Assembly (NCBI GenBank): GCA_025355645.1
Contig: JANXZG010000027.1
Location: 36,957 to 100,956 of the forward strand
Length of the DNA: 64,000 nucleotides
Source: Gammaproteobacteria bacterium
GTDB lineage: Bacteria > Pseudomonadota > Gammaproteobacteria > Steroidobacterales > Steroidobacteraceae
Direction of reading: 5' to 3'
Positions 1-64,000 of this stretch are shown piece by piece. The notes under the pieces were generated by a model, which ran no database searches, had not been told where the DNA came from, and worked only from the letters and a program-made list of their open reading frames with translations. How positions within the stretch are numbered: the first letter of the stretch is position 1; each line of letters opens with the position of its first letter. The position numbers and the translations under genes are program-made.

Positions 1-1070
1 GAGTACCAGACTCCAGGGGAGACCTGGCCGAAAGATACCCCTGGCCGGTGGGTGACGGAGAAGGCGTGGCCGTCTACCCAGATCAAGTCGCAGACTTACT
101 ACCTGAATGCGAGTGGCCTCGCCCTGACGCAGCAGGCCGATGAGATGCGCGCAGTTCGATCTCTAGAAACGCTTGGCCTGACAAAGCCGGACTGGTTTCC
201 GGATATCTTTAGCATTGATCTGGCTGCTGATCAGACACCCGACGATAAACGGTCGCTGACATTCGATTCGGTTCCTTTAACGGATGCGATCGAGATCCTA
301 GGGCGACCGATGGTGAAAATCCTGGTCTCATCGGACAAGCCCGTCGCAAAATTGTCTGTTCGCCTCAATAAGGTAACGCCCGACGGCAAGTCGTGGTCGG
401 TCAGCTACGGCATCCTGAACCTCACGCATCGCACAAGTGATTCGAATCCGACCGCACTCGAGCCGCATCGGCGTTACGAGGTCGACGTGCAATGTTTTTT
501 CACCGCGCATCGATTCAAGAAGGGAAGCATGATCCGCTTGGCCGTCAGCGAATCGCTATGGCCGATGGTGTGGCCATCTCCGGAGCCCGTGACCCTGCGA
601 ATCACCACAGGAGCATCCCTCCTGCTGCTGCCGGTCCGACCGATTGAGGCGATCCCCTATGCCATGCCCGTACGCGTCGTCACCGGTCGTGTCGAGCAAG
701 AAGCGGCAAGCGCAAAACTGCCTGCGGATAGCTTTACGGTGACCCAGGTCGGTCCCGACGGGAAGGACGCGTGGAACTGCGCAAAGCCATCCATAGCCCG
801 CCGCTGACGCTCAACACGGGCTCCACAATCACCGTCGGCGCGGATTGGCATCGCTCAATCAAGGAGGGCGATCCGAACAGTTCGGTCTGGAAAATAGCAT
901 GGTCGGCGCGGATCAATCGCGGCAGTTGGGATAGCATGGTCAGCAGTATCATAGAGATGACCTCCACTGTGACCGACTTTCACGTCAAGGAATCGGTCCA
1001 TGCCGACGAGGGAGATAAGGTGGTCCTGGATCGACAGTGGCAGAACACGATCAAGCGGGACCTGATGTAG
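1..1070 (+). pseudogene. CocE/NonD family hydrolase, C-terminal part, frameshifted and cut by window edge
   Basis: The reading frame is open from base 1, so the catalytic alpha/beta-hydrolase part lies outside the window. What remains is the jelly-roll C-terminal domain of the X-Pro dipeptidyl-peptidase (PepX_C) type found in cocaine-esterase-like hydrolases. It is closely similar along its whole length to the C-terminus of the gene at 4412-6523; both carry DQTPDDKRSL, SWSVSYGILNLTH and FTAHRFKKG. Near 769-771 the frame changes: one base is missing between GPDGKDA and VELRKAIHSPP, and the second frame then runs to IKRDLM, the same ending as the paralogue. Either the gene is broken or one base was lost in sequencing. 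The family assignment is firm; whether it is functional is unknown. Confidence 0.85.
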
Positions 1071-1121
1071 CTTGACGCGATTGTCGTGTCGTTACAGGGA
1101 CCGGCGGCAACAAGGCTTCGC

Positions 1122-3312
1122 ATGCGAAAAATCAAAAGGGGGGACATAGTTCTTGTGGCGATGGCGGTCTCGTCGATGCTGATGCAGGGATCGGCGAACA
1201 GCCAGGCACGGGACGCCACCCCGGATCGCGGCCTGTCATCAGCTGCCGGCGCGCCCCAAAACTGGTCGGCGGGTGGCCGAGATGTCGGCGGCACCTACTA
1301 TTCGCCCTTGAAGCTGATCAATCCAGGGAATATCGGCCAGTTGGGATTTGCCTGGCAGCAGGTACTCGATGGAAAGCGCGGTCAGGAGGCGACGCCGATC
1401 GTCATTGACGGGGTCATATATACCTCCGGTAGCTGGGGTTATATGTACGCGTTGAACGCGGTCACCGGTGATTTGCTATGGCGCTACGATCCGAAGCCGG
1501 CTTACCAGGCCGCGCGAAATCCGTGTTGCGACCTGGTGAATCGAGGCGTTGCGGTGTGGCGAGGCCGCGTCTACGGGGCATCAGTTGATGGCCGGCTGCA
1601 CGCGGTCGATGCGGCAACGGGTCGCAAAATATGGGAAGCGGACACGATTGCCAATCACTCGCTGCCCTATTCCATCACAGGCGCGCCACAGATCGCCGGC
1701 GATGTCGTTGTGATCGGAAACAGCGGTTCGGACATGGGGCAGGGCGGGGTGCGAGGCTATGTGTCTGCCTACGACCTGCGCAGCGGAGCGTTCAAGTGGC
1801 GTTTTTATATCGTACCGCCGAACGTCGGCGCCGCTTATGAAAATCCTGAGCTTGCGCTTGCCGATAGCACCTGGGATCACCATCGGCCGCCTCAATATAA
1901 AGGAGGCGGGACGGCCTGGGATGGATTCGCCTACGATCCCGGTCTGAAATTGGTCTACTTCGGCACCGCGAATGCCGCGCCATATGACTCGCGGCTGCTT
2001 GGGCCAACGCACAACGACGCCCTCTACACCGCCTCAATCATTGCGCTGCACAGCGATACCGGCCGGATGGCGTGGTATTACCAAACGACGCCGGATGACC
2101 ACTGGGACTACGATGCCACGCAAAAGATGATCCTGACGGATCTGACCACTGACGGCGCGCACCGCGCGGTCCTGATGCAAGCATCAAAAAACGGCTTCTT
2201 TTACGTCCTTGACCGCGCGACCGGGCAACTGCTGTCGGCCAACAATTACACCTACGTCAACTGGGCCAAGGGCGTGGACCTAAAAACCGGGCGCCCGTCG
2301 ACTACTTTGGACTCCGACTGGTCCGGGTCGCCCAAAGTGATTTATCCCAGCTGGGCGGGCGGGCATACGTGGAATCCGATGTCGTACAGTCCGGCGACGG
2401 GCCTTGTGTATATCCCGGTGCTTGAGGCTGGCAGCGTCTGGGTCGACATGCTGCATAACGGCGGCAGCGTAAAATATGCTAATGGTGTATTTACCGCGAA
2501 TACTATTATTGTCGATGACAGCTACGTCGCTGAAGACCTGAAGCCGCTGTTTGGAGTGCTTCCGCCGCTGCAGTCGGTTCGCTCCGCGCATCCGGGCGCG
2601 GACGTGCGCGAGGCGCTGCGCGCCTGGGACCCGATCAAGCAGCAAATCCAATGGGAGCAAGTAACCTCGGCGGGCGTGCGCGGGTACGACGGCGGCGTGA
2701 TGAGCACCGCCTCGAACCTGGTGTTCCAGGGCCGCGGAAATGGCGACCTCGTCGTGTATGGCGGCGGATACCGGCGCAATCTTGAAAGTCGTGCCGACCG
2801 GAAGCCACATCATGGCCGCTCCGATGACCTATGCCGTCAATAACCAGCAATATGTGGCTGTCCAGGTCGGATATGGGGGCTCGGGCATCGGCATTCCCTT
2901 CCCTCGCGACAGTGCAGCAGTGAAATATCAAAACGTTAATCGAATAATTGCATTTAAGTTAGGCGGGACGCAGGTCCCGATGCCTCCGAACCGAGCTAAT
3001 GAAGCATTTCCCGAGCCGCCGCCAAGAATTGCTCCGGAAGCTACGGTACGAACAGGCGAGATATTGTTTTTCCAGGAGTGCGCGCGCTGCCACGCTTTCG
3101 GCCCTGCAGCGATCTCTGACTTGCGCAAGCTGCCGAGTGGCATCCATGCCATCTTCAAGGACATCGTATTAAAAGGAGTGCTGGCCCCGGCGGGGATGGA
3201 GCGTTTCGATGACCTGCTGTCGGATGCTGATGTAGACGCGATCCATGCCTACCTCATTGACGAGAGCTGGACAGCTTACGATGCGCAACATGACCCTGCG
3301 ACCGCGCAGTAG
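1122..3312 (+). pseudogene. PQQ-dependent alcohol dehydrogenase with C-terminal cytochrome c domain, frameshifted
   Basis: This is a periplasmic quinohaemoprotein alcohol dehydrogenase (type II ADH family) that oxidises alcohols with PQQ and passes electrons to a haem. I start it at ATG 1122 (MRKIKRG, AAGG 7 bases upstream), which gives a clear Sec signal peptide; the track start at 1086 adds an unsupported leader. Visible features are the vicinal cysteine pair in NPCCDLVNRG, the PDDHWDYDATQKM segment that carries the catalytic aspartate in this family, propeller blade repeats, and one haem site, CARCH, near the C-terminus. At about 2760 one extra G shifts the frame (VVYG to AADTGAILKVV), so the propeller end and cytochrome domain lie in the ORF listed at 2740-3312. 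The joined protein would be about 730 residues, normal for the family. It may be a true pseudogene or a base-call error. Confidence 0.88.
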
Positions 3313-3383
3313 CGGGCAGCCTTACCGCGGATCCCGCAGGCCTGAGATTTTTGGATTCGGCAATTTCTGGCTGCGCAGGCCCG

Positions 3384-4244
3384 TTAATTGCCCGACGCTG
3401 CGGGTTCGTACGTTGACCGCCCCTTAGGCCAGACGATAGGAAACCAGTCTTCGCGCAGTCTTTGTCCCGGTACCATAGCGTGACCGGTGAACGGCGGCGA
3501 GGTGCGTCCCGGTCGTTCCGCATAGCGAACATCGTCGCCCAGCCAGCGCAGTGAGAGCACGCGTCGACGGGTCGAGGCGTCATTGCCGCGTGCGCCATGA
3601 ACGGTCCTGAAGTCAAATATCACCGCATCGCCAGGCGCCATCTGCCACTCGAGCACGCGTAGGGCCGGGTCCTGGTCTGGATCTGGAGCGACCACATACC
3701 CATCATCCTCGGCGTAGAAATTGCTGGAGTCCAGCCATTTCGTAGGGCGCACGAGCCGCTGCGACCGATGGGAGCCTGCGATCAATCGCAAGGTCGCTGT
3801 GTTCACCGGGTCAACCGGAATCCAGAAGCTGATCGTCTGCCGCCCATCGAGGAAGTAATAGGGTAGGTCGCTGTGCCACGGCGTAGGCTTTTGCGTTCCC
3901 GGCTCCTTGACGAGTACGTGGTCATGAAAGAACCGGGCAGTCTCTGAGCGCATGAACTGTGCTGCCAGGCGAGCCGCGGGCGATTCGAGCACCGCGCGCG
4001 TGAATTCGGGGATTCGCTGCCAGTTGCAGTAATCATCGAAGAAACCGCCGCTGTGACCCGCCTGAACCAGGTTCGAGGCGAATGGGCCCGGTTCGCGCAT
4101 GTTGCGCTCGATACCAGCGGCAATGACGTCGATCCAGTCGGTGAAAGCCCCGCGCAGGCACGCAGCGCCATCGCGGTGGAATGCTTCGATCGCGTTTAAG
4201 CTCTCCCCAATCTGCGCTGCTGCCATGGAAGGATGCCCTTTCAT
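3384..4244 (-). CDS. Phytanoyl-CoA dioxygenase (PhyH) family protein
   Basis: This is a non-haem Fe(II)/2-oxoglutarate dioxygenase of about 286 residues, probably cytosolic. The facial triad is visible as WHSD (HxD) and the distal histidine in FRTVHGARGND, and the 2-oxoglutarate arginine lies in the following RRRVLSLRW stretch. I chose the start at 4244 (MKGHPSM) because the upstream 57 residues of the track ORF do not look like protein; a second ATG at 4226 with AAAGGG about ten bases upstream is equally possible. It is the last of three co-directional genes after two CocE-type hydrolases, with a 167-base gap. The substrate cannot be read from the sequence; a hydroxylation step on the compound handled by the hydrolases is a guess. 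Confidence 0.85.
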   Translation of the reverse strand: MKGHPSMAAAQIGESLNAIEAFHRDGAACLRGAFTDWIDVIAAGIERNMREPGPFASNLVQAGHSGGFFDDYCNWQRIPEFTRAVLESPAARLAAQFMRSETARFFHDHVLVKEPGTQKPTPWHSDLPYYFLDGRQTISFWIPVDPVNTATLRLIAGSHRSQRLVRPTKWLDSSNFYAEDDGYVVAPDPDQDPALRVLEWQMAPGDAVIFDFRTVHGARGNDASTRRRVLSLRWLGDDVRYAERPGRTSPPFTGHAMVPGQRLREDWFPIVWPKGRSTYEPAASGN

Positions 4245-4411
4245 AGGCAGCACTATATTATAGAATCGATGCGACGAAGATGCTCGGGCTATAATCGCGC
4301 TAGGACAGCCAGTCATATCACAAGAGCCTGGGCCGCTGAACCCTGCAATCGGCAGCGCGCACGTATCTGTGGCAGGCGTCCGGCATACCTGCTGCATCGC
4401 ATTGGGCTCAT

Positions 4412-6523
4412 TCACATCAGGTCGCGCTTGATCGCGTTGTCCCAGGTCCGTTTGTAAACTTCCTTGTGACCTTCAAGCGCCTGGATTGATTCTTTGATAT
4501 TGAATTCTGTGGCACTCGACGTTAGCTCTACGATGGCACGCGTCGTCGTATTCCACGCGCCACGCTTGATGCCGGACATCCATTCCATGCGCCAGACAGA
4601 GCTGTGCGGATCCCCCTCGCGTATAGACCAGCTCCAGTCGCTTTTCTCCGTGACCTCGGTGCCGGTGTCGAGAATCACCGGTGGTTGATGCAGGACCTTG
4701 TGCAACACGACATTTCCATTAGCATCCGGTCCCTCCTTGGTTAGCGTATAGTTCCTGGTAGCCTCGCGATCCGCCGCTACTTGCTTTTCTATGCGCCCCA
4801 TCAACTCGGCGATTGGCAATTTATAGACAGCGGCTTCGACGGGTCTGACCGGCAACGTGAGCCGGGAGGATCCGATTACGACCTCCAGCGTGACAGGCTC
4901 CGGCGACGGCCAGACCAGCGGCCAAAGCGATTCGCTCAGCGCCACGCGAATCCTGTTGCCCTTCTTGAACCGATGCGCCGTGAAATAACATCGGACTTCA
5001 ACCTCGTAGCGCTGCCCGGCAACCAGCGGCTCTGGCGCCTCATGGCTGTCGCGATGCGTCAGGTTCAGGATGCCGTAGCTCACCGACCATGACTTGCCAT
5101 CGGGCGTCACTTCGTTGATGCGGACCGCGAGCTTGGCCACGGGTTTGTCGGACGCTACTAGGATCGTCACGATCGGGCGGCCCAAAATTTCCAGGTGGTC
5201 ATGGAGGGGGGCAGAATCGAAGCTTAGCGATCGTTTGTCGTCAGGCGTCTGGTCCGTGGGCAGGTCAACCTGGAAATTATCCGGAAACCATTCGCGCTTG
5301 GCCGTTCCGAGTGTTTCCTGCGATCGCAGGATCCTGCTGCCTCCGGCCTGCTTGTCCGACGAGAGTCCGGTCGCAGTCATATAAAAAATTTGCGACTGAA
5401 TATCGGCCGAGGGCCATTGGCGCTCGGCGACCCAGCGGCCGGGCGTATCGCGCGGCCACACTTCGGAGGCGGTCTGGTACTCCATGTAGGCCTCCAGCAT
5501 CGGCTCATCCATGATGCCCGTGTTCTCGCCGATCAGCCACTGAGTCCACCAACGGGCCTCTTCCGCTGCCCAGTCCAGTCCCGGCCCAGGATCCGCAATT
5601 TGCGGATAGCGGTGACCCCACGGGCCCATCAATCCCTTACGCGGAACTTGTAGGTTCGCCAGCAGCCGGGGCAAGAAATCCCGGTAGGCGTCGATCTGGC
5701 CGCCGACCGCGTATACGGGGCACTTGATCTGGCTGTAATCGGTTGAAATCGAGCCCTGCTTCCAGAACGCATCAAAGCGCTGGTGCGAGAGCCATTCGGC
5801 CATTATCGGCGGCGAGGCCCGCAGCCTGTCCAGCCACAGGCTACGCCAGCGATCCCCAACGATCTGTGGGTCGGGCGGCCCGACGAGCACGGTCTTGAAC
5901 TGGGCACCCCAGTCCAGCTTGTCGAACGTCAGCGCGCCGCCGACATAGTGCGCATCATCGGTGTAGCGGTTATCGGTTGCGCACTGCGTGATGATCGCTT
6001 TCAGGGCTGGCGGCTGCTTGGCGGCTACCTGCAGCGAATTAAATCCACCCCAGGAAATGCCGCGCATGCCCACGGCACCGCTTGACCAGCGCTGGCACGC
6101 AAGCCAGGCGATGATCTCCAGTGCGTCCGCCTGTTCCTGCGGCAGGTACTCGCCTTTCAGGATTCCATCTGAGTCGCCGGTACCGCGGATATCGACACGC
6201 GCATAGGCAAAGCCATAGGGCACGAACGCGGCCGCCCATTCGGAATCCCGCGTCCGCTCGAGGTCGCGCTTGCGATAAGGCAGGTACTCGAACACGACGG
6301 GCACCGGGACCGCCCATGCGCCCTCCGGCACCCAGATCCGTGCCGCAAGGCGCGCACCGTCCGGCATCGGAATCCATTCATTCTCGATGACCTTGAAGGG
6401 ACGTTTTTTCGGGAGCTTCCACGGCGGGCGGCCGCGCAGGGTGTCGGCCGCCCGTGCCTCGAGCGCTGATGCGAGGATCACGGCGCCTGAGGACATCAAT
6501 AAGTTCCGACGGGATATCGTCAC
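4412..6523 (-). CDS. Tat-exported CocE/NonD family serine hydrolase
   Basis: This predicted esterase or amidase resembles cocaine esterase and alpha-amino-acid ester hydrolases, about 703 residues long. The start is taken at GTG 6523, which places a twin-arginine signal right at the N-terminus (ISRRNLLMSSGA, then a hydrophobic stretch ending in LEARA). The track start at 6694 overlaps the upstream gene and adds an unlikely leader. The catalytic triad is readable: Ser in GISWGGFNS, Asp in VGGQIDAYRD, His in GPWGHRYPQ. A PepX_C jelly-roll domain fills the last 250 residues or so. It follows the hydrolase at 6552-8612 by 28 bases, so the two are probably co-transcribed. It is the closest relative of the broken copy at the left window edge. 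Export through Tat suggests the enzyme folds with care before acting in the periplasm. Confidence 0.88.
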   Translation of the reverse strand: MTISRRNLLMSSGAVILASALEARAADTLRGRPPWKLPKKRPFKVIENEWIPMPDGARLAARIWVPEGAWAVPVPVVFEYLPYRKRDLERTRDSEWAAAFVPYGFAYARVDIRGTGDSDGILKGEYLPQEQADALEIIAWLACQRWSSGAVGMRGISWGGFNSLQVAAKQPPALKAIITQCATDNRYTDDAHYVGGALTFDKLDWGAQFKTVLVGPPDPQIVGDRWRSLWLDRLRASPPIMAEWLSHQRFDAFWKQGSISTDYSQIKCPVYAVGGQIDAYRDFLPRLLANLQVPRKGLMGPWGHRYPQIADPGPGLDWAAEEARWWTQWLIGENTGIMDEPMLEAYMEYQTASEVWPRDTPGRWVAERQWPSADIQSQIFYMTATGLSSDKQAGGSRILRSQETLGTAKREWFPDNFQVDLPTDQTPDDKRSLSFDSAPLHDHLEILGRPIVTILVASDKPVAKLAVRINEVTPDGKSWSVSYGILNLTHRDSHEAPEPLVAGQRYEVEVRCYFTAHRFKKGNRIRVALSESLWPLVWPSPEPVTLEVVIGSSRLTLPVRPVEAAVYKLPIAELMGRIEKQVAADREATRNYTLTKEGPDANGNVVLHKVLHQPPVILDTGTEVTEKSDWSWSIREGDPHSSVWRMEWMSGIKRGAWNTTTRAIVELTSSATEFNIKESIQALEGHKEVYKRTWDNAIKRDLM

Positions 6524-6551
6524 GGGGCAAGCCAGGCCGTGGCGCCGCGTA

Positions 6552-8612
6552 TCACTGATGATCCCGCGAAATCGCCTCGTTCCACGTCTTGGTGCGCACG
6601 ACCGTCCCATCGCGCAGCAAGGTCCTGGTGTACTTATAAAAAAAAGTCTTCGCGTCGCTCGACAGCTCGTGGCGGCCCCGCCAAGTGAGGACATGGCCGT
6701 TCACGGTCTGGTTATACTCAGAGTCACCCTGCACGCTCGCCGCATCCGGGTGCGCATCATCGATCTCGTAAGTCAGGCGTTCCAGATGATCGTATGGGCC
6801 CCACGGAAACGTGGTGGCGCTGGTTCCCGACCACACCACCTTACTGCGTTGGCGGGCCTCGTCGCGCTGCACGTTCCATTCACCGGGCCACGGGGCGTGC
6901 CCTGGACTGATCCCGGGAGGCCGATCCGAAGGCTCCGGGGCGGCAAACGCAATGGAGCGGGCGCCCGGGTCGTTGGCCGGGATACGCGGCAGCACAATGT
7001 GCGATGCCTGCGGACCTCCCGTCACCAGAGACGTTGTCATCGGGTACGGCGATGGCCACATCAATGGCCACAGCGCATTGGACACGGCAACACGTATTCG
7101 GTGACCCTTCGGGAATACCCATGAGGCCAGGTGCAAATCGATCCTCAACGGGTAGACGGTGCCGGGGACCAGGTCCTCCGGCTGCGTCAGGGAATTTCTC
7201 AGTGTGCCGTTGATGCCGGCGCCCGTGACCAGTGTCACGCGTCCATCAGGCGCTACGTCGGATAGCCGCACGAACCAGTTCGCCCGCGTTGCATCCGCGG
7301 AGGCCTGCAGGTCTACCTGCGGGCGGCCGAGAATCGCAACCGCATCGCTCAAAGGCTCAGAATCGTAGGTCAGGCTGAATGCATCGACGGGCCGCTGATC
7401 GGTCAACAGCTCGCCCCACCAGAATCCAGCCTCTACCCCGGCCGACGCCACGTATCGCAGTTCATCGGTCCCGGTCTTTTGCTCATCCGGTGACAGCAGA
7501 TGATCGGGCTGCAGATACAGGGTCATCGGTGTGAGCCCCGTCGGTGGCCACTGTTCGGCGCGCCATTCACCGGGCACATCCTGCGATTGGGATTCGGGCG
7601 CATGCCAGTGCTGCAGGTAGACCGTGAGTCGCGGATCCTGCATCACACCCGTGTTTCGACCTTTGAGCCAGTAGTCGAACCATCTGACGGCCTGGTCACG
7701 CCACTCGACGACCGGGCCGTAGTCACTTTCATCGGGAAAGTTATGATTCCAGGGCCCCACCCAGGCCTTCAGCGGCGCCTTGACCTTGTCGAGCATGCGC
7801 GGAATGCTGTCCCGGTACCCATCCTGCAGGCCGCCAATCAGAAAAGCCGGAACCTGCAGCTGATCGATCGGGTGCAGCGGCGCGCGCCAGAATGCATCGT
7901 CGTGCTGGTGCTTCAGATAATTGAGGGACCAGGGAGGGGAGTCCATGCGCGGTCCGATCGTCGCCTCATCTAACTTGAAATCCGGAGCGCCGACGCGCCC
8001 CTGATCGAGGTCCATGGTCAGTTCGAACTCATCGAAATGGAACACTCCGTCCATCGAGTGCACGTCTTCCGTGAACAGCTCGTCGGTCGCCTCGACCGCC
8101 AGGATCGCCTTCAGGGCAGGCGGCTTTCTCAAGGCCATTTGAATGGAATTGAAGCCGCCCCAGGAAATCCCCAGCATGCCGACCTTGCCAGTGGACCAGG
8201 GTTGCCGCGCAAGCCAGGCGATGATCTCATCGCCGTCCTGCTGCTCCTGCGCCGAGTATTCCCGGTCGGGCGCAACTCCTTCACTCATTCCGAAGCCACG
8301 GATGTCGACGCGCGCGCCAACAAAGCCGCGCTTGGCAAAATACATATGATTGGCGTAGTCCCGCGGGATCGTCCCGTCATCCTTGCGGTACGGCAGATAC
8401 TCAAGCAGCGCCGGGAAACGTTGGCGAGATCCTGCGCCGTCAGGCATGTAGAGCGTTACCGCGAGGTGTACGCCGTCTTTCATCGGGATCGTCGTCTTGA
8501 CGATTCGCACTGTGTAGGCTGGCGCAGAGGGCGGCTCGAAGGCGCCAGCACTCGCCGCGAGGATCGAGAGTGCGGCCGCAATAACAATCCAAGGCGCTAT
8601 ACGGCTAAGCAT
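6552..8612 (-). CDS. Secreted CocE/NonD family serine hydrolase
   Basis: The second complete CocE-type hydrolase is about 686 residues. ATG 8612 is preceded by GGGAG at good spacing and starts a typical Sec signal peptide (MLSRIAPWIVIAAA to ASAGA). The track start at 8888 is rejected because it runs through the promoter region. Triad residues are in GISWGGFNS (Ser), GGLQDGYRD (Asp) and GPWNHNFPDE (His), followed by a PepX_C-type domain with DVAPDGRVTLV and GHRIRVAVSNALWP. It is clearly diverged from the gene immediately downstream, and uses Sec instead of Tat, so the pair may split substrates or layers of the envelope. It is transcribed divergently from the TonB receptor at 8773, which fits a shared uptake-and-hydrolysis role. 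Confidence 0.88.
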   Translation of the reverse strand: MLSRIAPWIVIAAALSILAASAGAFEPPSAPAYTVRIVKTTIPMKDGVHLAVTLYMPDGAGSRQRFPALLEYLPYRKDDGTIPRDYANHMYFAKRGFVGARVDIRGFGMSEGVAPDREYSAQEQQDGDEIIAWLARQPWSTGKVGMLGISWGGFNSIQMALRKPPALKAILAVEATDELFTEDVHSMDGVFHFDEFELTMDLDQGRVGAPDFKLDEATIGPRMDSPPWSLNYLKHQHDDAFWRAPLHPIDQLQVPAFLIGGLQDGYRDSIPRMLDKVKAPLKAWVGPWNHNFPDESDYGPVVEWRDQAVRWFDYWLKGRNTGVMQDPRLTVYLQHWHAPESQSQDVPGEWRAEQWPPTGLTPMTLYLQPDHLLSPDEQKTGTDELRYVASAGVEAGFWWGELLTDQRPVDAFSLTYDSEPLSDAVAILGRPQVDLQASADATRANWFVRLSDVAPDGRVTLVTGAGINGTLRNSLTQPEDLVPGTVYPLRIDLHLASWVFPKGHRIRVAVSNALWPLMWPSPYPMTTSLVTGGPQASHIVLPRIPANDPGARSIAFAAPEPSDRPPGISPGHAPWPGEWNVQRDEARQRSKVVWSGTSATTFPWGPYDHLERLTYEIDDAHPDAASVQGDSEYNQTVNGHVLTWRGRHELSSDAKTFFYKYTRTLLRDGTVVRTKTWNEAISRDHQ

Positions 8613-8772
8613 TTCTCTACTCCCTTTGCGAAGGTCAGTAACAATATCTTCAAACAATAGGCAGCGCAAGGAATCGAAAAGCCGCATAAAGTATTGCAGC
8701 CATCGACTCGCTTGCCCCTGTCGTATCCAGTAGCCTATGATCGGTATTGCTGTCGAAGGGGACAAGATAATC
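8613..8772. promoter_or_regulatory. Divergent intergenic region between CocE hydrolase and TonB receptor
   Basis: These 160 bases separate two divergent genes and must hold the promoters of both transcription units. Ribosome-binding sites are visible at each end (GGGAG on the minus strand before 8612; AAGGGG on the plus strand before 8773). I could not identify a convincing -35/-10 pair or operator palindrome by eye. Confidence 0.4.
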
Positions 8773-11361
8773 ATGAGCAGATCTGGCCGCCCGACGGCAT
8801 TCGATCGATTTGGACGTCCAGAGCCCATTACCCGCGGCTCCTCGCTCGCTGCCGCGGTCGCGCTGGCACTCGGTGCCACGCCTGTCACCTACGCCGCGGA
8901 TGCCCCGGCTGGCGCCTTCAGCGCGGATCAGAAGTCGCGCAGTTCCGGCACGCTCGAGGAAATTGTCGTCACGGCAGGCCGCCGCGAACAGACAGTGCAG
9001 GAAATTCCATACAATATTTCCGCGGTCACGGGCTCGCAGCTTCGGGCCGCCGGCATCACCGACTTGGCTGGTATTGCGCGCCTCGTCCCAGGATTGCAGA
9101 CAGTGGATCTTGGGCCGCGGGCCGCCAGCACGAACAGCACGTTCATCATCCGCGGTTTAAATACCTATTCCGAGGACAATTCCTACATCGCCCCGAACCT
9201 TACGGTGCCGCTGGTATCGACTTATATCGACGACGTGCCATTGTTCACGAATATTCGCTTGACCGACATCCAGCGGATCGAGGTGCTGCGCGGCCCACAA
9301 GGCACTCTATATGGCTCGGGCTCGGTCGGCGGAACCGTGCGGGTGATTCACAACCCGCCGACAACTGAGCGCACCGAATTCGAAATATCAGTCAGGGCGG
9401 AAAGCACGGCGCATGCTGGCAAGCCCTCTTACGCGCTTGATGCGGTCATGAACTTGCCGCTCAGCAGCGAGCTCGCTTGGCGGGTGTCCGCCTCTTACGA
9501 CAAGCAGGCAGGATTCATCAACGCCAACCGGGCGGTGCTGTACCAGGCGAACGGGCAGCCGGTTCTGACGGATCCTGCCAATCCGCTGACGAGTCCTTAT
9601 GCAACGGGATCGCTGAAAGGCATCAATGACGCTGCGGACTGGCACATCCGCAACGTCCTGCTGTGGAAAATAAGCAGCGATGTATCCGCGGAATTTGTCT
9701 ATCACCACCAGCACGACGCGTCCAATGGCTTGTCGGCGCAAAGTCCAGGCAACCCGAACTATACGACGTCGACGCCAATTCCGATCCAGCCAATGGACCG
9801 GAACGTCGACATGCTGTCCATGACGGTCACTGCGGACGCCGGCTTCGCGACCATGACTTCAGCGAGCTCCTGGTATGAGAATGCTTATAACGACGTGTTT
9901 GATGCCACTCAGTTCGAAACGACCTTCAGCGCGCTTCCGGGATATTACGGCGGCTATCCTCGCGCCTCCGTTTTTAACTATGACCGGTCCGTGGATCGTT
10001 CCTTCACGCAAGAATTCCGGTTAGCTTCCAAGAGCACCGGCGCATGGGACTGGATCGCTGGACTGTTCTACCAGAACCAGCGCCAGTCCATTACTGATCC
10101 GGAATTCATCCCCGGGTTTGGCGCCTGGTCGGCGCTCCCCGGGTCCGGTGTGGCGGCACAGGCCTACTATGGCTTGCCGAACGATCCGACGCAGACATTT
10201 AACAGCGTGGCGGTGGCCGAAGGGCGGCTGGCGCCTGGGTCGCTTGTCCCGCCGGATTTTTATTTTAACTTTACCCGCTCGAATAAATATCACGAGTTCG
10301 CAACCTATGGAGAACTGACGTTTAAGCCGACCAGTGCCTGGCAGGTCACCGCCGGCGGTCGGTTTTTCTGGGACGGGTTTTCCCAGCAAGTCATTAATGA
10401 TCTGCCGATTTGCGGCCCCTTCTGCTCCCAGTCCGGAACGGACCCCTCAGGCATTTCCTTTGCGAGCGCGGATAAGTCCTTTCACAGCCAGATTTTCAAG
10501 ATCAACTCCTCATACAAGTTCGACCCGGACACAACCGCTTACGCGACGATTGCCCAGGGGTATCGCCACGGCGGAGCGAATGCACAGTGTGCGACGCCGC
10601 AGGGCAGCTCCGTCTGCTACAGCATTGCCGCGGTCGCGCCGTTGATCCCGTATAGGTCCGACACGGCCGTCAACTACGAGGCGGGCCTCAAGGGATTTGC
10701 GTTTGACCACCGGGTGCAGTATTCCGCCGGTCTTTATATGATCAACTGGCAGGACATCCAGCTCGAGCTGTTCTCGGTGGTAACGGGGACGACGCTGATC
10801 ATCAACGGCCACACAGCGCGAAGCGAAGGCTTTGAAACCGAAGCGACCGCGCAGGTAACCGATGCCGCGTCCTTCACGTTCTCATACTCGTACGACGACT
10901 CGAAGCTGACCTCTCAATTCGTGGAGGGCTCCTTTGCCGGCCGCAATGGCGATCGGTTGCCGTATGTCTCCAAGAATACGGCGTCGCTCGCGTTTGATTA
11001 CCAGATACCGGTTCCCGGTATCAGCGGAATTTCGCTGCACGCCGATGCGGCCTATCACGGTGATGTGACCACTCGCCTGAACAACTGCGATGCGTTCAAT
11101 GGCGCACCGCGTTGCCCCGCGGCGATTCCCGCCAATGGGCGACAGCCGGGTTATGCGGTGCTCGGCGGTTTCACGGTGCTCAATGCCTCGATTTCACTTA
11201 AGCCGAATGACCAATGGGAATATCGCGCCTATGGGAGCAATCTGACCAATCAGCTCGGCATCACCGCGGCGAGCCTGACTTCCGCGCTTGCGCGAGATAA
11301 TCTGGAATTCGTCATGCGTCCGCGCACCTTTGGCCTAGAAGCTCGCTATAAATTCAAGTGA
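8773..11361 (+). CDS. TonB-dependent receptor
   Basis: This outer-membrane active transporter has about 862 residues. The start is taken at ATG 8773 (MSRSGRPTAF), which leads into a signal-like stretch (SLAAAVALALGATPVTYAADA). The upstream track start adds 12 residues without support. A TonB-box-like segment, EEIVVTAGRREQ, follows the signal peptide, then the plug domain (IPYNISAVTGSQL, VLRGPQGTLYGSGSVGGTVR), then a long alternating beta-barrel ending in LEARYKFK. This architecture is typical of the large receptor families of Caulobacter, Sphingomonas and Steroidobacter relatives. The substrate is unknown; the neighbouring hydrolases suggest an organic compound in place of a siderophore. The next gene begins 12 bases after the stop, so they are probably one operon. 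Confidence 0.92.
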   Translation: MSRSGRPTAFDRFGRPEPITRGSSLAAAVALALGATPVTYAADAPAGAFSADQKSRSSGTLEEIVVTAGRREQTVQEIPYNISAVTGSQLRAAGITDLAGIARLVPGLQTVDLGPRAASTNSTFIIRGLNTYSEDNSYIAPNLTVPLVSTYIDDVPLFTNIRLTDIQRIEVLRGPQGTLYGSGSVGGTVRVIHNPPTTERTEFEISVRAESTAHAGKPSYALDAVMNLPLSSELAWRVSASYDKQAGFINANRAVLYQANGQPVLTDPANPLTSPYATGSLKGINDAADWHIRNVLLWKISSDVSAEFVYHHQHDASNGLSAQSPGNPNYTTSTPIPIQPMDRNVDMLSMTVTADAGFATMTSASSWYENAYNDVFDATQFETTFSALPGYYGGYPRASVFNYDRSVDRSFTQEFRLASKSTGAWDWIAGLFYQNQRQSITDPEFIPGFGAWSALPGSGVAAQAYYGLPNDPTQTFNSVAVAEGRLAPGSLVPPDFYFNFTRSNKYHEFATYGELTFKPTSAWQVTAGGRFFWDGFSQQVINDLPICGPFCSQSGTDPSGISFASADKSFHSQIFKINSSYKFDPDTTAYATIAQGYRHGGANAQCATPQGSSVCYSIAAVAPLIPYRSDTAVNYEAGLKGFAFDHRVQYSAGLYMINWQDIQLELFSVVTGTTLIINGHTARSEGFETEATAQVTDAASFTFSYSYDDSKLTSQFVEGSFAGRNGDRLPYVSKNTASLAFDYQIPVPGISGISLHADAAYHGDVTTRLNNCDAFNGAPRCPAAIPANGRQPGYAVLGGFTVLNASISLKPNDQWEYRAYGSNLTNQLGITAASLTSALARDNLEFVMRPRTFGLEARYKFK

Positions 11362-11373
11362 TGCGGGGTCGCC

Positions 11374-12993
11374 TTGGCTGTATCCGCAAGTCAGCGGAAC
11401 AAAGACGTTCTGCAGCTGCTGAGGGACGGCAAATTGCAACAGGCAGCTGTTGCCTGCAGCGAGCTGACGCAGGCGCATCCTGAATATTCTCCCGGGTGGG
11501 CCGCGGCCGCCCGCATCGCCTTGGCATTGAAAAATCCTCCCGTCGCCCTCGGCCTCGTCGGCCGTGCGCTGGCGCTTGCTCCTGATGACGCGCGCTACCT
11601 TGTGCTCAAAGCCGCCGCCCTGCGCGCCGCCGGGATGCACCCCGAGGCGAATGAGGCCGCAGCCTCGGCGGCGCGGCGATGCGGATCGGACCCGGCTGCC
11701 TACGAGGAGCTCGGCAACTTCTATATCGCAACCGGGGCCTTTCAGGACGCGCTGCGATGCTGCAGCCGTGCGGTGGAGTTGGCGCCGCTGTCCGCGAACC
11801 TGCGCTTCAATCGTGCCACGGTGCTACGCATCGTCGGCGATCTGGAAGAAGCCGAAGCCGAATACGATCGCCTGCTGGCGATCAAACCGGACGAATACGA
11901 GGGGTATTTCAACCGTTCGCATCTGCGACGCCAGTCTCCAGGACGTAACCATGTCCGGGAATTGGAGCCGCTGGTTGCCGCAGGCATTCCTCACCCACGC
12001 GGAGAGGTCTTTATCCGCCACGCGCTTGCCAAGGAACTGGAGGATATCGGCCTCTTTGAACGCTCATTTGATCACTTGCGTCGCGGCGCGGATTCGCGGC
12101 GCCGCCATATTAATTATGACGTCCAAAGGGATGTGGACACAGTCGGATGGATCGAAAGTGCATTCGGTGCCAGCCGCCTTCGTGCGCCAGCTTCCGGCCA
12201 TCCCAGCACCAAGCCGATATTCATCGTCGGCATGCCGCGCACTGGCACCACCTTACTGGAACGCTGCCTCGCCCGGCACCCAGAGGTGTTGGCCGCCGGC
12301 GAATTACCCCACTTTGCTAATGCGCTGACTGCGGCGGCGTTGGCGCACAAAAACGCGGCGCATCTGTCGCGACAAGATCTCATCGCCGCGAGCGCACAGA
12401 TCGACATGAAAGCCCTGGGAGAAGACTATCTTGCGCGGACCGGACCAATAGCCCCAGAGCGATCGCACTTCATCGACAAGCTGCCGCTCAATTACCTGTA
12501 TTGCGGACTCATACACCTGGCGTTTCCGGAAGCGCACATCATCCACCTGACGCGCCATCCGATGGCAGCCTGCTATGCCGTGTATAAGACGCTATTCAAG
12601 GATGCCTATCCTTTCTCGTACGAATACAGCGAACTAGCCCGGTATTACGCGGGCTATCGCGAGCTAATGTGGCACTGGCACGCGGCTATGCCTGGGGTGA
12701 TAGTTGACGTGAGCTACGAAGCGCTTGTCTTGGATCTTGAGTTGCAGATCCGCCGTGTGCTTGTCTGCTGTGGCCTTGAATGGCATGCCGCCTGCCTTGA
12801 GTTTCATAAGAATCCGAATCCGACCACTACCGCCAGCGCGGCCCAGGTCCGCCAGCCGCTTTATTCCTCGTCGATTCATCTGTGGGAACGATATGCGCGG
12901 CAACTAGAACCATTGCGCGAATTATTAGTCGCCCATGGCATTCCTGAATGGGAGTTACTGTCGCAGCGCGCCCCTAACAAGGACGGGTCTTAG
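11374..12993 (+). CDS. Tetratricopeptide-repeat sulfotransferase family protein
   Basis: This 539-residue protein has two parts. Residues 1 to about 190 form TPR helices (for example SANLRFNRATVLRIVGDLEEAEAEYDRLLAIKPD). From about 285 a sulfotransferase domain begins with the 5'-PSB loop motif PIFIVGMPRTGTTLLE, which binds the sulfate donor PAPS in known members, and the 3' part holds HIIHLTRHPMA. The frame starts with TTG 11374, with a G-rich stretch (GCGGGG) upstream; no ATG in frame is better. It sits 12 bases after the TonB receptor, and TonB receptor/TPR-sulfotransferase pairs are common in related bacteria. The acceptor is unknown, and some members may have lost transferase activity. 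A decayed second copy lies at 13836-14111. Confidence 0.88.
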   Translation: MAVSASQRNKDVLQLLRDGKLQQAAVACSELTQAHPEYSPGWAAAARIALALKNPPVALGLVGRALALAPDDARYLVLKAAALRAAGMHPEANEAAASAARRCGSDPAAYEELGNFYIATGAFQDALRCCSRAVELAPLSANLRFNRATVLRIVGDLEEAEAEYDRLLAIKPDEYEGYFNRSHLRRQSPGRNHVRELEPLVAAGIPHPRGEVFIRHALAKELEDIGLFERSFDHLRRGADSRRRHINYDVQRDVDTVGWIESAFGASRLRAPASGHPSTKPIFIVGMPRTGTTLLERCLARHPEVLAAGELPHFANALTAAALAHKNAAHLSRQDLIAASAQIDMKALGEDYLARTGPIAPERSHFIDKLPLNYLYCGLIHLAFPEAHIIHLTRHPMAACYAVYKTLFKDAYPFSYEYSELARYYAGYRELMWHWHAAMPGVIVDVSYEALVLDLELQIRRVLVCCGLEWHAACLEFHKNPNPTTTASAAQVRQPLYSSSIHLWERYARQLEPLRELLVAHGIPEWELLSQRAPNKDGS

Positions 12994-13317
12994 TGCGCCC
13001 GCATCCTCGGTGTCAGTGACCCGCCCAGCTTTCGTGTCGCAAGCCCGGCTTCTACGTTGCCGCGAAGCTCAAACGCGAGCGGCCGGTTGCGTATGGTGAT
13101 TCGCTAGCCTGATGGGACGAAAGTTGCATCGCCCAAGCAATTCAAGAGTTTGAAGACACACGGTTGCGGGTGCGAAGTTCCCAAGAAATACATCGGAATG
13201 TTCGAAAGTTTCTCTGAAATGTTAGCCCATCGCCAAACTCGACGTTGACGGCCAGTTTGTAAACCGTCCAGTCGCAGTGGGGAGGGTTTTTGTCTGTCCT
13301 TGCGCGCGCGCCTCTGG

Positions 13318-13820
13318 GGCTCAGTGATTCGAGATATATTGCGACAGCGCGCATCCGGTCCCGAGAAAGATCCTTGACCACGTCGTGCATGACCGGCTGG
13401 GCGCGCAAAGCGCTGTGAAAAACCAGTGACTGCCTCACCAGATACACTGCGTGCTGCCCGGCGAGCCGTGGAGAAGTATCGTTGCCGCGCGCCTGCGGGC
13501 CGTGGCAGTTCGCACGCCGGGATACCTTGCGAAGTGACGCCTTCTTCAAAAATCTGCTTGCCGCGGGTCACGAGCATTTTATCGCCAGTCTTGGCTCGCG
13601 ACAGTGCCTGCGCAGCATAGTAGTAAGAGAGGGCCTCTATTGCTGCATCGCTAAGCTGCGATGCCATGCCACACATGTACGTAAGCGCGTCGGGGTCGCC
13701 TCTCGCTTAATCGCGAAACGCGTGCAGTTGGGCTTGCAGATATGGTGCGGTCTGTGCGGCAAGAACTGGAAACGTCGGTGAGATGCTGCGGCCACTGTCG
13801 CCACGACAGCTTGCATAGGG
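13318..13820 (-). pseudogene. Decayed diheme cytochrome c4-like gene
   Basis: Three reading frames on the minus strand together spell a two-domain cytochrome c4-type protein. The upstream part (frame of ORF 13707-13925) has SCRGDSGRSISPTFPVLAAQ, where the haem motif has lost its histidine (SCRG in place of SCHG). An in-frame TAA at 13707-13709 follows HAFRD. The frame then resumes with TYMCGMASQLSDAAIEAL. Within the second haem motif, near 13511, two bases are missing between GIPAC and NCHGPQ, and the last frame continues through PRLAGQHAVYLVRQ and VMHDVVK to YLESLS. Three independent lesions (lost ligand, stop, frameshift) make this a true pseudogene, not a base-call error. Cytochrome c4 often accepts electrons from periplasmic dehydrogenases, which fits the nearby broken PQQ enzyme. 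Confidence 0.82.
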
Positions 13821-13835
13821 GGTTTCGGCCAGCGG

Positions 13836-14111
13836 GTGAGTCACGCGCTCGATCTGCAAGGAAACGTCGGCGGCGCGCATGGCGCCGCTCGACTGAGCGT
13901 CACGCTCGACCCGAACAACGCGCAATTTTTATTCAACCGGGCTTCCGTTCGCCGCTTCGTGAGACAACTCGCAGGTGCGGAACGCAATCTCGATCGGGTA
14001 ATTGCGCTCCAAACCGCAGATTATGAAGCCTACAAAAGTTGCGAGGACTTGCCTACCCAAACGACGGAGTGGAATCGACGTTACCCCTTCCTCAGTAGCA
14101 TAGGGCTTTAG
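13836..14111 (+). pseudogene. Remnant of a second TPR-sulfotransferase gene
   Basis: The 91-codon frame reads LDPNNAQFLFNRASVRRF and then LDRVIALQTADYEAYKS. This matches, residue by residue, the TPR segment LRFNRATVLRIVGDLEEAE and YDRLLAIKPDEYEGYFNRS of the intact gene at 11374. The rest of the TPR region and the whole sulfotransferase domain are missing. No convincing start or ribosome-binding site is present. It lies on the same strand as the intact copy, with the decayed cytochrome gene between them, which points to an old duplication or a neighbouring locus that has rotted away. Confidence 0.7.
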
Positions 14112-14419
14112 AGTTTTCCGCATTGTAATGTGCGACGCTACAACCTTTCAGCATGGGGTTGCAGTTCCGGCAGGGATTTTAGGCGCGCGAATATCATGGA
14201 TACCATCCCACAACGGTTCATGCTTCGCGAAAGGCTAGTTTGGATCGGGTACTATTAATTGGCCTGTACATCCGGTCGCCCGGTTCAAATCCGTACGAGC
14301 GCGAAAAGTTAGTTCATAACAGCAGTCTACTATCGGCCGTACGCCGCTATTGCGCCGTTGCGATGAATGACTTGGACGCCAAATTGCCGCTGTCAGCGCA
14401 TGACTTGGCAAGGCCACCT
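14112..14419. other. Non-coding stretch after the decayed genes
   Basis: About 300 bases hold no reading frame that I can support; short ORFs here show no protein-like composition. A tRNA-like T-loop string (GGTTCAAATCC) occurs at about 14283-14293, but its stem pairs for only three bases, so I do not call a tRNA. It is probably eroded sequence continuing from the two pseudogenes. Confidence 0.5.
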
Positions 14420-17113
14420 TCAGGGCTGATTTGGCGCGTGCCGCATGTACTCATCCATGGCAGGCACAAGAATGCTTCGCTCTGCAAAGTGAGTGTGGGC
14501 GTCCGCGAGACCCGCGTCGGCGCTGTCGGATAAACCCTTCGGGAGGCGGCCGCGCACCCAGGTTTCCAACTCGTTTTGCGGTATGCCACGCCAGTAGACC
14601 TGCGGAATACCCTGGGCATAGACAGTGTCGGCGATGCTGACGTAGGGCGCCATGAGCAATTCTGTTTGCGACGTGAGTGCATCCCAGGACAAGCGCGGAT
14701 GACGGATTGCCAGCTGCCCCAGCAGGAGGATCCGCAGATCGCTGACCTGCGGGGGAATTTCGGATGACAGGGCGATCTGCAGTGCCTGCTTCGCCAGCGC
14801 TGGGTCCCTGACATTCATGAGCGCCATGTAGAAGCGACGAATCTCGGTATTGTCGGATGCGGATTTTGCCAATGCATGCATCCGATCGAACGTCGCCGCA
14901 TCTGCGTGCTGCGCTACGATCGACAATATAAATGCCTGATCGTCGGAAGATATGGTGGAGCGTGCCGTCATGAAGGCCTCAAACCGCTTTTGCGCCTCGT
15001 GGATGACTGCGCTGTCGTCCCACTCGCCTAGACTTCCGAGCAACACTCGTCGCAATTGCTGGACATCAGCTGGCTCGCCGGGCTTCGGCGTCCACCCAAG
15101 GCTGTCCACAGCAGGCCTAACCAGCGATCGGGCAACAGACTCGAAGCGTGGGTAGCTTGGCAGGCTGTATTCGTCATAGGCGATGCGTTCCAGCGCTCCG
15201 TCGATCTGGGTCCACGCCGTGGCATCGAGGTCCGAACCCATGGCGGATGCCAACGCCAGGTAGTCAGAAAGTGGCCCGGATCCTACCAGTGTCAGCGCCC
15301 AGCCATCATCGAGAAGCGCAATACGATCAGCGTCCGGCATGTGCGAAAACGCCGCCAAGTTGTTTCGAAGTGTCTCGGCATCGTACTTAACGCGATAGTA
15401 GCCAATGTCATCCGCGTTCAGGCTCAACGGCTTATCACAACGGCCAGCAGGCATCGTCTGGCCGTCATCGCTGAGCATCTCGTAATGCGGCGCAATGGCA
15501 AAATCCGTGCGGATCCGGAGTGGAATTTTCCAGCGAGGATGCGCTGAATCAGTGCCGTTCTTCAAAAATCTCTGTTGCGACAGGCGGATAGTCCGTGCGC
15601 CGGTTGCATCGCAGGACGTGACCGCGGTCACTAGAGGGAATCCGGCCTGCTCAGTCCATCCGGAAACGATGCCGGAAACATCCGCGCCACTTGCAGCATC
15701 GAGCGCGTTCCACAGGTCCGCGCTGGTCGCGTTGGAGTACGCGCGCGCCTTCATGTATTTTTGAATCCCCTTGCGAAAATTGTCCGGGCCGATGCTCTCT
15801 TCGATCATGCGCAGGACCGTTTGGCCCTTGGCGTAGGTGATTTGGGGATCTGCAACGTCAAGCGCCTTCACTTCATCTTCCACGCGCACATAAATCGGGT
15901 GCGAAGAGCCATTCGCGTCCGCTCCCATCGCCAATTCCTTGGCGACGTCCTGGCCTTCCCACCAGTGCCAGGTCGGGTTGCGCAGGTCGGTTTCCTTGGC
16001 CGCCATCCAGGAGGCAAAGCTTTCGTTAAGCCAGATGTTGTCCCACCATGCCATGGTCACGAGGTCGCCGTTCCATTGATGCGCCATTTCATGCGCCTGG
16101 GTGCTGAATACCTGTTGATGATCGTTAAGGTCGCCCGAAGGACCCACGAGCAGCAGCTGATCGATATAGGTGATTGCCCCCCAACTTTCCATGGCGCCGG
16201 TGAATCCGCCCGGAATCGCAATCGAATCGAGCTTGGCGAGAGGGTAGCGGTAACCGAAGTAGTCGTTGTAGTCGCTGAGGATCACTTGGGCATTGGCGAG
16301 CGCCTCCCTGCCATTCGCTTCCTCACCACGCACTGTCCAGACCGTGAATTGAGTCTTGTCATGAACCGCAGAGACCTTGCTCAGGTCACCCACCGTGAGT
16401 TCCACGAGGTAGGTGGGCATGGAGGGCGAGCGCTGAAAAGTCGTCGTGGCGAGTGAGCCATGAACGATGCGCTTCTGGGCGGGCATGTTGGACACCGCAG
16501 TCAGGCTCGCCGGGGCGGTAATCGAAAGACCGAACGTGGCGCGAAAGGCGGGCTCATCCCAGCACGGGAACATCCGCCGCGCATCCACCGCCTCCAGTTG
16601 GGTCGACAGCAGCCGGCCCTTGGCACCGTCACGACTCTCGTAATCCTGCGCGAACAGGCCTCGCGGCGTGGTCTCGATGACGCCAGAGTAGGCGAAGCTG
16701 AGAACGTGCGTTCCGGCAGGAAGTGACTTGCTCAGGGTGATGGTCGTAAGTTGTTGATCGTTATCGGAGGCGATTGACTGAACCGGCTGGCCGTCGATAC
16801 GAACATTGGTCAGGACTTCATTTAGCGAGTCCAGCACGATGGACGATGAGGCGACCCGGAAGTTCAGCCGTACCGATTCGACGCCGCTTAGCGTTAATTT
16901 GTCGAGATCCGTGGTCAGCGAAACGGTGTAATCGAGCGGTATGATGGATTTCGGCAGTCGCCCCATCGTCGCATCAAAGGAATAAGTTGATTCAGCGAGC
17001 GCCGGGTAGGTGCAGCACAGAGATGCGACCATCAGCCAGCACCATCGACGGCTCACCCGTGCCACCGCGACGTCTGGATTGGGAGTCGCTTTATTCATCC
17101 AGGATGTTTGCAT
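14420..17113 (-). CDS. M1 family zinc aminopeptidase, exported
   Basis: This large metallopeptidase (897 residues) trims N-terminal amino acids from peptides. The zinc site is clear: HEMAHQWNGD (HExxH) and, 18 residues on, the glutamate of NESFASW. The substrate-recognising motif is GFTGAMESWG, so the usual GAMEN is GAMES here. An N-terminal hydrophobic stretch (WCWLMVASLCCTYPALAES) indicates export to the periplasm or outer face. ATG 17113 is preceded by AAGAAG, making it a better start than the ATG five codons on. A C-terminal helical ERAP1-like domain occupies the last 300 residues. It stands alone between decayed sequence and a frameshifted transporter; the gene itself is intact. Confidence 0.92.
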   Translation of the reverse strand: MQTSWMNKATPNPDVAVARVSRRWCWLMVASLCCTYPALAESTYSFDATMGRLPKSIIPLDYTVSLTTDLDKLTLSGVESVRLNFRVASSSIVLDSLNEVLTNVRIDGQPVQSIASDNDQQLTTITLSKSLPAGTHVLSFAYSGVIETTPRGLFAQDYESRDGAKGRLLSTQLEAVDARRMFPCWDEPAFRATFGLSITAPASLTAVSNMPAQKRIVHGSLATTTFQRSPSMPTYLVELTVGDLSKVSAVHDKTQFTVWTVRGEEANGREALANAQVILSDYNDYFGYRYPLAKLDSIAIPGGFTGAMESWGAITYIDQLLLVGPSGDLNDHQQVFSTQAHEMAHQWNGDLVTMAWWDNIWLNESFASWMAAKETDLRNPTWHWWEGQDVAKELAMGADANGSSHPIYVRVEDEVKALDVADPQITYAKGQTVLRMIEESIGPDNFRKGIQKYMKARAYSNATSADLWNALDAASGADVSGIVSGWTEQAGFPLVTAVTSCDATGARTIRLSQQRFLKNGTDSAHPRWKIPLRIRTDFAIAPHYEMLSDDGQTMPAGRCDKPLSLNADDIGYYRVKYDAETLRNNLAAFSHMPDADRIALLDDGWALTLVGSGPLSDYLALASAMGSDLDATAWTQIDGALERIAYDEYSLPSYPRFESVARSLVRPAVDSLGWTPKPGEPADVQQLRRVLLGSLGEWDDSAVIHEAQKRFEAFMTARSTISSDDQAFILSIVAQHADAATFDRMHALAKSASDNTEIRRFYMALMNVRDPALAKQALQIALSSEIPPQVSDLRILLLGQLAIRHPRLSWDALTSQTELLMAPYVSIADTVYAQGIPQVYWRGIPQNELETWVRGRLPKGLSDSADAGLADAHTHFAERSILVPAMDEYMRHAPNQP

Positions 17114-17414
17114 TTTCTTCTTTATATAGTAGGTGAGATTGAAGGGATTAGTCTATGAACCGCAATTGGCCGCTCAAAGGCCGCTTACTGCAGGCGGATG
17201 TGGATTCACTGCATCAGCGCACGGTAGCAACGCCGTGCTGCTGAAGGAGGCGAGCTGCAGGTGATAAGCTCGTATAGGATTATTCACCATTTAATATCAA
17301 CAAGTTATGAATCGCCGGCCCGCCCTCTCGCAGCAATGATCAAGTTGAGAAGCGCAGCATTTGTTCTGCGCATGTATTGCGGCAGCATATACCGGATTAC
17401 TAAGGGGGCGGGGC
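17114..17414. other. Intergenic region upstream of aminopeptidase and DUF606 gene
   Basis: This 301-base divergent spacer holds no supportable gene. It is AT-richer near 17128-17140 and 17280-17300 (for example TATATA just upstream of the aminopeptidase ribosome-binding site on the minus strand), which suits promoters for both flanking genes; no operator was recognised. Confidence 0.35.
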
Positions 17415-17886
17415 ATGTCATCAATAACTTATGCACTCTGGGCGTTTTGCGCGGGTGCACTGATACCGCTGATGGCTATTCTGAATGCGGGACTTGCGCG
17501 AGGCGCGGGGGGGCGCGGTTCAGGCAACCCTTTTGCTGTTTGGAACTGGTTTCATCGCGACCTTGCTATTCGCGGTGGTAACCGCGACACCGCTACCCGG
17601 GCTTCACGCGCTGGCTCGGGTCGCGCCATCACATTATGCGGGCGGTCTGATAGTCGGTTTTTACATTCTGTCCATCACATTTCTTGCGCCGCGCTTTGGT
17701 GTCGGAAATGCGATTTTATTCGCCGTCACAGCGCAGCTGCTCACATCCGCCGCTATAGATCATTTTGCACTGGCAGGGGCTATCGCGCGCCCGCGGACGA
17801 CAGTAAGAGTGATAGGGCTCCTGGTTGTCATTGTCGGTGTGGTGATTACGCAGGCCAGCGATCGCATCTTACCAGTTGCACGCTGA
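17415..17886 (+). pseudogene. DUF606 (YdcZ-like) membrane transporter, frameshifted at a G7 tract
   Basis: This is a small inner-membrane protein of the DMT superfamily, DUF606/YdcZ type, about 155 residues when joined. ATG 17415 is preceded by a GGGG stretch and starts MSSITYALWAFCAGALIPLMAILNAGLARGAGG. The next expected residues, AVQATLLLFGTGFIATLLF, are in another frame (ORF 17485-17886). The frame change falls in a run of seven G at 17507-17513, where six G would restore the protein. After it come three more hydrophobic segments ending ITQASDRILPVAR. The site could be a base-call error, a fixed mutation, or a slippage site that turns the gene on and off. The family is recognised from the LPLMAxLNAxLxR...QATLxLF signature. 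Confidence 0.75.
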
Positions 17887-18032
17887 TGAGCGCCGACACA
17901 GCAACCTGGGTCGAGTCCCTCGCGGCATGCAGACAATTCGCCGACAAGCCGAGCGAAAAGCGTGTTTATTGCGAGCTGTACTGGCCCAACGGGTGTAGCG
18001 ATCGACGACGGCGAGAAATTTTAAGGCGATAG
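17886..18032 (+). CDS. Possible small ORF overlapping the DUF606 stop codon
   Basis: A 48-codon frame starts at an ATG overlapping the upstream stop (TGATGA) and reads MSADTATWVESLAACRQFADKP and on to a basic tail. The first 40 residues look protein-like (aromatic, acidic and cysteine residues, ELYWPNG), but the tail SDRRRREILRR does not. A one-base shift near 17993 would give ELYWPNGVAIDDGEKF with a stop, which reads better. It may be the remains of a short gene. No ribosome-binding site was found beyond the overlap, and no family is recognised. Confidence 0.2.
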   Translation: MSADTATWVESLAACRQFADKPSEKRVYCELYWPNGCSDRRRREILRR

Positions 18033-18262
18033 CACGATGCTCCGATGCTCAACCGGGGCCACAGCGCCGGCAGGCAGGCAGGTGCCGACGGGGTCGCGCA
18101 TAACGCGGCGATGTGCACGTATATCTGTAACGACCCGGAAAACGCGCCAGGCGGTTGCTTGCTTTATTATTCTTGACCCCTGCACATGCACGTGTGAGGA
18201 TCTATTTTATAGGGCGCGCTTGTTCCGCCGACTAACATAAACTCAAGATAAAGGGGATATTC

Positions 18263-19309
18263 GTGGCATTAGGGAAGTGGAATTCGCATTCGCGTTATGT
18301 AATACGAATCGCAGCCGCAAGCCTCATTAGCGCATGCTGGTTGCAGAGTGCATCTGCCGCGGAGGCAGACGCAGCGGCCGACCCGGATGCTGCAGCGCGT
18401 AGCAACTGGCGCTCGACCATAGAGGAAAGTATTCCCGCGGCGGTGGGATGTTCTCAGGCATCGTATCCCGAAATCGTTTGGAAGAGCGTGGAGTGCAAGG
18501 AAGCGCATCCGCGGTTTCATCCGGTCTTCAGCAAGCCTGCGACCGGTGGGGAGGAAGTGACGGGCAACGGTCACGACTACGTCGCTAAGGCGGTGGGACT
18601 GATCAGCAAGACACTTGGAACTTTCCCAAGCGTCACGGGCGTGACGCGAGAAAAAAGTGTTGGTGTAGCCGCGTTTGGCGGCGGCGGCATCCTCGGGCCG
18701 AATGAATACACGCTACAGGTAAATACGAACTTCACGGGCACCACCTCGGCGTGTGCCGGCCATTCCGGTTGTACCGTCTGGCAACAATTCATTTATGCGC
18801 CGGATTACAACACCAAGGGCGAGGCCGCTGTATTCATGCAATATTGGCTGATTGGCTGGGGCACCTCGGCATGTCCGAGCACCTGGGGCAGCGATGGCGG
18901 CGCCGACTGCTACCAGAACAGTGCTTACGTCGCGGCACCCGATTTGAAGATCACCACGCTTGGCAACCAGACGATTTCGGGCGCTGCGGTTGCGGGCGGA
19001 AATGATACGGTCGTGTTCAATAATGGATCCACCGCCTACTCAGTTACCGGCAGCGACAGCGTGGTTGATATCTCGGCCGTTTGGCAGGAATCCGAATTCA
19101 ACGTCGTCGGTAATGCCGGTGGTTCACGAGCCGTCTTCAATAAGGGTTCCTCGGTCACCGTGAATGTGGCACTGACGGATGGTTCCACTTCGGCGCCAGC
19201 TTGCGTTAAGGATGCCGGCTCAACGGGAGAGACCAATAACTTAAATTTAGGCCCATGCAGCAAAGCGGGCGGAACATCACCCTCGATTAAGTTCACCGAA
19301 TCTTTCTGA
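18263..19309 (+). CDS. Secreted cysteine-rich protein of unknown function
   Basis: GTG 18263 with AAGGGG at good spacing starts a 348-residue protein. Residues 1 to about 32 are a signal peptide (VIRIAAASLISACWLQSASA). The mature part begins acidic (AEADAAADPDAAARSNW). It carries about nine cysteines, spaced singly or in pairs (GCSQ, VECKE, ACAGHSGC, ACPS, ADCYQ, PACVK, GPCSK), consistent with disulfides in an exported protein. The middle holds WQQFIYAPDYNTKGEAAVFMQYWLIG and the last third is rich in Gly/Ser/Thr/Asn, probably beta structure. I do not recognise the family. It stands alone and ends at a hairpin terminator, so it is probably a monocistronic secreted protein; an enzyme or a surface/adhesive role are both possible. 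Confidence 0.8.
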   Translation: MALGKWNSHSRYVIRIAAASLISACWLQSASAAEADAAADPDAAARSNWRSTIEESIPAAVGCSQASYPEIVWKSVECKEAHPRFHPVFSKPATGGEEVTGNGHDYVAKAVGLISKTLGTFPSVTGVTREKSVGVAAFGGGGILGPNEYTLQVNTNFTGTTSACAGHSGCTVWQQFIYAPDYNTKGEAAVFMQYWLIGWGTSACPSTWGSDGGADCYQNSAYVAAPDLKITTLGNQTISGAAVAGGNDTVVFNNGSTAYSVTGSDSVVDISAVWQESEFNVVGNAGGSRAVFNKGSSVTVNVALTDGSTSAPACVKDAGSTGETNNLNLGPCSKAGGTSPSIKFTESF

Positions 19310-19351
19310 TAGTCTGGCAGTGATTTTTCATGGCCAGTTAATTGGATCCCA

Positions 19352-19377
19352 CAGCTAAGGGGCAAGCCCCTCAGCTG
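19352..19377. terminator. Hairpin terminator between convergent genes
   Basis: The inverted repeat CAGCTAAGGGGC-AA-GCCCCTCAGCTG forms a 12-base stem with one mismatch and a short loop, followed by CTTTTG. It lies 43 bases after the secreted-protein stop codon and can serve that gene; the symmetric shape could also help stop the convergent DedA-rhodanese transcript. Confidence 0.6.
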
Positions 19378-19537
19378 CTTTTGCGGTGCGCGGGCCCAAT
19401 TCCAGCGATCGTGATTGCAGCAACAGGGTTGTCCGGTCGGTCTATATCGGTCGGGCCTGCCGTTATCTATAGATTCGACGCTTACAATCACCGCCAGTTG
19501 GGCAGCAGCGCATCGCTCCCGGGTAGGGATGCGAAAG

Positions 19538-20497
19538 CTAACGAAAACTCGGAAGGTTCGCCATTTCTTCGAGCGGCACGCCCTCGACGGGCAATCCGGC
19601 ACTTCTCCAGGCACGCAGCCCGCCCTTGATTACCGAGACGCGGACTCCCCTGTTCTGCAGTTCGCGCGCAACACGCACGCTGGTAGCTTCGCGAGCGCAG
19701 GTACAGTAAACATAGACCATCGGTCCGTCGGGCGATTCTTCGTTGAATCGGGTCAGCGTGTTGGGATCCAATCTTATGGAACCCGTAATGCGTGTTGCCT
19801 TGGCATCCAGGTAGCCATGGCTGCGCACGTCATATATGCGTGCTCCAAGCTTGATGAGTTGGGCCGCTTCGGAAGGATCCGCGAAAGGGACGGTGCGTAA
19901 CGCGCGCACCTTGACCCATTGCCAGGTTACATACCCCACATATGCAGCAATCAGCGCAACCACCACCCAGCCCGCCGCACGAGCGAACGATTGATAGCCT
20001 CGGGTGATTGTTCCGAGCGCGCCGCTGAAAAGAAAACCCATTCCAAAGAATGTAAAGATATAAAGACCAGCCCCAGCAAGGTCCAGCCCAAAGAACTGCA
20101 GCGGACGCATGTTCATCGAGCCAGCCAATGGTGGCGCCATCGTGTTGATCCCAGGAATGAATTTCGACACAACGAGCAACATCCGCCCGCGACGCAGGAA
20201 GGAGTCCGCCGAACTCAGGATGCAGGCCTCTGGGTTCAGTGAAATTCGGCAAAGCAAGCCGAGAAAGAACCAGCCTGTATAGCGACCCATCAAGAACATC
20301 AGGGTGTCCCCCGAAACTGTCGCTATAAGGGCACCGCCCAGGACATACGAACTGTGCAAGGAGCCACGCGCACTGGCGGCTCCGGCGATGAGCAATGCAA
20401 GGGCTGCGGGCAGCGGGAATCCGATCGCTTCCAGAAATACCACGGCGAACAGGATCGAGTAGCCGTGCGACGCGAGTCCGGAAATCCAGGCATCCAT
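19538..20497 (-). CDS. DedA family membrane protein fused to a rhodanese domain
   Basis: This is a 319-residue fusion. The first 200 residues are a DedA/SNARE-associated (VTT) integral membrane domain with about five hydrophobic segments and the conserved KFIPGINTMAPPLAGSMNM region; DedA proteins are implicated in lipid carrier (undecaprenyl phosphate, phospholipid) flipping. The last 110 residues form a cytoplasmic rhodanese domain (GARIYDVRSHGYLDA) with the active-site cysteine in YVYCTCAREATS. Rhodanese domains move sulfur or act as sensor/phosphatase folds; the role in this fusion is unknown. A paralogue with an extra thioesterase domain is at 33150. The gene is single, convergent with 18263 and preceded by a 279-base spacer. 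Confidence 0.88.
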   Translation of the reverse strand: MDAWISGLASHGYSILFAVVFLEAIGFPLPAALALLIAGAASARGSLHSSYVLGGALIATVSGDTLMFLMGRYTGWFFLGLLCRISLNPEACILSSADSFLRRGRMLLVVSKFIPGINTMAPPLAGSMNMRPLQFFGLDLAGAGLYIFTFFGMGFLFSGALGTITRGYQSFARAAGWVVVALIAAYVGYVTWQWVKVRALRTVPFADPSEAAQLIKLGARIYDVRSHGYLDAKATRITGSIRLDPNTLTRFNEESPDGPMVYVYCTCAREATSVRVARELQNRGVRVSVIKGGLRAWRSAGLPVEGVPLEEMANLPSFR

Positions 20498-20776
20498 TTC
20501 GCGACCAATTATGCCCTATATGTGTAAACCACGGGCGCTCGAGCGGCCTATTTTCATCGTGCGCCCCTTCCGCACCCGACAGCCGCCGCTGAACCTTTTA
20601 AGGAACCCCTCCAGCCGTGCAGCGACGACTCCCGAATGCCACGACGTGGCGAGCGAAACGCGCGCCAACCGTCGGTTGGCCGCCTCTCCCGCGCGCACTG
20701 TTATGCTTGCTTCTTTCGCAGACCTGCTTCCCTTTAGAACATACAATTACCCTTGTAGAACCACCGAGGAACGAAC

Positions 20777-21286
20777 ATGACGAGCCCGATGTATACCAAT
20801 TCAGTCCCCGTCTTCAAGCAATTTCTCATCGCATTGAAAGCCGTACTGGCGCAGGCCACTGCACATGCCGCTTCCAAGTCAATAGACCCGGATGCACTAT
20901 TGCAGGCACGCCTTTATCCGGACATGTTTCCGCTGGTCAAACAAGTGCATATTGCGGCCGATTTTGCGCGCGGGGTTACGGCACGCCTGGCTGGCGTTGA
21001 CGTGCCCAACTATGAGGGCAAAGAGAAGAGCTTTGCCGATCTCGAAGCACTATTGGTCCGGACGCTGGAATTCCTGGATAGCGTGAAATCGGCACAGTTT
21101 GAGGGTAGCGAAACGAAAGAAATCGTACTGCGTCCTGGTACGCCTAAAGAGAAGAAGTTGAATGGCCAGTCCTATATGGCGAACTATGGCCTGCCGCAGT
21201 TCTTGTTTCATGTCACCACCGCCTACAACATTTTGCGTCACAACGGCTTGGAAATTGGCAAGCGTGACTTTATGGGGGCGTTCTGA
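20777..21286 (+). CDS. DUF1993 family protein
   Basis: This is a 169-residue cytosolic protein with strong ribosome-binding site GAGGAAC seven bases before ATG 20777. It reads MTSPMYTNSVPVFKQFLIAL, has LYPDMFPLVKQVHIAADFA in the middle and ends in FHVTTAYNILRHNGLEIGKRDFMG, all typical of DUF1993, a helical family often related to DinB-like folds. The function is not established. It is a monocistronic gene with intergenic space on both sides. Confidence 0.85.
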   Translation: MTSPMYTNSVPVFKQFLIALKAVLAQATAHAASKSIDPDALLQARLYPDMFPLVKQVHIAADFARGVTARLAGVDVPNYEGKEKSFADLEALLVRTLEFLDSVKSAQFEGSETKEIVLRPGTPKEKKLNGQSYMANYGLPQFLFHVTTAYNILRHNGLEIGKRDFMGAF

Positions 21287-21454
21287 GGTTGTCGTCCTAG
21301 GGCGCCGGGCAGCCGGTCGCTGAGGACGTCACTGTCGGGGTAGAACTCGTGTTGGCCATAGCAATAGATCCTCGCTGGGAAGGTCACCCTTCGGCGGTTG
21401 GAATGCGAAAGTTGGTGAACAAGTGACGCCCATAAGGGCGCAGGGGAAGAGCCG

Positions 21455-22081
21455 ATGCCCGTAATTTTGGCCTTTGGCGATTCAAACACCTGGGGCTACG
21501 ATCCCGGGACGGGCAACCGATTCCCGCCAGATGTTCGCTGGACCGGAGTCATGCAAGGCGAACTCGGGGCCTCATTCAAGGTGATCGAGGAAGGCCTGAA
21601 TGGTCGCACTACGGTGCTCGATGATCCGCTCGAGCCGTATCGCAGCGGCCTTGCTTACTTGCCGCCCTGTTTGATGAGCCATGCTCCGCTTGATCTGGTG
21701 GTCCTTTCCCTTGGCTGCAACGATCTCAAGAAGCAGTTCTCCCGGTCTTCCGCCGAGATTGCGGCGGGCGTGGAGCAACTGGTAGTCATGAGCAGATCAT
21801 ATTCGGTCGGTCCCAATGGTCGACTGCCGGAAGTCATCCTGATCGCGCCACCCAGGTTAGCGAAGCTGACGGCGTTCGCAGAAATGTTTACGGGCGCGCA
21901 GGGCAAGTCGCGCGATCTCAGCGCGCAGTTTCGCGCGGTCGCGGCGGCGCATGGAACTGGCTTTATTGATGCCGGCGACCATATTCAGTGCTCACCATTG
22001 GACGGAATACATTATGAGGCTGCAGAGCACGCTAAACTTGGCCGAGTTGTGGCCGCTGCGGTCAAGGATCGGCTCCGGTAA
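21455..22081 (+). CDS. SGNH/GDSL hydrolase, arylesterase-like
   Basis: This 208-residue serine esterase has all SGNH blocks: GDSN with the nucleophile near residue 9 (ILAFGDSNTWGYDP), glycine and asparagine in LSLGCNDLKK, and the Asp/His pair in DGIHYEAAEHAKLG. No signal peptide is present, so it is probably cytosolic. The length and the TWGYDP motif match small arylesterase/acyl-transferase-like members active on aryl or short-chain esters. It could act downstream of the exported CocE-type hydrolases, but there is no operon link. Confidence 0.87.
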   Translation: MPVILAFGDSNTWGYDPGTGNRFPPDVRWTGVMQGELGASFKVIEEGLNGRTTVLDDPLEPYRSGLAYLPPCLMSHAPLDLVVLSLGCNDLKKQFSRSSAEIAAGVEQLVVMSRSYSVGPNGRLPEVILIAPPRLAKLTAFAEMFTGAQGKSRDLSAQFRAVAAAHGTGFIDAGDHIQCSPLDGIHYEAAEHAKLGRVVAAAVKDRLR

Positions 22082-22270
22082 GGGCTACCACGTAGCCCCG
22101 ATAGCCCGATAATACTCGGCGACGTGTTGCCTCGAGCTGGGCAGGCCCCTGCGATAAGCAGCGGTAAACGTTTATGATCGTCGTCATGCGCAACCAGTCC
22201 TGGCCCAGTAAACAGAAGTGCCGACGATTGCCATGGAACCTGTCCGCAAATACTCCGTTGTCGCAGGGGA

Positions 22271-23344
22271 ATGCCCATGCCTGAATCACGCTATCTGCAA
22301 GGCGCCTGTGCTTGGACCGGGGCGGATATTCGTAAGGATCACCGGTGGCTCAAGCAGGTCCCGGCAAACCTGCTGGACGAGCTTGATGCCGCGCTCGAAA
22401 AAGCCGCGGACCGCGATTGGCATGCCCTCACTGCTGACAATTTTGCCCTCCCCGGCGCTTCGGTGTTCCTGGATGAAGTGCGTGAAGAGCTGGAGAACGG
22501 GTCCGGCATGGTAAAAATATGCGGACTGGATGTGAGCCGTTATGGCCCGGAGCAACTTCGCCGCCTATGGTTTGGGCTAGGCTGTCATCTTGGCACCCCT
22601 ATGTACCAGAACTGCCGCGGCGAAGTAATGCGCGATATCAGGGACGAGGGCATGGGCGTTGGCGCCAAGCTTTATGGCGCTACCACTGACGCCTCCGGTA
22701 AACCGTTTCTATCCTCCGGCGCCCGCACGCTGTCGCCGGGACAGTTGCGCTTTCACACAGACCGTTGCGATGTTGTAGGGCTCCTCTGCCTGCGCCAAGC
22801 GGCCGAGGGTGGGGTCAGCAAGCTGGCCAGTAGTGCCACGGTCTACAACGAAATGCTGAAGCGACGTCCCGATCTGCATGCGCTCCTCTGCAAGCCCATC
22901 CCGCGCAGCCGATTCGGTGAAGAGGCGGGCGGGGAACATGTAGCCTACGAACTGCCCGTCTTTGGCGTGCGCGACGGCAAGCTCACCAGCCATTTCTCGC
23001 TCACCTACATCGAGAACGCGCAGATGCTGCCGGGTGTGCGCAGGCTGACCGACGCAGAACACGAGGCGATCCAGATGCTGATGGATATCGCGCAGGAGGT
23101 CTGTTTCGAGATGCGCTTCGCGTCCGGGGACATGCAGTTGCTGAACAACCACGTCATCTATCACGGCCGCACGGCGTTCAAGGACGATGTCAGCACGGGC
23201 CGGGATCGTCTGCTCATGCGCCTGTGGCTGTCCGTGCCCAATTCGCGCGCCTTGCCCCTGGATCATGCCGTACTCTGGGGTGATGTGGGTGGCGGGCGCC
23301 CGCATGGCGGTATCGCACAGCCGGCCACAGCGATCCTCGCCTGA
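22271..23344 (+). CDS. TauD/TfdA-like Fe(II)/2-oxoglutarate dioxygenase
   Basis: This 357-residue non-haem oxygenase has iron ligands in FHTDRCD (HxD) and NNHVIYHGR (distal His), and the 2-oxoglutarate arginine in RDRLLMRLWLS. The N-terminal LEKAADRDWHALTADNFALP and GCHLGTPMYQN fit a TauD-like clavaminate-synthase fold group common in environmental proteobacteria. ATG 22271 and ATG 22277 both follow AGGGGA; the second has better spacing. The substrate is unknown. A substrate-binding protein gene starts 90 bases downstream on the same strand, so the pair may import and oxidise one small carboxylate or amino-acid-like compound. Confidence 0.83.
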   Translation: MPMPESRYLQGACAWTGADIRKDHRWLKQVPANLLDELDAALEKAADRDWHALTADNFALPGASVFLDEVREELENGSGMVKICGLDVSRYGPEQLRRLWFGLGCHLGTPMYQNCRGEVMRDIRDEGMGVGAKLYGATTDASGKPFLSSGARTLSPGQLRFHTDRCDVVGLLCLRQAAEGGVSKLASSATVYNEMLKRRPDLHALLCKPIPRSRFGEEAGGEHVAYELPVFGVRDGKLTSHFSLTYIENAQMLPGVRRLTDAEHEAIQMLMDIAQEVCFEMRFASGDMQLLNNHVIYHGRTAFKDDVSTGRDRLLMRLWLSVPNSRALPLDHAVLWGDVGGGRPHGGIAQPATAILA

Positions 23345-23434
23345 AGCACGTTACCAAATTCAGCGGGCGTGACTGGTTAATTTGCGCCTCGCCGCTCCGA
23401 CAGGCATCTCGCCTTACGCGAACAGGAATCTTTC

Positions 23435-24307
23435 ATGGAGAAACATACGATCAAGGGCGCGGCGGGCACGGCAATTGGCATACCGATACTTTTCACGCTG
23501 TTGCTGAGCTTATTCGCAGAGAGCGTCTCAGCAACGCCGGACTACGGCAACTGTGAGGTTTCAGGTCAGCGTGGATCGGTTAAGTTGCAGACCGTGATTC
23601 CGGGGGCGCTGTCGGTGCGGCCCGTTTTGCCCGCGCCAGGCTGGTGGAATGGCGACTCGCCAGACACGATCAAGGATGGATTTGAGTACTGCATGGCCGC
23701 CAATATGGCCTACCGTGCCGGGCTTGATCGCGTGATCGTCGTGAACCGCTCCTTTGCGCAGGTCATCACGGGTCAGGCGACGGGATTCGACATTGCACTG
23801 AGCGAGATCACGATCACGGAAGAGCGCAAAAAAGTCGTGAATTTCACCGAGCCCTATTTCGACTCTGACCAGGGTATTTTGGTCAAGGCAGGCACCCATA
23901 TTGACAAGGACAACATCAAGAATATGCGCCTGGCGGCCGAGCAGTCGACCACGACCCTGCAGTTCATCATGGACAGCATCAAGCCCACCGAACCTCCCAA
24001 GGTATTTGCCTCGGTCGCCGGCATGTACGCAGCCTTGGCTGCCGGCCAGGTGGATGCGGTGCTTTTTGATACGCCAAACGTCTTGACTCGCGCTAAGGAG
24101 TCCAATGGCCTGTTCAAGGTCGTGGGCCGATATGACATGGGCGAGAGGTGGGGCGGCATGGTCAACAAGGATTCGCCGAATCTCGCGGCATTTAACAAGC
24201 TGATCAAGGAATTGCGGACCGATGGCACTTTGGAGCGGCTCACAAATAAGTACCTGACCCCGAATCTGGGCATGGATCCGGCCAAGCTGCCGGTATTTAC
24301 GCTCTGA
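23435..24307 (+). CDS. Periplasmic solute-binding protein, family 3 (amino-acid type)
   Basis: This 290-residue protein has a signal peptide (TAIGIPILFTLLLSLFAESVSA) and the SBP_bac_3 fold: DIALSEITITEERKKVVNFTEPYFDS is the family signature, followed by a second lobe with GQVDAVLFDTPNVL. It binds a small polar solute, most often an amino acid, in the periplasm. No ABC permease or ATPase gene follows; the next gene is convergent, so it must work with a transporter elsewhere or serve as a sensor. It may form a unit with the oxygenase just upstream. Confidence 0.88.
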   Translation: MEKHTIKGAAGTAIGIPILFTLLLSLFAESVSATPDYGNCEVSGQRGSVKLQTVIPGALSVRPVLPAPGWWNGDSPDTIKDGFEYCMAANMAYRAGLDRVIVVNRSFAQVITGQATGFDIALSEITITEERKKVVNFTEPYFDSDQGILVKAGTHIDKDNIKNMRLAAEQSTTTLQFIMDSIKPTEPPKVFASVAGMYAALAAGQVDAVLFDTPNVLTRAKESNGLFKVVGRYDMGERWGGMVNKDSPNLAAFNKLIKELRTDGTLERLTNKYLTPNLGMDPAKLPVFTL

Positions 24308-24350
24308 TAGAGCCTATTCCAAAGGAGAACGCGCTTGCTCCGCCCGGGTG

Positions 24351-25577
24351 CTATTTGAAGGTAAATAAACCGGCGTCGGGGCTTTTTTTACCCAATATTT
24401 CCGCAGTAACAAGCGTTGCCGCGAGCATCGAAAAGGTGATACCGTTTCCGCCGTAGCCCATCACCGCATAGCACTTCGGGAAGCCCGGAATCTGGCCGAT
24501 AGTCGGCGTTCCGTTAGGGCTTGCGCCGAAACTACCAGTCCAGGAAGTCACGGCCCGGGAATCTACCTGCGGAAATAAACGGTGCAGCTTCGTTTCGAGA
24601 CGCTTGGACTTCTTGGGTGACAACGCGTCGCGCTTTTTCGTATCCGCAAAGTCCTCGTCCTCTCCACCACAAATGACCCGCCCGTCGACCGTGCTGCGCA
24701 CATAAAGGTATGGCTCCGAGGCTTCCCAGATGAGCGCCTTCTGCGGCCAGATGTTTTGCGGTTGCGGTCGGGTTGCGATGGCCCATGTGGACAGAATCTT
24801 ATTGTTCGTCGCCGGAACTATTTTTGCAAGTTCGTATCCGGTGCAGAAGATGACATGGCGGGCACGGATGTTGATTCCATCGTTCGTGAGCAATGTAGTG
24901 CCGCGTCGGCTGCAGTCAATGTCGATGATGTCATGAGGCGCGTGAAAACGTGCTCCCGCGCTGATGGCGCTGCGAAGGAAACCGGCCGCTAATTCCACGG
25001 GATTGGCCTCTGCATTCCCGTGACTGAGCAACGCCGCCGCACGATCGATTCCGAAATGGCGACCCAGCATCTTTCGATCCAGATATTCGCTGGAAAGACC
25101 AATGCGCTGTCTCTGTGCAACCTCTCGTTTCAGTCCATGTGCATCTAGAACGTTGCCGGCGAGGTACAAGGAAGGCCGGCTCTTAAAATGTGCCTCGATG
25201 CCGAGTCGGTGTGTACGGGTTCGTAGTTCGTTGACCGCGTTTCTTGAGGCTAGCCACATCTTCTCCGCCTTACGCCGGCCGATGGAGGAGGCTAATTTCG
25301 TCAGCGGTGTATCCAGCTCAAACTGTAATAGCGCGGTGCTGGCCGCTGTCGATCCCAACAGCGCGGCGCGCCGGCGATCAACTATGAGGGGGCGTTTACC
25401 TGCGTCTGCAAGCGCTTGGGCTAACAGGGCGCCACTGATTCCCGCGCCGACGATCACTACCTCCGTGGTCAAGGAGCGACGCAATCGCGCGCCCCTTATG
25501 CTCGGCACGGCGTAATTAGCCCATACCGCATTGCCATCCCGAAGATCACGCTTGCGCGTAAGGCCCATAGTGTTCAT
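24351..25577 (-). CDS. FAD-dependent oxidoreductase, DAO family
   Basis: This 408-residue flavoprotein of the glycine/D-amino-acid oxidase family has an FAD-binding Rossmann motif, EVVIVGAGISGALLAQALADAG, near residue 40, preceded by a leader with VWANYAVPSIRG. The C-terminal flavin contact is MGYGGNGITFS. It probably oxidises a secondary amine or amino acid in the cytosol and reduces oxygen or a quinone. It is convergent with the amino-acid-type binding protein at 23435, 43 bases away. A start three codons later (25568, preceded by GGATGAA) is also possible. No electron-transfer partner is nearby. Confidence 0.85.
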   Translation of the reverse strand: MNTMGLTRKRDLRDGNAVWANYAVPSIRGARLRRSLTTEVVIVGAGISGALLAQALADAGKRPLIVDRRRAALLGSTAASTALLQFELDTPLTKLASSIGRRKAEKMWLASRNAVNELRTRTHRLGIEAHFKSRPSLYLAGNVLDAHGLKREVAQRQRIGLSSEYLDRKMLGRHFGIDRAAALLSHGNAEANPVELAAGFLRSAISAGARFHAPHDIIDIDCSRRGTTLLTNDGINIRARHVIFCTGYELAKIVPATNNKILSTWAIATRPQPQNIWPQKALIWEASEPYLYVRSTVDGRVICGGEDEDFADTKKRDALSPKKSKRLETKLHRLFPQVDSRAVTSWTGSFGASPNGTPTIGQIPGFPKCYAVMGYGGNGITFSMLAATLVTAEILGKKSPDAGLFTFK

Positions 25578-25986
25578 CCAAAAAGAAACAGACGATTTTT
25601 TCTGAAAATTAACATTAAAGAAGCGCGGGGGCCGAGGCGCATGGATACTTTAGAATAACGTCCGAAGAGATCTCCTTGCCCGCCGAAGCAAGGGATCGCG
25701 ATGAGTATGCCCGAATCGGGTGTACCCAGGGTGCCCGTGCCCCGCGCATACGGACATGGCTTGCATGCCGGCCGAGGATCGACGGCCGTTATCCCCTTGG
25801 TAGGCCGGTATGATCTTACAGAGATGCTACCGCAAGCGCCGATTTGGCCTATGCATTGAAAGCCCTGGGTCAACCGATTCCCGGCGGTCGGCTCATATCC
25901 GCAGGATTAATCGATTTTTTCAAGGCCCGAATTGGTGCAAGATGCCCTTCGGAATACCCACTATATGGAATACCTGAAGAACTGCC
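25578..25986. other. Intergenic region without a supported gene
   Basis: About 410 bases separate divergent genes. The track ORFs 25574-25873 and 25870-26088 (minus strand) have no protein-like composition, no ribosome-binding site and overlap real genes, so I leave them out. The AT-rich stretch near 25579-25620 just upstream of the oxidoreductase may hold its promoter. Confidence 0.4.
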
Positions 25987-26355
25987 ATGAAAAAAACAAA
26001 GGTGCGCTGGTTGGACGAACCCGCCAAGCATGATTACCCCGCTGCGCTTGCTTACCTGAACCTTGTGTTGCTGCCTCCGGATGCACAAAAGGCCGTTAAA
26101 AAATTAAAGCGCGCCAAAATGACCGTATTTGCCGCCAAGGATATTTTCCGGGCGGCTGAAGTACCGATGCTTGCTCCCGACGACGGCGATGTCCAGAAGT
26201 GTCGGTCGCAAATAAAGCGCAAGCAGCCAATCTCTCCGGTCCTGCTCTGCAGAGATCCGCGGCTCGGAAAGGTAATCATCGCGGATGGTTATCACCGGCT
26301 GTGCGCCGTTTACATCTTCGATGAGTCCGCGGATATTCCCTGCAAGATCATTTAA
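25987..26355 (+). CDS. ParB-like nuclease-fold protein
   Basis: This small basic protein (122 residues) begins MKKTKVRWLDEPAKHDYPAA and ends with a ParB/sulfiredoxin-like core: the stretch ISPVLLCRDPRLGKVIIADGYHRLCAVY has the typical ILVxDGxHR pattern. The family includes CTP- or ATP-binding proteins, but single-domain chromosomal members like this are uncharacterised. It contains no helix-turn-helix and no partner ParA, so a role in segregation is unlikely. The ribosome-binding site is weak. It sits next to a broken DUF202 gene on the opposite strand. Confidence 0.75.
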   Translation: MKKTKVRWLDEPAKHDYPAALAYLNLVLLPPDAQKAVKKLKRAKMTVFAAKDIFRAAEVPMLAPDDGDVQKCRSQIKRKQPISPVLLCRDPRLGKVIIADGYHRLCAVYIFDESADIPCKII

Positions 26356-26381
26356 ATTGCATCCACCGCGCTTTCAGGCAA

Positions 26382-26742
26382 TCACTGCGCCGCCGAAGCA
26401 AGGTACCCCGTCAGGGCGAGGCCCGCCACCGCGACACCCAGGTTTGCAATAAGCGCGAGGCTGCTAATTCGACCCGTGGGAATCTGGCACGGCGCCAATT
26501 TGCGCATGACGGTCCTAACAGAGAGGGTCGATGCGCAGGCCAGTATCGATGAAAACACCATCGGCGCCATACCCTCCCAAAACGATGCTCCGTGCGCGGT
26601 GCGTGGGATCCATCAGCCGCAAGAACAGACCGAATTGTTCCATCACCAACCCGAATCCCATCATGGCCAGGCAGGTCCGGTTCCACGCGAGCAGCGAGCG
26701 CTCAGCGGCGAAAAATATGCGCGGATTATCTGCATCGTCCAT
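26382..26742 (-). pseudogene. DUF202 (YidH-like) membrane protein, frameshifted
   Basis: The first half (ORF 26515-26742) reads NPRIFFAAERSLLAWNRTCL and MMGFGLVMEQFGLFLR, the signature of DUF202 inner-membrane proteins. After IVLGG the frame is lost: one extra base near 26571 moves the rest to the frame of ORF 26382-26570, where MAPMVFSSILACASTLSVRTVMRKL and LIANLGVAVAGLALTGYL give the second and third membrane segments. The joined protein would be about 120 residues, the usual length. Function of the family is unknown. This may be a recent mutation or a base-call error. Confidence 0.75.
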
Positions 26743-26975
26743 AGCCGAACCTCAATGCTGCAGGATAAGCGCCGATGATGGTCCCGAACTCGGCGGAAGG
26801 AGAGGCACGAAATGAGGACCGGTTACGTCCGTATGCAATCAAACGCCACCATAGCTGCGCTCTAATGCGTTCAGCCCGAAGCGCCGGTACGTGCGCTGAC
26901 GAACTGAAAGATGCGAGGCGCCTTGGCTAGAATCCGTTCTTGGTAATAGGCAGCGTTGCTCCAAAAGGAATCAAT

Positions 26976-27404
26976 ATGATCAAGAAAACTTCATGGGCGA
27001 TCTGGGAAGGTGGCATCAAGGACGGAGGTGGCAAAATCTCCACCGAGACCGGCGTGCTCAAGGACGCGCCTTACGGCTTCAAATCGCGTTTTGAGGGCGG
27101 GAAAGGCACCAATCCGGAAGAATTGATCGGTGCTGCGCATGCGGGATGCTTCTCGATGGCGCTGGCAATGATGCTGGGTGAGGCGGGCCTGACAGTTAAA
27201 CGCATTGAAACGCACGCCGCAGTGTCACTCGATAAGGTGGCGGGGGGATTTGCGATTACTGCGAGTCACTTGACGGTGACCGCCGCAGTGCCTGGGGCGA
27301 CCCCGGAGCAATTTGCCAAGATCGCCAATGACGCCAAGTCCGGTTGCCCGGTATCCAAGGTCCTGAACGCAACTATCACGATGGATGCAAAGCTTAGTAC
27401 CTAA
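26976..27404 (+). CDS. OsmC family peroxidase
   Basis: ATG 26976 follows AAGGAA at ideal spacing and gives a 142-residue protein; the track start 12 codons upstream is not needed. OsmC/Ohr proteins reduce organic hydroperoxides with two cysteines, both present here: AAHAGCFSMALAMML and KSGCPVSKVLNATI. The N-terminal ASWAIWEGGIKDGGG-like start and NPEELIGAAHAGC match the OsmC branch, not Ohr. It acts in the cytosol with dihydrolipoyl or thiol reductants in known members. It is monocistronic and followed by a strong hairpin terminator. Confidence 0.92.
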   Translation: MIKKTSWAIWEGGIKDGGGKISTETGVLKDAPYGFKSRFEGGKGTNPEELIGAAHAGCFSMALAMMLGEAGLTVKRIETHAAVSLDKVAGGFAITASHLTVTAAVPGATPEQFAKIANDAKSGCPVSKVLNATITMDAKLST

Positions 27405-27538
27405 AATCGCCTGACGAATACCGGGTCGGGCGAGCAGTGGTAATCACCTGCTGTCCTCTGGATCGCGTTCCGGCAACGCTTTAAGTTTCGGACAGGCAAT
27501 ATTTGCGATTCTTGCTGATCTGACCTGTCAGCGATATC

Positions 27539-27566
27539 GCGCCGCCCCTGGCCTCAGGGGCGGCGC
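27539..27566. terminator. Strong hairpin terminator after osmC-type gene
   Basis: GCGCCGCCCCTG-GCCT-CAGGGGCGGCGC is a perfect 12-base stem with a four-base loop, and a run of six T follows a dozen bases later. It lies between the convergent OsmC and lipoprotein genes and can work for both strands, though the T run is displaced for the plus strand. Confidence 0.65.
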
Positions 27567-27611
27567 TCACTTCGAGCCTTTTTTGGCGGCTCAATCAGTG
27601 AGAAGCTCCGA

Positions 27612-27785
27612 TTACCGGCAGTGCTCATCGTGTTCAACGCATTCGCGCCAAACATGTTCGTGATAATAACGATGATGGTCGCGATCATAGTAGTCGTTGC
27701 GCGGCTCGACCACTACGCAACCACTCGATGCCATGAACGCCGCCAGGAGGATGCCGCATTGTGCGATCAGAAGTGAGTTTTTCAT
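27612..27785 (-). CDS. Small His/Tyr/Asp-rich lipoprotein
   Basis: ATG 27785 (MKNSLLIAQCGILLAAF) follows TTGGAGC on the minus strand; the upstream part of the 105-codon track ORF is not needed. The 57-residue product has a lipoprotein signal with lipobox MASSGC, followed by a short tail packed with acidic, tyrosine and histidine residues (DYYDRDHHRYYHEHVW) and two cysteines. The tail could bind metal or heme-like ligands, but no function is established. It is divergent from another small exported protein at 28117. Confidence 0.65.
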   Translation of the reverse strand: MKNSLLIAQCGILLAAFMASSGCVVVEPRNDYYDRDHHRYYHEHVWRECVEHDEHCR

Positions 27786-28116
27786 TTTTAAGCTGCTCCA
27801 ATCTTTTGTACCACACAACCATACCCCCACAGCGGCTGTAACGTCTGTGTTGTAGCGAACATACGCGCGCCGCCCCGTATGAAGATGGTCATCGGAGCAC
27901 AGCCTGCTCGGCTTTTCCGGCCTCGCCAACTATCTGGGATCGCACGGCCTTGGTCGCGGGGACGCGAACGCGCGTCACCGCGGCGGCCGATCATTTGCTG
28001 CGAGTGCCGAAATCCCGGTAGGAAAAATCCCACTGTCAAACAGGTCAACGCTTGATAGCTGTTTCAAGGCCGACCAGCATAATCGGCGGGTGCTGGTAAA
28101 AAACCTGGAGATTAAT
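27786..28116. other. Divergent spacer between two small exported proteins
   Basis: These 331 bases hold no supportable gene. Short frames run through but lack starts with ribosome-binding sites. The region should contain promoters for both flanking genes; no operator or riboswitch was recognised. Confidence 0.35.
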
Positions 28117-28593
28117 ATGCACTCATCACTCGTACATCGCTTGCTTCCTGCAACCATCGCAATATTAGGAGCATTTGCCTTGGGCAATTCCGCCATCGCT
28201 GCTCAGGGCAAGGTGCAGCATCATCACAACGCCCACCAGCTGGTAGGCGAGAAGCTGAAACAAGAAGGCCATCATGAGATTGATCATAAAGGCAAATACA
28301 CGACATCCGTAGAAGTTAAAGGCGGCAAGATCGCAGGCCTGCATGTCAGGCATTCTGAGAAGGGCGATATTCCAGTCAAGAAATACAAGACGCATCGAAA
28401 GATGGCAGAAAATTCCACCGCACACCCGGTCTATGCCTCATACCGGCTGGCCCAGATGGAAGACTTGGGCACCGAGTACATCGGATATTCATACATTGAC
28501 GATCAGGGCAACGAGGAGATCTATTGGTTTCCGGCCGAGGAAATCTACGACGCGGATACAGGCGCCGTGGAGTACGTGCCGCTGAGTTCTTAA
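28117..28593 (+). CDS. Exported protein of unknown function
   Basis: ATG 28117 follows TGGAG and gives a 158-residue protein with a signal peptide (LLPATIAILGAFALGNSAIAA). The mature part starts with a His/Gln-rich stretch (KVQHHHNAHQLVGEKLKQEGHHEIDHKGKY) and continues with alternating strands (VEVKGGKIAGLHVRH) and EEIYWFPAEEIYDADTGAVEYVPL. The layout resembles small periplasmic PepSY-like or inhibitor-type proteins, but I do not recognise the family. It is followed by a hairpin terminator and is probably monocistronic. Confidence 0.75.
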   Translation: MHSSLVHRLLPATIAILGAFALGNSAIAAQGKVQHHHNAHQLVGEKLKQEGHHEIDHKGKYTTSVEVKGGKIAGLHVRHSEKGDIPVKKYKTHRKMAENSTAHPVYASYRLAQMEDLGTEYIGYSYIDDQGNEEIYWFPAEEIYDADTGAVEYVPLSS

Positions 28594-28619
28594 ATATTGG
28601 GACATCGATCCGCTGGGGC

Positions 28620-28646
28620 GAGGGCCACTCCTCAGGAGTGGCCCTC
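28620..28646. terminator. Hairpin terminator after exported protein gene
   Basis: GAGGGCCACTCCT-C-AGGAGTGGCCCTC is a perfect 13-base inverted repeat that would fold as an 11-base stem with a five-base loop, then TTAG. It lies 27 bases after the stop codon of the exported protein and also faces the convergent MBL pseudogene. Confidence 0.6.
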
Positions 28647-28659
28647 TTAGCGTACGATT

Positions 28660-29661
28660 CCCTTGATGTCTGGCTATAGAGGCGCATCACGAGCGGCACG
28701 CCACCTCGTACGCCGAGTTCCAATAGTCTTTCCGCTGGCTGGTCCCAGGCATGCATCGCCAGGCTAAACGTACCCCAATGGATCGGCAGGAACGGTCCCC
28801 CGCCGAGCAATGCCAAGGCTTTAAGTGCATTGTCGGGCCCGAGATGGATGTCCCCCCAGGCTGTATGGTAGGCGCCAATATCTCCAGCATCACGAGGTCG
28901 AATGGTCCAAGCCTTTCACGGATCACCTGGTACTCCGTGGTCAGTCCCGTATCCCCGCTGAAGAACACACTATGCCGCGCCGATCGAAGCACCAGGGAAG
29001 ACCCAGTGTTAGGTGGCGGTCTTTCAGGCCACGCCCGGAAAAATGCTGCGATGGTGCGGCGGTCACGTTGAGACCGGTACCGGGTACTTCGTGCGACTCC
29101 CACCAGTCGAGTTCAGTGATGCGTTCGGGACGCACGCCCCAGCCTTCCAGGTGCGCGCCGACGCCGAGCGATGTCACGAACGGCGTATCGCGTTTCACCA
29201 GCTGCCGGACGGTTGGGTAATCAAGATGGTCGTAATGGTCGTGGGATACCAACGCGAGGTCGATCTCGGGCAACGATCGAAACGGAACCGGAATGGGCTG
29301 AAATCGCTTCGGGCCAACGAAGCGAGATGGCGAGGCGCGCGGACCCCATACCGGATCGGTGAGCACCCGATGGCCGTCGATTTCGATCATCACGGTCGAA
29401 TGCCCGAGCCAGGTGGCCCGCAGGCCTGAGGCGGGCGCGCTCCTCCAGGTCTCCAGAGGATTTAAGGAAGGCAGGGGCCGGTTCGGCACTCGCCGGGGCG
29501 CCACCGCATAAGAAATCACTCAGGGTTGGCATTGGCACGGTTGGATCCCGTAGCCCCGCCATGACCGGGTGGATGTTGGCAAAGCGGTCGTCAGCCCATG
29601 TAGGCGATGACTTGACGCGCTCTTGCCGTTCGCCGTCTGGTTTTCGTCCCAGTGACTTCAT
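28660..29661 (-). pseudogene. MBL-fold metallohydrolase (NAPE-PLD-like), three frameshifts
   Basis: Four successive frames make up a protein of the N-acyl-phosphatidylethanolamine phospholipase D-like / UlaG-type MBL family. The first (from 29661) starts MKSLGRKPDGERQERVKS and ends near 29497 after TLSDFLCGG. The second has RVPNRPLPSLNPLETW, WLGHSTVMIEIDG and the metal motif SHDHYDHLD. It ends near 29002, where one base is missing, and the third frame carries SSLVLRSARHSVFFSGDTG. Near 28885 another shift leads to ALLGGGPFLPIHWGTFSLAMH. With three indels the gene is almost certainly dead unless the local sequence is poor. An intact member would be a cytosolic metal-dependent phosphodiesterase. 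Confidence 0.82.
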
Positions 29662-30341
29662 TTCTTGTGCAACGCGGCGACCCTAATTGGAAAAGCGCGT
29701 TCGCGCCGCTTATTTTTAGACCTTGTACTCATGATACTTCCTGATCCGCGCATGCGGCCACGCCACAGCGCGGCACCAATGCGGCGGCGATGTTTTGAGT
29801 GCGATATCGAACAGACAATCAGCAAAGATTTTAAGCAAAGATTTTAATAGGTTCGTATCGCACTAGCGAGGTAAATGCCGATTCGCTGAAGCCGGAACGC
29901 GGCGGTCCTGCGCACAGCGCCACCGAGAATCAAAGAAATCTATTCAAGTCCCAACACGGTGAGACCCATTATGAGTGCTCAAGTAAAACCGTCCGCCACC
30001 AGCGCCGCGGTCATATCCGCGCACACGATCCGGCATCATTACGGCAGCTAGCGGAGCACTCGGCTCGGCATCGCGGGCGATGAACCCGGGGACAGTGCTG
30101 CTTGCCCCCGCGATCTTCGCGAAATACGATTTAATGTGAGGCGGTCACAAATTGCTTTCTTTCCATGCGAGCTAGGCAGGGCGATAGCTTAATAGTCCCT
30201 TGCGCATAGCGTGGTCGCTCTAAATCATCTGTCAACAAAAGCCAGAGATCGGTCTCAAAGGTCCTAATGCAGTCGCCGGAATTTGCAAGGAGGGCTAATA
30301 TTGGGCATTGCTGCGGGAAATCGAACGGACGGGGAATCTGA
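29662..30341. other. Long intergenic region, no supported gene
   Basis: About 680 bases hold no convincing gene on either strand. Track ORFs 29665-29847 and 30131-30349 have poor composition. A 26-codon frame at 29971-30051 (MSAQVKPSATSAAV) has no clear ribosome-binding site. A short tandem repeat is listed separately. The region marks the border between the decayed left part of the window and the intact right part. Confidence 0.5.
29821..29846. repeat. Perfect 13-bp tandem duplication
   Basis: AGCAAAGATTTTA occurs twice back to back, AT-rich against its surroundings. Two copies are too few for a satellite; it is consistent with a small slippage duplication in non-coding sequence. Confidence 0.6.
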
Positions 30342-30878
30342 GTGAACACAAAAAATCACCTTGACCTCATGGACCCGGTGAGTGCTACTGATCATGTGCG
30401 CGGGCCTGGACACGCGCCGGTAACAATCGTCGAGTATGGAGACTTCGAATGCCCGACCTGCCGCGCGGCCGAGCCTGCCGTGCGAATGCTGCTCGAGCGC
30501 TCACCCAATGCCGTGCGGCTTATCTACCGTCACTATCCAATTGAAAGTGCCCATCCGCATGCCTTGATGGCGGCGGAAGCCGCAGAAGCGGCCGCGGCGC
30601 AAGAAAGATTTTGGGAAATGCACGATCTACTGATGCGCGAAGGCGCCAAGCTCCACCGTGCCGCGCTCGACAAGTATGCGGCGGACATTGCGCTCGCTCT
30701 CGCCCAGTTCAAGGCATCGCTCGACGACGAAATCTACCGGCAGCGAGTGCGCGAGCAGATGGCGGGCGCCAATCGCAGCCACATTCGTGCAACTCCTGGG
30801 TTTTTCGTGAATGGGCAGGTCTGCGATATATCGGGCGGCATGCAGTCGCTGGCCGATCGTGTCGCGCGGTTGTTGTGA
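30342..30878 (+). CDS. DsbA-family thioredoxin-fold protein
   Basis: This 178-residue protein starts with GTG 30342 after a GGGGAA stretch. It has the DsbA-type thioredoxin fold with active site DFECPTCRAAEPAV and the cis-proline loop RATPGFFVNGQ. No signal peptide is visible, so it is predicted to stay in the cytosol, unlike classical DsbA; such leaderless members often sit beside Na+/H+ antiporters or stress genes. The ferritin/CDGSH gene follows after 19 bases, so they are probably co-transcribed and may share a redox task. Confidence 0.87.
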   Translation: MNTKNHLDLMDPVSATDHVRGPGHAPVTIVEYGDFECPTCRAAEPAVRMLLERSPNAVRLIYRHYPIESAHPHALMAAEAAEAAAAQERFWEMHDLLMREGAKLHRAALDKYAADIALALAQFKASLDDEIYRQRVREQMAGANRSHIRATPGFFVNGQVCDISGGMQSLADRVARLL

Positions 30879-30897
30879 GCGGGCAGTAACGCTTTAT

Positions 30898-32904
30898 ATG
30901 GATGATAACGTAACCATGCCGGCTGTACCGCACCCCCACGCCCTGGGGGACGCCTCCCGTGAAATCCTGATCCACGCGCTGTACGAAGCGGCCGAGCTCG
31001 AGCACAACCTGATGTGCACGTACCTGTACGCTGCGTTCAGCCTGAAATCAGGGGTGGAGGAGGGCCTGAGCGCGGTGGAAGCCGAACTGGTTTCACGCTG
31101 GCGCCGCGAGATCATTGCAGTCGCGGTCGATGAAATGAGCCATTTGGCCGCTGTATGGAATATCACCTCCGCGCTGGGCGGCACGCCGCGCTTCGGGCGC
31201 GCTAACTTTCCGCTGGATACGGGTTACCTGCCGGCATCCGTGATCGTGAAGCTGGCGCCGTTCAACGCCGCGGTGCTACAGCATTTCATACACCTGGAGC
31301 GCCCGGCGGATTCGACCGAGCCGGACGGCGCAGGATTCGAGCCGGAACGAAAGTTCGTTCGCGGTACCGCGTCGAGATTGACGCCGATGGGCATCGACTA
31401 TGAAACGGTGGGCGAGTTTTACCTCGCGCTTGCGGAAGGATTGCGCAGCCTCGTCGCGCGGATTGGAGAGCCGGCGGCATTCTGCGGCGACCGGACACTG
31501 CAGCTGTCCGACAATGAGATCAACGTGCCGGGGGCGGTGCCTGTGGTGTGCCTGAAGACCGCGCTTGCGGCGTTCGATTCCATCGTGACCCAGGGCGAAG
31601 GCGCACGCGAGCACTTGGCCGGCTCCCATTTCGAACGATTCCGGGTGATACGAACGCAATTCGAGCAGCTCAACAGCGCAAATCCCGCCTTTTCGCCGGC
31701 CCATCCGGCGGCGACCAACCCGGTGCTGCGCAAGCCCCCGCGGCCGCAGGGGCGCGTATGGATAGAACACGCGCCGTCCTTTGCCACGGTCGATTTGGCC
31801 AACGCCGCCTATGCTTTGATGCTGCGCCTGCTCGCCTATGCCTATAGCGTGCAGGCCCCGCACCCGGACAAGGCGCTCGCAGTGGAGCTCGCAATAGGCC
31901 TGATGCGAGCGGTATCCCCGCTTGGCGAGCGCGCCGCGCGCCTGCCAGCGGGACCCTCGAACCCGGACTGCAATGCCGGCATGTCCTTCACGGCACTGCG
32001 CGACTCCGCCCCTTTTCCGGCGGGCGCAGCCGCGCGGCGGTTTTTTATCGAGCGGCTTGACGAGCTTGCGGTGGCTGCCAGGGACATGCGGCCGGCCGAT
32101 GATGCGCGGATTGCCAGGAGCACACGCGAGTTCAGCGCATTATCTGCACGCGCGAAGCAAGACTTCGATTTGTCGGCGCCCTCCCTGCCAGGAGTTGCCG
32201 GTGCCGCAGCGGCGCCCGTGGCGCCGGCTGTCGACAAGCCGGCTCGCGCTCCTGAGCTAAGCTCCGTCAAGGACGGGGTCGAGACGGTTGAGGGCAGGGC
32301 CCTGACATTGATGTTCGAGGGGCGCCTGTGCATCCATTCGCGTTTTTGCGTGACCGGAGCGCCCACGGTCTTCCTCGCGAATGTGAAAGGACCCTGGCTG
32401 CATCCGGACACCCTCGATGTCGAGCGGCTCGCTGCGGTCGCGCAGGAATGTCCTTCGGGCGCAATTCGTTACCGGCGCAAGGACGGCCGCCCGGATGAAA
32501 CCGCACCGCCCGTGAATCTCGCCGCAGTTCGTGAAGCAGGTCCCTACGCGCTGCATGGGGACCTGCGCCTGGATGGGGCATCCATCGGATATCGGGCGAC
32601 GCTGTGTCGCTGCGGCGCTTCAAAGAACAAGCCCTATTGCGACAGTTCCCATCATGAGATCGGCTTCACAGCAAGCGGCGAGCCGGCCACCGGCAAGGCG
32701 GACATGCTGCCGGTGCGTGACGGAGAGCTGCGCGTGGATCCCCAGGTTGATGGGCCCTTAAAGGTTCGCGGGAACCTTGAGATCATCAGTGGCACGGGCC
32801 GGGTCGTTGCGCGCACGACGACTGCGTACCTGTGTCGCTGCGGCGGAAGTGCCACGAAGCCTTTTTGCGACGGCACGCACGCGAAAATCGGATTTCGCTC
32901 TTAG
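30898..32904 (+). CDS. Ferritin-like / ferredoxin-like / double CDGSH iron-sulfur protein
   Basis: ATG 30898 (MDDNVTMPAVPHPHAL) gives 668 residues; the track start adds 29 codons overlapping the thioredoxin gene. Residues 10 to about 270 resemble the ferritin-like helical domain of iminophenyl-pyruvate-synthase/VioB-type proteins (HALYEAAELEHNLMCTYLYAA, AVAVDEMSHLAAVWN, with E-x(6)-H type metal ligands). After a proline/alanine-rich linker comes a Fer4_19-type domain (CIHSRFCVTGAP and AQECPSGAIRY), then two CDGSH zinc-finger-like 2Fe-2S motifs (LCRCGASKNKPYCDSSHHEIGF and the same pattern at the C-terminus, CDGTHAKIGF). The combination suggests a cytosolic di-iron and iron-sulfur oxidoreductase. 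Its reaction is unknown. It belongs to a four-gene co-directional run from 30342 to 34556. Confidence 0.85.
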   Translation: MDDNVTMPAVPHPHALGDASREILIHALYEAAELEHNLMCTYLYAAFSLKSGVEEGLSAVEAELVSRWRREIIAVAVDEMSHLAAVWNITSALGGTPRFGRANFPLDTGYLPASVIVKLAPFNAAVLQHFIHLERPADSTEPDGAGFEPERKFVRGTASRLTPMGIDYETVGEFYLALAEGLRSLVARIGEPAAFCGDRTLQLSDNEINVPGAVPVVCLKTALAAFDSIVTQGEGAREHLAGSHFERFRVIRTQFEQLNSANPAFSPAHPAATNPVLRKPPRPQGRVWIEHAPSFATVDLANAAYALMLRLLAYAYSVQAPHPDKALAVELAIGLMRAVSPLGERAARLPAGPSNPDCNAGMSFTALRDSAPFPAGAAARRFFIERLDELAVAARDMRPADDARIARSTREFSALSARAKQDFDLSAPSLPGVAGAAAAPVAPAVDKPARAPELSSVKDGVETVEGRALTLMFEGRLCIHSRFCVTGAPTVFLANVKGPWLHPDTLDVERLAAVAQECPSGAIRYRRKDGRPDETAPPVNLAAVREAGPYALHGDLRLDGASIGYRATLCRCGASKNKPYCDSSHHEIGFTASGEPATGKADMLPVRDGELRVDPQVDGPLKVRGNLEIISGTGRVVARTTTAYLCRCGGSATKPFCDGTHAKIGFRS

Positions 32905-32928
32905 CAGCTATCGTTACGGAGGCTTGTG

Positions 32929-33090
32929 ATGAACAAAAAAACAGTTGTGCCAGATCCCCCGCCGAAAACGCAGGACCCACCGTCACCCATGGCCCCGGAG
33001 CCGATTCCGAGTAGTGACGGGCGCCGCGATGAAGCGCTGGAAGATACGTTTCCGGCCGGCGATCCTGTGCCACCACGACAAGAGACATGA
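32929..33090 (+). CDS. Small proline-rich acidic protein with EALEDTFPAGDP motif
   Basis: This 53-residue gene is too short for the ORF track. ATG 32929 has an excellent ribosome-binding site, GGAGG, eight bases upstream. The product starts MNKKTVVPDPPPKT, is rich in proline and charged residues, and ends with DEALEDTFPAGDPVPP, a motif that recurs in many short proteobacterial proteins (DEALxETFPASDPP). No function is known for them; they are often found near stress genes. It lies 24 bases after the ferritin/CDGSH gene and 59 before the DedA fusion, so it is probably in the same operon. Confidence 0.8.
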   Translation: MNKKTVVPDPPPKTQDPPSPMAPEPIPSSDGRRDEALEDTFPAGDPVPPRQET

Positions 33091-33149
33091 TTGTTCCCGG
33101 ACCGGGTTAGCCTCACCAGGATGCCTACTGAACGTTACAGGCGCCTCTC

Positions 33150-34556
33150 GTGACGCTTCCGCTGGTGCCGATGGCAAGCCAGCTGGGCCTCGCGCTCGTG
33201 GTCGGCAACGTACTGCTGGACCAGCTCGGCCTTCCCGTGCCTGCGATCCCGACCATGGTGGTCGCGGGCGCGGTTGCATCGGAGCAGCACGGGTGGGGCG
33301 CGGAGCTATTCCTGGACTGCGTACTGGGATACGTCTTTGCGGATATGGCCTGGTATGTGGCCGGCCGCCTGTATGGCAACCGGGTCATGAAGATGCTGTG
33401 CTGGATATCCCTGACGCCGGATTCGTGCGTCAGCGAGACGCAATCTCGCTTCGAGCAGTGGGGACCCAACGGGATCATCATCGCCAAGTTCATCCCGGGC
33501 TTTGCCATCATTGCGCCGCCTTTGGCCGGCGCCATGCGCATGCGCTGGCAGCGGTTCGTGTTTTTCAGCTCCATTGGCGCTGCGCTCTGGGTCGGTTGCT
33601 TTCTCGGCGTCGGCATGCTGTTCAGGTCGCAGATCGATCGATTGATGCCTATCGCGGAGCGATTTGGTACCAGTCTTGTCGCCGTGGGGCTTGCCGCGCT
33701 GATCGGCTATATCGCCTTCAAATGGTGGGAGCGGCGACGCTTCTATGCGCAACTGCGCATGGCGCGCATCAGCGTCAGAGAACTTTATGAACTGATGGAC
33801 TCGGGCGCCACTCCGCTGATCGTGGATGTACGCTCGCCAAGTGCAGCAGCGCGGGAATCCCGAAGGATTCCGGGCGCCTTGCATGTACCGCTCGACCAGG
33901 TTGGCGAGCATGTGCAGGACCTGCCGCGCGACCGCGACCTTATCTTGTATTGCAATTGCCCAAATGAGGCCTCCGCGGCGCAGGCTGCAAAGCTGCTGAA
34001 GAACCATGGATTCACCCGCGTGCGCCCGCTGCATGGCGGCCTGGATGCCTGGGTGGAGGCAGGCTATGCCGTCGAGCCATTTTTGGGGGGAGCGCGCAGT
34101 ATGATGCCCGCGCCTTGCACTTTTTCAACGCGACCGGAACAACCGACTATGCAGAACATCCCGGTAGGATCCCAAGGCTCGTACTCCGTGCTGGTGACGA
34201 CCGAGCACCTGGCCAATCGCTTCAAGGACGTGACGCTGCCGCCCGTGTTCGCTACACCCATGATGATCATGCTGATGGAAAATGCGGCACTGAATGCGAT
34301 CAAACCCTTTCTGGACGCTAGCGAGACCTGTGTCGGCACGCGGGTGGACGTGACGCACCTGGCCGCGACGCCGGCGGGGATGACGGTCACCGCAAAAGCG
34401 CAAGTCACCGCGGTGAATGGCCGAAAAATCGAATTTCATATCCAAGCGTCGGACGGAATCGACACGATCGGCGTCGCCACGCATGAACGGGTCATCATCG
34501 ATCGCAGCCGGATGGCCGAACGGCTGAAGGCAAAGTCAGCCGCTGCCGGGCTCTAG
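33150..34556 (+). CDS. DedA-rhodanese-thioesterase three-domain fusion
   Basis: This 468-residue protein has residues 1 to about 195 as a DedA/VTT membrane domain (AKFIPGFAIIAPPLAGAMRM), about 205 to 315 as rhodanese (TPLIVDVRSPSAAARES, active cysteine in LYCNCPNEAS), and 334 to 460 as a hot-dog thioesterase of the fluoroacetyl-CoA-thioesterase (FlK) type. The third part has the Thr/Glu pair in FATPMMIMLMENAAL and the histidine in THLAATPAGMTV. The first two domains match the paralogue at 19538; the third is additional and begins where a normal thioesterase gene would begin (an ATG at 34149). No stop codon separates them, so this is either a true fusion or two genes joined by a lost stop. The stop codon overlaps that of the convergent CPBP gene by four bases. 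Confidence 0.82.
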   Translation: MTLPLVPMASQLGLALVVGNVLLDQLGLPVPAIPTMVVAGAVASEQHGWGAELFLDCVLGYVFADMAWYVAGRLYGNRVMKMLCWISLTPDSCVSETQSRFEQWGPNGIIIAKFIPGFAIIAPPLAGAMRMRWQRFVFFSSIGAALWVGCFLGVGMLFRSQIDRLMPIAERFGTSLVAVGLAALIGYIAFKWWERRRFYAQLRMARISVRELYELMDSGATPLIVDVRSPSAAARESRRIPGALHVPLDQVGEHVQDLPRDRDLILYCNCPNEASAAQAAKLLKNHGFTRVRPLHGGLDAWVEAGYAVEPFLGGARSMMPAPCTFSTRPEQPTMQNIPVGSQGSYSVLVTTEHLANRFKDVTLPPVFATPMMIMLMENAALNAIKPFLDASETCVGTRVDVTHLAATPAGMTVTAKAQVTAVNGRKIEFHIQASDGIDTIGVATHERVIIDRSRMAERLKAKSAAAGL

Positions 34557-35485
34557 CTGCTCGGTATTGCCGAGGCAGGCTTGACCGCCCAAGCCGGCCG
34601 AATGAAATGACCCATGCGGTAAGCCACCCGCAGGAACAGCAGGCCTGCGATGGTGCAAATCAGGACCGCGACAACGGATGCTTCCGCACCAAAGGCGCCG
34701 CCCGTCAGCCACACAGGCCCTGTCATCTGGGACTGCAGCAGCCCGCTGATGGCGTGCCCCGAGACCGAGACGGAAAAGATGGCGCCCTGGGTAAAATTCC
34801 AGGCGAAGTGAATGCCGATGCAAAACCACAGCCTTCGGGTCACCATGTACGCCGCTGCCAGCAAAATCCCCGCTTCCATCATGATGGCTGCGGAGCTTTG
34901 CAGGTCTGCGCCCGGATTGAATATGTGCAGCAATCCAAACAAGGCTGCCGAGAGTGCCAGGGCCATCCAGCTGCCGAGCCACAGCTCGAGTATCCGAAAG
35001 ACCACGCCGCGAATGACGACCTCTTCGAAGACCGCCGCCAGGATGAAAGTTGGCACCGCCGCGAGCATCGGCGTCCAGCCGGTGCTGCCGGTGACATGAA
35101 ATGCGCCGAGAGCGGCAATTACGCCGATCGTCATTGAGAAGAGCAGTGCGCCCAACAGCACACCGGCCAAGAGCTCGCGAGCGAACGCGGGTCTCGACAG
35201 TTCCGTGACCGGTCGGCGTTCTATGAACCTTACATAGCTGCGGTAAGCAGCGAGAACGATGACCGTCAGCACGAGCGCGCCCAGTCTTCTGGCCGACTTG
35301 TCCGTTACGTACAGGTTCAGCGGAATGACGAGGGCCGCATACGGGATCGCAATGGCGAGCAGCGCCAGGACCAGCCGGACCAATGGAAATTGCAGCACGC
35401 GTGCACCGAACGTTGGTGATGAGCGGCTGGCGGGCGGGTCAGTGTTAATCGATGCTCCAAAGCTTCCGGCAACCGGACCGGACAT
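34553..35485 (-). CDS. CPBP family intramembrane glutamic-type endopeptidase
   Basis: This membrane protein of about 310 residues has the CPBP/Abi signature: FEEVVIRG (EExxxR), FGLLHIFN (FxxxH) and HFAWNFTQG (HxxxN), on separate hydrophobic segments. Family members include CAAX prenyl proteases and bacteriocin-immunity proteins; most bacterial ones have unknown substrates. ATG 35485 (MSGPVAGSF) is chosen; a TTG at 35524 would add 13 residues, and neither has a strong ribosome-binding site. It is convergent with the DedA fusion and co-directional with the nickel/cobalt permease upstream (60 bases away). Confidence 0.85.
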   Translation of the reverse strand: MSGPVAGSFGASINTDPPASRSSPTFGARVLQFPLVRLVLALLAIAIPYAALVIPLNLYVTDKSARRLGALVLTVIVLAAYRSYVRFIERRPVTELSRPAFARELLAGVLLGALLFSMTIGVIAALGAFHVTGSTGWTPMLAAVPTFILAAVFEEVVIRGVVFRILELWLGSWMALALSAALFGLLHIFNPGADLQSSAAIMMEAGILLAAAYMVTRRLWFCIGIHFAWNFTQGAIFSVSVSGHAISGLLQSQMTGPVWLTGGAFGAEASVVAVLICTIAGLLFLRVAYRMGHFIRPAWAVKPASAIPSS

Positions 35486-35545
35486 TCGGCGAAATTGCCG
35501 GTAATAGCAACTCAAATCGCTCAAACCCGGGGCCGCCGGCTAGCG

Positions 35546-36691
35546 CTATTGCGGATCGACCGGCCGCTGCGGGCGCCGCAAGCCAACATCGTGAACGGGA
35601 TGATGCAACTGCGGGTCATCACGCACTGAAAAGCGCGCCTCGATACGCCCAAATTTCCACACCGCAACCGACAGGCCCCAGGCCAGCAGGAACATGCCGA
35701 CGATCAGGTAGCCCAGGATGCCAAAATCGAGTCTTCCGATCGCATCGTAGAGACGCCCGTGCAGGTGCAAGCTGCCGATCAGCACCTGCAGGATCTCGAT
35801 CGTGCCCACGACGAGCGCGACAGCGATCGACAGTACCGTTGTCGTGATGTTGTAGAAGATCTTGCGAAGTGGATTCAAAAATGCCCAGTCGTATGCCTTG
35901 GACATCAGTACGCCGTCGGTCGTATCCATCATCGTCATGCCGGCGGCAAACAGCAGCGGCAGGCTCAGCACCGCGAAAATAGGCATATTGCCGACCGCGG
36001 CGCCTGCGGTCATTGCAAGCAGCCCCGCTTCCGATGCGGTATCAAACCCCAGGCCGAACAACAGGCCGACGGGGTACATCTGCCAGCTGTGGTTCATCAT
36101 TTTCTGCAGGCGGCCGCCAAACAATCGATTCAGCAGGCCGCGCTTTTGCAGCAGCGCATCGAGGTGCGCATGGCTATGGGTGCCGGCCTTTGCCGTATGC
36201 CAGACCTGCAGGATGTCCAGCAGCACAAAAAAATTCAGGATCCCGATCAGCCACAGGAATGCGCCGGAGATGCCGGCGCTGATGATCGCTCCCATGTTCC
36301 GCATCTGCGGCATGCCCGCCCAGACGCTGGTTGCGGCGAAGGCGACCGCGAGGCTCAAGGCCAGCACAATCGTGGAATGACCCAGCGAGAAGAAGAATCC
36401 GACGCCCAAGGGCTTCTTGGCCTTCTGCAGCATGAATCGCACGGTGTCATCGATCGCGGCAATGTGGTCCGCATCAAATGCATGGCGCAGGCCGAACATA
36501 TAGGCGACGAACCCTAAGCCCACGAGCTGCGGATAGCTCACCGCGTAATGCAGGTACAGGCCCCAACCGAGCACATGTAGAACGGCGATGAATCCATAGA
36601 AGCCGGCGAGCCGTGCCCATTCCGCGCGCGAAAAGACCACGCGGGACGAGGCTTTGGTCAGCGGCGCAGCGACGGGCTGGAATTCAGTCAA
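35546..36691 (-). CDS. NiCoT family nickel/cobalt permease
   Basis: This inner-membrane secondary transporter of the HoxN/NixA/HupN family is about 381 residues. The family signature RHAFDADHIAAIDD (HX4DH) is on the second membrane segment, with LGHSTIVLAL and LGFDTASEAGLL also conserved. I place the start at TTG 36691, which follows AAAAGGCA at good spacing; the track start at 36904 reads through the promoter area. A His-rich loop (THSHAHLDALL) lies between the middle segments. It is divergent from a TonB receptor, which suggests that nickel or cobalt complexes cross the outer membrane through that receptor and the inner membrane here. Confidence 0.92.
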   Translation of the reverse strand: MTEFQPVAAPLTKASSRVVFSRAEWARLAGFYGFIAVLHVLGWGLYLHYAVSYPQLVGLGFVAYMFGLRHAFDADHIAAIDDTVRFMLQKAKKPLGVGFFFSLGHSTIVLALSLAVAFAATSVWAGMPQMRNMGAIISAGISGAFLWLIGILNFFVLLDILQVWHTAKAGTHSHAHLDALLQKRGLLNRLFGGRLQKMMNHSWQMYPVGLLFGLGFDTASEAGLLAMTAGAAVGNMPIFAVLSLPLLFAAGMTMMDTTDGVLMSKAYDWAFLNPLRKIFYNITTTVLSIAVALVVGTIEILQVLIGSLHLHGRLYDAIGRLDFGILGYLIVGMFLLAWGLSVAVWKFGRIEARFSVRDDPQLHHPVHDVGLRRPQRPVDPQ

Positions 36692-36947
36692 GCGGTACTG
36701 CCTTTTGTTATAGACGCGCAGAGCCCCGCCACGCCGGCAATTAAAGTGATGGACGGTGCGCCAGTGCCGGCTGCGCAGGGGCGATGGCCGCATCATTTGC
36801 AAGTATACGGGCCTCCTGCCGCTTGCGTGCGTCCCCGCGGGCTGGCGATCCATCCGAAAAGAGATAAAAAACCAGAAAAATGCGCTGATTGCCTGCATCC
36901 GCACAAGGCTCTGTCTCGTAGGACATGCATGAGCGGCAAGTACCCGC
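36692..36947. promoter_or_regulatory. Divergent region between NiCoT permease and TonB receptor
   Basis: These 256 bases must hold the start sites of both genes and any metal control. I looked for a cobalamin-riboswitch B12 box and for a NikR-type dyad and found neither. An AT-rich stretch with AAAAAACCAGAAAAATG lies near 36866-36882. The assignment is by position only. Confidence 0.35.
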
Positions 36948-39188
36948 GTGGACAGTCAAAGGGGGATGACAGTGTGGGCGGCGCGCGCGAGCACGGCATG
37001 TACGTTGATCCTGTGGGCAAGCTTGCCCGCAGCGTCGGGTGCATCGTCGTTCGAATCGGACATGGACTCAGGGCTACTGCCCGAGATTGCGGTCACGGCG
37101 ATGCGCGAGGGATTGCTGGGCATTGCGACCAGCGCAAGTGTCGGAGAGATCGCGGATGAGGAGCTGCAGCTCGCGCCCGTGTACCGCCCGGGACAGTTGC
37201 TGGAGAGCGTTCCGGGCCTGATCGTGACCTCGCATAGCGGCGAGGGAAAGGCGAACCAGTACCTGCTGCGCGGTTACAACCTGGATCACGGCACGGACCT
37301 TGATACCTACATCGATGGCATGCCGGTCAACCAGGTCACCCATGCGCATGGCCAGGGTTACACCGACGTCAATTTCCTGGTTCCGGAACTTACCGATGGG
37401 ATTGCCTACACCAAGGGCCCTTACTACGCCGACATCGGCGATTTCGGCGCGGTCGGGTCTGTGCGCATCAGTTACAGGGATACGATCGAGGACGAATTGT
37501 CCGCAACGATCGGCACGCTGGGCTTCCAGCGCATTACCGCGGCAGGCACCGAGTCGATCGGCGGTGGCCATTTGCTGGGATTCATCGAGGCGCAGCACTA
37601 CGATGGGCCCTTCCAGATTGCCGATGATGCGCGGAAAGAAAATCTCGTGCTTCGCTACAGCCGGGGGGACGCTCATAACGGCTATGCAGTGACTGGCATG
37701 TATTACCACCAGGCCTGGACGAATACGACAGATATCCCGGTCCGCGCGATTGCCGATGAACTGGTCCCGGATCGGTTCGGCAGCTTGGACCCGACCGACG
37801 CGGGACATGCCGAGCGCGCGAGCCTCTCGGCGAATTACCACGCGGTGCTGGGCGGCGGGCAATTCTCAGCAAGCGGGTTCTTCATTTATAACCAGCTGCA
37901 CATGTACAGCGACTTTACGCATTTCCTGTTCGATCCTGTGCACGGCGACCAGGAGGACCAGTTCGAGACCCGCCGCGTGCTGGGCGGCGCTGCGGATTAC
38001 ACAGGGTCAACTGTGATCGGTGCGATCGAGAATGATTTTTCAGTGGGGGGCCTCACGCGTTACGACCTGCTGGGCGTCGGGCGCCTGCCCAGCGAGGGGC
38101 AGGTCCCGAGGGCATCGCCCGCAGATCCCGCGTCCTTGACCAACAATGACCAGGTGTACCTGTTTGCGAGCGGCGCGTACGTCCAGGCGGTTACGCACTG
38201 GACGACAAAGCTTCGAACGGTGCTAGGTCTTCGTGAAGACTACCAGCACGGCACCGACGTCGATTATCTCGCGCCACTGCACCAGACCTTGGGATACTCC
38301 AATGGCGGTACCCAGTCACAATCGCTGCTCCAGCCAAAGGGCAGCGTGATTGTTGCGCCCGTCACTAACCTGGAATTTTATCTGTCCGCCGGCAGGGGGT
38401 TTCACAGCGCGGACCTGCGCGGAGTCAATCAGGATCGAAGCGTGGACCTGGGCCTGCCGCACACACCGCTGCTTGCCAGGCAGGAAGGACAGGAACTCGG
38501 GCTTCGCGCCGCAGTCCAGCCGAACCTGGCCTTTACCGCAGCGATCTACAATCTTTGGCAGCAATCGGAGACGATCATGGATCCGGACGTCGGCGTGGAT
38601 GTCGCGGGACCGCCGAGCCGTCGTTATGGCTATGAAGTCAACGTGACCTATCAGCTCAATGCGCACCTGGAGTTCTACGGCAGCTATTCGGGCAATCACA
38701 CGCGCTTTACGCGCGCATTCGACGATGGCACGGGTCACTCGGGCAGCTTCATCACGGATGCACCGGCCGCGACCGGTTCGCTCGCGCTGTACTTCAAGAA
38801 TCTTGGGCCCTGGAGCGGCGGCCTTGACTACCGCTACCTCGGCAACTACCCGCTATCTTCGGGACCTTGCGTCAATTCCGCAGCCCTGCGGGACTTTCCC
38901 GGCGTGGCGACATCCTGCGCCAATGCGCCGACCGCATCCGGCCAAGTCAATGGCCGCGGATTTGGTGAGCTGAACCTCGACGCGCACTATGCATTTTCCG
39001 GCGGCTGGAGTGCCTCGGTCGGCATCTATAACCTGCTCAACAGCCGCGCAGCGGCGGCCGAGTTCTGGTACGTGGATCGGCTGCGATCTGAAATAGGGGC
39101 TTACCCCGAAGGACGCGCAGATATCCATGAGCATCCGCTCGAGCCCATCACGTTGCGATTCACGATCGCGAAGCAGTTCGGGCACTGA
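36948..39188 (+). CDS. TonB-dependent receptor, probable nickel/cobalt-type uptake
   Basis: This outer-membrane receptor has about 746 residues. The N-terminal signal is STACTLILWASLPAASGASS, and a TonB-box-like stretch LLPEIAVTAMR follows. The plug holds the segment DGMPVNQVTHAHGQGYTDVNF, a pattern I associate with a receptor group often found near metal or small-molecule transport genes. The barrel continues to RFTIAKQFGH, ending in the expected pattern with a terminal aromatic close by. Possible starts are GTG 36948, ATG 36966 and GTG 36972 (AAAGGGG at proper distance from the last). The divergent NiCoT permease makes nickel or cobalt uptake the best guess; organic substrates cannot be excluded. 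Confidence 0.88.
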   Translation: MDSQRGMTVWAARASTACTLILWASLPAASGASSFESDMDSGLLPEIAVTAMREGLLGIATSASVGEIADEELQLAPVYRPGQLLESVPGLIVTSHSGEGKANQYLLRGYNLDHGTDLDTYIDGMPVNQVTHAHGQGYTDVNFLVPELTDGIAYTKGPYYADIGDFGAVGSVRISYRDTIEDELSATIGTLGFQRITAAGTESIGGGHLLGFIEAQHYDGPFQIADDARKENLVLRYSRGDAHNGYAVTGMYYHQAWTNTTDIPVRAIADELVPDRFGSLDPTDAGHAERASLSANYHAVLGGGQFSASGFFIYNQLHMYSDFTHFLFDPVHGDQEDQFETRRVLGGAADYTGSTVIGAIENDFSVGGLTRYDLLGVGRLPSEGQVPRASPADPASLTNNDQVYLFASGAYVQAVTHWTTKLRTVLGLREDYQHGTDVDYLAPLHQTLGYSNGGTQSQSLLQPKGSVIVAPVTNLEFYLSAGRGFHSADLRGVNQDRSVDLGLPHTPLLARQEGQELGLRAAVQPNLAFTAAIYNLWQQSETIMDPDVGVDVAGPPSRRYGYEVNVTYQLNAHLEFYGSYSGNHTRFTRAFDDGTGHSGSFITDAPAATGSLALYFKNLGPWSGGLDYRYLGNYPLSSGPCVNSAALRDFPGVATSCANAPTASGQVNGRGFGELNLDAHYAFSGGWSASVGIYNLLNSRAAAAEFWYVDRLRSEIGAYPEGRADIHEHPLEPITLRFTIAKQFGH

Positions 39189-39262
39189 TATTGCACTGGA
39201 TAAACTAAGCGGAGGTCGATGCTTTTTACTTGCTTGAGCCTAAACTTTTCGGACCGAGCCGG

Positions 39263-39394
39263 TCAGGGGATATTGGACTTATCGGCGGGATGCTCGCTCG
39301 CATGCCGGTCCGCATCCAGCTCGAACCACATGGCGTTCAGGATCGCAAAAGCACAGGCGAGCCCGAGACCCAATATCCAGCTGAAATACCACAT
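39263..39394 (-). CDS. cydX: Cytochrome bd oxidase small subunit CydX
   Basis: This 43-residue gene is too short for the ORF track. It starts MWYFSWILGLGLACAFAI and continues LNAMWFELD, the classic CydX/CbdX signature. It is a single-pass membrane subunit that stabilises the haem site of the bd oxidase in Escherichia coli. ATG 39394 is preceded by GAGGAGCG, an excellent ribosome-binding site. It lies nine bases downstream of cydB on the same strand, closing the cyd operon. The hydrophilic tail (DADRHASEHPADKSNIP) is of usual length. Confidence 0.92.
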   Translation of the reverse strand: MWYFSWILGLGLACAFAILNAMWFELDADRHASEHPADKSNIP

Positions 39395-39403
39395 GATCGC
39401 TCC

Positions 39404-40543
39404 TCAGTAGCTCGTGTCGCTATTGGCTTCGATATACGCGCTCGTGACGGGTCCGCGCATGACCCGATAGACCCAGGCGGTGTAGGCCATCACGATGGGC
39501 AGGAAAATCATGACCGCAATCAGCATGAAGCCGAGCGTGCGCTGGCTGCTCGAGGCATCCCATATGGTCAGACTGCTTTGCGGGTATGAGGAGGATGGCA
39601 GCAGGAAAGGAAACAGGCTGATGCCCATCGTGCCGATGACCCCGGCGATACCGAGTGCGTTGACCAGGAATACGACGAGCCGCTGGCGCGCATTTGCCAG
39701 CAGCGCAACCAGCAGCGGGGCTGCAAGGCCCGTCAGTGGAGCGAGCAGGGCGAGTGGCCACCGCGCATAGTTAGCGAGCCATGCCCCGCTCCGGGCAATG
39801 GCGGTCTTGGCGAGAGGATTCGGTTCGCCGCCCGGCAAGGCGCCCGAGGTGATGGAAAATCCATAATGACTGCGCCAGAGCCAAAAGCCCGCGGCCAGGA
39901 ACAGTGCGAACCAGGCGAGGGCGGCCACGCGCGATATCGCGCGCGCACGCGCTGCGACCGCAGCATCGGTCTTGATCGCAAGGTAGGCGGCGCCATGCGT
40001 CAGCAGCATCGCGACGCTAACAGCGCCGCATAACAGCGCGAACGGATTCAGCAGATCAACCAGGCCGAATTCGTAGCTCGCGCGCAGCTCGGAATCGAAC
40101 CTGAACGGCACCCCCACCAGCAGGTTACCCATCGCGACACCGAACACGAGCGAGGGCACTGCACCGGCGATGAACAGCGCCCAATCCCACGAGCTTCGCC
40201 ATCGCGCCCCGGGCATCTTGCTGCGAAACTTGATGCCGACCGGTCGCAGGATCAAGGCGCCCAGTATCAGCAGCATCGCGAGGTAAAAGCCCGAGAAGCT
40301 CGCGGCATACAGCGCGGGCCAGGCGGCAAAGATCGCCCCGCCCCCCAGGATCAGCCATACCTGGTTGCCCTCCCAGACCGGACCCACGGTATTGATCACG
40401 ACCCGCCGCTCGGTATCGGTGCGCGCGATGAAGGGCAGCAGCATGCCGACGCCGAGGTCAAAGCCATCCATGATCGCAAACCCGCCGAGCAGCACACCGA
40501 GCAGCAGCCACCAGATGACTTTCAGCGTACTGAAGTCAGGCAT
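39404..40543 (-). CDS. cydB: Cytochrome bd ubiquinol oxidase subunit II
   Basis: This inner-membrane subunit of the bd-type quinol oxidase has 379 residues. It starts [33 protein letters not shown], the standard CydB beginning, and has the conserved [18 protein letters not shown] stretch. ATG 40543 overlaps the cydA stop codon by eight bases, so the track start at 40618 (inside cydA) is wrong. CydB has no haem of its own and pairs with CydA to reduce oxygen at high affinity without pumping protons. Confidence 0.95.
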
Positions 40544-42077
40544 CGGGGCTACCCCCGGGCGGTGCAGCCGGCCCAAGCCGCACGTATTTTCTGAGCAGAT
40601 ACACATCGATGATGGCAAGGACGGTATAGAAGAGCACGAATCCCGCGAGGCTGGTCGCCACGCTCGATACCGGAACCGGCGAGACCGCGAGAAAAGTCGG
40701 CAGGACCCCCTCGATGGACCAGGGCTGCCGGCCGTGCTCGGCTACGTACCAGCCGAGCTCCGCGGCGATCCATGGCAGCGGCAGCGTCCACAAGGCGATC
40801 TTTAAGAAGCGCCGGCGGTCAGCGATCTTGCGGCGAGCCGCGAGATAAAAGCCAAAAGCAAACAGCCCGATGAAAAAAAGACCCAGGCCCACCATGATGC
40901 GAAACGACCAGAAAATCTGCGGCACATCGGGCACCGTACCCCAGGCCGCCTGGTCGATTTGCGCAGCGGTCGCCTTGGCCGGGTCATCGACATATTTACG
41001 AAGCAGCAGCGCATAACCCAGATCCTCGACGTGCGCGTCCAGGGTCTTGCGGGCCGCCGCATCGGTTGGATCCTGCCTCAGGACCCGCAGTGCCGAGGAG
41101 GCCGGGATGCCGTTGGCTATGCGCTCCTTCGCATGCGCGACCAGCTCATAGATCCCAGGCACCTCGGTATCGAGCGAGCGCGTGGCGATCAACCCGAGCG
41201 CCCAGGGCACCCGCAGGGCAGCGCGGGTCTCGTGGTTCGCCATGTCCGGAATCCCGAAGATCGTGAACGAGGCCGGGGCGGGTTCGGTATGCCATTCGCT
41301 CTCGATCGCGGCGAGCTTCATTTTCTGCTGCTCGGTGATCGTGTAGCCGCTCTCATCGCCGAGCACGACGACCGAGAGCGCCGAGGCGAGCCCGAAGCTG
41401 ATCGCCACGGTCGCCGAGCGCTTGGCGAACTCGACATGCCGGCCCTTCAGCAGGTACCAGGCGCTGATCGCAAGCACGAATACAGCGCCGGTCACGTAGC
41501 CTGCGCTGACTGTATGCACGAACTTGCATTGTGCGACCGGGTTCAGCAGCACCTCCTGGATCGAGCTGAGCTCCATGCGCATGGTGCTGGAATTAAAGTG
41601 CGCGCCGATCGGATTTTGCATCCAGGCATTTGCGATCAGGATCCACAGCGCCGAGAGGTTGCTGCCGATCGCCACGAGCCACGTGACGATCAGGTGCTGG
41701 CGGCGGGACAGGCGCTCCCAGCCGAAGAAGAACAGGCCAATAAAGGATGCTTCCAGGAAGAAGGCCATCAGGCCCTCGATGGCCAGCGGCACGCCGAAGA
41801 TATCGCCGACATAATGCGAGAAATACGCCCAGTTCGTGCCGAACTGAAACTCCATCGTGATCCCGGTCGCCACACCCATCGCGAAATTGATGCCAAACAG
41901 GACTCCCCAGAACCGCGTCATGTCGCGCCAAACCGGCCGCCCCGTCATGACATAGACGCTTTCCATGATCGCGAGCAGCACGGAGAGGCCGAGCGTCAGC
42001 GGAACGAACAGGAAGTGGTACATCGCCGTGATGGCGAACTGCAGGCGTGAGAGGTCGACGAGGGTCGCCGTGTTCAT
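40536..42077 (-). CDS. cydA: Cytochrome bd ubiquinol oxidase subunit I
   Basis: This haem-binding subunit has 513 residues. The haem b595 histidine lies in [13 protein letters not shown], haem b558 histidine in [14 protein letters not shown], and its methionine partner in [26 protein letters not shown] is the conserved C-terminal motif. The long periplasmic Q-loop between [10 protein letters not shown] and the PQIFWSFR segment puts it in the E. coli-like long-loop class. It opens the core of the operon after the small CydP-like gene, whose stop overlaps the cydA start (42074-42077). It probably serves respiration at low oxygen or under oxidative or nitrosative stress. Confidence 0.96.
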
Positions 42078-42274
42078 GGCGCGCTCGCGGAGGCTCGTGC
42101 GCCGATCAGCGCTGTCGCCGTGGCATCGGGACCGGATGCAGGGCGGTGCGCGGGGCTAAAGCACAACAGGTAGAGGGCCAGCAACAACAGCCCCTTCAGC
42201 GCAAGCGCGAGAAACACTTCACGCCCTGGGTGAGCGCTGCCGGATTCCGGTCCGCAATTTACGGCGATCTTCAA
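42074..42274 (-). CDS. cydP: CydP-like small cytochrome bd accessory subunit
   Basis: A short frame ends exactly over the cydA start (ATGA-type overlap) and codes a single membrane segment VFLALALKGLLLLALYLLCF followed by SPAHRP, the pattern of the CydP small subunit of proteobacterial bd oxidases. The start is uncertain: I give TTG 42274, but a GTG closer to the membrane segment is possible, and the track ORF start at 42367 is probably too long. The C-terminal tail is alanine-rich. The position ahead of cydA and overlap with it make co-translation probable. Confidence 0.7.
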   Translation of the reverse strand: MKIAVNCGPESGSAHPGREVFLALALKGLLLLALYLLCFSPAHRPASGPDATATALIGARASASAP

Positions 42275-42542
42275 CGGAAGCCCCGCGATGATTCGATGAT
42301 AGCCATTCGATATTACGATCCTGCGCGCGCTCGCTGCATGCCTTACAGTCTTCCCTTTATCAGCCAATTACCAGCCTCTGCCGGCGCTCAGGGAGCCGAT
42401 GAGTGGTTCGAGCTCGCCTGCGCCTGATCAACGTCCGCTCGGCACCCGCCCTTTTCTGGGGGAACTCACTTATTATCGGGACTGAGAATCGCAGCGCTGC
42501 GCAGGCCGGCGATTCCTGATCCATCAAGTACTGGAGATCCCG

Positions 42543-45203
42543 ATGCGTATATCCCCGATGCGTTGGCGTGCGTTGGTTGCCATTTCCGCTTCACTGGCCG
42601 GGAGCACGGCCGTTGCTGCGGAGCCTGCGAAGGCTAGCGACTGCCCGAATGATGACAGCGGGCTCACCCTCCCCGCCGGTTTCTGCGCCACGGTCTTTGC
42701 CGACCGGGTCGGTCACGCGAGGCACCTGGTGGTCAATGCCAACGGGGTCGTCTACGTCAACACCTGGTCAGGCAATTATTATCCCAACGACGCGCTCCAC
42801 GGCGGCGGTTTCCTGGTCGCGCTTCAGGACACCACAGGCAAGGGCAAGGCTGACAAGAATCAACGCTTTGGCGAGACGGTACAGAGTGGCGGCGCCGGTG
42901 GCACGGGGATCTCCATATATAAGAGTGCCCTGTATGCCGAGATCAACGACCGGATCGTCCGTTTCGCGTTACCCGTCGATTCCCTGGTGCCCAAGGATCC
43001 GCCGCAGACGGTCCTCTCCGGGCTGCCGCTCGGGGGCGATCATCCGATGCATCCGTTCGCGATTGATGCGGCGGGCGCCCTGTACGTGGATGTGGGATCG
43101 GCGACCAATTCCTGCCAGCCACAGAATCGTACCCTCGAATCCCCCGGCAGCAAGCCCTGCACTGAATTGCTGACGCGCGGTGGCATCTGGCGCTATGACG
43201 CGAACCAGACGGGCCAGAAATTCTCGCCCGCAGCCCGCTACGTCACCGGCATACGCAATGGCGAAGGATTTGGGGTGGATGCGGCCGGAAATCGAGTTTT
43301 CGTCACGCAGCACGGACGCGATCAGCTGCATTCGAACTGGCCTGCCATTTATCAGCTGAGCCAGGAGGCGACACTGCCGGCCGAAGAGCTGCTGCTGCTG
43401 AAGCAGGGCGGCGACTATGGCTGGCCAGAATGCTATTACGATTCGGGGCTGCACAGCCTCGTGCTGGCGCCGGAATACGGCGGGGATGGCAAGCGGATCG
43501 GTGAGTGCGCGGACAAGAGCGGGCCGGTCATGGATTTCCCGGCGCACTGGGCGCCCGACGGCATGGCGTTCTATGACAAGCCGCAATTTCCCGCCCGCTA
43601 CCATAACGGTGTGTTCATCGCATTCCACGGATCCTGGAACCGCGCGCCCTTTGCACAGCAAGGCTACAACATCGTATTTCAGGCCCTTTCGGGCGATAAA
43701 GCCGCAGGCCAGTGCGAGATCTTTGCGGACGGCTTCGCCGGCGCCGAGCGATCGCCCGAGAAGGCCCGGCACCGGCCCACCGGCTTGGCGGTCGGACCCG
43801 ACGGAGCGCTCTACGTCTCGGATGACATTGCCGGACGGATCTATCGGATTGTGTACCACGGAAATCCGCTAGCCTCAGCGGATGCCATCAAGCCCGTGCC
43901 GTGCCCGAGCTCCTCTTCAGCGGCTGGAGATATCCTGGCCGCCACCTCAAATCCGCCGGAAGGTACGCATGCAAACGCCGGCGTACGTGACGTCGCCAGC
44001 CTGCCGCTTCCCGATGGGATAACGCGGGATACGCTGGCACTCGGCGATCGCATCTATCACGGACAAGTGGGCGGCGCGACCTGCACGGGTTGCCACGGAT
44101 CAGGCGCCACGGGCACGCCCTTGGGGCCTGACCTGACCAGCAACCGTTGGCTCTGGAGCGATGGCACGCCTGCGGCGATTGCCGCAACCATCCGGGTCGG
44201 CGTCAGCACGCCCAAGAACTATCACCAGCCGATGCCGGCCATGGGCGGCGCGCAGCTGAGTGCCGACCAGGTCTCTGCGGTGGCTGCGTACGTCTGGGCC
44301 TTGAGCCAAGCTGCGAGCAGCTTGCCTACGACGCTCGCGATTCCCGGCGAGAAGATTTATCCCGAGAGCATTACGTCGGCGGCCGACGGACGGATCTTCA
44401 TCGGCAGCATCACGGGGCGCGAGATCTTCATGGTGGGGCCGGGAGCAGCCACTGCTGAGCATTGGATAGCCGCCGACAGCGAGCCGACGCTCGGTGTGTA
44501 CGGCGTCTTTGCCGACAACAGGTCGCATACCCTGTGGGCGTGCTTCTCGTCCTTTCCCGGATCGAAGGGCACGCAGGCCCCATCCGTGCTCCGTGCCTTT
44601 GACCTGACGAGCGGCAAGTTGAGGGCCCGCTATCCACTGCCGACCGCGGGCGCGTTTTGCAACGATATCGCGGTTGGCGCCGACGCATCGGTCTACGTCA
44701 CCGACAGTGAGAACATGGAAGTCGATCGCCTCGCGCACAAGGGCGCAAAGCTTGCGCCCTGGGCGGGCCATGGAAGCTTTGGTCCAAAAGGCGGCGTCAT
44801 CGACGGGATCTCGATCATCGGCAATCGCCTGTTCGTCAATACGCTGATGACGAACAAGATCTTTGCCATGGCAATAGGAGCCGACGGTAAGGCGGGCTCC
44901 GTGATCGAGGTCGCCTTAAGCCGCAGCATCGATCGTCCGGATGGCATGCGCAGCTTCGGCAAGGGCCTGCTGCTCGTGGAAAGCGGCGGCCCTGGCCGGC
45001 TGGCGAAACTTAAAGTGACCGGCAGTTCCGGGACGCTCACGACATTAAAGGACGGGTATGCTGAAGGACCGGTGTCCGTAACGGTTCTCGGCACGACGGC
45101 CTATGTGCTGGAGGGGCAGCTGCAGGGACTGTTTGGTCCGGCGGATCCGGGCTTTGTCGCCCAGCCCTATCGTGCGAGCGCGCTTGAGGTCGGAAAGCCG
45201 TAG
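42543..45203 (+). CDS. Sorbosone dehydrogenase-like / cytochrome c / NHL-type propeller fusion
   Basis: This exported protein has 886 residues; the ribosome-binding site is TGGAG. After a signal peptide (ALVAISASLAGSTAVA) comes a six-bladed propeller of the PQQ-type L-sorbosone/glucose dehydrogenase family, to about residue 440 (LTLPAGFCATVFADRVGHARH, WAPDGMAFYDKPQFPARY, GLAVGPDGALYVSDD). From about 500 a c-type haem domain follows (TCTGCHGSGATGTPLGPDL, then PMPAMGGAQLS with the axial methionine). The last 270 residues form a second propeller of SMP-30/NHL type (IPGEKIYPESITSAADGRIFIG, GAFCNDIAVGADASVYVTD). A periplasmic sugar or aldehyde dehydrogenase passing electrons to its own haem is the simplest reading; the role of the last domain is unknown. 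Confidence 0.85.
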   Translation: MRISPMRWRALVAISASLAGSTAVAAEPAKASDCPNDDSGLTLPAGFCATVFADRVGHARHLVVNANGVVYVNTWSGNYYPNDALHGGGFLVALQDTTGKGKADKNQRFGETVQSGGAGGTGISIYKSALYAEINDRIVRFALPVDSLVPKDPPQTVLSGLPLGGDHPMHPFAIDAAGALYVDVGSATNSCQPQNRTLESPGSKPCTELLTRGGIWRYDANQTGQKFSPAARYVTGIRNGEGFGVDAAGNRVFVTQHGRDQLHSNWPAIYQLSQEATLPAEELLLLKQGGDYGWPECYYDSGLHSLVLAPEYGGDGKRIGECADKSGPVMDFPAHWAPDGMAFYDKPQFPARYHNGVFIAFHGSWNRAPFAQQGYNIVFQALSGDKAAGQCEIFADGFAGAERSPEKARHRPTGLAVGPDGALYVSDDIAGRIYRIVYHGNPLASADAIKPVPCPSSSSAAGDILAATSNPPEGTHANAGVRDVASLPLPDGITRDTLALGDRIYHGQVGGATCTGCHGSGATGTPLGPDLTSNRWLWSDGTPAAIAATIRVGVSTPKNYHQPMPAMGGAQLSADQVSAVAAYVWALSQAASSLPTTLAIPGEKIYPESITSAADGRIFIGSITGREIFMVGPGAATAEHWIAADSEPTLGVYGVFADNRSHTLWACFSSFPGSKGTQAPSVLRAFDLTSGKLRARYPLPTAGAFCNDIAVGADASVYVTDSENMEVDRLAHKGAKLAPWAGHGSFGPKGGVIDGISIIGNRLFVNTLMTNKIFAMAIGADGKAGSVIEVALSRSIDRPDGMRSFGKGLLLVESGGPGRLAKLKVTGSSGTLTTLKDGYAEGPVSVTVLGTTAYVLEGQLQGLFGPADPGFVAQPYRASALEVGKP

Positions 45204-45230
45204 CAATCGCGCCCCAACGGGGCCAAAGTG

Positions 45231-45953
45231 TCAGGCCGTCAGCAGCTCCTCGAAAAATCCGCCGATCTGGCGGGCGCGGTCGATGAAGTGGATCTCGAGG
45301 ATCCAGTGACGCAGTCGGCCCTGGGCGTCCGGTTCGCGCAGCAAGACTTCATTGCCGCTGCGTATTGAAAAACGCTTTGGGTCCGGCGTCCGCTCATGCG
45401 GAAAGTGGCCGATCAGGTGGCCTGCGGTCTGCGCGCCAAATTCCCAGCCCAGCGGCTTTGCGAGGCCCGCCACAAAGTCGTAGAGCGCTCCGCAGGTCAG
45501 CTGGGGCGTTGCACGATATAAATCCTTGCCGCGCTTGAACGCGACCGCAAGGTCTGCAACCAGGCGGTGCTTGTCAGGATCGGAGCCCACGACATGAGTG
45601 CGGCCAAAGTCCGCTTCCCAGTGGTCAAATACCGGTCCGAAATCCAGGTACACAATGTCGTCCGCGGTAATGCACCGATCCGCCGGATCGTCATAGTAGG
45701 TCAGCAGCGTGTTCGGCCCGGATCGCACCACGCGTTTATGCCAGTGACGCTTAAGGCCAAAGCGCGACCGCGCGATACCGTGGATTTCCGCGGTCAGTTC
45801 ACTCTCGGTCTTGCCAGCTTTGATCATCCCGCCATTGATCACCGTAGCGAACAGCAGTTCCGCCTTGGCCTGCGCCTCGCGCAGCGCGGCTGAAATGGGA
45901 TCCATGGCCTGCATCGGTGTGTTCACGTCGTTTAATTGCATTGCGTCGTGCAT
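45231..45953 (-). CDS. M24 family metallopeptidase
   Basis: This 240-residue pita-bread fold protein is related to Xaa-Pro aminopeptidase and methionine aminopeptidase but lacks the N-terminal creatinase domain. Candidate metal ligands are in IVYLDFGPVFDHWEADFGRT (two Asp), AGHLIGHFPHER (His) and WILEIHFIDR (Glu). The last motif usually has a second Glu later, and here the chain ends soon after, so activity needs care. No signal peptide is present. It is convergent with the large dehydrogenase; the gene upstream on the other strand is a GNAT acetyltransferase. Confidence 0.82.
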   Translation of the reverse strand: MHDAMQLNDVNTPMQAMDPISAALREAQAKAELLFATVINGGMIKAGKTESELTAEIHGIARSRFGLKRHWHKRVVRSGPNTLLTYYDDPADRCITADDIVYLDFGPVFDHWEADFGRTHVVGSDPDKHRLVADLAVAFKRGKDLYRATPQLTCGALYDFVAGLAKPLGWEFGAQTAGHLIGHFPHERTPDPKRFSIRSGNEVLLREPDAQGRLRHWILEIHFIDRARQIGGFFEELLTA

Positions 45954-46108
45954 CTTGCCGGCTGGAAAATGCAGATAGCCACTGAATGATGCATGCGAGC
46001 ATTGTATGAGATCGGCAGATCCTTGGGGTATCTGGTGTTCCCGGGCAAGCCGGCTGATAACATGGCGGCGAAACCGTCGAGTTTGATCGTATCTGCAAGG
46101 GGCTAGGA

Positions 46109-46570
46109 ATGATTCAAATCACACCGATAAGGCTCTCTGAGCGGGCGCGCTGGGGCGAGCTGTGGCGCGAGTACCAGCGCTTCTACGGCATCGAGATCGC
46201 GGCAACGATCACGGAGAGTACCTGGCAACGCCTGCATAATGGCCGTATACACGGCCTCGCTGCCCGCACGTCGGCCGATGAGCTCGTCGGCATCGTGCAT
46301 TACCTCTTTCACGAGGATACCTGGGCGAAGGAGCCGGCCTGCTACCTGCAGGATCTGTATGTGGACCCGAAAATGCGCGGCACGGGTTGCGGGCGCCTGC
46401 TGATCGAGGCGGTAGCCAAGGCGGCTAAGGCCGCCGGATCAAATACTCCGTACTGGCTGACCCATGAAAACAACGCCGTCGCGCGCCAGTTGTATGAGCG
46501 CCTGGGCAAGAATCACGGTTTCATCCAATATACCTTTGTGCCGCCCGGGGATGCGCCTCGCGTCAATTGA
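46109..46570 (+). CDS. GNAT family N-acetyltransferase
   Basis: This 153-residue protein has a GNAT fold. The acetyl-CoA loop is DPKMRGTGCGRLLIEAVAKAAK, and the C-terminal ENNAVARQLYERLGK is the usual last helix/strand motif. The region preceding ATG 46109 contains AAGGGG and AGGA. The acceptor is unknown; YLFHEDTWAKEPACYLQDLYVDP suggests a small amine acceptor. The last eight bases overlap the convergent msrA gene. Confidence 0.9.
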   Translation: MIQITPIRLSERARWGELWREYQRFYGIEIAATITESTWQRLHNGRIHGLAARTSADELVGIVHYLFHEDTWAKEPACYLQDLYVDPKMRGTGCGRLLIEAVAKAAKAAGSNTPYWLTHENNAVARQLYERLGKNHGFIQYTFVPPGDAPRVN

Positions 46571-47288
46571 TCGCCTCCGGCGTCCCGACCAACACCGGTT
46601 GCTCGCGATAGAGCGCGGGAAACAGCCGCCGGAAATTGTCGATCTTGGGTTGATCGTTGATCCGAATGTAAAAAGAACCCGGGTTGTGCACGAGGTAATC
46701 CTGGTGATAATTCTCGGCCGGATAGAAACCCTTGAGCGGGTCAACTCGGGTCGCAATCGCGCGCGGGAAGGCATGGGACTGCTCGAGCTGGCTGATATAG
46801 CCTTCTGCGATGTGCTTTTGCGCCTCATCGGCATAGAAGATCGCCGAGCGGTATTGCGTGCCCACATCCGGCCCCTGGCGGTTGACCTGCGTCGGGTCAT
46901 GCACGACTGACAAGGCGATCTGCAGGATCTGGCCGTAGGAGATCTGCGCCGGGTCGAACAGGATCTCGACGGACTCCGCATGGCCCGTGGCCCCGGAGCT
47001 CACGGTTTCATATTGCGCGCTTGCCGCGCCGCCGCCCGCATAGCCTGCCAGCACCTTCTGCACGCCGCGCACATGCTCGAAGACTCCCTGTACGCCCCAG
47101 AAGCAGCCGCCCGCGAGCACGGCTGTCTGCACGGCTCCTGCCTGCTTCGGGTTATCGAGCGCGGGGGCTGCGATGACGACGGGTGCTTCCGCACCAAGCA
47201 CGGGCCAGCGCCATAGTGAAAATCCAACGGCGGCCACCGCAACGATCGCGATCAGTTTGATCTGCCAGGGGTTAAGGAAATTTTTCAT
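46563..47288 (-). CDS. msrA: Membrane-anchored peptide-methionine (S)-S-oxide reductase
   Basis: This 241-residue protein has an N-terminal hydrophobic segment (WQIKLIAIVAVAAVGFSLWRW), so it is secreted or anchored with the enzyme outside the cytoplasm. The MsrA active site GGCFWGVQGVFEHVRGV follows, with YAGGG and NQPKIDNFR as further conserved parts. It repairs methionine-S-sulfoxide in proteins using thiol reductants. The upstream DipZ-type gene ends three bases before this start, so the pair forms one operon: DipZ moves reducing power across the membrane, and MsrA is the probable recipient. This is inference from gene order, supported by known MsrPQ/DsbD-type reductant chains. Confidence 0.92.
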   Translation of the reverse strand: MKNFLNPWQIKLIAIVAVAAVGFSLWRWPVLGAEAPVVIAAPALDNPKQAGAVQTAVLAGGCFWGVQGVFEHVRGVQKVLAGYAGGGAASAQYETVSSGATGHAESVEILFDPAQISYGQILQIALSVVHDPTQVNRQGPDVGTQYRSAIFYADEAQKHIAEGYISQLEQSHAFPRAIATRVDPLKGFYPAENYHQDYLVHNPGSFYIRINDQPKIDNFRRLFPALYREQPVLVGTPEAIN

Positions 47289-47291
47289 GGA

Positions 47292-49019
47292 TTATCCAAA
47301 GGTGAAGGCATAGGCCTGGGCGTCGCCGCCCAGGAATTCGATTGAAAAGACATGCTCGCCGACATTCGTGGACTGGCGGATCAGCTGGTACAGGCGCTCC
47401 TCGCGGATGATGCCCTCGCCATGAGCATCCGTGTCTGCGCCATGGTTCGCGCCGGGCGCGGCACCATCGAGCTGCACGCGAAAGCGGACAGGTGCTGCGC
47501 CCGTACCCGGACCCAGCACCAGGTGCAGGTCGCGTGCGAAGAACCGATACACAATTTTTCCGGGCGCCTTCTCCAGCACCGCCTTCTGGCCTTCGATGGT
47601 CCAGGATCCGGCGAGCGCCCATTGATTGATGCCCATGTCGCTCGGAGCGGAATAAAGCTGCAAATGATCGCGCACCACCGGCTCAGGGGAAGCAAAGCTT
47701 TGCGCACGCCGGTAGCCGATGTAGGTCTCCGGCGACAGGACGTGGGCTTCATCCGCGGGCGCCTCGGCGCCGGTGCCCTTGGCGACCGTCATGCCTGCCG
47801 GCGGTAGACTCGTGTAGCCGGCCTCGATCAGCATTTGGCGGATCGTCTGCTCCGACTCCCGGTAGTTGCCCTCGCCAAAATGATGACTCCTGATGGCACC
47901 GGTCGCGTCGATGAAATAATGCGCGGGCCAGTACTGGTTGTGGAATCCCCGCCATATCGCATAGTCATTATCGAGCGCCACAGGATACGTAATGCCAAGC
48001 TCACGGATGGCGCGCGCGACGTTGGCCGGATCCTTTTCAAATGCAAACTCCGGCGCATGCACGCCGATGACGACGAGGCCGTAATCCTTGTATTTCTCGT
48101 ACCAGGCCTTCACGAAGGGCAGGGCGCGCAGGCAATTGATGCAGGAATACGTCCAGAAATCGATCAGCACGACCTTGCCGCGCAATCCTTCCGGGGTTAG
48201 CGCAGGGGAGTTCATCCAGGACACCGCGCCGCTGAGCGAAGGTATGTACCCCTCGACCGCCAGGTCACTCTTGGCGGCAACCGGCAGGCCGTCGACTGGA
48301 TGTATGGTCTCGATCAGGGACTGCTCCAGGCGCGTGGTCCCGGCGAGCGACACGCGCGTGAGTACGCCGCTGTCCGCACCCGTCGCGATCGCGGCGAGCG
48401 CGAGCAACACGCCAACGCCAAGCGCGCGCCGTATCCATTCACCGGTGCCGAGGAATCGCTTCAGCGCGGCGAATACCCTGCCGCCGGCCAGTATCGCCAC
48501 CGCGAGCGAGGCCGCTGCGCCCGCAGCGTAGGCAAAAAGTAACGCGGTGGTATGGGCGCTGGGACCGGATAGCGCGGCACCGGTCAAGACCAGCCCTAAG
48601 ATCGGGCCTGCGCAGGGGGCCCACAGGAATCCCGTTGCGACACCCAGCAGCAGGGAGGGGATCACGCCGGATTTCGGCTCGCCGTTGGCGCCCGGAGAGA
48701 TGAGCCGGTTGCCGAGCGCGATGAATGGCCGCGACATCCAGTCTGCCAGCCGTCGTGACAGCAAGGTCGCGGCAAATGCCGCCAGCATTACCATCGCGAT
48801 GATGCGTCCATATTGATTGACGCGCACCGCCCAGGCGCCGCCGACCGCGGCAAGCGTCGCGATACCCGCGAACGTGCCGGCCATGCCCACAAGCATCGGC
48901 AAGCCACTAGTCAGGAATTTCTGCTGCGATCGGGCAAACACAAACGGCAGCACCGGCAGGATGCAGGGGCTCAATATCGTGAGCACGCCGCCAAGGAATA
49001 CCAGCAACACCAGGATCAT
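47292..49019 (-). CDS. DipZ-type cytochrome c biogenesis/thioredoxin fusion protein
   Basis: ATG 49019 (MILVLLVFLGGVLTILSPC) gives 575 residues; the track start adds 22 codons. The first 240 residues are a CcdA/DsbD-beta membrane domain with the paired cysteines in ILSPCILPVLPF and LWAPCAGPILG. Next comes a TlpA/redoxin domain (about 280-430) with active site SCINCLRALPFVKAW and VIGVHAPEFAFEKDP. The last 130 residues form the DipZ C-terminal carbohydrate-binding-like module (WTIEGQKAVLEKAPGKIVYRFFARD). The protein carries electrons from cytosolic thioredoxin to the periplasm. The gene for anchored MsrA is directly downstream. Confidence 0.9.
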   Translation of the reverse strand: MILVLLVFLGGVLTILSPCILPVLPFVFARSQQKFLTSGLPMLVGMAGTFAGIATLAAVGGAWAVRVNQYGRIIAMVMLAAFAATLLSRRLADWMSRPFIALGNRLISPGANGEPKSGVIPSLLLGVATGFLWAPCAGPILGLVLTGAALSGPSAHTTALLFAYAAGAAASLAVAILAGGRVFAALKRFLGTGEWIRRALGVGVLLALAAIATGADSGVLTRVSLAGTTRLEQSLIETIHPVDGLPVAAKSDLAVEGYIPSLSGAVSWMNSPALTPEGLRGKVVLIDFWTYSCINCLRALPFVKAWYEKYKDYGLVVIGVHAPEFAFEKDPANVARAIRELGITYPVALDNDYAIWRGFHNQYWPAHYFIDATGAIRSHHFGEGNYRESEQTIRQMLIEAGYTSLPPAGMTVAKGTGAEAPADEAHVLSPETYIGYRRAQSFASPEPVVRDHLQLYSAPSDMGINQWALAGSWTIEGQKAVLEKAPGKIVYRFFARDLHLVLGPGTGAAPVRFRVQLDGAAPGANHGADTDAHGEGIIREERLYQLIRQSTNVGEHVFSIEFLGGDAQAYAFTFG

Positions 49020-49199
49020 ATTTATCGTCCGCGCTATCTGCTCGTAATGCCCGGCAGCAAGGCCGCAGCCGCAGGGCCACTCCATGAATAAATCGGGTTT
49101 CCGAGGATAAAGACCGGACGCGCGGGCGTTAAATTTCAGGTCTTTTGCAATTTTTAGCGAACGATTCCCGCGGCCTACCGCGCTCCTCGAAGGAGGGCC

Positions 49200-49937
49200 T
49201 CAGACCATCATATTCTCCGGCACCGGGGCCGCGATAGCCACTTCGCGGCGCGGGTGCAAGCCGCACTCGCGTGATTCCGTGCGCTCCCACCACCAGCGTC
49301 CTGCGCGCGGATCCTGGCCCGGGCGTGTCGCACGTGTGCACGGCGCGCAGCCGATGCTGGGATAGCCGCGATCGTGCAAGGCGTGATAGGGCAGGTCCTT
49401 GGCTTTGAGGTAATCCCAGATGTCCTTTTCCGACCAGTCCAGCAGCGGGCTTAGTTTGTACAGGTTGTACATCGGGTCCCATTCGACGGGAGCGGCAAGC
49501 GCACGACTAGCCGAATGGCCGCGTCGTATGCCGGTGACCCACGCGCCATGGCCCGCAACCGCGCGCCGGAATGGCTGCACCTTGCGAATGCCGCAGCAGC
49601 CGTGGCGCTGCTCGACGCTGTCGCGAAAACCATTGACGCCGTTCTCATCCACCCAGCTCTCGAGCGCTAGCGCGTCTGGATGGTACATGCGCAGCCTGCG
49701 GCCATAGCGGGCCTGCAGCTTCTCGATCAGCTCATGGGTCTCGGGAAACAATCGCCCGGTGTCGATGCTGAAAATCCCGATTTGCGGCACCTCGCCGCAG
49801 ATCAGGTCCGTCAGGACGATTGATTCCGGCCCTAAGCTGCTGGCATAGCAGACACTTTTGTATGCAGCGAGCGCGGCGCGCAGCTGCGCAGTTGTCGCCT
49901 CGGCGCGCAGGCGCAGCTCCTTGGAAATATCCGGCAT
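49200..49937 (-). CDS. cysH: Thioredoxin-dependent adenylylsulfate (APS) reductase
   Basis: This 245-residue enzyme of assimilatory sulfate reduction (APS to sulfite). The catalytic cysteine is in SRECGLH near the C-terminus. The two cysteine pairs RHGCCGIRK and IGCAPCTR bind a 4Fe-4S cluster, which marks the APS-using branch instead of the PAPS reductases. PP-loop parts FSIDTGRLFPET and YASSLGPESIV are present, although the first is slightly altered (YASSLGPES for SFQ/SSSGAEDM). No other cys genes are nearby. It would deliver sulfite for cysteine. Confidence 0.92.
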   Translation of the reverse strand: MPDISKELRLRAEATTAQLRAALAAYKSVCYASSLGPESIVLTDLICGEVPQIGIFSIDTGRLFPETHELIEKLQARYGRRLRMYHPDALALESWVDENGVNGFRDSVEQRHGCCGIRKVQPFRRAVAGHGAWVTGIRRGHSASRALAAPVEWDPMYNLYKLSPLLDWSEKDIWDYLKAKDLPYHALHDRGYPSIGCAPCTRATRPGQDPRAGRWWWERTESRECGLHPRREVAIAAPVPENMMV

Positions 49938-50079
49938 GAAGGCTCTCGAATAATCGTTGAGCCAACACTGTAACGAGGTACGTGCGGATCGAAAATGACC
50001 GATTGCTTATGTGCACATGCACTTTCGTGCTAGCGCAAAAACGCAATTCGGGGCCCGCTTGAGGTCATTACTGGCGGGT

Positions 50080-50655
50080 TCAGGGATGCAGTGAGGGCGG
50101 CTTGGCGTGCTGCGTGACGAACGCTGCGAACCCGCGCAGGAATTCGCGCAGCTGCTCCTGGGCGGCTTTGTCCTTGAGCAGGCCATCTTCCCCGAAAGCG
50201 GTGTTTGCCTTGGCAATCATGATGCGCCCGCCGGTCCATAGAGTTGTGCGCAAGGCTTTCAGCACTGGCAGCCAGGCCGCCTGCGACAAGATCGTCCCGT
50301 AGGCACCCTGGGAAGCGCCGATCAGGGCGACGGGCTTTGCGCCAAACACGCGCGGCACATCTGCCGGCGGCCGCGACAGCCAATCGATGCCATTTTTGAA
50401 TACGCCCGGGATCCCGGCATTGTATTCCGGAGTGGCGAGCAACAGGCCGTCGGCTGCGATGATCGCGGATTTCAGTGCGACCACGGCCGGCGGAATGCCG
50501 GCATTCGCCTCGATATCGCCGTCGTAAAGCGGAATGCCGTGAAGTGTCTTGAGCTCGAGCACCGAATCCGGCAGCGAGGCCTGCGCGGCGCGCAGCAGGG
50601 CGGTATTAAAGGAGCCCTGCCGCAAGCTTCCCGAGATGCCGAGCAGCTTGATCAC
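50080..50655 (-). CDS. NADPH-dependent FMN reductase family protein
   Basis: This 191-residue flavodoxin-fold protein. The phosphate-binding loop GISGSLRQGSFNTALLRAA and the flavin-contact loop ATPEYNAGIPGVFKNGIDWLSR are both clear, so FMN binding is probable. Family members reduce FMN, quinones, chromate or azo dyes. Its start overlaps the stop of the upstream pirin gene by four bases (ATGA type), so the two are co-translated. The combination points to quinone or flavonoid/aromatic redox metabolism. Confidence 0.92.
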   Translation of the reverse strand: MIKLLGISGSLRQGSFNTALLRAAQASLPDSVLELKTLHGIPLYDGDIEANAGIPPAVVALKSAIIAADGLLLATPEYNAGIPGVFKNGIDWLSRPPADVPRVFGAKPVALIGASQGAYGTILSQAAWLPVLKALRTTLWTGGRIMIAKANTAFGEDGLLKDKAAQEQLREFLRGFAAFVTQHAKPPSLHP

Positions 50656-51368
50656 ACGCTGCCACGAGCGCCCGGCAGATCGAACACCAGCAGCTCGGCC
50701 CCGCTGCCGCCGTGGATGTCGAGACTCGCCGGTGAATCAAGCATCGCGGCATCCCCCGCACTGAGCGATGCGTCATTGACCTGAAGTGAACCTCGCGCCA
50801 GGTGCAAATACAGCGATCGCCCCGGCTTCGCTGCATACGAGGCGCGCTCAGCACCGTCGAAAAGCCCTGTATACATTTTTGCGTCCTGGTGGAGCTGCAC
50901 GGACCCGTCCGCACTGTCGGGGGAAGCGACCAGTTTCAGCTTGCCACGCCGTTCAGTCCGCTCGAAATGTTTTTGCTCATAGCCCGGCGCGATACCGCGC
51001 GCCGACGGGATAATCCAGATCTGCAGAAAATGCACGGGCTCCGTCGGCGAAGGGTTCATTTCGCTATGCGTGACGCCGGAGCCCGCGCTCATGCGCTGCA
51101 CATCGCCGGGGACGATCACGGAGCCGTTCCCCATGGAGTCCCGATGACCCAGTTGCCCTTCGAGTACGTAGCTCAGGATCTCCATGTCGCGATGCGCATG
51201 CGTGCCGAACCCCTTGGCCGGTTGTACGCGATCCTCATTGATGACCCGCAACACGCTGTATCCCATGTGCGCCGGATCGTAATAATCGGCAAACGAAAAG
51301 CTGTGGCGGGATTTCAACCAGCCATGATCGGCAAGGCCGCGTTCTTCACTGCGTCGGATGGTCAGCAT
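50652..51368 (-). CDS. Pirin family protein (YhaK-like)
   Basis: This 238-residue bicupin has the pirin start LTIRRSEERGLADHGWLKSRHSFSF and metal ligands in GFGTHAHRDMEILSYVLEG and SAGSGVTHSEMN (His, His, His, Glu). Bacterial pirins include quercetin 2,3-dioxygenases and redox sensors. The gene starts the pirin/FMN-reductase pair. A 109-base gap separates it from the amidase on the same strand. Confidence 0.9.
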   Translation of the reverse strand: MLTIRRSEERGLADHGWLKSRHSFSFADYYDPAHMGYSVLRVINEDRVQPAKGFGTHAHRDMEILSYVLEGQLGHRDSMGNGSVIVPGDVQRMSAGSGVTHSEMNPSPTEPVHFLQIWIIPSARGIAPGYEQKHFERTERRGKLKLVASPDSADGSVQLHQDAKMYTGLFDGAERASYAAKPGRSLYLHLARGSLQVNDASLSAGDAAMLDSPASLDIHGGSGAELLVFDLPGARGSV

Positions 51369-51477
51369 AAATGGATCTGGGCACTCGCGAGCCGGGCGAT
51401 CAAGCTACCAGATATAGGGCCGGCATTGCCCGCATTCAATATCCAGGCCGCGCACCCGCCATGAAGGCCTTGCGCTC

Positions 51478-53193
51478 TTAAGGGGCAGTCGTCAGCAGCC
51501 CGCGCTCGACCAGCACGGGCGGGCGGCGATGATGGGTGGATTGCTCCCAGCCATAGGCGATGCCGAGCAGGTCGCCGTCCTTCCAGGGGCGGCCAGAGAA
51601 TTCGAGCCCAAATGGCAGGCCGCCGGGATAAAACCCGCCGACGACGACGACCGCAGGCACGCCCAGCATGTTGACCCAGCTGGTTGCGGAATGGGGACCC
51701 TCGGAAAGGCGCCCGTCCTGTGCCATCGTTTCATCGACAGGCGGCATCTGGATCGCCGGATACACATAGCCATCCAGGTGCAGCCGCCCGAGTGGTTCCA
51801 GGTACAACTCCATCGCGCGCCGGCGCGGATCAAAATATCCCGCCTTCGACTCTGGGGAAATTTCAACGTCGGTCTGCGTGATGACCACATCGCCATAATG
51901 CGAATCACCGGGCTCCTGCCCGATGATGGCCTCGCCCAGCGCTGAACCCAGCGCTTGCTTGTACTCGGCGGCGGAATGGTATTGCGCGGGTCCGAAATTC
52001 TTGAGGAACTGATCAGTCCCTTCAAGCACGTACGGGTAGGTGCTGATACGGCTCGCCGTTTGCGCAAAGCTTTCCGGCAGGATCGACTCATCCATGATGA
52101 CGGTGGCGCCCGCGGCGCGCAGCTCAGCGACTGACTTCATGAACGCAGCTTGCGTGGACGCCTGCAGCGGCTGCGCCGCGGCTGCCTCGAGCTTGGCTGC
52201 GGCTGCATCGCTCACCGCGCCTGGCACGCCATGAAAAGGTATGCCAATGCCCTTCAGGATGAACGCCGGCACGCCAAAGCGCTTGCCGCGCAAGGCATCG
52301 GGCTTCAGGTACTGGGTATAGGGCCCCGGCTGGGCCTTGGCGGCCGAGCCTGCCGTTGCCGCATCCTGTGGATCCTCCGCCGCCATCACGGAAAGTGCGA
52401 TGGCCGCATCGGTCACATTGCGGGCGATGGGTCCGGTGTTGTCGAGCAGCCAGTCGAGCGGGGCAATCCCGGCGATGCTGACCAGCCCGCGCGTCGGAAA
52501 TACACCGATCAGGGCGCTCGTGGCCGCGGGCATGCGGATCGAATTGCCGGTATCGGTGCCCGTGCCAAGCACAGCCATATTGGCGGCGAGCGCAGTGACG
52601 ATGCCACCCGAAGAGCCGCCCGGGGAGAAGCGTACGTCGTAGGCGTTGCCGGTGCGACCGAAGGAGCTGCTGCGGTTCGTATCGCTGTTGGCGAAATCCG
52701 GCATATTCGCGTGGCCGAGTATGATAGCGCCCGCCGCGCGCAGTTTTGCAACGATCGGGGCATCCTTCGGCGCAATCAGTTCATGGCCCGCGATCGTATA
52801 GCCCGACCAGCCATCACTCGTTACCTGGCCCTCGATGCTGGTATTAGCCTTGATGACGATGGGCACGCCCCACAGCGGCCCATGATTGACCGCTCCGCGT
52901 GCCGCATCCAGATCTTCGTGCGCCGCCTGCGCCAGCGCGTCCGGTTCCATCAGCGTTTCGATCGAGCGGTAGATGCCGTCATACCGGTGTATGCGAGCAA
53001 GGTGCCAGTTCACGACCTGCGTGACCGTGTACTTGTGTTGGCGGTAGAAGCTTTGCAGCTGCGCGACGCTGACCTCCATGAGGTCCTTGTCCATCGCAGA
53101 AGAGGCGGCGCTGCTGGCGAGGCAGGCAGGCGCCAGCGCGAGCGCGGCGCAGCACAGCAGGGTCCTTGGGATGGGTGGGCTTCGGGTGGGCAA
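51478..53193 (-). CDS. Exported amidase-signature family hydrolase
   Basis: This 571-residue amidase has an N-terminal signal peptide (LLCCAALALAPACLASSAASS). The Ser-Ser-Lys triad is visible: Lys in VPIVIKANTSIEG, the cis-Ser region in FSPGGSSGGIVTALAA, and the nucleophile in GTDTGNSIRMPA. It hydrolyses amide bonds of small molecules or peptides in the periplasm; the substrate is unknown. The start is a TTG at 53193, chosen because later ATG codons would cut off the signal peptide. It is divergent from the DUF4197 gene (75-base spacer). An antisense 605-codon frame over this gene is a shadow. Confidence 0.88.
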   Translation of the reverse strand: MPTRSPPIPRTLLCCAALALAPACLASSAASSAMDKDLMEVSVAQLQSFYRQHKYTVTQVVNWHLARIHRYDGIYRSIETLMEPDALAQAAHEDLDAARGAVNHGPLWGVPIVIKANTSIEGQVTSDGWSGYTIAGHELIAPKDAPIVAKLRAAGAIILGHANMPDFANSDTNRSSSFGRTGNAYDVRFSPGGSSGGIVTALAANMAVLGTGTDTGNSIRMPAATSALIGVFPTRGLVSIAGIAPLDWLLDNTGPIARNVTDAAIALSVMAAEDPQDAATAGSAAKAQPGPYTQYLKPDALRGKRFGVPAFILKGIGIPFHGVPGAVSDAAAAKLEAAAAQPLQASTQAAFMKSVAELRAAGATVIMDESILPESFAQTASRISTYPYVLEGTDQFLKNFGPAQYHSAAEYKQALGSALGEAIIGQEPGDSHYGDVVITQTDVEISPESKAGYFDPRRRAMELYLEPLGRLHLDGYVYPAIQMPPVDETMAQDGRLSEGPHSATSWVNMLGVPAVVVVGGFYPGGLPFGLEFSGRPWKDGDLLGIAYGWEQSTHHRRPPVLVERGLLTTAP

Positions 53194-53268
53194 GGTCGGA
53201 TGATGATATCACCGGGGTATCTGCTATCTTTGCGGGTCGAAGCACTAAATAAAGAAGGGATCCCTGCC

Positions 53269-53967
53269 ATGACCATATCCATTCGACCATCGTTCGTCAC
53301 CGCAGCTGTAATGGGCTGCCTGCTTGCCGGTTCAGCGTGGGCACTGGGGGTCAATGATCTGACGAACCAGGAAGCATCCAGCGGTATCCGCGGGGCACTC
53401 GCGCAAGGCGCATCGTCCGCCGTCGGCAAGCTTGGCGTACCCGGAGGGTTTTCGAACAACCCAAAGGTCAAAATCGGACTGCCGCGCGCGCTCGAACAGC
53501 TCGCGGCCGGCATGCGGATGATCGGCCGCGGCAAGGATGCTGACGAACTGGTCGCCAGCATGAACCAGGCGGCCGAGCAGGCGGTGCCGCAGGCGAAGCC
53601 GCTATTGATTCACGCCGTCAAGAGCATGAGCTTTGCAGATGCCAAGGGTATCCTGACCGGCGGCGATAATTCGGTGACAAACTTCTTCAAGGATAAGACT
53701 TCCGCGCAGCTGGCGGTGAAATTTCTTCCCGTCGTCAAGCGTGTCACGGATCAGGTCGGCCTCGCGCAAAAATACGACCAGTTCGCCGGCCAGGGCGCGA
53801 AGCTCGGGCTTATCAAGGGCGATGCCGCTAACGTGGAGCAGTACGTCACCGACCGGGCGCTGGACGGCCTTTATCTGATGATCGGCGAGGAAGAACGCGC
53901 GATCCGGCAGAACCCCGCCGCCGCGGTCAGTTCCGTGGTCTCGAAGGTATTTAGCGCGTTGCGCTGA
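53269..53967 (+). CDS. DUF4197 family exported protein
   Basis: The 232-residue protein starts at ATG 53269, after AAGAAGGG; the huge track ORF starting at 52150 covers the amidase in antisense and is not coding there. A signal peptide (FVTAAVMGCLLAGSAWA) is followed by the DUF4197 pattern: ASSGIRGALAQGASSAV, MSFADAKGILTGGDNSVTNFFKDKT and ALDGLYLMIGEEERAIRQNP. It is all-helical, exported, function unknown. The TAXI-type gene starts three bases after the stop, so they are one operon. Confidence 0.9.
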   Translation: MTISIRPSFVTAAVMGCLLAGSAWALGVNDLTNQEASSGIRGALAQGASSAVGKLGVPGGFSNNPKVKIGLPRALEQLAAGMRMIGRGKDADELVASMNQAAEQAVPQAKPLLIHAVKSMSFADAKGILTGGDNSVTNFFKDKTSAQLAVKFLPVVKRVTDQVGLAQKYDQFAGQGAKLGLIKGDAANVEQYVTDRALDGLYLMIGEEERAIRQNPAAAVSSVVSKVFSALR

Positions 53968-53970
53968 GCG

Positions 53971-55317
53971 ATGATGGCTGAGCCTGTCAAGGTCGCGGAG
54001 CCTGAGCCTCAAGCCGCGGGGTTCCAGTGGATGGGCGCAGGTAAATGGCTGTGGCCGCTGCTAGCGCTGTGCGCGATCGCTTTTTTCCTTGCGCTGCATT
54101 ATCTGCGGCCGGCGCCGCCGAACACCCTGACCATCGCCAGTGGTACGCCGGGAAGCCGGCTAAATCTCTCCGCCCTGCAGTACCAGAAGATCCTGAAACG
54201 CAGCGGCATCACGCTCAAGGTACTGACGACCGAAGGTTCCCTCGATAACCTGGACCGCCTGCGCTCGCCAAGCTCCGGCGTAGATATTGCCCTGGTGCAG
54301 TCCGGGATTACCCCGGCAGACGAGATTGGCGACCTGGTCTCCCTCGGCAGCGTGTTTTATATCCCTCTGACCGTTTTCTACCGCAGTCCACATCCGCTTG
54401 AGCGCCTCTCGGAGCTACGCGGCCATCGACTCTCGATCGGCCCCGAGGGCAGCGGCACGCGCGCGCTGACGCTCGCGCTGCTGAAGGCCAATGGCATCCG
54501 CGTGGGCGAACAGACGGAGCTAGAGGATCTCGATGGGCCGGACGCGCGGGCAGCGCTCCTGAGCGGCAAGGTCGAGGCGATATTCCTGACGGGAGACTCG
54601 GCGACGTCCGAAGTCATTGGTGAAATGCTGCATGCGGCGGGGGTCCGCCTTTTCGATTTCCAGCAGGCGGACGCTTACGTGGGCCGTTTCCGGTATCTGT
54701 CCAAGCTGGAAATCCCGGCGGGTGGATTTGACCTCGGGGAGAACCTGCCGCCAGCGCAGCTCAGTTTACTGGCCCCGACGATCGAACTCGTGGCCCACTC
54801 CAACCTGCATCCGGCACTATCGGATTTGTTGATCGAGGCCGCGACTGAAGTCCATGGCCACGCTGGTCTGTTCCAGAATCCCGGGGAGTTTCCCTCGCCA
54901 CGGGCCAGTGAATTCCCGGTCAGTGCCGACGCCACGCGTTTTTACAAGTCGGGGAAGAGCTTCGCCTATCGGTACCTGCCGTTCTGGCTCGCCACGCTGT
55001 TCGATCGAGCGCTGGTCGTGATGGTACCGTTGTTGCTGGTCGTGATTCCGATCATCCGTTACATTCCGGAGCTCTACAACTGGAACATCCGGCGCCGCAT
55101 CAACCGCCGTTATGGACAACTGATGGCGCTTGAGCGCAAGTCGCTCGGGGATTTTACCGCCAAGCAGCGCAAGGCGCTGCTTGAGCAGCTGGCTCGCATC
55201 GAAAAATCCGTCATTGCGCTAAAGATGCCTGGCTCGCATGCCACCCAGCTGTACGCTCTGCGCCAGCACATGCAATTCGTCCGCGATAATCTTGCTCCCT
55301 CAGCCAAGGACCCGTAA
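53971..55317 (+). CDS. TAXI-family TRAP-type solute-binding protein, membrane-anchored
   Basis: This 448-residue protein has an N-terminal membrane segment (WLWPLLALCAIAFFLALHY), a TAXI-type binding domain (NTLTIASGTPGSRLNLSAL, GPEGSGTRALTLALLKANG), a second membrane segment near residue 340 (VVMVPLLLVVIPIIRYIPELY) and a positively charged helical tail (RQHMQFVRDNL). The two-anchor layout is typical of TAXI proteins not tied to a TRAP permease; none is nearby. It may sense or deliver a solute. The DUF2306 gene starts at the very next base after the stop. Confidence 0.88.
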   Translation: MMAEPVKVAEPEPQAAGFQWMGAGKWLWPLLALCAIAFFLALHYLRPAPPNTLTIASGTPGSRLNLSALQYQKILKRSGITLKVLTTEGSLDNLDRLRSPSSGVDIALVQSGITPADEIGDLVSLGSVFYIPLTVFYRSPHPLERLSELRGHRLSIGPEGSGTRALTLALLKANGIRVGEQTELEDLDGPDARAALLSGKVEAIFLTGDSATSEVIGEMLHAAGVRLFDFQQADAYVGRFRYLSKLEIPAGGFDLGENLPPAQLSLLAPTIELVAHSNLHPALSDLLIEAATEVHGHAGLFQNPGEFPSPRASEFPVSADATRFYKSGKSFAYRYLPFWLATLFDRALVVMVPLLLVVIPIIRYIPELYNWNIRRRINRRYGQLMALERKSLGDFTAKQRKALLEQLARIEKSVIALKMPGSHATQLYALRQHMQFVRDNLAPSAKDP

Positions 55318-55971
55318 ATGTCAACGGTACCCGAATCCCGTCCACGTGTTGGCTGGTTGCGACCAAAGAACCTGCTCTTTGCCGCGGTCGTCCTGATGAT
55401 GTCCTACGTCGTGGTGCACAACGAGGGCTTTCTCATCGACGGCGCGAACGATGAATGGAAACACATCGAGTCGTTCAAATGGTGGCTGCTGTTCCATGGC
55501 AGCGCGGGCGCCTGCGCACTGCTGCTCGCCCCCTTGCAATTCTCCGACCGGTTGCGTGGCCGCTTCACGAAGCTGCATCGCGTGATCGGGCGCATCTATG
55601 TCACGGCGGTCTTCGTGCTTGCCCCGATAGGCAACTACATCCAGTACCTGGATGAGAAACTCGGCTTTTCACGCGCCTTTACGCTTGCCACGACCGTTGA
55701 CGCGCTGTTGCTGATGACGACCACCGGCTTAGCGTTTTACTTCATCCGCAAGCGCAAGTTCCAGCAGCACCGGATGTGGATGACACGAAGCTATGCCGTC
55801 GCGCTGGTGTTCTTCGAGGTCCGCCTGGTCTCAGGCGTACTCGGGCTCGATGACAGCAACGGCGCGGGCGAGACCATCATCTGGGTCTGCCTCGCGCTCG
55901 CCATTCCGATCGCCGATGTGATCCTGCAGGCCCAGGACTCGTGGCGGTCTCGCGTGCTTCCCAAGGGGTAA
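55318..55971 (+). CDS. DUF2306 family membrane protein
   Basis: This 217-residue inner-membrane protein has four or five hydrophobic segments. The family motif LHRVIGRIYVTAVFVLAPIG and QQHRMWMTRSYAVALVFFE are typical of DUF2306, a family with histidines placed like those of haem-binding membrane proteins but without proven function. It begins one base after the stop of the TAXI gene, so translation is probably coupled. It closes the three-gene operon DUF4197-TAXI-DUF2306. Confidence 0.88.
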   Translation: MSTVPESRPRVGWLRPKNLLFAAVVLMMSYVVVHNEGFLIDGANDEWKHIESFKWWLLFHGSAGACALLLAPLQFSDRLRGRFTKLHRVIGRIYVTAVFVLAPIGNYIQYLDEKLGFSRAFTLATTVDALLLMTTTGLAFYFIRKRKFQQHRMWMTRSYAVALVFFEVRLVSGVLGLDDSNGAGETIIWVCLALAIPIADVILQAQDSWRSRVLPKG

Positions 55972-56013
55972 AGAACCGGGCCTTTTCAGCGCTGGCCGCG
56001 CGGGAGCGTTTTC

Positions 56014-56484
56014 ATGAAATTTGAGCTCGAACCAATAGGCGTCGTGGACGCGATGCGCCCGCATGCAGAGGATGATTTCTGGGCCGGTGAAGAGTCCTGC
56101 ATCAAATTAGCAGAGGCCTTCAAGGCGGACGCCGTGGCCGGGCTTGACTCGTTCTCACACGTTGAGGTGCTGTTCCTGTTCCATCAGGTTAACCCGGCCG
56201 ATATCGTGTCGGGCACTCGCCATCCTCGCAACGATGTCCGCTGGCCTGCCGTGGGGATCTTTGCGCAACGCGCCCGGAACCGGCCGAACCGGCTTGGCAG
56301 CACGATTTGCAAGATCATGCGCCTGGAGGGGAACCGGCTGTACGTTTCGGAACTGGATGCGATCGACGGCACGCCCGTGCTGGATCTCAAACCGGTGATG
56401 GCCGAATTCCTGCCACGGGTACCTGTCAGGCAGCCGGCCTGGTCGCACGAACTGATGCAGCAATATTGGCTCAAGCGCGGGTGA
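56014..56484 (+). CDS. TrmO/TsaA-like SAM-dependent tRNA methyltransferase family protein
   Basis: This 156-residue beta-barrel protein of the UPF0066 family; in E. coli TrmO N6-methylates t6A37 in some tRNAs. The signature NRPNRLGSTICKIMRL and DAIDGTPVLDLKPVMAEF is complete, as is HPRNDVRWPAVGIFAQRA. It is shorter than E. coli TrmO, lacking the C-terminal extension, so the substrate may differ. It is monocistronic, 42 bases after the DUF2306 gene, and no sure promoter was seen. Confidence 0.85.
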   Translation: MKFELEPIGVVDAMRPHAEDDFWAGEESCIKLAEAFKADAVAGLDSFSHVEVLFLFHQVNPADIVSGTRHPRNDVRWPAVGIFAQRARNRPNRLGSTICKIMRLEGNRLYVSELDAIDGTPVLDLKPVMAEFLPRVPVRQPAWSHELMQQYWLKRG

Positions 56485-56814
56485 GTGCTGCATACGAGTT
56501 AAAGTCGATCGCAGCGTAACGTCCAACCCGGACAAATTGCGATTTAGCGGCGACCGCGCTGCTGAGCTCAAGGTCGAACAGGAAATGCTGGCCGCGGTGA
56601 GCGCCCATTCCCGGCATTTCAAAGATAGGCGGCTTGCGAGTTACAAGCGCTTTTACCCTTGTTTTTGAGGCTCTGCTGCTATCCGCAGGAGCGCATATAC
56701 GACATAAGATTTTGCAATGTGACCCGGTTATCACAAATTTCTGATCTGCTTTTGCACTCGCGCACTGGAGGGCTGATGCTACAGCCCTGGAGTTCAAACA
56801 AGGACGGAACGCTG
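56485..56814. other. Intergenic region upstream of the PEP-CTERM-like gene
   Basis: About 330 bases hold no supportable gene. The 56659 ORF start belongs to the downstream gene's frame but has no ribosome-binding site; ATG 56815 is better. A promoter for the downstream gene is expected here. Confidence 0.4.
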
Positions 56815-57510
56815 ATGAAAGCCAAGGTTAATACGCTGTTTGCATTGTCGCTGCTGGCTTTTGCCCCAACGGTATTTGCGCAGTACACCCTGACCCTGAC
56901 CGGTGTTGGCGATGGCGCGGTATCGAACGGCGTGTTCGTCAGCCCTTACGTTGGAACCATCCAGCAGGGTACGAGCTCGGGTCCGACGACCTACACGGGC
57001 TACATGGTTTGTGATGACTTCACGACGGAGTCCTACCTCAATACATCGTGGGCAGCGACCGAGACGGCATCCGGCGCATTGGATGGCACGGAAAAATTCA
57101 CCGGATCCGTGATGTTCCAGGGCACGAACTATACTGCGCAGCAGGCGTACAACGCGGCGTCCTGGCTCGCAACCCAGCTCGTATTGCCAGGCAACGTCAC
57201 GAACGCGGCTGCGCAGACCAACCTCTCGTTCGCCATCTGGAATATCTTCGACAGCGGCAATGCCAGTTCGAGCGCGGCGGTGGCGGCACTGGAGCAGACT
57301 GCCTTCACGACGTACGACAACACCGTGCAAAGCAGCGTATCGGTCTACACGCCGTCATCGAGCAATCCGAACGGCAAGAACCAGAGCCAGGAGTTCCTCG
57401 TCGTGAACCCGAATGCGGCGCCGGAAATTGATCCGACGTCGGCAGCGAGCGCTTTGACGCTGCTGTTGGGTGGTTTGGTAGTGATTCGCGGCCGCAAGCT
57501 GCGCGCCTAA
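56815..57510 (+). CDS. PEP-CTERM-like sorting-signal protein
   Basis: ATG 56815, preceded by AAGGAC/GGAAC, gives a 231-residue secreted protein. It has a signal peptide (TLFALSLLAFAPTVFA), a Thr/Ser/Asn-rich body with few charges, and a C-terminal motif-TM-arginine tail: APEIDPTSAASALTLLLGGL then VVIRGRKLRA. This tripartite end is the PEP-CTERM type (PExDP variant) processed by exosortase in other bacteria. No exosortase gene is in the window. CDDFTTE and WLATQLVLPG resemble other anchored exopolymer-associated proteins. A strong terminator follows. Confidence 0.85.
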   Translation: MKAKVNTLFALSLLAFAPTVFAQYTLTLTGVGDGAVSNGVFVSPYVGTIQQGTSSGPTTYTGYMVCDDFTTESYLNTSWAATETASGALDGTEKFTGSVMFQGTNYTAQQAYNAASWLATQLVLPGNVTNAAAQTNLSFAIWNIFDSGNASSSAAVAALEQTAFTTYDNTVQSSVSVYTPSSSNPNGKNQSQEFLVVNPNAAPEIDPTSAASALTLLLGGLVVIRGRKLRA

Positions 57511-57539
57511 AAATAAAGCCCGCTAGGGGGATAACGACA

Positions 57540-57561
57540 GGGCCGCGCAAGCGGCCCTTTT
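57540..57561 (+). terminator. Rho-independent terminator after the PEP-CTERM-like gene
   Basis: GGGCCGC-GCAA-GCGGCCC followed by TTTTC is a perfect seven-base stem with a GNRA-like loop and a T run, 30 bases after the stop codon: a textbook intrinsic terminator. Confidence 0.85.
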
Positions 57562-57634
57562 CTTTACTGCGGCCGTGAGCGCCGCGGCCGATACGATATA
57601 ATTTTCAGCCTCCAGTGACGGCGGGGATGAACAT

Positions 57635-60187
57635 ATGGCCAGAAGCGCTCTCTTTGCGATCCTGCGCGCGACCTCATGCGCGCTCGCCCTGGCCGCGTCG
57701 GCCAGCAATCCGGCGCTTGCCGAGCGTCGCGCGATCCTTGAGCAGATCGCCCTGCCGCATCCTTATTACTACCACGAGATGTACCTGCCGCAGCTGACCG
57801 CCGGCCCGAGCAGCGTGGCTTTCGCCCCGGACTCGCAGGATCTCGTGTACTCAATGGGAGGCTCCCTGTGGCGCCAGCGCCTCGACTCAACGACGGCGGT
57901 GCAGCTGACCGACGGGCCGGGCTACGACTACCAGCCGGACTGGTCGCCGGATGGGCGCAGTATCGTCTATGCTTCGTACAACCACGATGCGATTGAACTG
58001 CGATTGCTGGATGTCGCAAGCGGTACATCGCGCCAGTTGACCCAGGGCGGGGCAGTCAATGTCGAGCCGCGCTTTTCGCCCGACGGCACACGGATCGCCT
58101 ATGTATCGACTTCTTACAACGGGCGCTTCCACATCTTCATCGCCCCGGTTTCAGCCGCCGGCTTAGGGCCAGCCGTGAGGATCACGGGGGAGACCAAGAG
58201 CCCGCTGCGCCGCTACTACTATAGTGCGTATGACCATGAGCTCAGCCCGGTCTGGACGCGCGACGGCACATCGATCATCTACGTCTCAAACCGCGGGCAC
58301 ATTTATGGCACGGGTGGGTTCTGGCAGGCTGAGGCTCATGCGGGCAGCGAAGCCAGGGAGCTGCATTACGAGGAGACCAACTGGCGGGCGCGTCCGGATG
58401 TGTCCCCGGAGGGCACACGCCTGGTCTACGCGTCCTACCTGGGTCGCAATTTCCACCAGCTATGGCTGATGCCGGCAGCGGGCGGCGATGCATTCCCGAT
58501 TTCTTATGGAGAGTTCGATGCGGTCGGGCCGCGCTGGGCCCCGGACGGACACACCATCGCCTATATTTCGAATGCCAGCGGTGGCCTTGAGCTGATGTTG
58601 CATGAGGTCGCTGGCGGCGCCGAACGTGCCCTGCAAATCGCCGCGCGGAAATACCTCGCGCCCACAGGCTTTTTGCAGCTGACACTGAAGGATGCGGATG
58701 GCGCCCCGGGCGCCGCGCGACTATCGGTGACGGACGCACGCGGGAAGTTTTATGCGCCCGCCACCGCCTGGATCCATGGCGATGACGGATATGACCGCGC
58801 GGAGCGGAACTTCGAGGCGCATTATTTCCATGCGCGCGGCACCGTGACGCTCGAGGTGCCCGCTGGCGCGGTCAAGGTCGAGATTGTGCGCGGTTTTCGC
58901 CAGCCGCTCGAGTCGCACACCGTGACGATTGCCGCAGGCGCCACTTCCGAGCTTGCAGCGAGCGCGGCGCGGGTTTCCTCTGCGGCCGCCGGCGGCGGGC
59001 GCTGGGTCAGTGGCGATGTCCACGTGCATATGAACTATGGCGGCCTATATCGCAACGTCCCGGCGCATTTGATTGAGCAGATGGCAGCCGAGGATCTGGA
59101 CATCGTGCATGCACTGATCGTGAACAAGGAGCAGCGCTTCCCGGACATCGCCTACAGTGGCCGCGGGATCGATGCCGCCTCGACGCCAGAGCGCATCGTG
59201 ATGCATGGCCAGGAGTTTCATACCAGTTACTGGGGACACTTAGGCATCCTCGGCCTGTCGGGCACCACCTTGCTGCCAGGCTACAGCGGCTACGCGAATA
59301 CCGCGGCAGCGAGCCTTGTGCCGACCAACGCGGACGTCGCTGACCTGGCGCATGCGCGCGGCGCATTGGTGGGTTATGTGCATCCATTCGACGAGGACCC
59401 GCACCCGTTTGATGCCAAAGAATCGCTCAGCAATGAACTGCCGATCGACGTCGCCCTGGGGAAAGTCGACTACATTGAAGTCGGCGGATTCTCGGACTAT
59501 GCCGCAACGGCCGCCGTGTGGTACCGGCTTCTGAACCTAGGGTTCCGCCTGCCGGCGGCAAATGGCACGGACGCTATGACCAATTTCGCCTCGCTGCATG
59601 GCCCCGTGGGGACCGACCGCGTCTACGTGCGTGTCAGCGACGGCCCACTGTCCGTGTCCGAGTGGCTCGGCGCCTTAAAATCAGGCCGCAGCGTCGCGAC
59701 CGATGGACCACTGCTCGATTTCACGCTGGGCGGCCTGCCGATAGGGTCGGACCTCGCGCTCCCGGCAGCAAGCGCAGCCGTGCCGTTTACTGCGCACCTG
59801 TATTCAATCGTGCCGCTCGATCACCTTGAGCTCGTGTGCAATGGCAGCGTCGTGCGAAAATTAAAGCTTCAAGGTTCGCGCACCGCCACGGACTTTTCCG
59901 GCACAGTGCCGCTGCGGCAAAGCGGCTGGTGCCTGCTGCGTGCGACCAGCGACAAGGCGGAATATCCGGTTTTGGATAAATACGTATACGCGACGACGAG
60001 CCCGGTGTACGTGACCGTGGCGAGCCAGAAACCGCACTCAAGCGTGGATGCAAAGTATTTCATGGCCTGGATCGATCGGGTCACGGACGCAACGAATGCG
60101 TATCCTGACTGGAATACTGCAGGCGAAAAGGCCGCGGTGCTCGCGCAGCAAAAGTCCGGCCGCGCCGAATTCGAAAAGATGCAATAG
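57635..60187 (+). CDS. Exported TolB-like propeller / CehA-McbA family metallohydrolase
   Basis: This 850-residue protein has a signal peptide (LALAASASNPALA). Residues about 50-330 are WD40-like beta-propeller repeats of the TolB type (QPDWSPDGRSIVYASYN, EPRFSPDGTRIAYVST, DVSPEGTRLVYASYL). From about 460 a PHP-type metallohydrolase of the CehA/McbA group follows, with the metal motif SGDVHVHMNYGG (HxH), GYVHPFDED and GTDAM. The McbA/CehA proteins of known function cleave carbamates or related esters; here the target is unknown. The ribosome-binding site is GGGGA. The gene sits alone between a terminator and a spacer. Confidence 0.87.
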   Translation: MARSALFAILRATSCALALAASASNPALAERRAILEQIALPHPYYYHEMYLPQLTAGPSSVAFAPDSQDLVYSMGGSLWRQRLDSTTAVQLTDGPGYDYQPDWSPDGRSIVYASYNHDAIELRLLDVASGTSRQLTQGGAVNVEPRFSPDGTRIAYVSTSYNGRFHIFIAPVSAAGLGPAVRITGETKSPLRRYYYSAYDHELSPVWTRDGTSIIYVSNRGHIYGTGGFWQAEAHAGSEARELHYEETNWRARPDVSPEGTRLVYASYLGRNFHQLWLMPAAGGDAFPISYGEFDAVGPRWAPDGHTIAYISNASGGLELMLHEVAGGAERALQIAARKYLAPTGFLQLTLKDADGAPGAARLSVTDARGKFYAPATAWIHGDDGYDRAERNFEAHYFHARGTVTLEVPAGAVKVEIVRGFRQPLESHTVTIAAGATSELAASAARVSSAAAGGGRWVSGDVHVHMNYGGLYRNVPAHLIEQMAAEDLDIVHALIVNKEQRFPDIAYSGRGIDAASTPERIVMHGQEFHTSYWGHLGILGLSGTTLLPGYSGYANTAAASLVPTNADVADLAHARGALVGYVHPFDEDPHPFDAKESLSNELPIDVALGKVDYIEVGGFSDYAATAAVWYRLLNLGFRLPAANGTDAMTNFASLHGPVGTDRVYVRVSDGPLSVSEWLGALKSGRSVATDGPLLDFTLGGLPIGSDLALPAASAAVPFTAHLYSIVPLDHLELVCNGSVVRKLKLQGSRTATDFSGTVPLRQSGWCLLRATSDKAEYPVLDKYVYATTSPVYVTVASQKPHSSVDAKYFMAWIDRVTDATNAYPDWNTAGEKAAVLAQQKSGRAEFEKMQ

Positions 60188-60568
60188 CCCGGCTACTTCC
60201 TTACGCAGTTCCGGCGGTGTCTGCATTCCGCCAAAGTTGGCGCACGCTGGTAGGAATCGACGGCCGCAAAGCAGCCAAACAAAATCCTGGATTTAGCCGA
60301 TCAAGCGGGCTACAAAGGTTTAGCACCCTCTCGGCGATCAGCGGATCGCCGATCCTGGCGGAATTCCCCGACCGGCAACTGAGGCTATGTTAATCGCGTC
60401 TGTCGTTCCATGAATGACCGTGCGTCACTCGTCGATTGCAGCAGATTTCGCTCAACCCGCAGCCGGTCCCCCTGCCTGTCGACGCTAGGTTCCAGCGCCT
60501 CACTACACACTTGGGTACTGCGTGCGACGCGCTTTGCATATTCCCGAGCAGTCGTTGGGATGCGGCAA
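60188..60568. other. Convergent spacer with a hairpin
   Basis: About 380 bases hold no supportable gene; ORF 60410-60727 on the plus strand is antisense to the histidine kinase end. An inverted repeat TCGGCGATC-AGCG-GATCGCCGA (60331-60352) forms a nine-base stem but is not followed by a T run, so it is at most a weak terminator for the two convergent genes. Confidence 0.45.
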
Positions 60569-61915
60569 TTAACTCGAGGCCAGGGAAACCTTGACGCTGA
60601 GCCCCGGGGCGTGGTCGCCCAGAGTCAGTTCCGATTCATGCAGACGCGCGATGGCCTGCGCGAGGCTGAGCCCGAGTCCATTTCCCGGTGTGCTGCGGCT
60701 GCTTTCGATGCGATAAAAACGTTGTAGGACCTTCTCGTACATTTGCGCGGGAATGCCCGGCCCGTTGTCGGAAACGATGACCTCAAGGCGATCCCGGTTC
60801 CTCGTCGCACTAAGTTCGATCCGCGCACGGTCGGGCGAGTGCCGGATTGCATTGTCGAGAAGATTGGCGAATAGTTGCGTCAGCAACTCGCGGTCGCCCA
60901 CGACGCGCAGCGAAGTGCCCAGGTCCGTCGTCAGTGTCTGGTGCCGTTCCTCGATCGCGGATTGATAGATCTCGATCACATTGCGCAATAATTCACTCAG
61001 GTCTAGGGGCACGAAGCCCGCCTTGCGGGCACCACTTTCAATTTGCGCAATGCGCAATAGCGCTCCGAAGGTCTCGAGGATCGAATCGATGTCGTGCATG
61101 GTCTGCTCGATGACCTGCGCCACTCCCTCGCCAGAGACGTTGCGACGCTGCGCAAGTTCCAGGCGTTGCCTGAGTCGGGTCAGCGGTGTCCGCAAGTCGT
61201 GGGCGATATCGTTCGCGACCTGTCGCAGCCCCTCCATCAACGACTGGATCCGGTCCAGCATCGCATTTAGGCTTGCTGCTAAGTGATCGAACTCGTCGCC
61301 GGTGCCGCGTTCCGGGATACGGCGCTGCAGATCGCCTCCGATAATGTCACGGCTCGTCTGGCTCACCGCCTCGATGCGGCGCAGGAACGACAGGCTCATC
61401 GCCGCGCCACCCGCAAGCGACACCAGCATCGCCAGAGCGAGGCCCCATAGAAAGCCGTTGATCACGAGTTCTTCCATCTCGTGTAGCTGCACAGTGCTCA
61501 GCCCGACGAACAGGTAGCTGCCCTCACCGATCATGACGCCCCGGCCACGGATGCCGCTGAAAGGGTTCTTGCCGTGACGTGTCGAGCCCGGCCACTGCCG
61601 CACCCCCGGAACCGGGTCGATGGCCGGCAGGTTTCCTGCGAGCGGCTGACCACTCGCATCCTGGAGCAGGTAAAAATAGTCCGGCGATCGGCCAATCAAG
61701 GAGGCCACGCCCTCGCGCAAGCGCTCGGTGTTTCCGTCCGGCGCGGCCGACCGGATTTCGGCCAATTCGCCGGCGACGCTCGCATCTATCTGCCGCTCCA
61801 TGGCATGAGTCGTCGCCCAGAATACAATGCCGAACAACAGCAAGTAGCCGAGACTGGTCAGCCCGCCGTAGAGTACCGTCAGGCGAAAGCTCGAGGTCCG
61901 GAATACCCTATGCAT
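60569..61915 (-). CDS. Sensor histidine kinase, heavy-metal (CusS-like) type
   Basis: ATG 61915 (MHRVFRTSSFRLTVLYG) gives 448 residues; it overlaps the response regulator stop by eight bases. There are two membrane segments (LLLFGIVFWATTH and FLWGLALAMLVSLAGGAAM) around a periplasmic sensor loop of about 120 residues, a HAMP domain, the H-box DIAHDLRTPLTRLRQRL, N-box LFANLLDNAIRHS and G-boxes SDNGPGIP and GNGLGLSLAQAI. The layout and the downstream partner match metal-responsive kinases, but the sensor loop carries no clear metal-ligand cluster, so the signal is uncertain. Confidence 0.9.
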   Translation of the reverse strand: MHRVFRTSSFRLTVLYGGLTSLGYLLLFGIVFWATTHAMERQIDASVAGELAEIRSAAPDGNTERLREGVASLIGRSPDYFYLLQDASGQPLAGNLPAIDPVPGVRQWPGSTRHGKNPFSGIRGRGVMIGEGSYLFVGLSTVQLHEMEELVINGFLWGLALAMLVSLAGGAAMSLSFLRRIEAVSQTSRDIIGGDLQRRIPERGTGDEFDHLAASLNAMLDRIQSLMEGLRQVANDIAHDLRTPLTRLRQRLELAQRRNVSGEGVAQVIEQTMHDIDSILETFGALLRIAQIESGARKAGFVPLDLSELLRNVIEIYQSAIEERHQTLTTDLGTSLRVVGDRELLTQLFANLLDNAIRHSPDRARIELSATRNRDRLEVIVSDNGPGIPAQMYEKVLQRFYRIESSRSTPGNGLGLSLAQAIARLHESELTLGDHAPGLSVKVSLASS

Positions 61916-62585
61916 TGGCCCGCAGACAATACCCGGAGCCACGCACCGTGTGAATCAGCGCAGCACCCGAGCCGCGGTCTACTTTACTGCGCAGCCTGCT
62001 GATGTGACTCTCGACGACGTTCGTATGCGGGTCGAAATGCAAGTCCCATACTTTCTCAAGTAGCATCGTGCGGGTCACCACGGTATCTGCATGGCGCATT
62101 AGGTATTCGAGCAGGCGAAGCTCACGCGGCTGCAAATCGATGGCCTGACCCGCGCGCTTCACCGCACGCGTAAGTAGGTCCATCTCGAGGTCGGCAACGC
62201 GTAGTTTGGTTTCCTGTGTCGCTCGACGGGGCCTACGCCCGAGAGCTGCCACGCGGGCGGCGAGTTCAGAGAACGCAAACGGCTTGACGAGGTAGTCATC
62301 GGCCCCCGCATTCAGTCCGGCGACCCGGTCATCGATTCCGCCCAATGTCGTCAGGATCAGCACCGGCCACTCGATGCCACCGCCTCGCAATGTGCGAACC
62401 AATCCAATGCCATCAAGCCCCGGCAACATGCGATCAATTATCACAATATCCCATTCCTCGCCGGCGGCACGAATTAAGCCCTCCCGGCCGTCCCTAGCAA
62501 TAGCGACGTCATGTCCTGCCTCTTGTAGGCCCTGTGACACGTAGCTGGCAGTTTCGGCGTCGTCTTCGACTACCAGGATTTTCAC
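61908..62585 (-). CDS. OmpR-family response regulator
   Basis: This 225-residue regulator has a receiver domain with phospho-acceptor Asp in IVIIDRMLPGLDG, the acidic pair VEDDAE and the lysine LVKPFAF. It is followed by a winged-helix DNA-binding domain (LQPRELRLLEYLMRHADTVVTRTMLLEKVWDLHFDPHTN, ending HTVRGSGYCLRANA). It is first in the operon with the kinase and divergent from a TolC-family gene, which it probably controls. Close relatives of the CusR/CopR type answer copper, silver, zinc or cobalt. Confidence 0.92.
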   Translation of the reverse strand: MKILVVEDDAETASYVSQGLQEAGHDVAIARDGREGLIRAAGEEWDIVIIDRMLPGLDGIGLVRTLRGGGIEWPVLILTTLGGIDDRVAGLNAGADDYLVKPFAFSELAARVAALGRRPRRATQETKLRVADLEMDLLTRAVKRAGQAIDLQPRELRLLEYLMRHADTVVTRTMLLEKVWDLHFDPHTNVVESHISRLRSKVDRGSGAALIHTVRGSGYCLRANA

Positions 62586-62702
62586 GGCTTCTCCTGTTTA
62601 TAGCACCCGCTTTTATAGGCAACCGCGTGCCTGATCAAGTTGTCGATCGGTAATGTTTTCGCAACCATGCTCCAAGCTTGCACGAGCTAGAGTTGTCCGG
62701 CA
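62586..62702. promoter_or_regulatory. Divergent control region of the two-component system and TolC-type gene
   Basis: These 117 bases should hold the promoters and the regulator binding site(s). I did not find an obvious long inverted repeat of the CusR/CopR type; short imperfect repeats exist around ACCATGCTCC-AAGC-TTGCACGAGCT. Assignment is positional. Confidence 0.35.
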
Positions 62703-64000
62703 ATGCGAACCCCTGCGCACGTTGTGGCCGCGTATTTATCCAGCCTAATGGCCCTCCTGGCAGGCGGGTGCGCGACCTACTCGTCGCTGCCGCTCGACGT
62801 CGATGCGCAACCGAGGGCCAGCCTCGAATTGCTGGTGCATCGGGACCCCTTGCCAGCGCAATTCGGTATGGACGACGTCGCCGTGCTTGCGCTGCAGAAT
62901 AATCCGGACCTGCTCGCAGCCCGCGCTCAACACGGCATCGCCGCGGCGCAACTGCGTGAAGCCGGTATTCTGCCCAACCCCACGGTTGCGGGCACCTTCT
63001 CGCACATCATCAGCGGTCCTGGAACCACGAATCCCATCACCGCCTCTTTAAGCATGGACATGCGCTCGTTGCTTCTTCTTCCGACGCGCCGGGCCGCCGC
63101 CAAGCAGGCTCTGCGGCAGACGGATGCAAGCGTGCTGTGGGAGGAGTGGCAGGTCATCGCCAAGGCCCGAATCTTGGTGATCGACCTGGTTTCGGGGGAG
63201 CAACAGCTACAGGCCGTGGCGCAGGCGGAGCACATGGTTGGTGAGCGCGCCGCGAACGGCCGTGAGGCACTCGCTACTGGAGACGGAGCGATTGGTACCC
63301 TGCTGCCCGATCTCAGCGCCGAGGCCGACTTGCGCCGGCAGCTCGATGACTTTACGCACCAGCAGGCGCAGCGGCGCGCCGATCTGAACAAGCTGCTTGG
63401 CCTTGTGCCGGCAGCGGTTATCCCGCTGCAGGAGTCTATAGTACTCCCGCCGCTAGAGCCTGATGCTGTAGCTGAAGCACTGCGAACCATTGTGAGCCGG
63501 CGGCCGGATTTACTGGCCCTGCAATACGGGTATCAATCGCAAGAGGAACAAGTGCGTGGCGCCATCCGCGCCCAATTCCCGGTTCTCAGCTTAGGAGTGG
63601 GCGGCGAACGCGACAACACCGACGTGCGCAGCGCTGGACCCCAGATTTCTTTTGAGCTGCCGATCTTTGACCGCAATCAGGGAAAGATTGCCACCGAACG
63701 GGCAACCCGCCTGCAACTCCATGAGGAATTCACGGCGCGCCTGATCGATGCGCAGCAGGAGGTCCTTGCGCTGCTCGCGGAGCAGGCATTGCTACGTAAC
63801 CAGCTCGACGCTAAACGTCCCCAGCTTTCCGTTCTGACAAACGCCGCGGAACAGGCAGAGGCTGCCTATCGGGCAGGGGATCTCGATGAACGCAGTTTCG
63901 TCGACATATTGGTCGCGCGCAGCGCCAAGCAACAGGAAGTATTCACGATGGAACAGAATCTCCTTGATCAGCAGGTGGCAATTGCCACGTTACTCGGCGC
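62703..64000 (+). CDS. TolC-family (CzcC/CusC-like) outer-membrane efflux lipoprotein, partial
   Basis: The frame is open from ATG 62703 to the window end (432 codons), so it is missing from the ORF track. It starts with a lipoprotein signal, SLMALLAGGCATYSS, with the lipidated cysteine near residue 24. The body has the two TolC repeats: NNPDLLAARAQHGIAAAQLREAGILPNP and RRPDLLALQYGYQSQEEQ, and QISFELPIFDRNQGKIATERA is a classic outer-membrane factor motif. It would form the exit channel of an RND (CBA) efflux system; the membrane fusion and pump genes probably follow beyond the window. It is divergent from a metal-type two-component system. Confidence 0.9.
   Translation, partial: MRTPAHVVAAYLSSLMALLAGGCATYSSLPLDVDAQPRASLELLVHRDPLPAQFGMDDVAVLALQNNPDLLAARAQHGIAAAQLREAGILPNPTVAGTFSHIISGPGTTNPITASLSMDMRSLLLLPTRRAAAKQALRQTDASVLWEEWQVIAKARILVIDLVSGEQQLQAVAQAEHMVGERAANGREALATGDGAIGTLLPDLSAEADLRRQLDDFTHQQAQRRADLNKLLGLVPAAVIPLQESIVLPPLEPDAVAEALRTIVSRRPDLLALQYGYQSQEEQVRGAIRAQFPVLSLGVGGERDNTDVRSAGPQISFELPIFDRNQGKIATERATRLQLHEEFTARLIDAQQEVLALLAEQALLRNQLDAKRPQLSVLTNAAEQAEAAYRAGDLDERSFVDILVARSAKQQEVFTMEQNLLDQQVAIATLLG

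Follow-up and report, generated by a model that had tools for sequence, protein, structure and literature searches.

CDGSH (NEET) proteins are widespread in bacteria, yet little is known of their chemistry or of the partners with which they work. In one described architecture, the type 7 CDGSH subtype DCC, a DUF1271/Fer4_19 domain precedes a pair of CDGSH domains (Lin et al. 2011, PMC3174974), and bacterial CDGSH proteins with Fer4_19 and with Ferritin-like domains are already on record in a published survey (Sci Rep 2018, PMC5859297). Fusions of DedA to rhodanese are known as well (Todor et al. 2023, PMC10127716); they are common, and are also annotated as 'DedA family protein/thiosulfate sulfurtransferase GlpE'.

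We examined a locus in which parts of these kinds lie side by side, within a 64,000-nucleotide stretch of DNA (the window). Four co-directional open reading frames (ORFs) occupy positions 30342-34556, separated by gaps of 19, 24 and 59 bases:

30342..30878, + strand: leaderless DsbA-like (Thioredoxin_4) protein, GTG start, 178 aa (ORF list, Pfam, DsbA tree)
30898..32904, + strand: protein with ferritin-like, Fer4_19 and two CDGSH domains, 668 aa (ORF, Pfam, alignment, structure model)
32929..33090, + strand: acidic, proline-rich, probably disordered protein, 53 aa (ORF; not conserved as a neighbour of the ferritin gene)
33150..34556, + strand: DedA (VTT)-rhodanese-FlK fusion ORF, GTG start, 468 aa (ORF, Pfam, relatives)

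The original prediction of four intact co-directional genes with these gaps agrees with the ORF coordinates, and Pfam recovered every domain that it had named. About 680 bases without an obvious gene precede the dsbA-like ORF, while the last ORF ends tail-to-tail with an opposite-strand gene for an Rce1-like (CPBP) protein. A promoter and terminator scan of the locus gave no useful signal. Nearby, on the minus strand (28376-29661), a gene for an MBL-fold (Lactamase_B_2) hydrolase is split over several frames and looks decayed; relatives with longer open frames are present in the same genus.

The ferritin-like/Fer4_19/CDGSH protein

The 668-residue protein is divided as follows:

30982..31653, + strand: PF12902 ferritin-like domain, with conserved E35, H36, E79, H82, E134, E234 and H244 (Pfam, alignment, fold match to 3hl1)
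32290..32481, + strand: Fer4_19 (DUF1271) domain, with invariant C478, H480, C484 and C518 (Pfam, alignment)
32605..32652, + strand: first CDGSH motif, reading CDSSH, with C570, C572, C581 and H585 (Pfam, alignment)
32749..32883, + strand: second CDGSH domain, with C646, C648, C657 and H661 (Pfam, alignment)

Residues 29-252 match PF12902 at 6.4e-37, and the score of 128 bits against a curated cut-off of 22.3 places the protein in that family. Fer4_19 (2.2e-15, residues 465-528) and zf-CDGSH (5.7e-29, two stretches) follow in the order of type 7 DCC. In an alignment of 35 homologues, all of the ferritin-like residues listed above are kept, E35, H36, E79, H82, E234 and H244 being of a type that can serve as metal ligands, as are three further cysteines of that half (40, 218 and 358). 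The E79xxH82 half-site of a putative di-iron centre is invariant; a second canonical ExxH was not seen in this alignment, though E234 and H244 are conserved. Cysteines 478, 484 and 518 and His480 of Fer4_19 are invariant across the same homologues, and '4Fe-4S' is the name of the family, the cluster type here being putative. Both 3Cys-1His sets of the CDGSH domains are invariant or present in 34/35, and the set remains intact in the first motif of the window protein despite its reading CDSSH.

AlphaFold predicts a helical N-terminal half with confidence (pLDDT 80-98 in most blocks), and the model matches the ferritin-like protein 3hl1 (E 3.5e-6), with Dps and ferritins weakly behind, so that a ferritin-like helical bundle is the predicted fold. 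The C-terminal half is of low confidence (pLDDT mostly below 60). A search of a viral structure library gave no match.

Relatives at about 58-70% identity occur at no fewer than 80 named species loci, mainly in Pseudomonadota and Myxococcota, and at least 64 of the 80 species loci listed hold full-length one-gene copies. The protein is not a one-off; it is a type 7 'DCC' CDGSH protein fused to a PF12902 ferritin-like half. The gene is nevertheless rare within broad genome samples, with one match among 369 class genomes and one among 399 phylum genomes at E <= 1e-100, the window's own genome set aside. Three Sphingomonas loci (L141, L144 and L146) retain the ferritin-like half but lack the CDGSH part. 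Plasmids yielded one near-full-length gene, from Asticcacaulis (45%), with no DsbA annotated beside it, and we rejected the idea of a plasmid-borne module. The neighbours of the ferritin-CDGSH gene are mostly lineage-specific: of 67 genes recorded immediately upstream of it, 11 are prfC (release factor 3; e.g. at L077, L086 and L095), 9 code for an acyltransferase and 5 are LysR genes.

Two other functions might be proposed for such a protein. It could be a biosynthetic oxidative enzyme like VioB or RebD, in which the ferritin-like half would oxidatively couple an imine derived from an amino acid, and NCBIfam does give a weak VioB match (6e-14, two stretches, best at residues 219-354). However, the score is 50.8 bits against an equivalog cut-off of 1250, for which reason we rejected VioB membership, and the ferritin-CDGSH gene has no recurrent biosynthetic neighbours; we regard this reading as very unlikely. 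Alternatively, the protein could store iron or donate Fe-S clusters, with iron held in the ferritin-like half, labile [2Fe-2S] clusters handed by CDGSH to damaged proteins, and DsbA acting on cysteine ligands. The domain set fits, and the CDGSH clusters of NEET proteins are labile and transferable. However, PF12902 is not known to be a cage-forming ferritin family, and ferritins and Dps match the predicted fold weakly; we judge a storage or donor role unlikely.

Recurrence of the dsbA/ferritin-CDGSH pair

The dsbA-like protein matches both Thioredoxin_4 (3.7e-26) and DSBA (2.1e-17) in Pfam and carries the CXXC motif expected of such proteins, CPTC (Cys37/Cys40, at 30450-30461). Its sequence, read by eye, has no hydrophobic leader of the kind that forms the signal peptide of a periplasmic DsbA. 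The cytosolic DsbA usual in the genus adjoins htpG, an HtrA-like protease gene or DnaJ in many genus members, and the window's genome holds only one close match to it. The DsbA tree places the window protein inside a five-member, ferritin-linked clade (support 96/93) and outside the htpG-linked clade of its own genus; therefore the pair appears to travel together, and on the simplest reading dsbA moved jointly with the ferritin gene.

Some observations on DsbA genes elsewhere may be recorded here. Among genus and family relatives (L195-L213), DsbA stands beside htpG (Hsp90), an HtrA-like protease and DnaJ, which is a proteostasis neighbourhood. Directly after the DsbA gene of one of these genomes (G064) lies an ORF (L195:6889-8592) whose N-terminus resembles, by eye, a cyclic-nucleotide-binding domain; the rest may be a fused part that is thioredoxin-reductase-like. 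A short DsbA-like fragment (L218:614-799) lies in the window's genome on a different contig.

The pair was found in the window and at five other loci (G053, which is L072, and G069, L089, L116 and L117), in varying gene order, and a DsbA-NhaA fusion adjoins the ferritin-CDGSH gene in G031 and G051 (the latter being L139). Five of the 80 listed ferritin-CDGSH loci (L072, L089, L116, L117 and L139) have a same-strand Thioredoxin_4/DsbA neighbour, and about 75 lack one. With such genes occurring at a background density of about 0.74 per Mb, roughly 0.1 would be expected among the 80 (binomial 6.6e-9, the loci being treated as independent despite their shared ancestry). Variants of the calculation, in which shared ancestry is likewise ignored, give 2e-7 when strand is disregarded and 3e-5 for 3/75. 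In the ferritin tree the DsbA-linked copies sit in four places and need four changes, at least three of them forced by well-supported branches. The pairing is real, recurrent across lineages and well above chance.

These figures bear on the view that the genes are chance neighbours, an accessory ferritin-CDGSH gene having landed next to stress genes that are unrelated to it and have no function in common with it. The absence of the four-gene order elsewhere, the mostly lineage-specific neighbours (prfC, acyltransferase, LysR) and the decay of the nearby MBL-fold gene all speak for it. However, adjacency to DsbA recurs in both orders, with different DsbA lineages and far above background, and we consider chance neighbourhood rather unlikely.

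The DedA-rhodanese-FlK frame and the four-gene arrangement

The 468-residue ORF matches VTT (6.4e-11), Rhodanese (4.8e-16) and FlK (1.6e-34, profile PF22636). Two features mark the join of its last two parts:

34080..34090, + strand: T5G6 run at the rhodanese/FlK junction; a TGA of a neighbouring frame overlaps an ATG just downstream (sequence)
34149..34556, + strand: FlK-type thioesterase part; the Met codon at 34149-34151 corresponds to the position at which stand-alone FlK genes of relatives begin (Pfam, relatives)

The six G of the joint (34085-34090, beside five T) form the only such run in the island, and in relatives the DedA-rhodanese protein ends shortly past the rhodanese domain. The 22-residue linker has a GC3 of 0.55 against 0.76 on each side, although about 6.5% of windows of this size within the gene are as low. 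Because of the T5G6 run, the overlap of TGA and ATG in the neighbouring frame and the stand-alone FlK starts in relatives, we treat the three-way fusion as unproven; the join may reflect a genuine recent fusion, slippage at the run or an indel in the assembly. The fusion was seen in none of 148 relatives or 369 class genomes besides the window, no plasmid match covered 80% of the query, and viral contigs held no relative. We rejected DedA-rhodanese-FlK as a protein family, the extra FlK being seen only in the window. The Thr/Glu/His residues of FlK (T42, E50 and H76) keep their spacing in this ORF. DedA flippases of COG0586, which act on undecaprenyl-phosphate, carry two arginines in helix 2, and their re-entrant helix 1 contains acidic residues (PMC10127716); by eye, and unaligned, the stretch KFIPGFAIIAP of the DedA part lacks the Arg pair. 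The window encodes another DedA-rhodanese fusion on its minus strand (19538-20497), with about 30% identity to the island copy.

A good ribosome-binding site (GGAGG) precedes the ATG of the 53-residue protein, which matches no Pfam family. With only weak motif matches elsewhere, it was rejected as a conserved partner.

The four genes had originally been proposed to form one undescribed system with a redox, sulfur and lipid stress task. Their order recurs in no other genome across the 80 ferritin-CDGSH loci and the full-length copies in relatives, and as a conserved system the island fails. The nearest approach is G069, in which ferritin-CDGSH, dsbA and DedA-rhodanese genes follow one another on one strand with short gaps, over two contigs, the ferritin gene being cut by a contig end. 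However, the whole set is common to no other genome examined, DedA-rhodanese and FlK are each located elsewhere in relatives, and the 53-residue gene has weak matches only. The four-part system is thus highly improbable, and already largely refuted by genome comparison. What survives of the shared system is the pair, which recurs in several lineages and in both orders; the 53-residue protein and the FlK fusion are unshared, and the membrane DedA-rhodanese protein joins the pair in that one further genome. The surviving unit is a two-gene association whose parts are of known kinds and whose combination is a new variant.

A possible function and its relation to known systems

We suggest, tentatively, that the core of the locus is a two-gene accessory module, in which one gene encodes a self-wired ferritin-like/Fer4_19/CDGSH redox protein and the other a DsbA-like thiol protein of the cytosol. 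Electrons would pass from the [2Fe-2S] clusters of both CDGSH domains, and from the cluster of Fer4_19, to a putative di-iron centre in the ferritin-like half, and this centre might reduce peroxide or oxygen, or oxidise iron. The DsbA-like protein could protect or reset the cysteine thiols of the ferritin-CDGSH protein or of its targets during oxidative stress. The module would act in the handling of iron or oxidative stress. DedA-rhodanese is a loosely attached, common membrane protein, and its FlK extension is a local and possibly indel-dependent join. Gene adjacency and residue conservation are observed directly, while we infer how the protein is wired, that it has a di-iron site and what DsbA does. 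The literature that we searched held no paper naming CDGSH and DsbA together. That the pair forms a thiol-iron redox module of the cytosol, not described before and shared horizontally, in which a rubrerythrin-like protein has its own CDGSH electron donors and a DsbA-like thiol partner, is in our view possible but doubtful.

The window protein has the same Fer4_19-CDGSH-CDGSH arrangement as type 7 DCC, and adds an N-terminal PF12902 half of about 430 residues. The survey of PMC5859297 reports the same domain types with CDGSH and, in its accessible part, gives neither a function for the combination nor a DsbA neighbour. Caulobacter CC_0557 (3hl1) shares the N-terminal fold and profile; it is a chain of 317 residues, and the match is confined to the ferritin-like half. 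VioB shares the PF12902 profile, but is a longer biosynthetic enzyme. Like the known DedA-rhodanese fusions, the window ORF joins these domains in one chain, and only the window ORF has the extra FlK thioesterase. The likeness to rubrerythrin is one of principle only, in that rubrerythrin couples a ferritin-like di-iron domain with an iron domain that supplies its electrons, an arrangement predicted here too. However, rubrerythrin belongs to another ferritin-like family and uses rubredoxin, whereas the window protein would use CDGSH and Fer4_19 for its putative activity. A ferritin-like domain in the same chain, together with a recurrent thiol-redox neighbour, provides a directly testable hypothesis, namely that CDGSH clusters feed electrons to a di-iron site.
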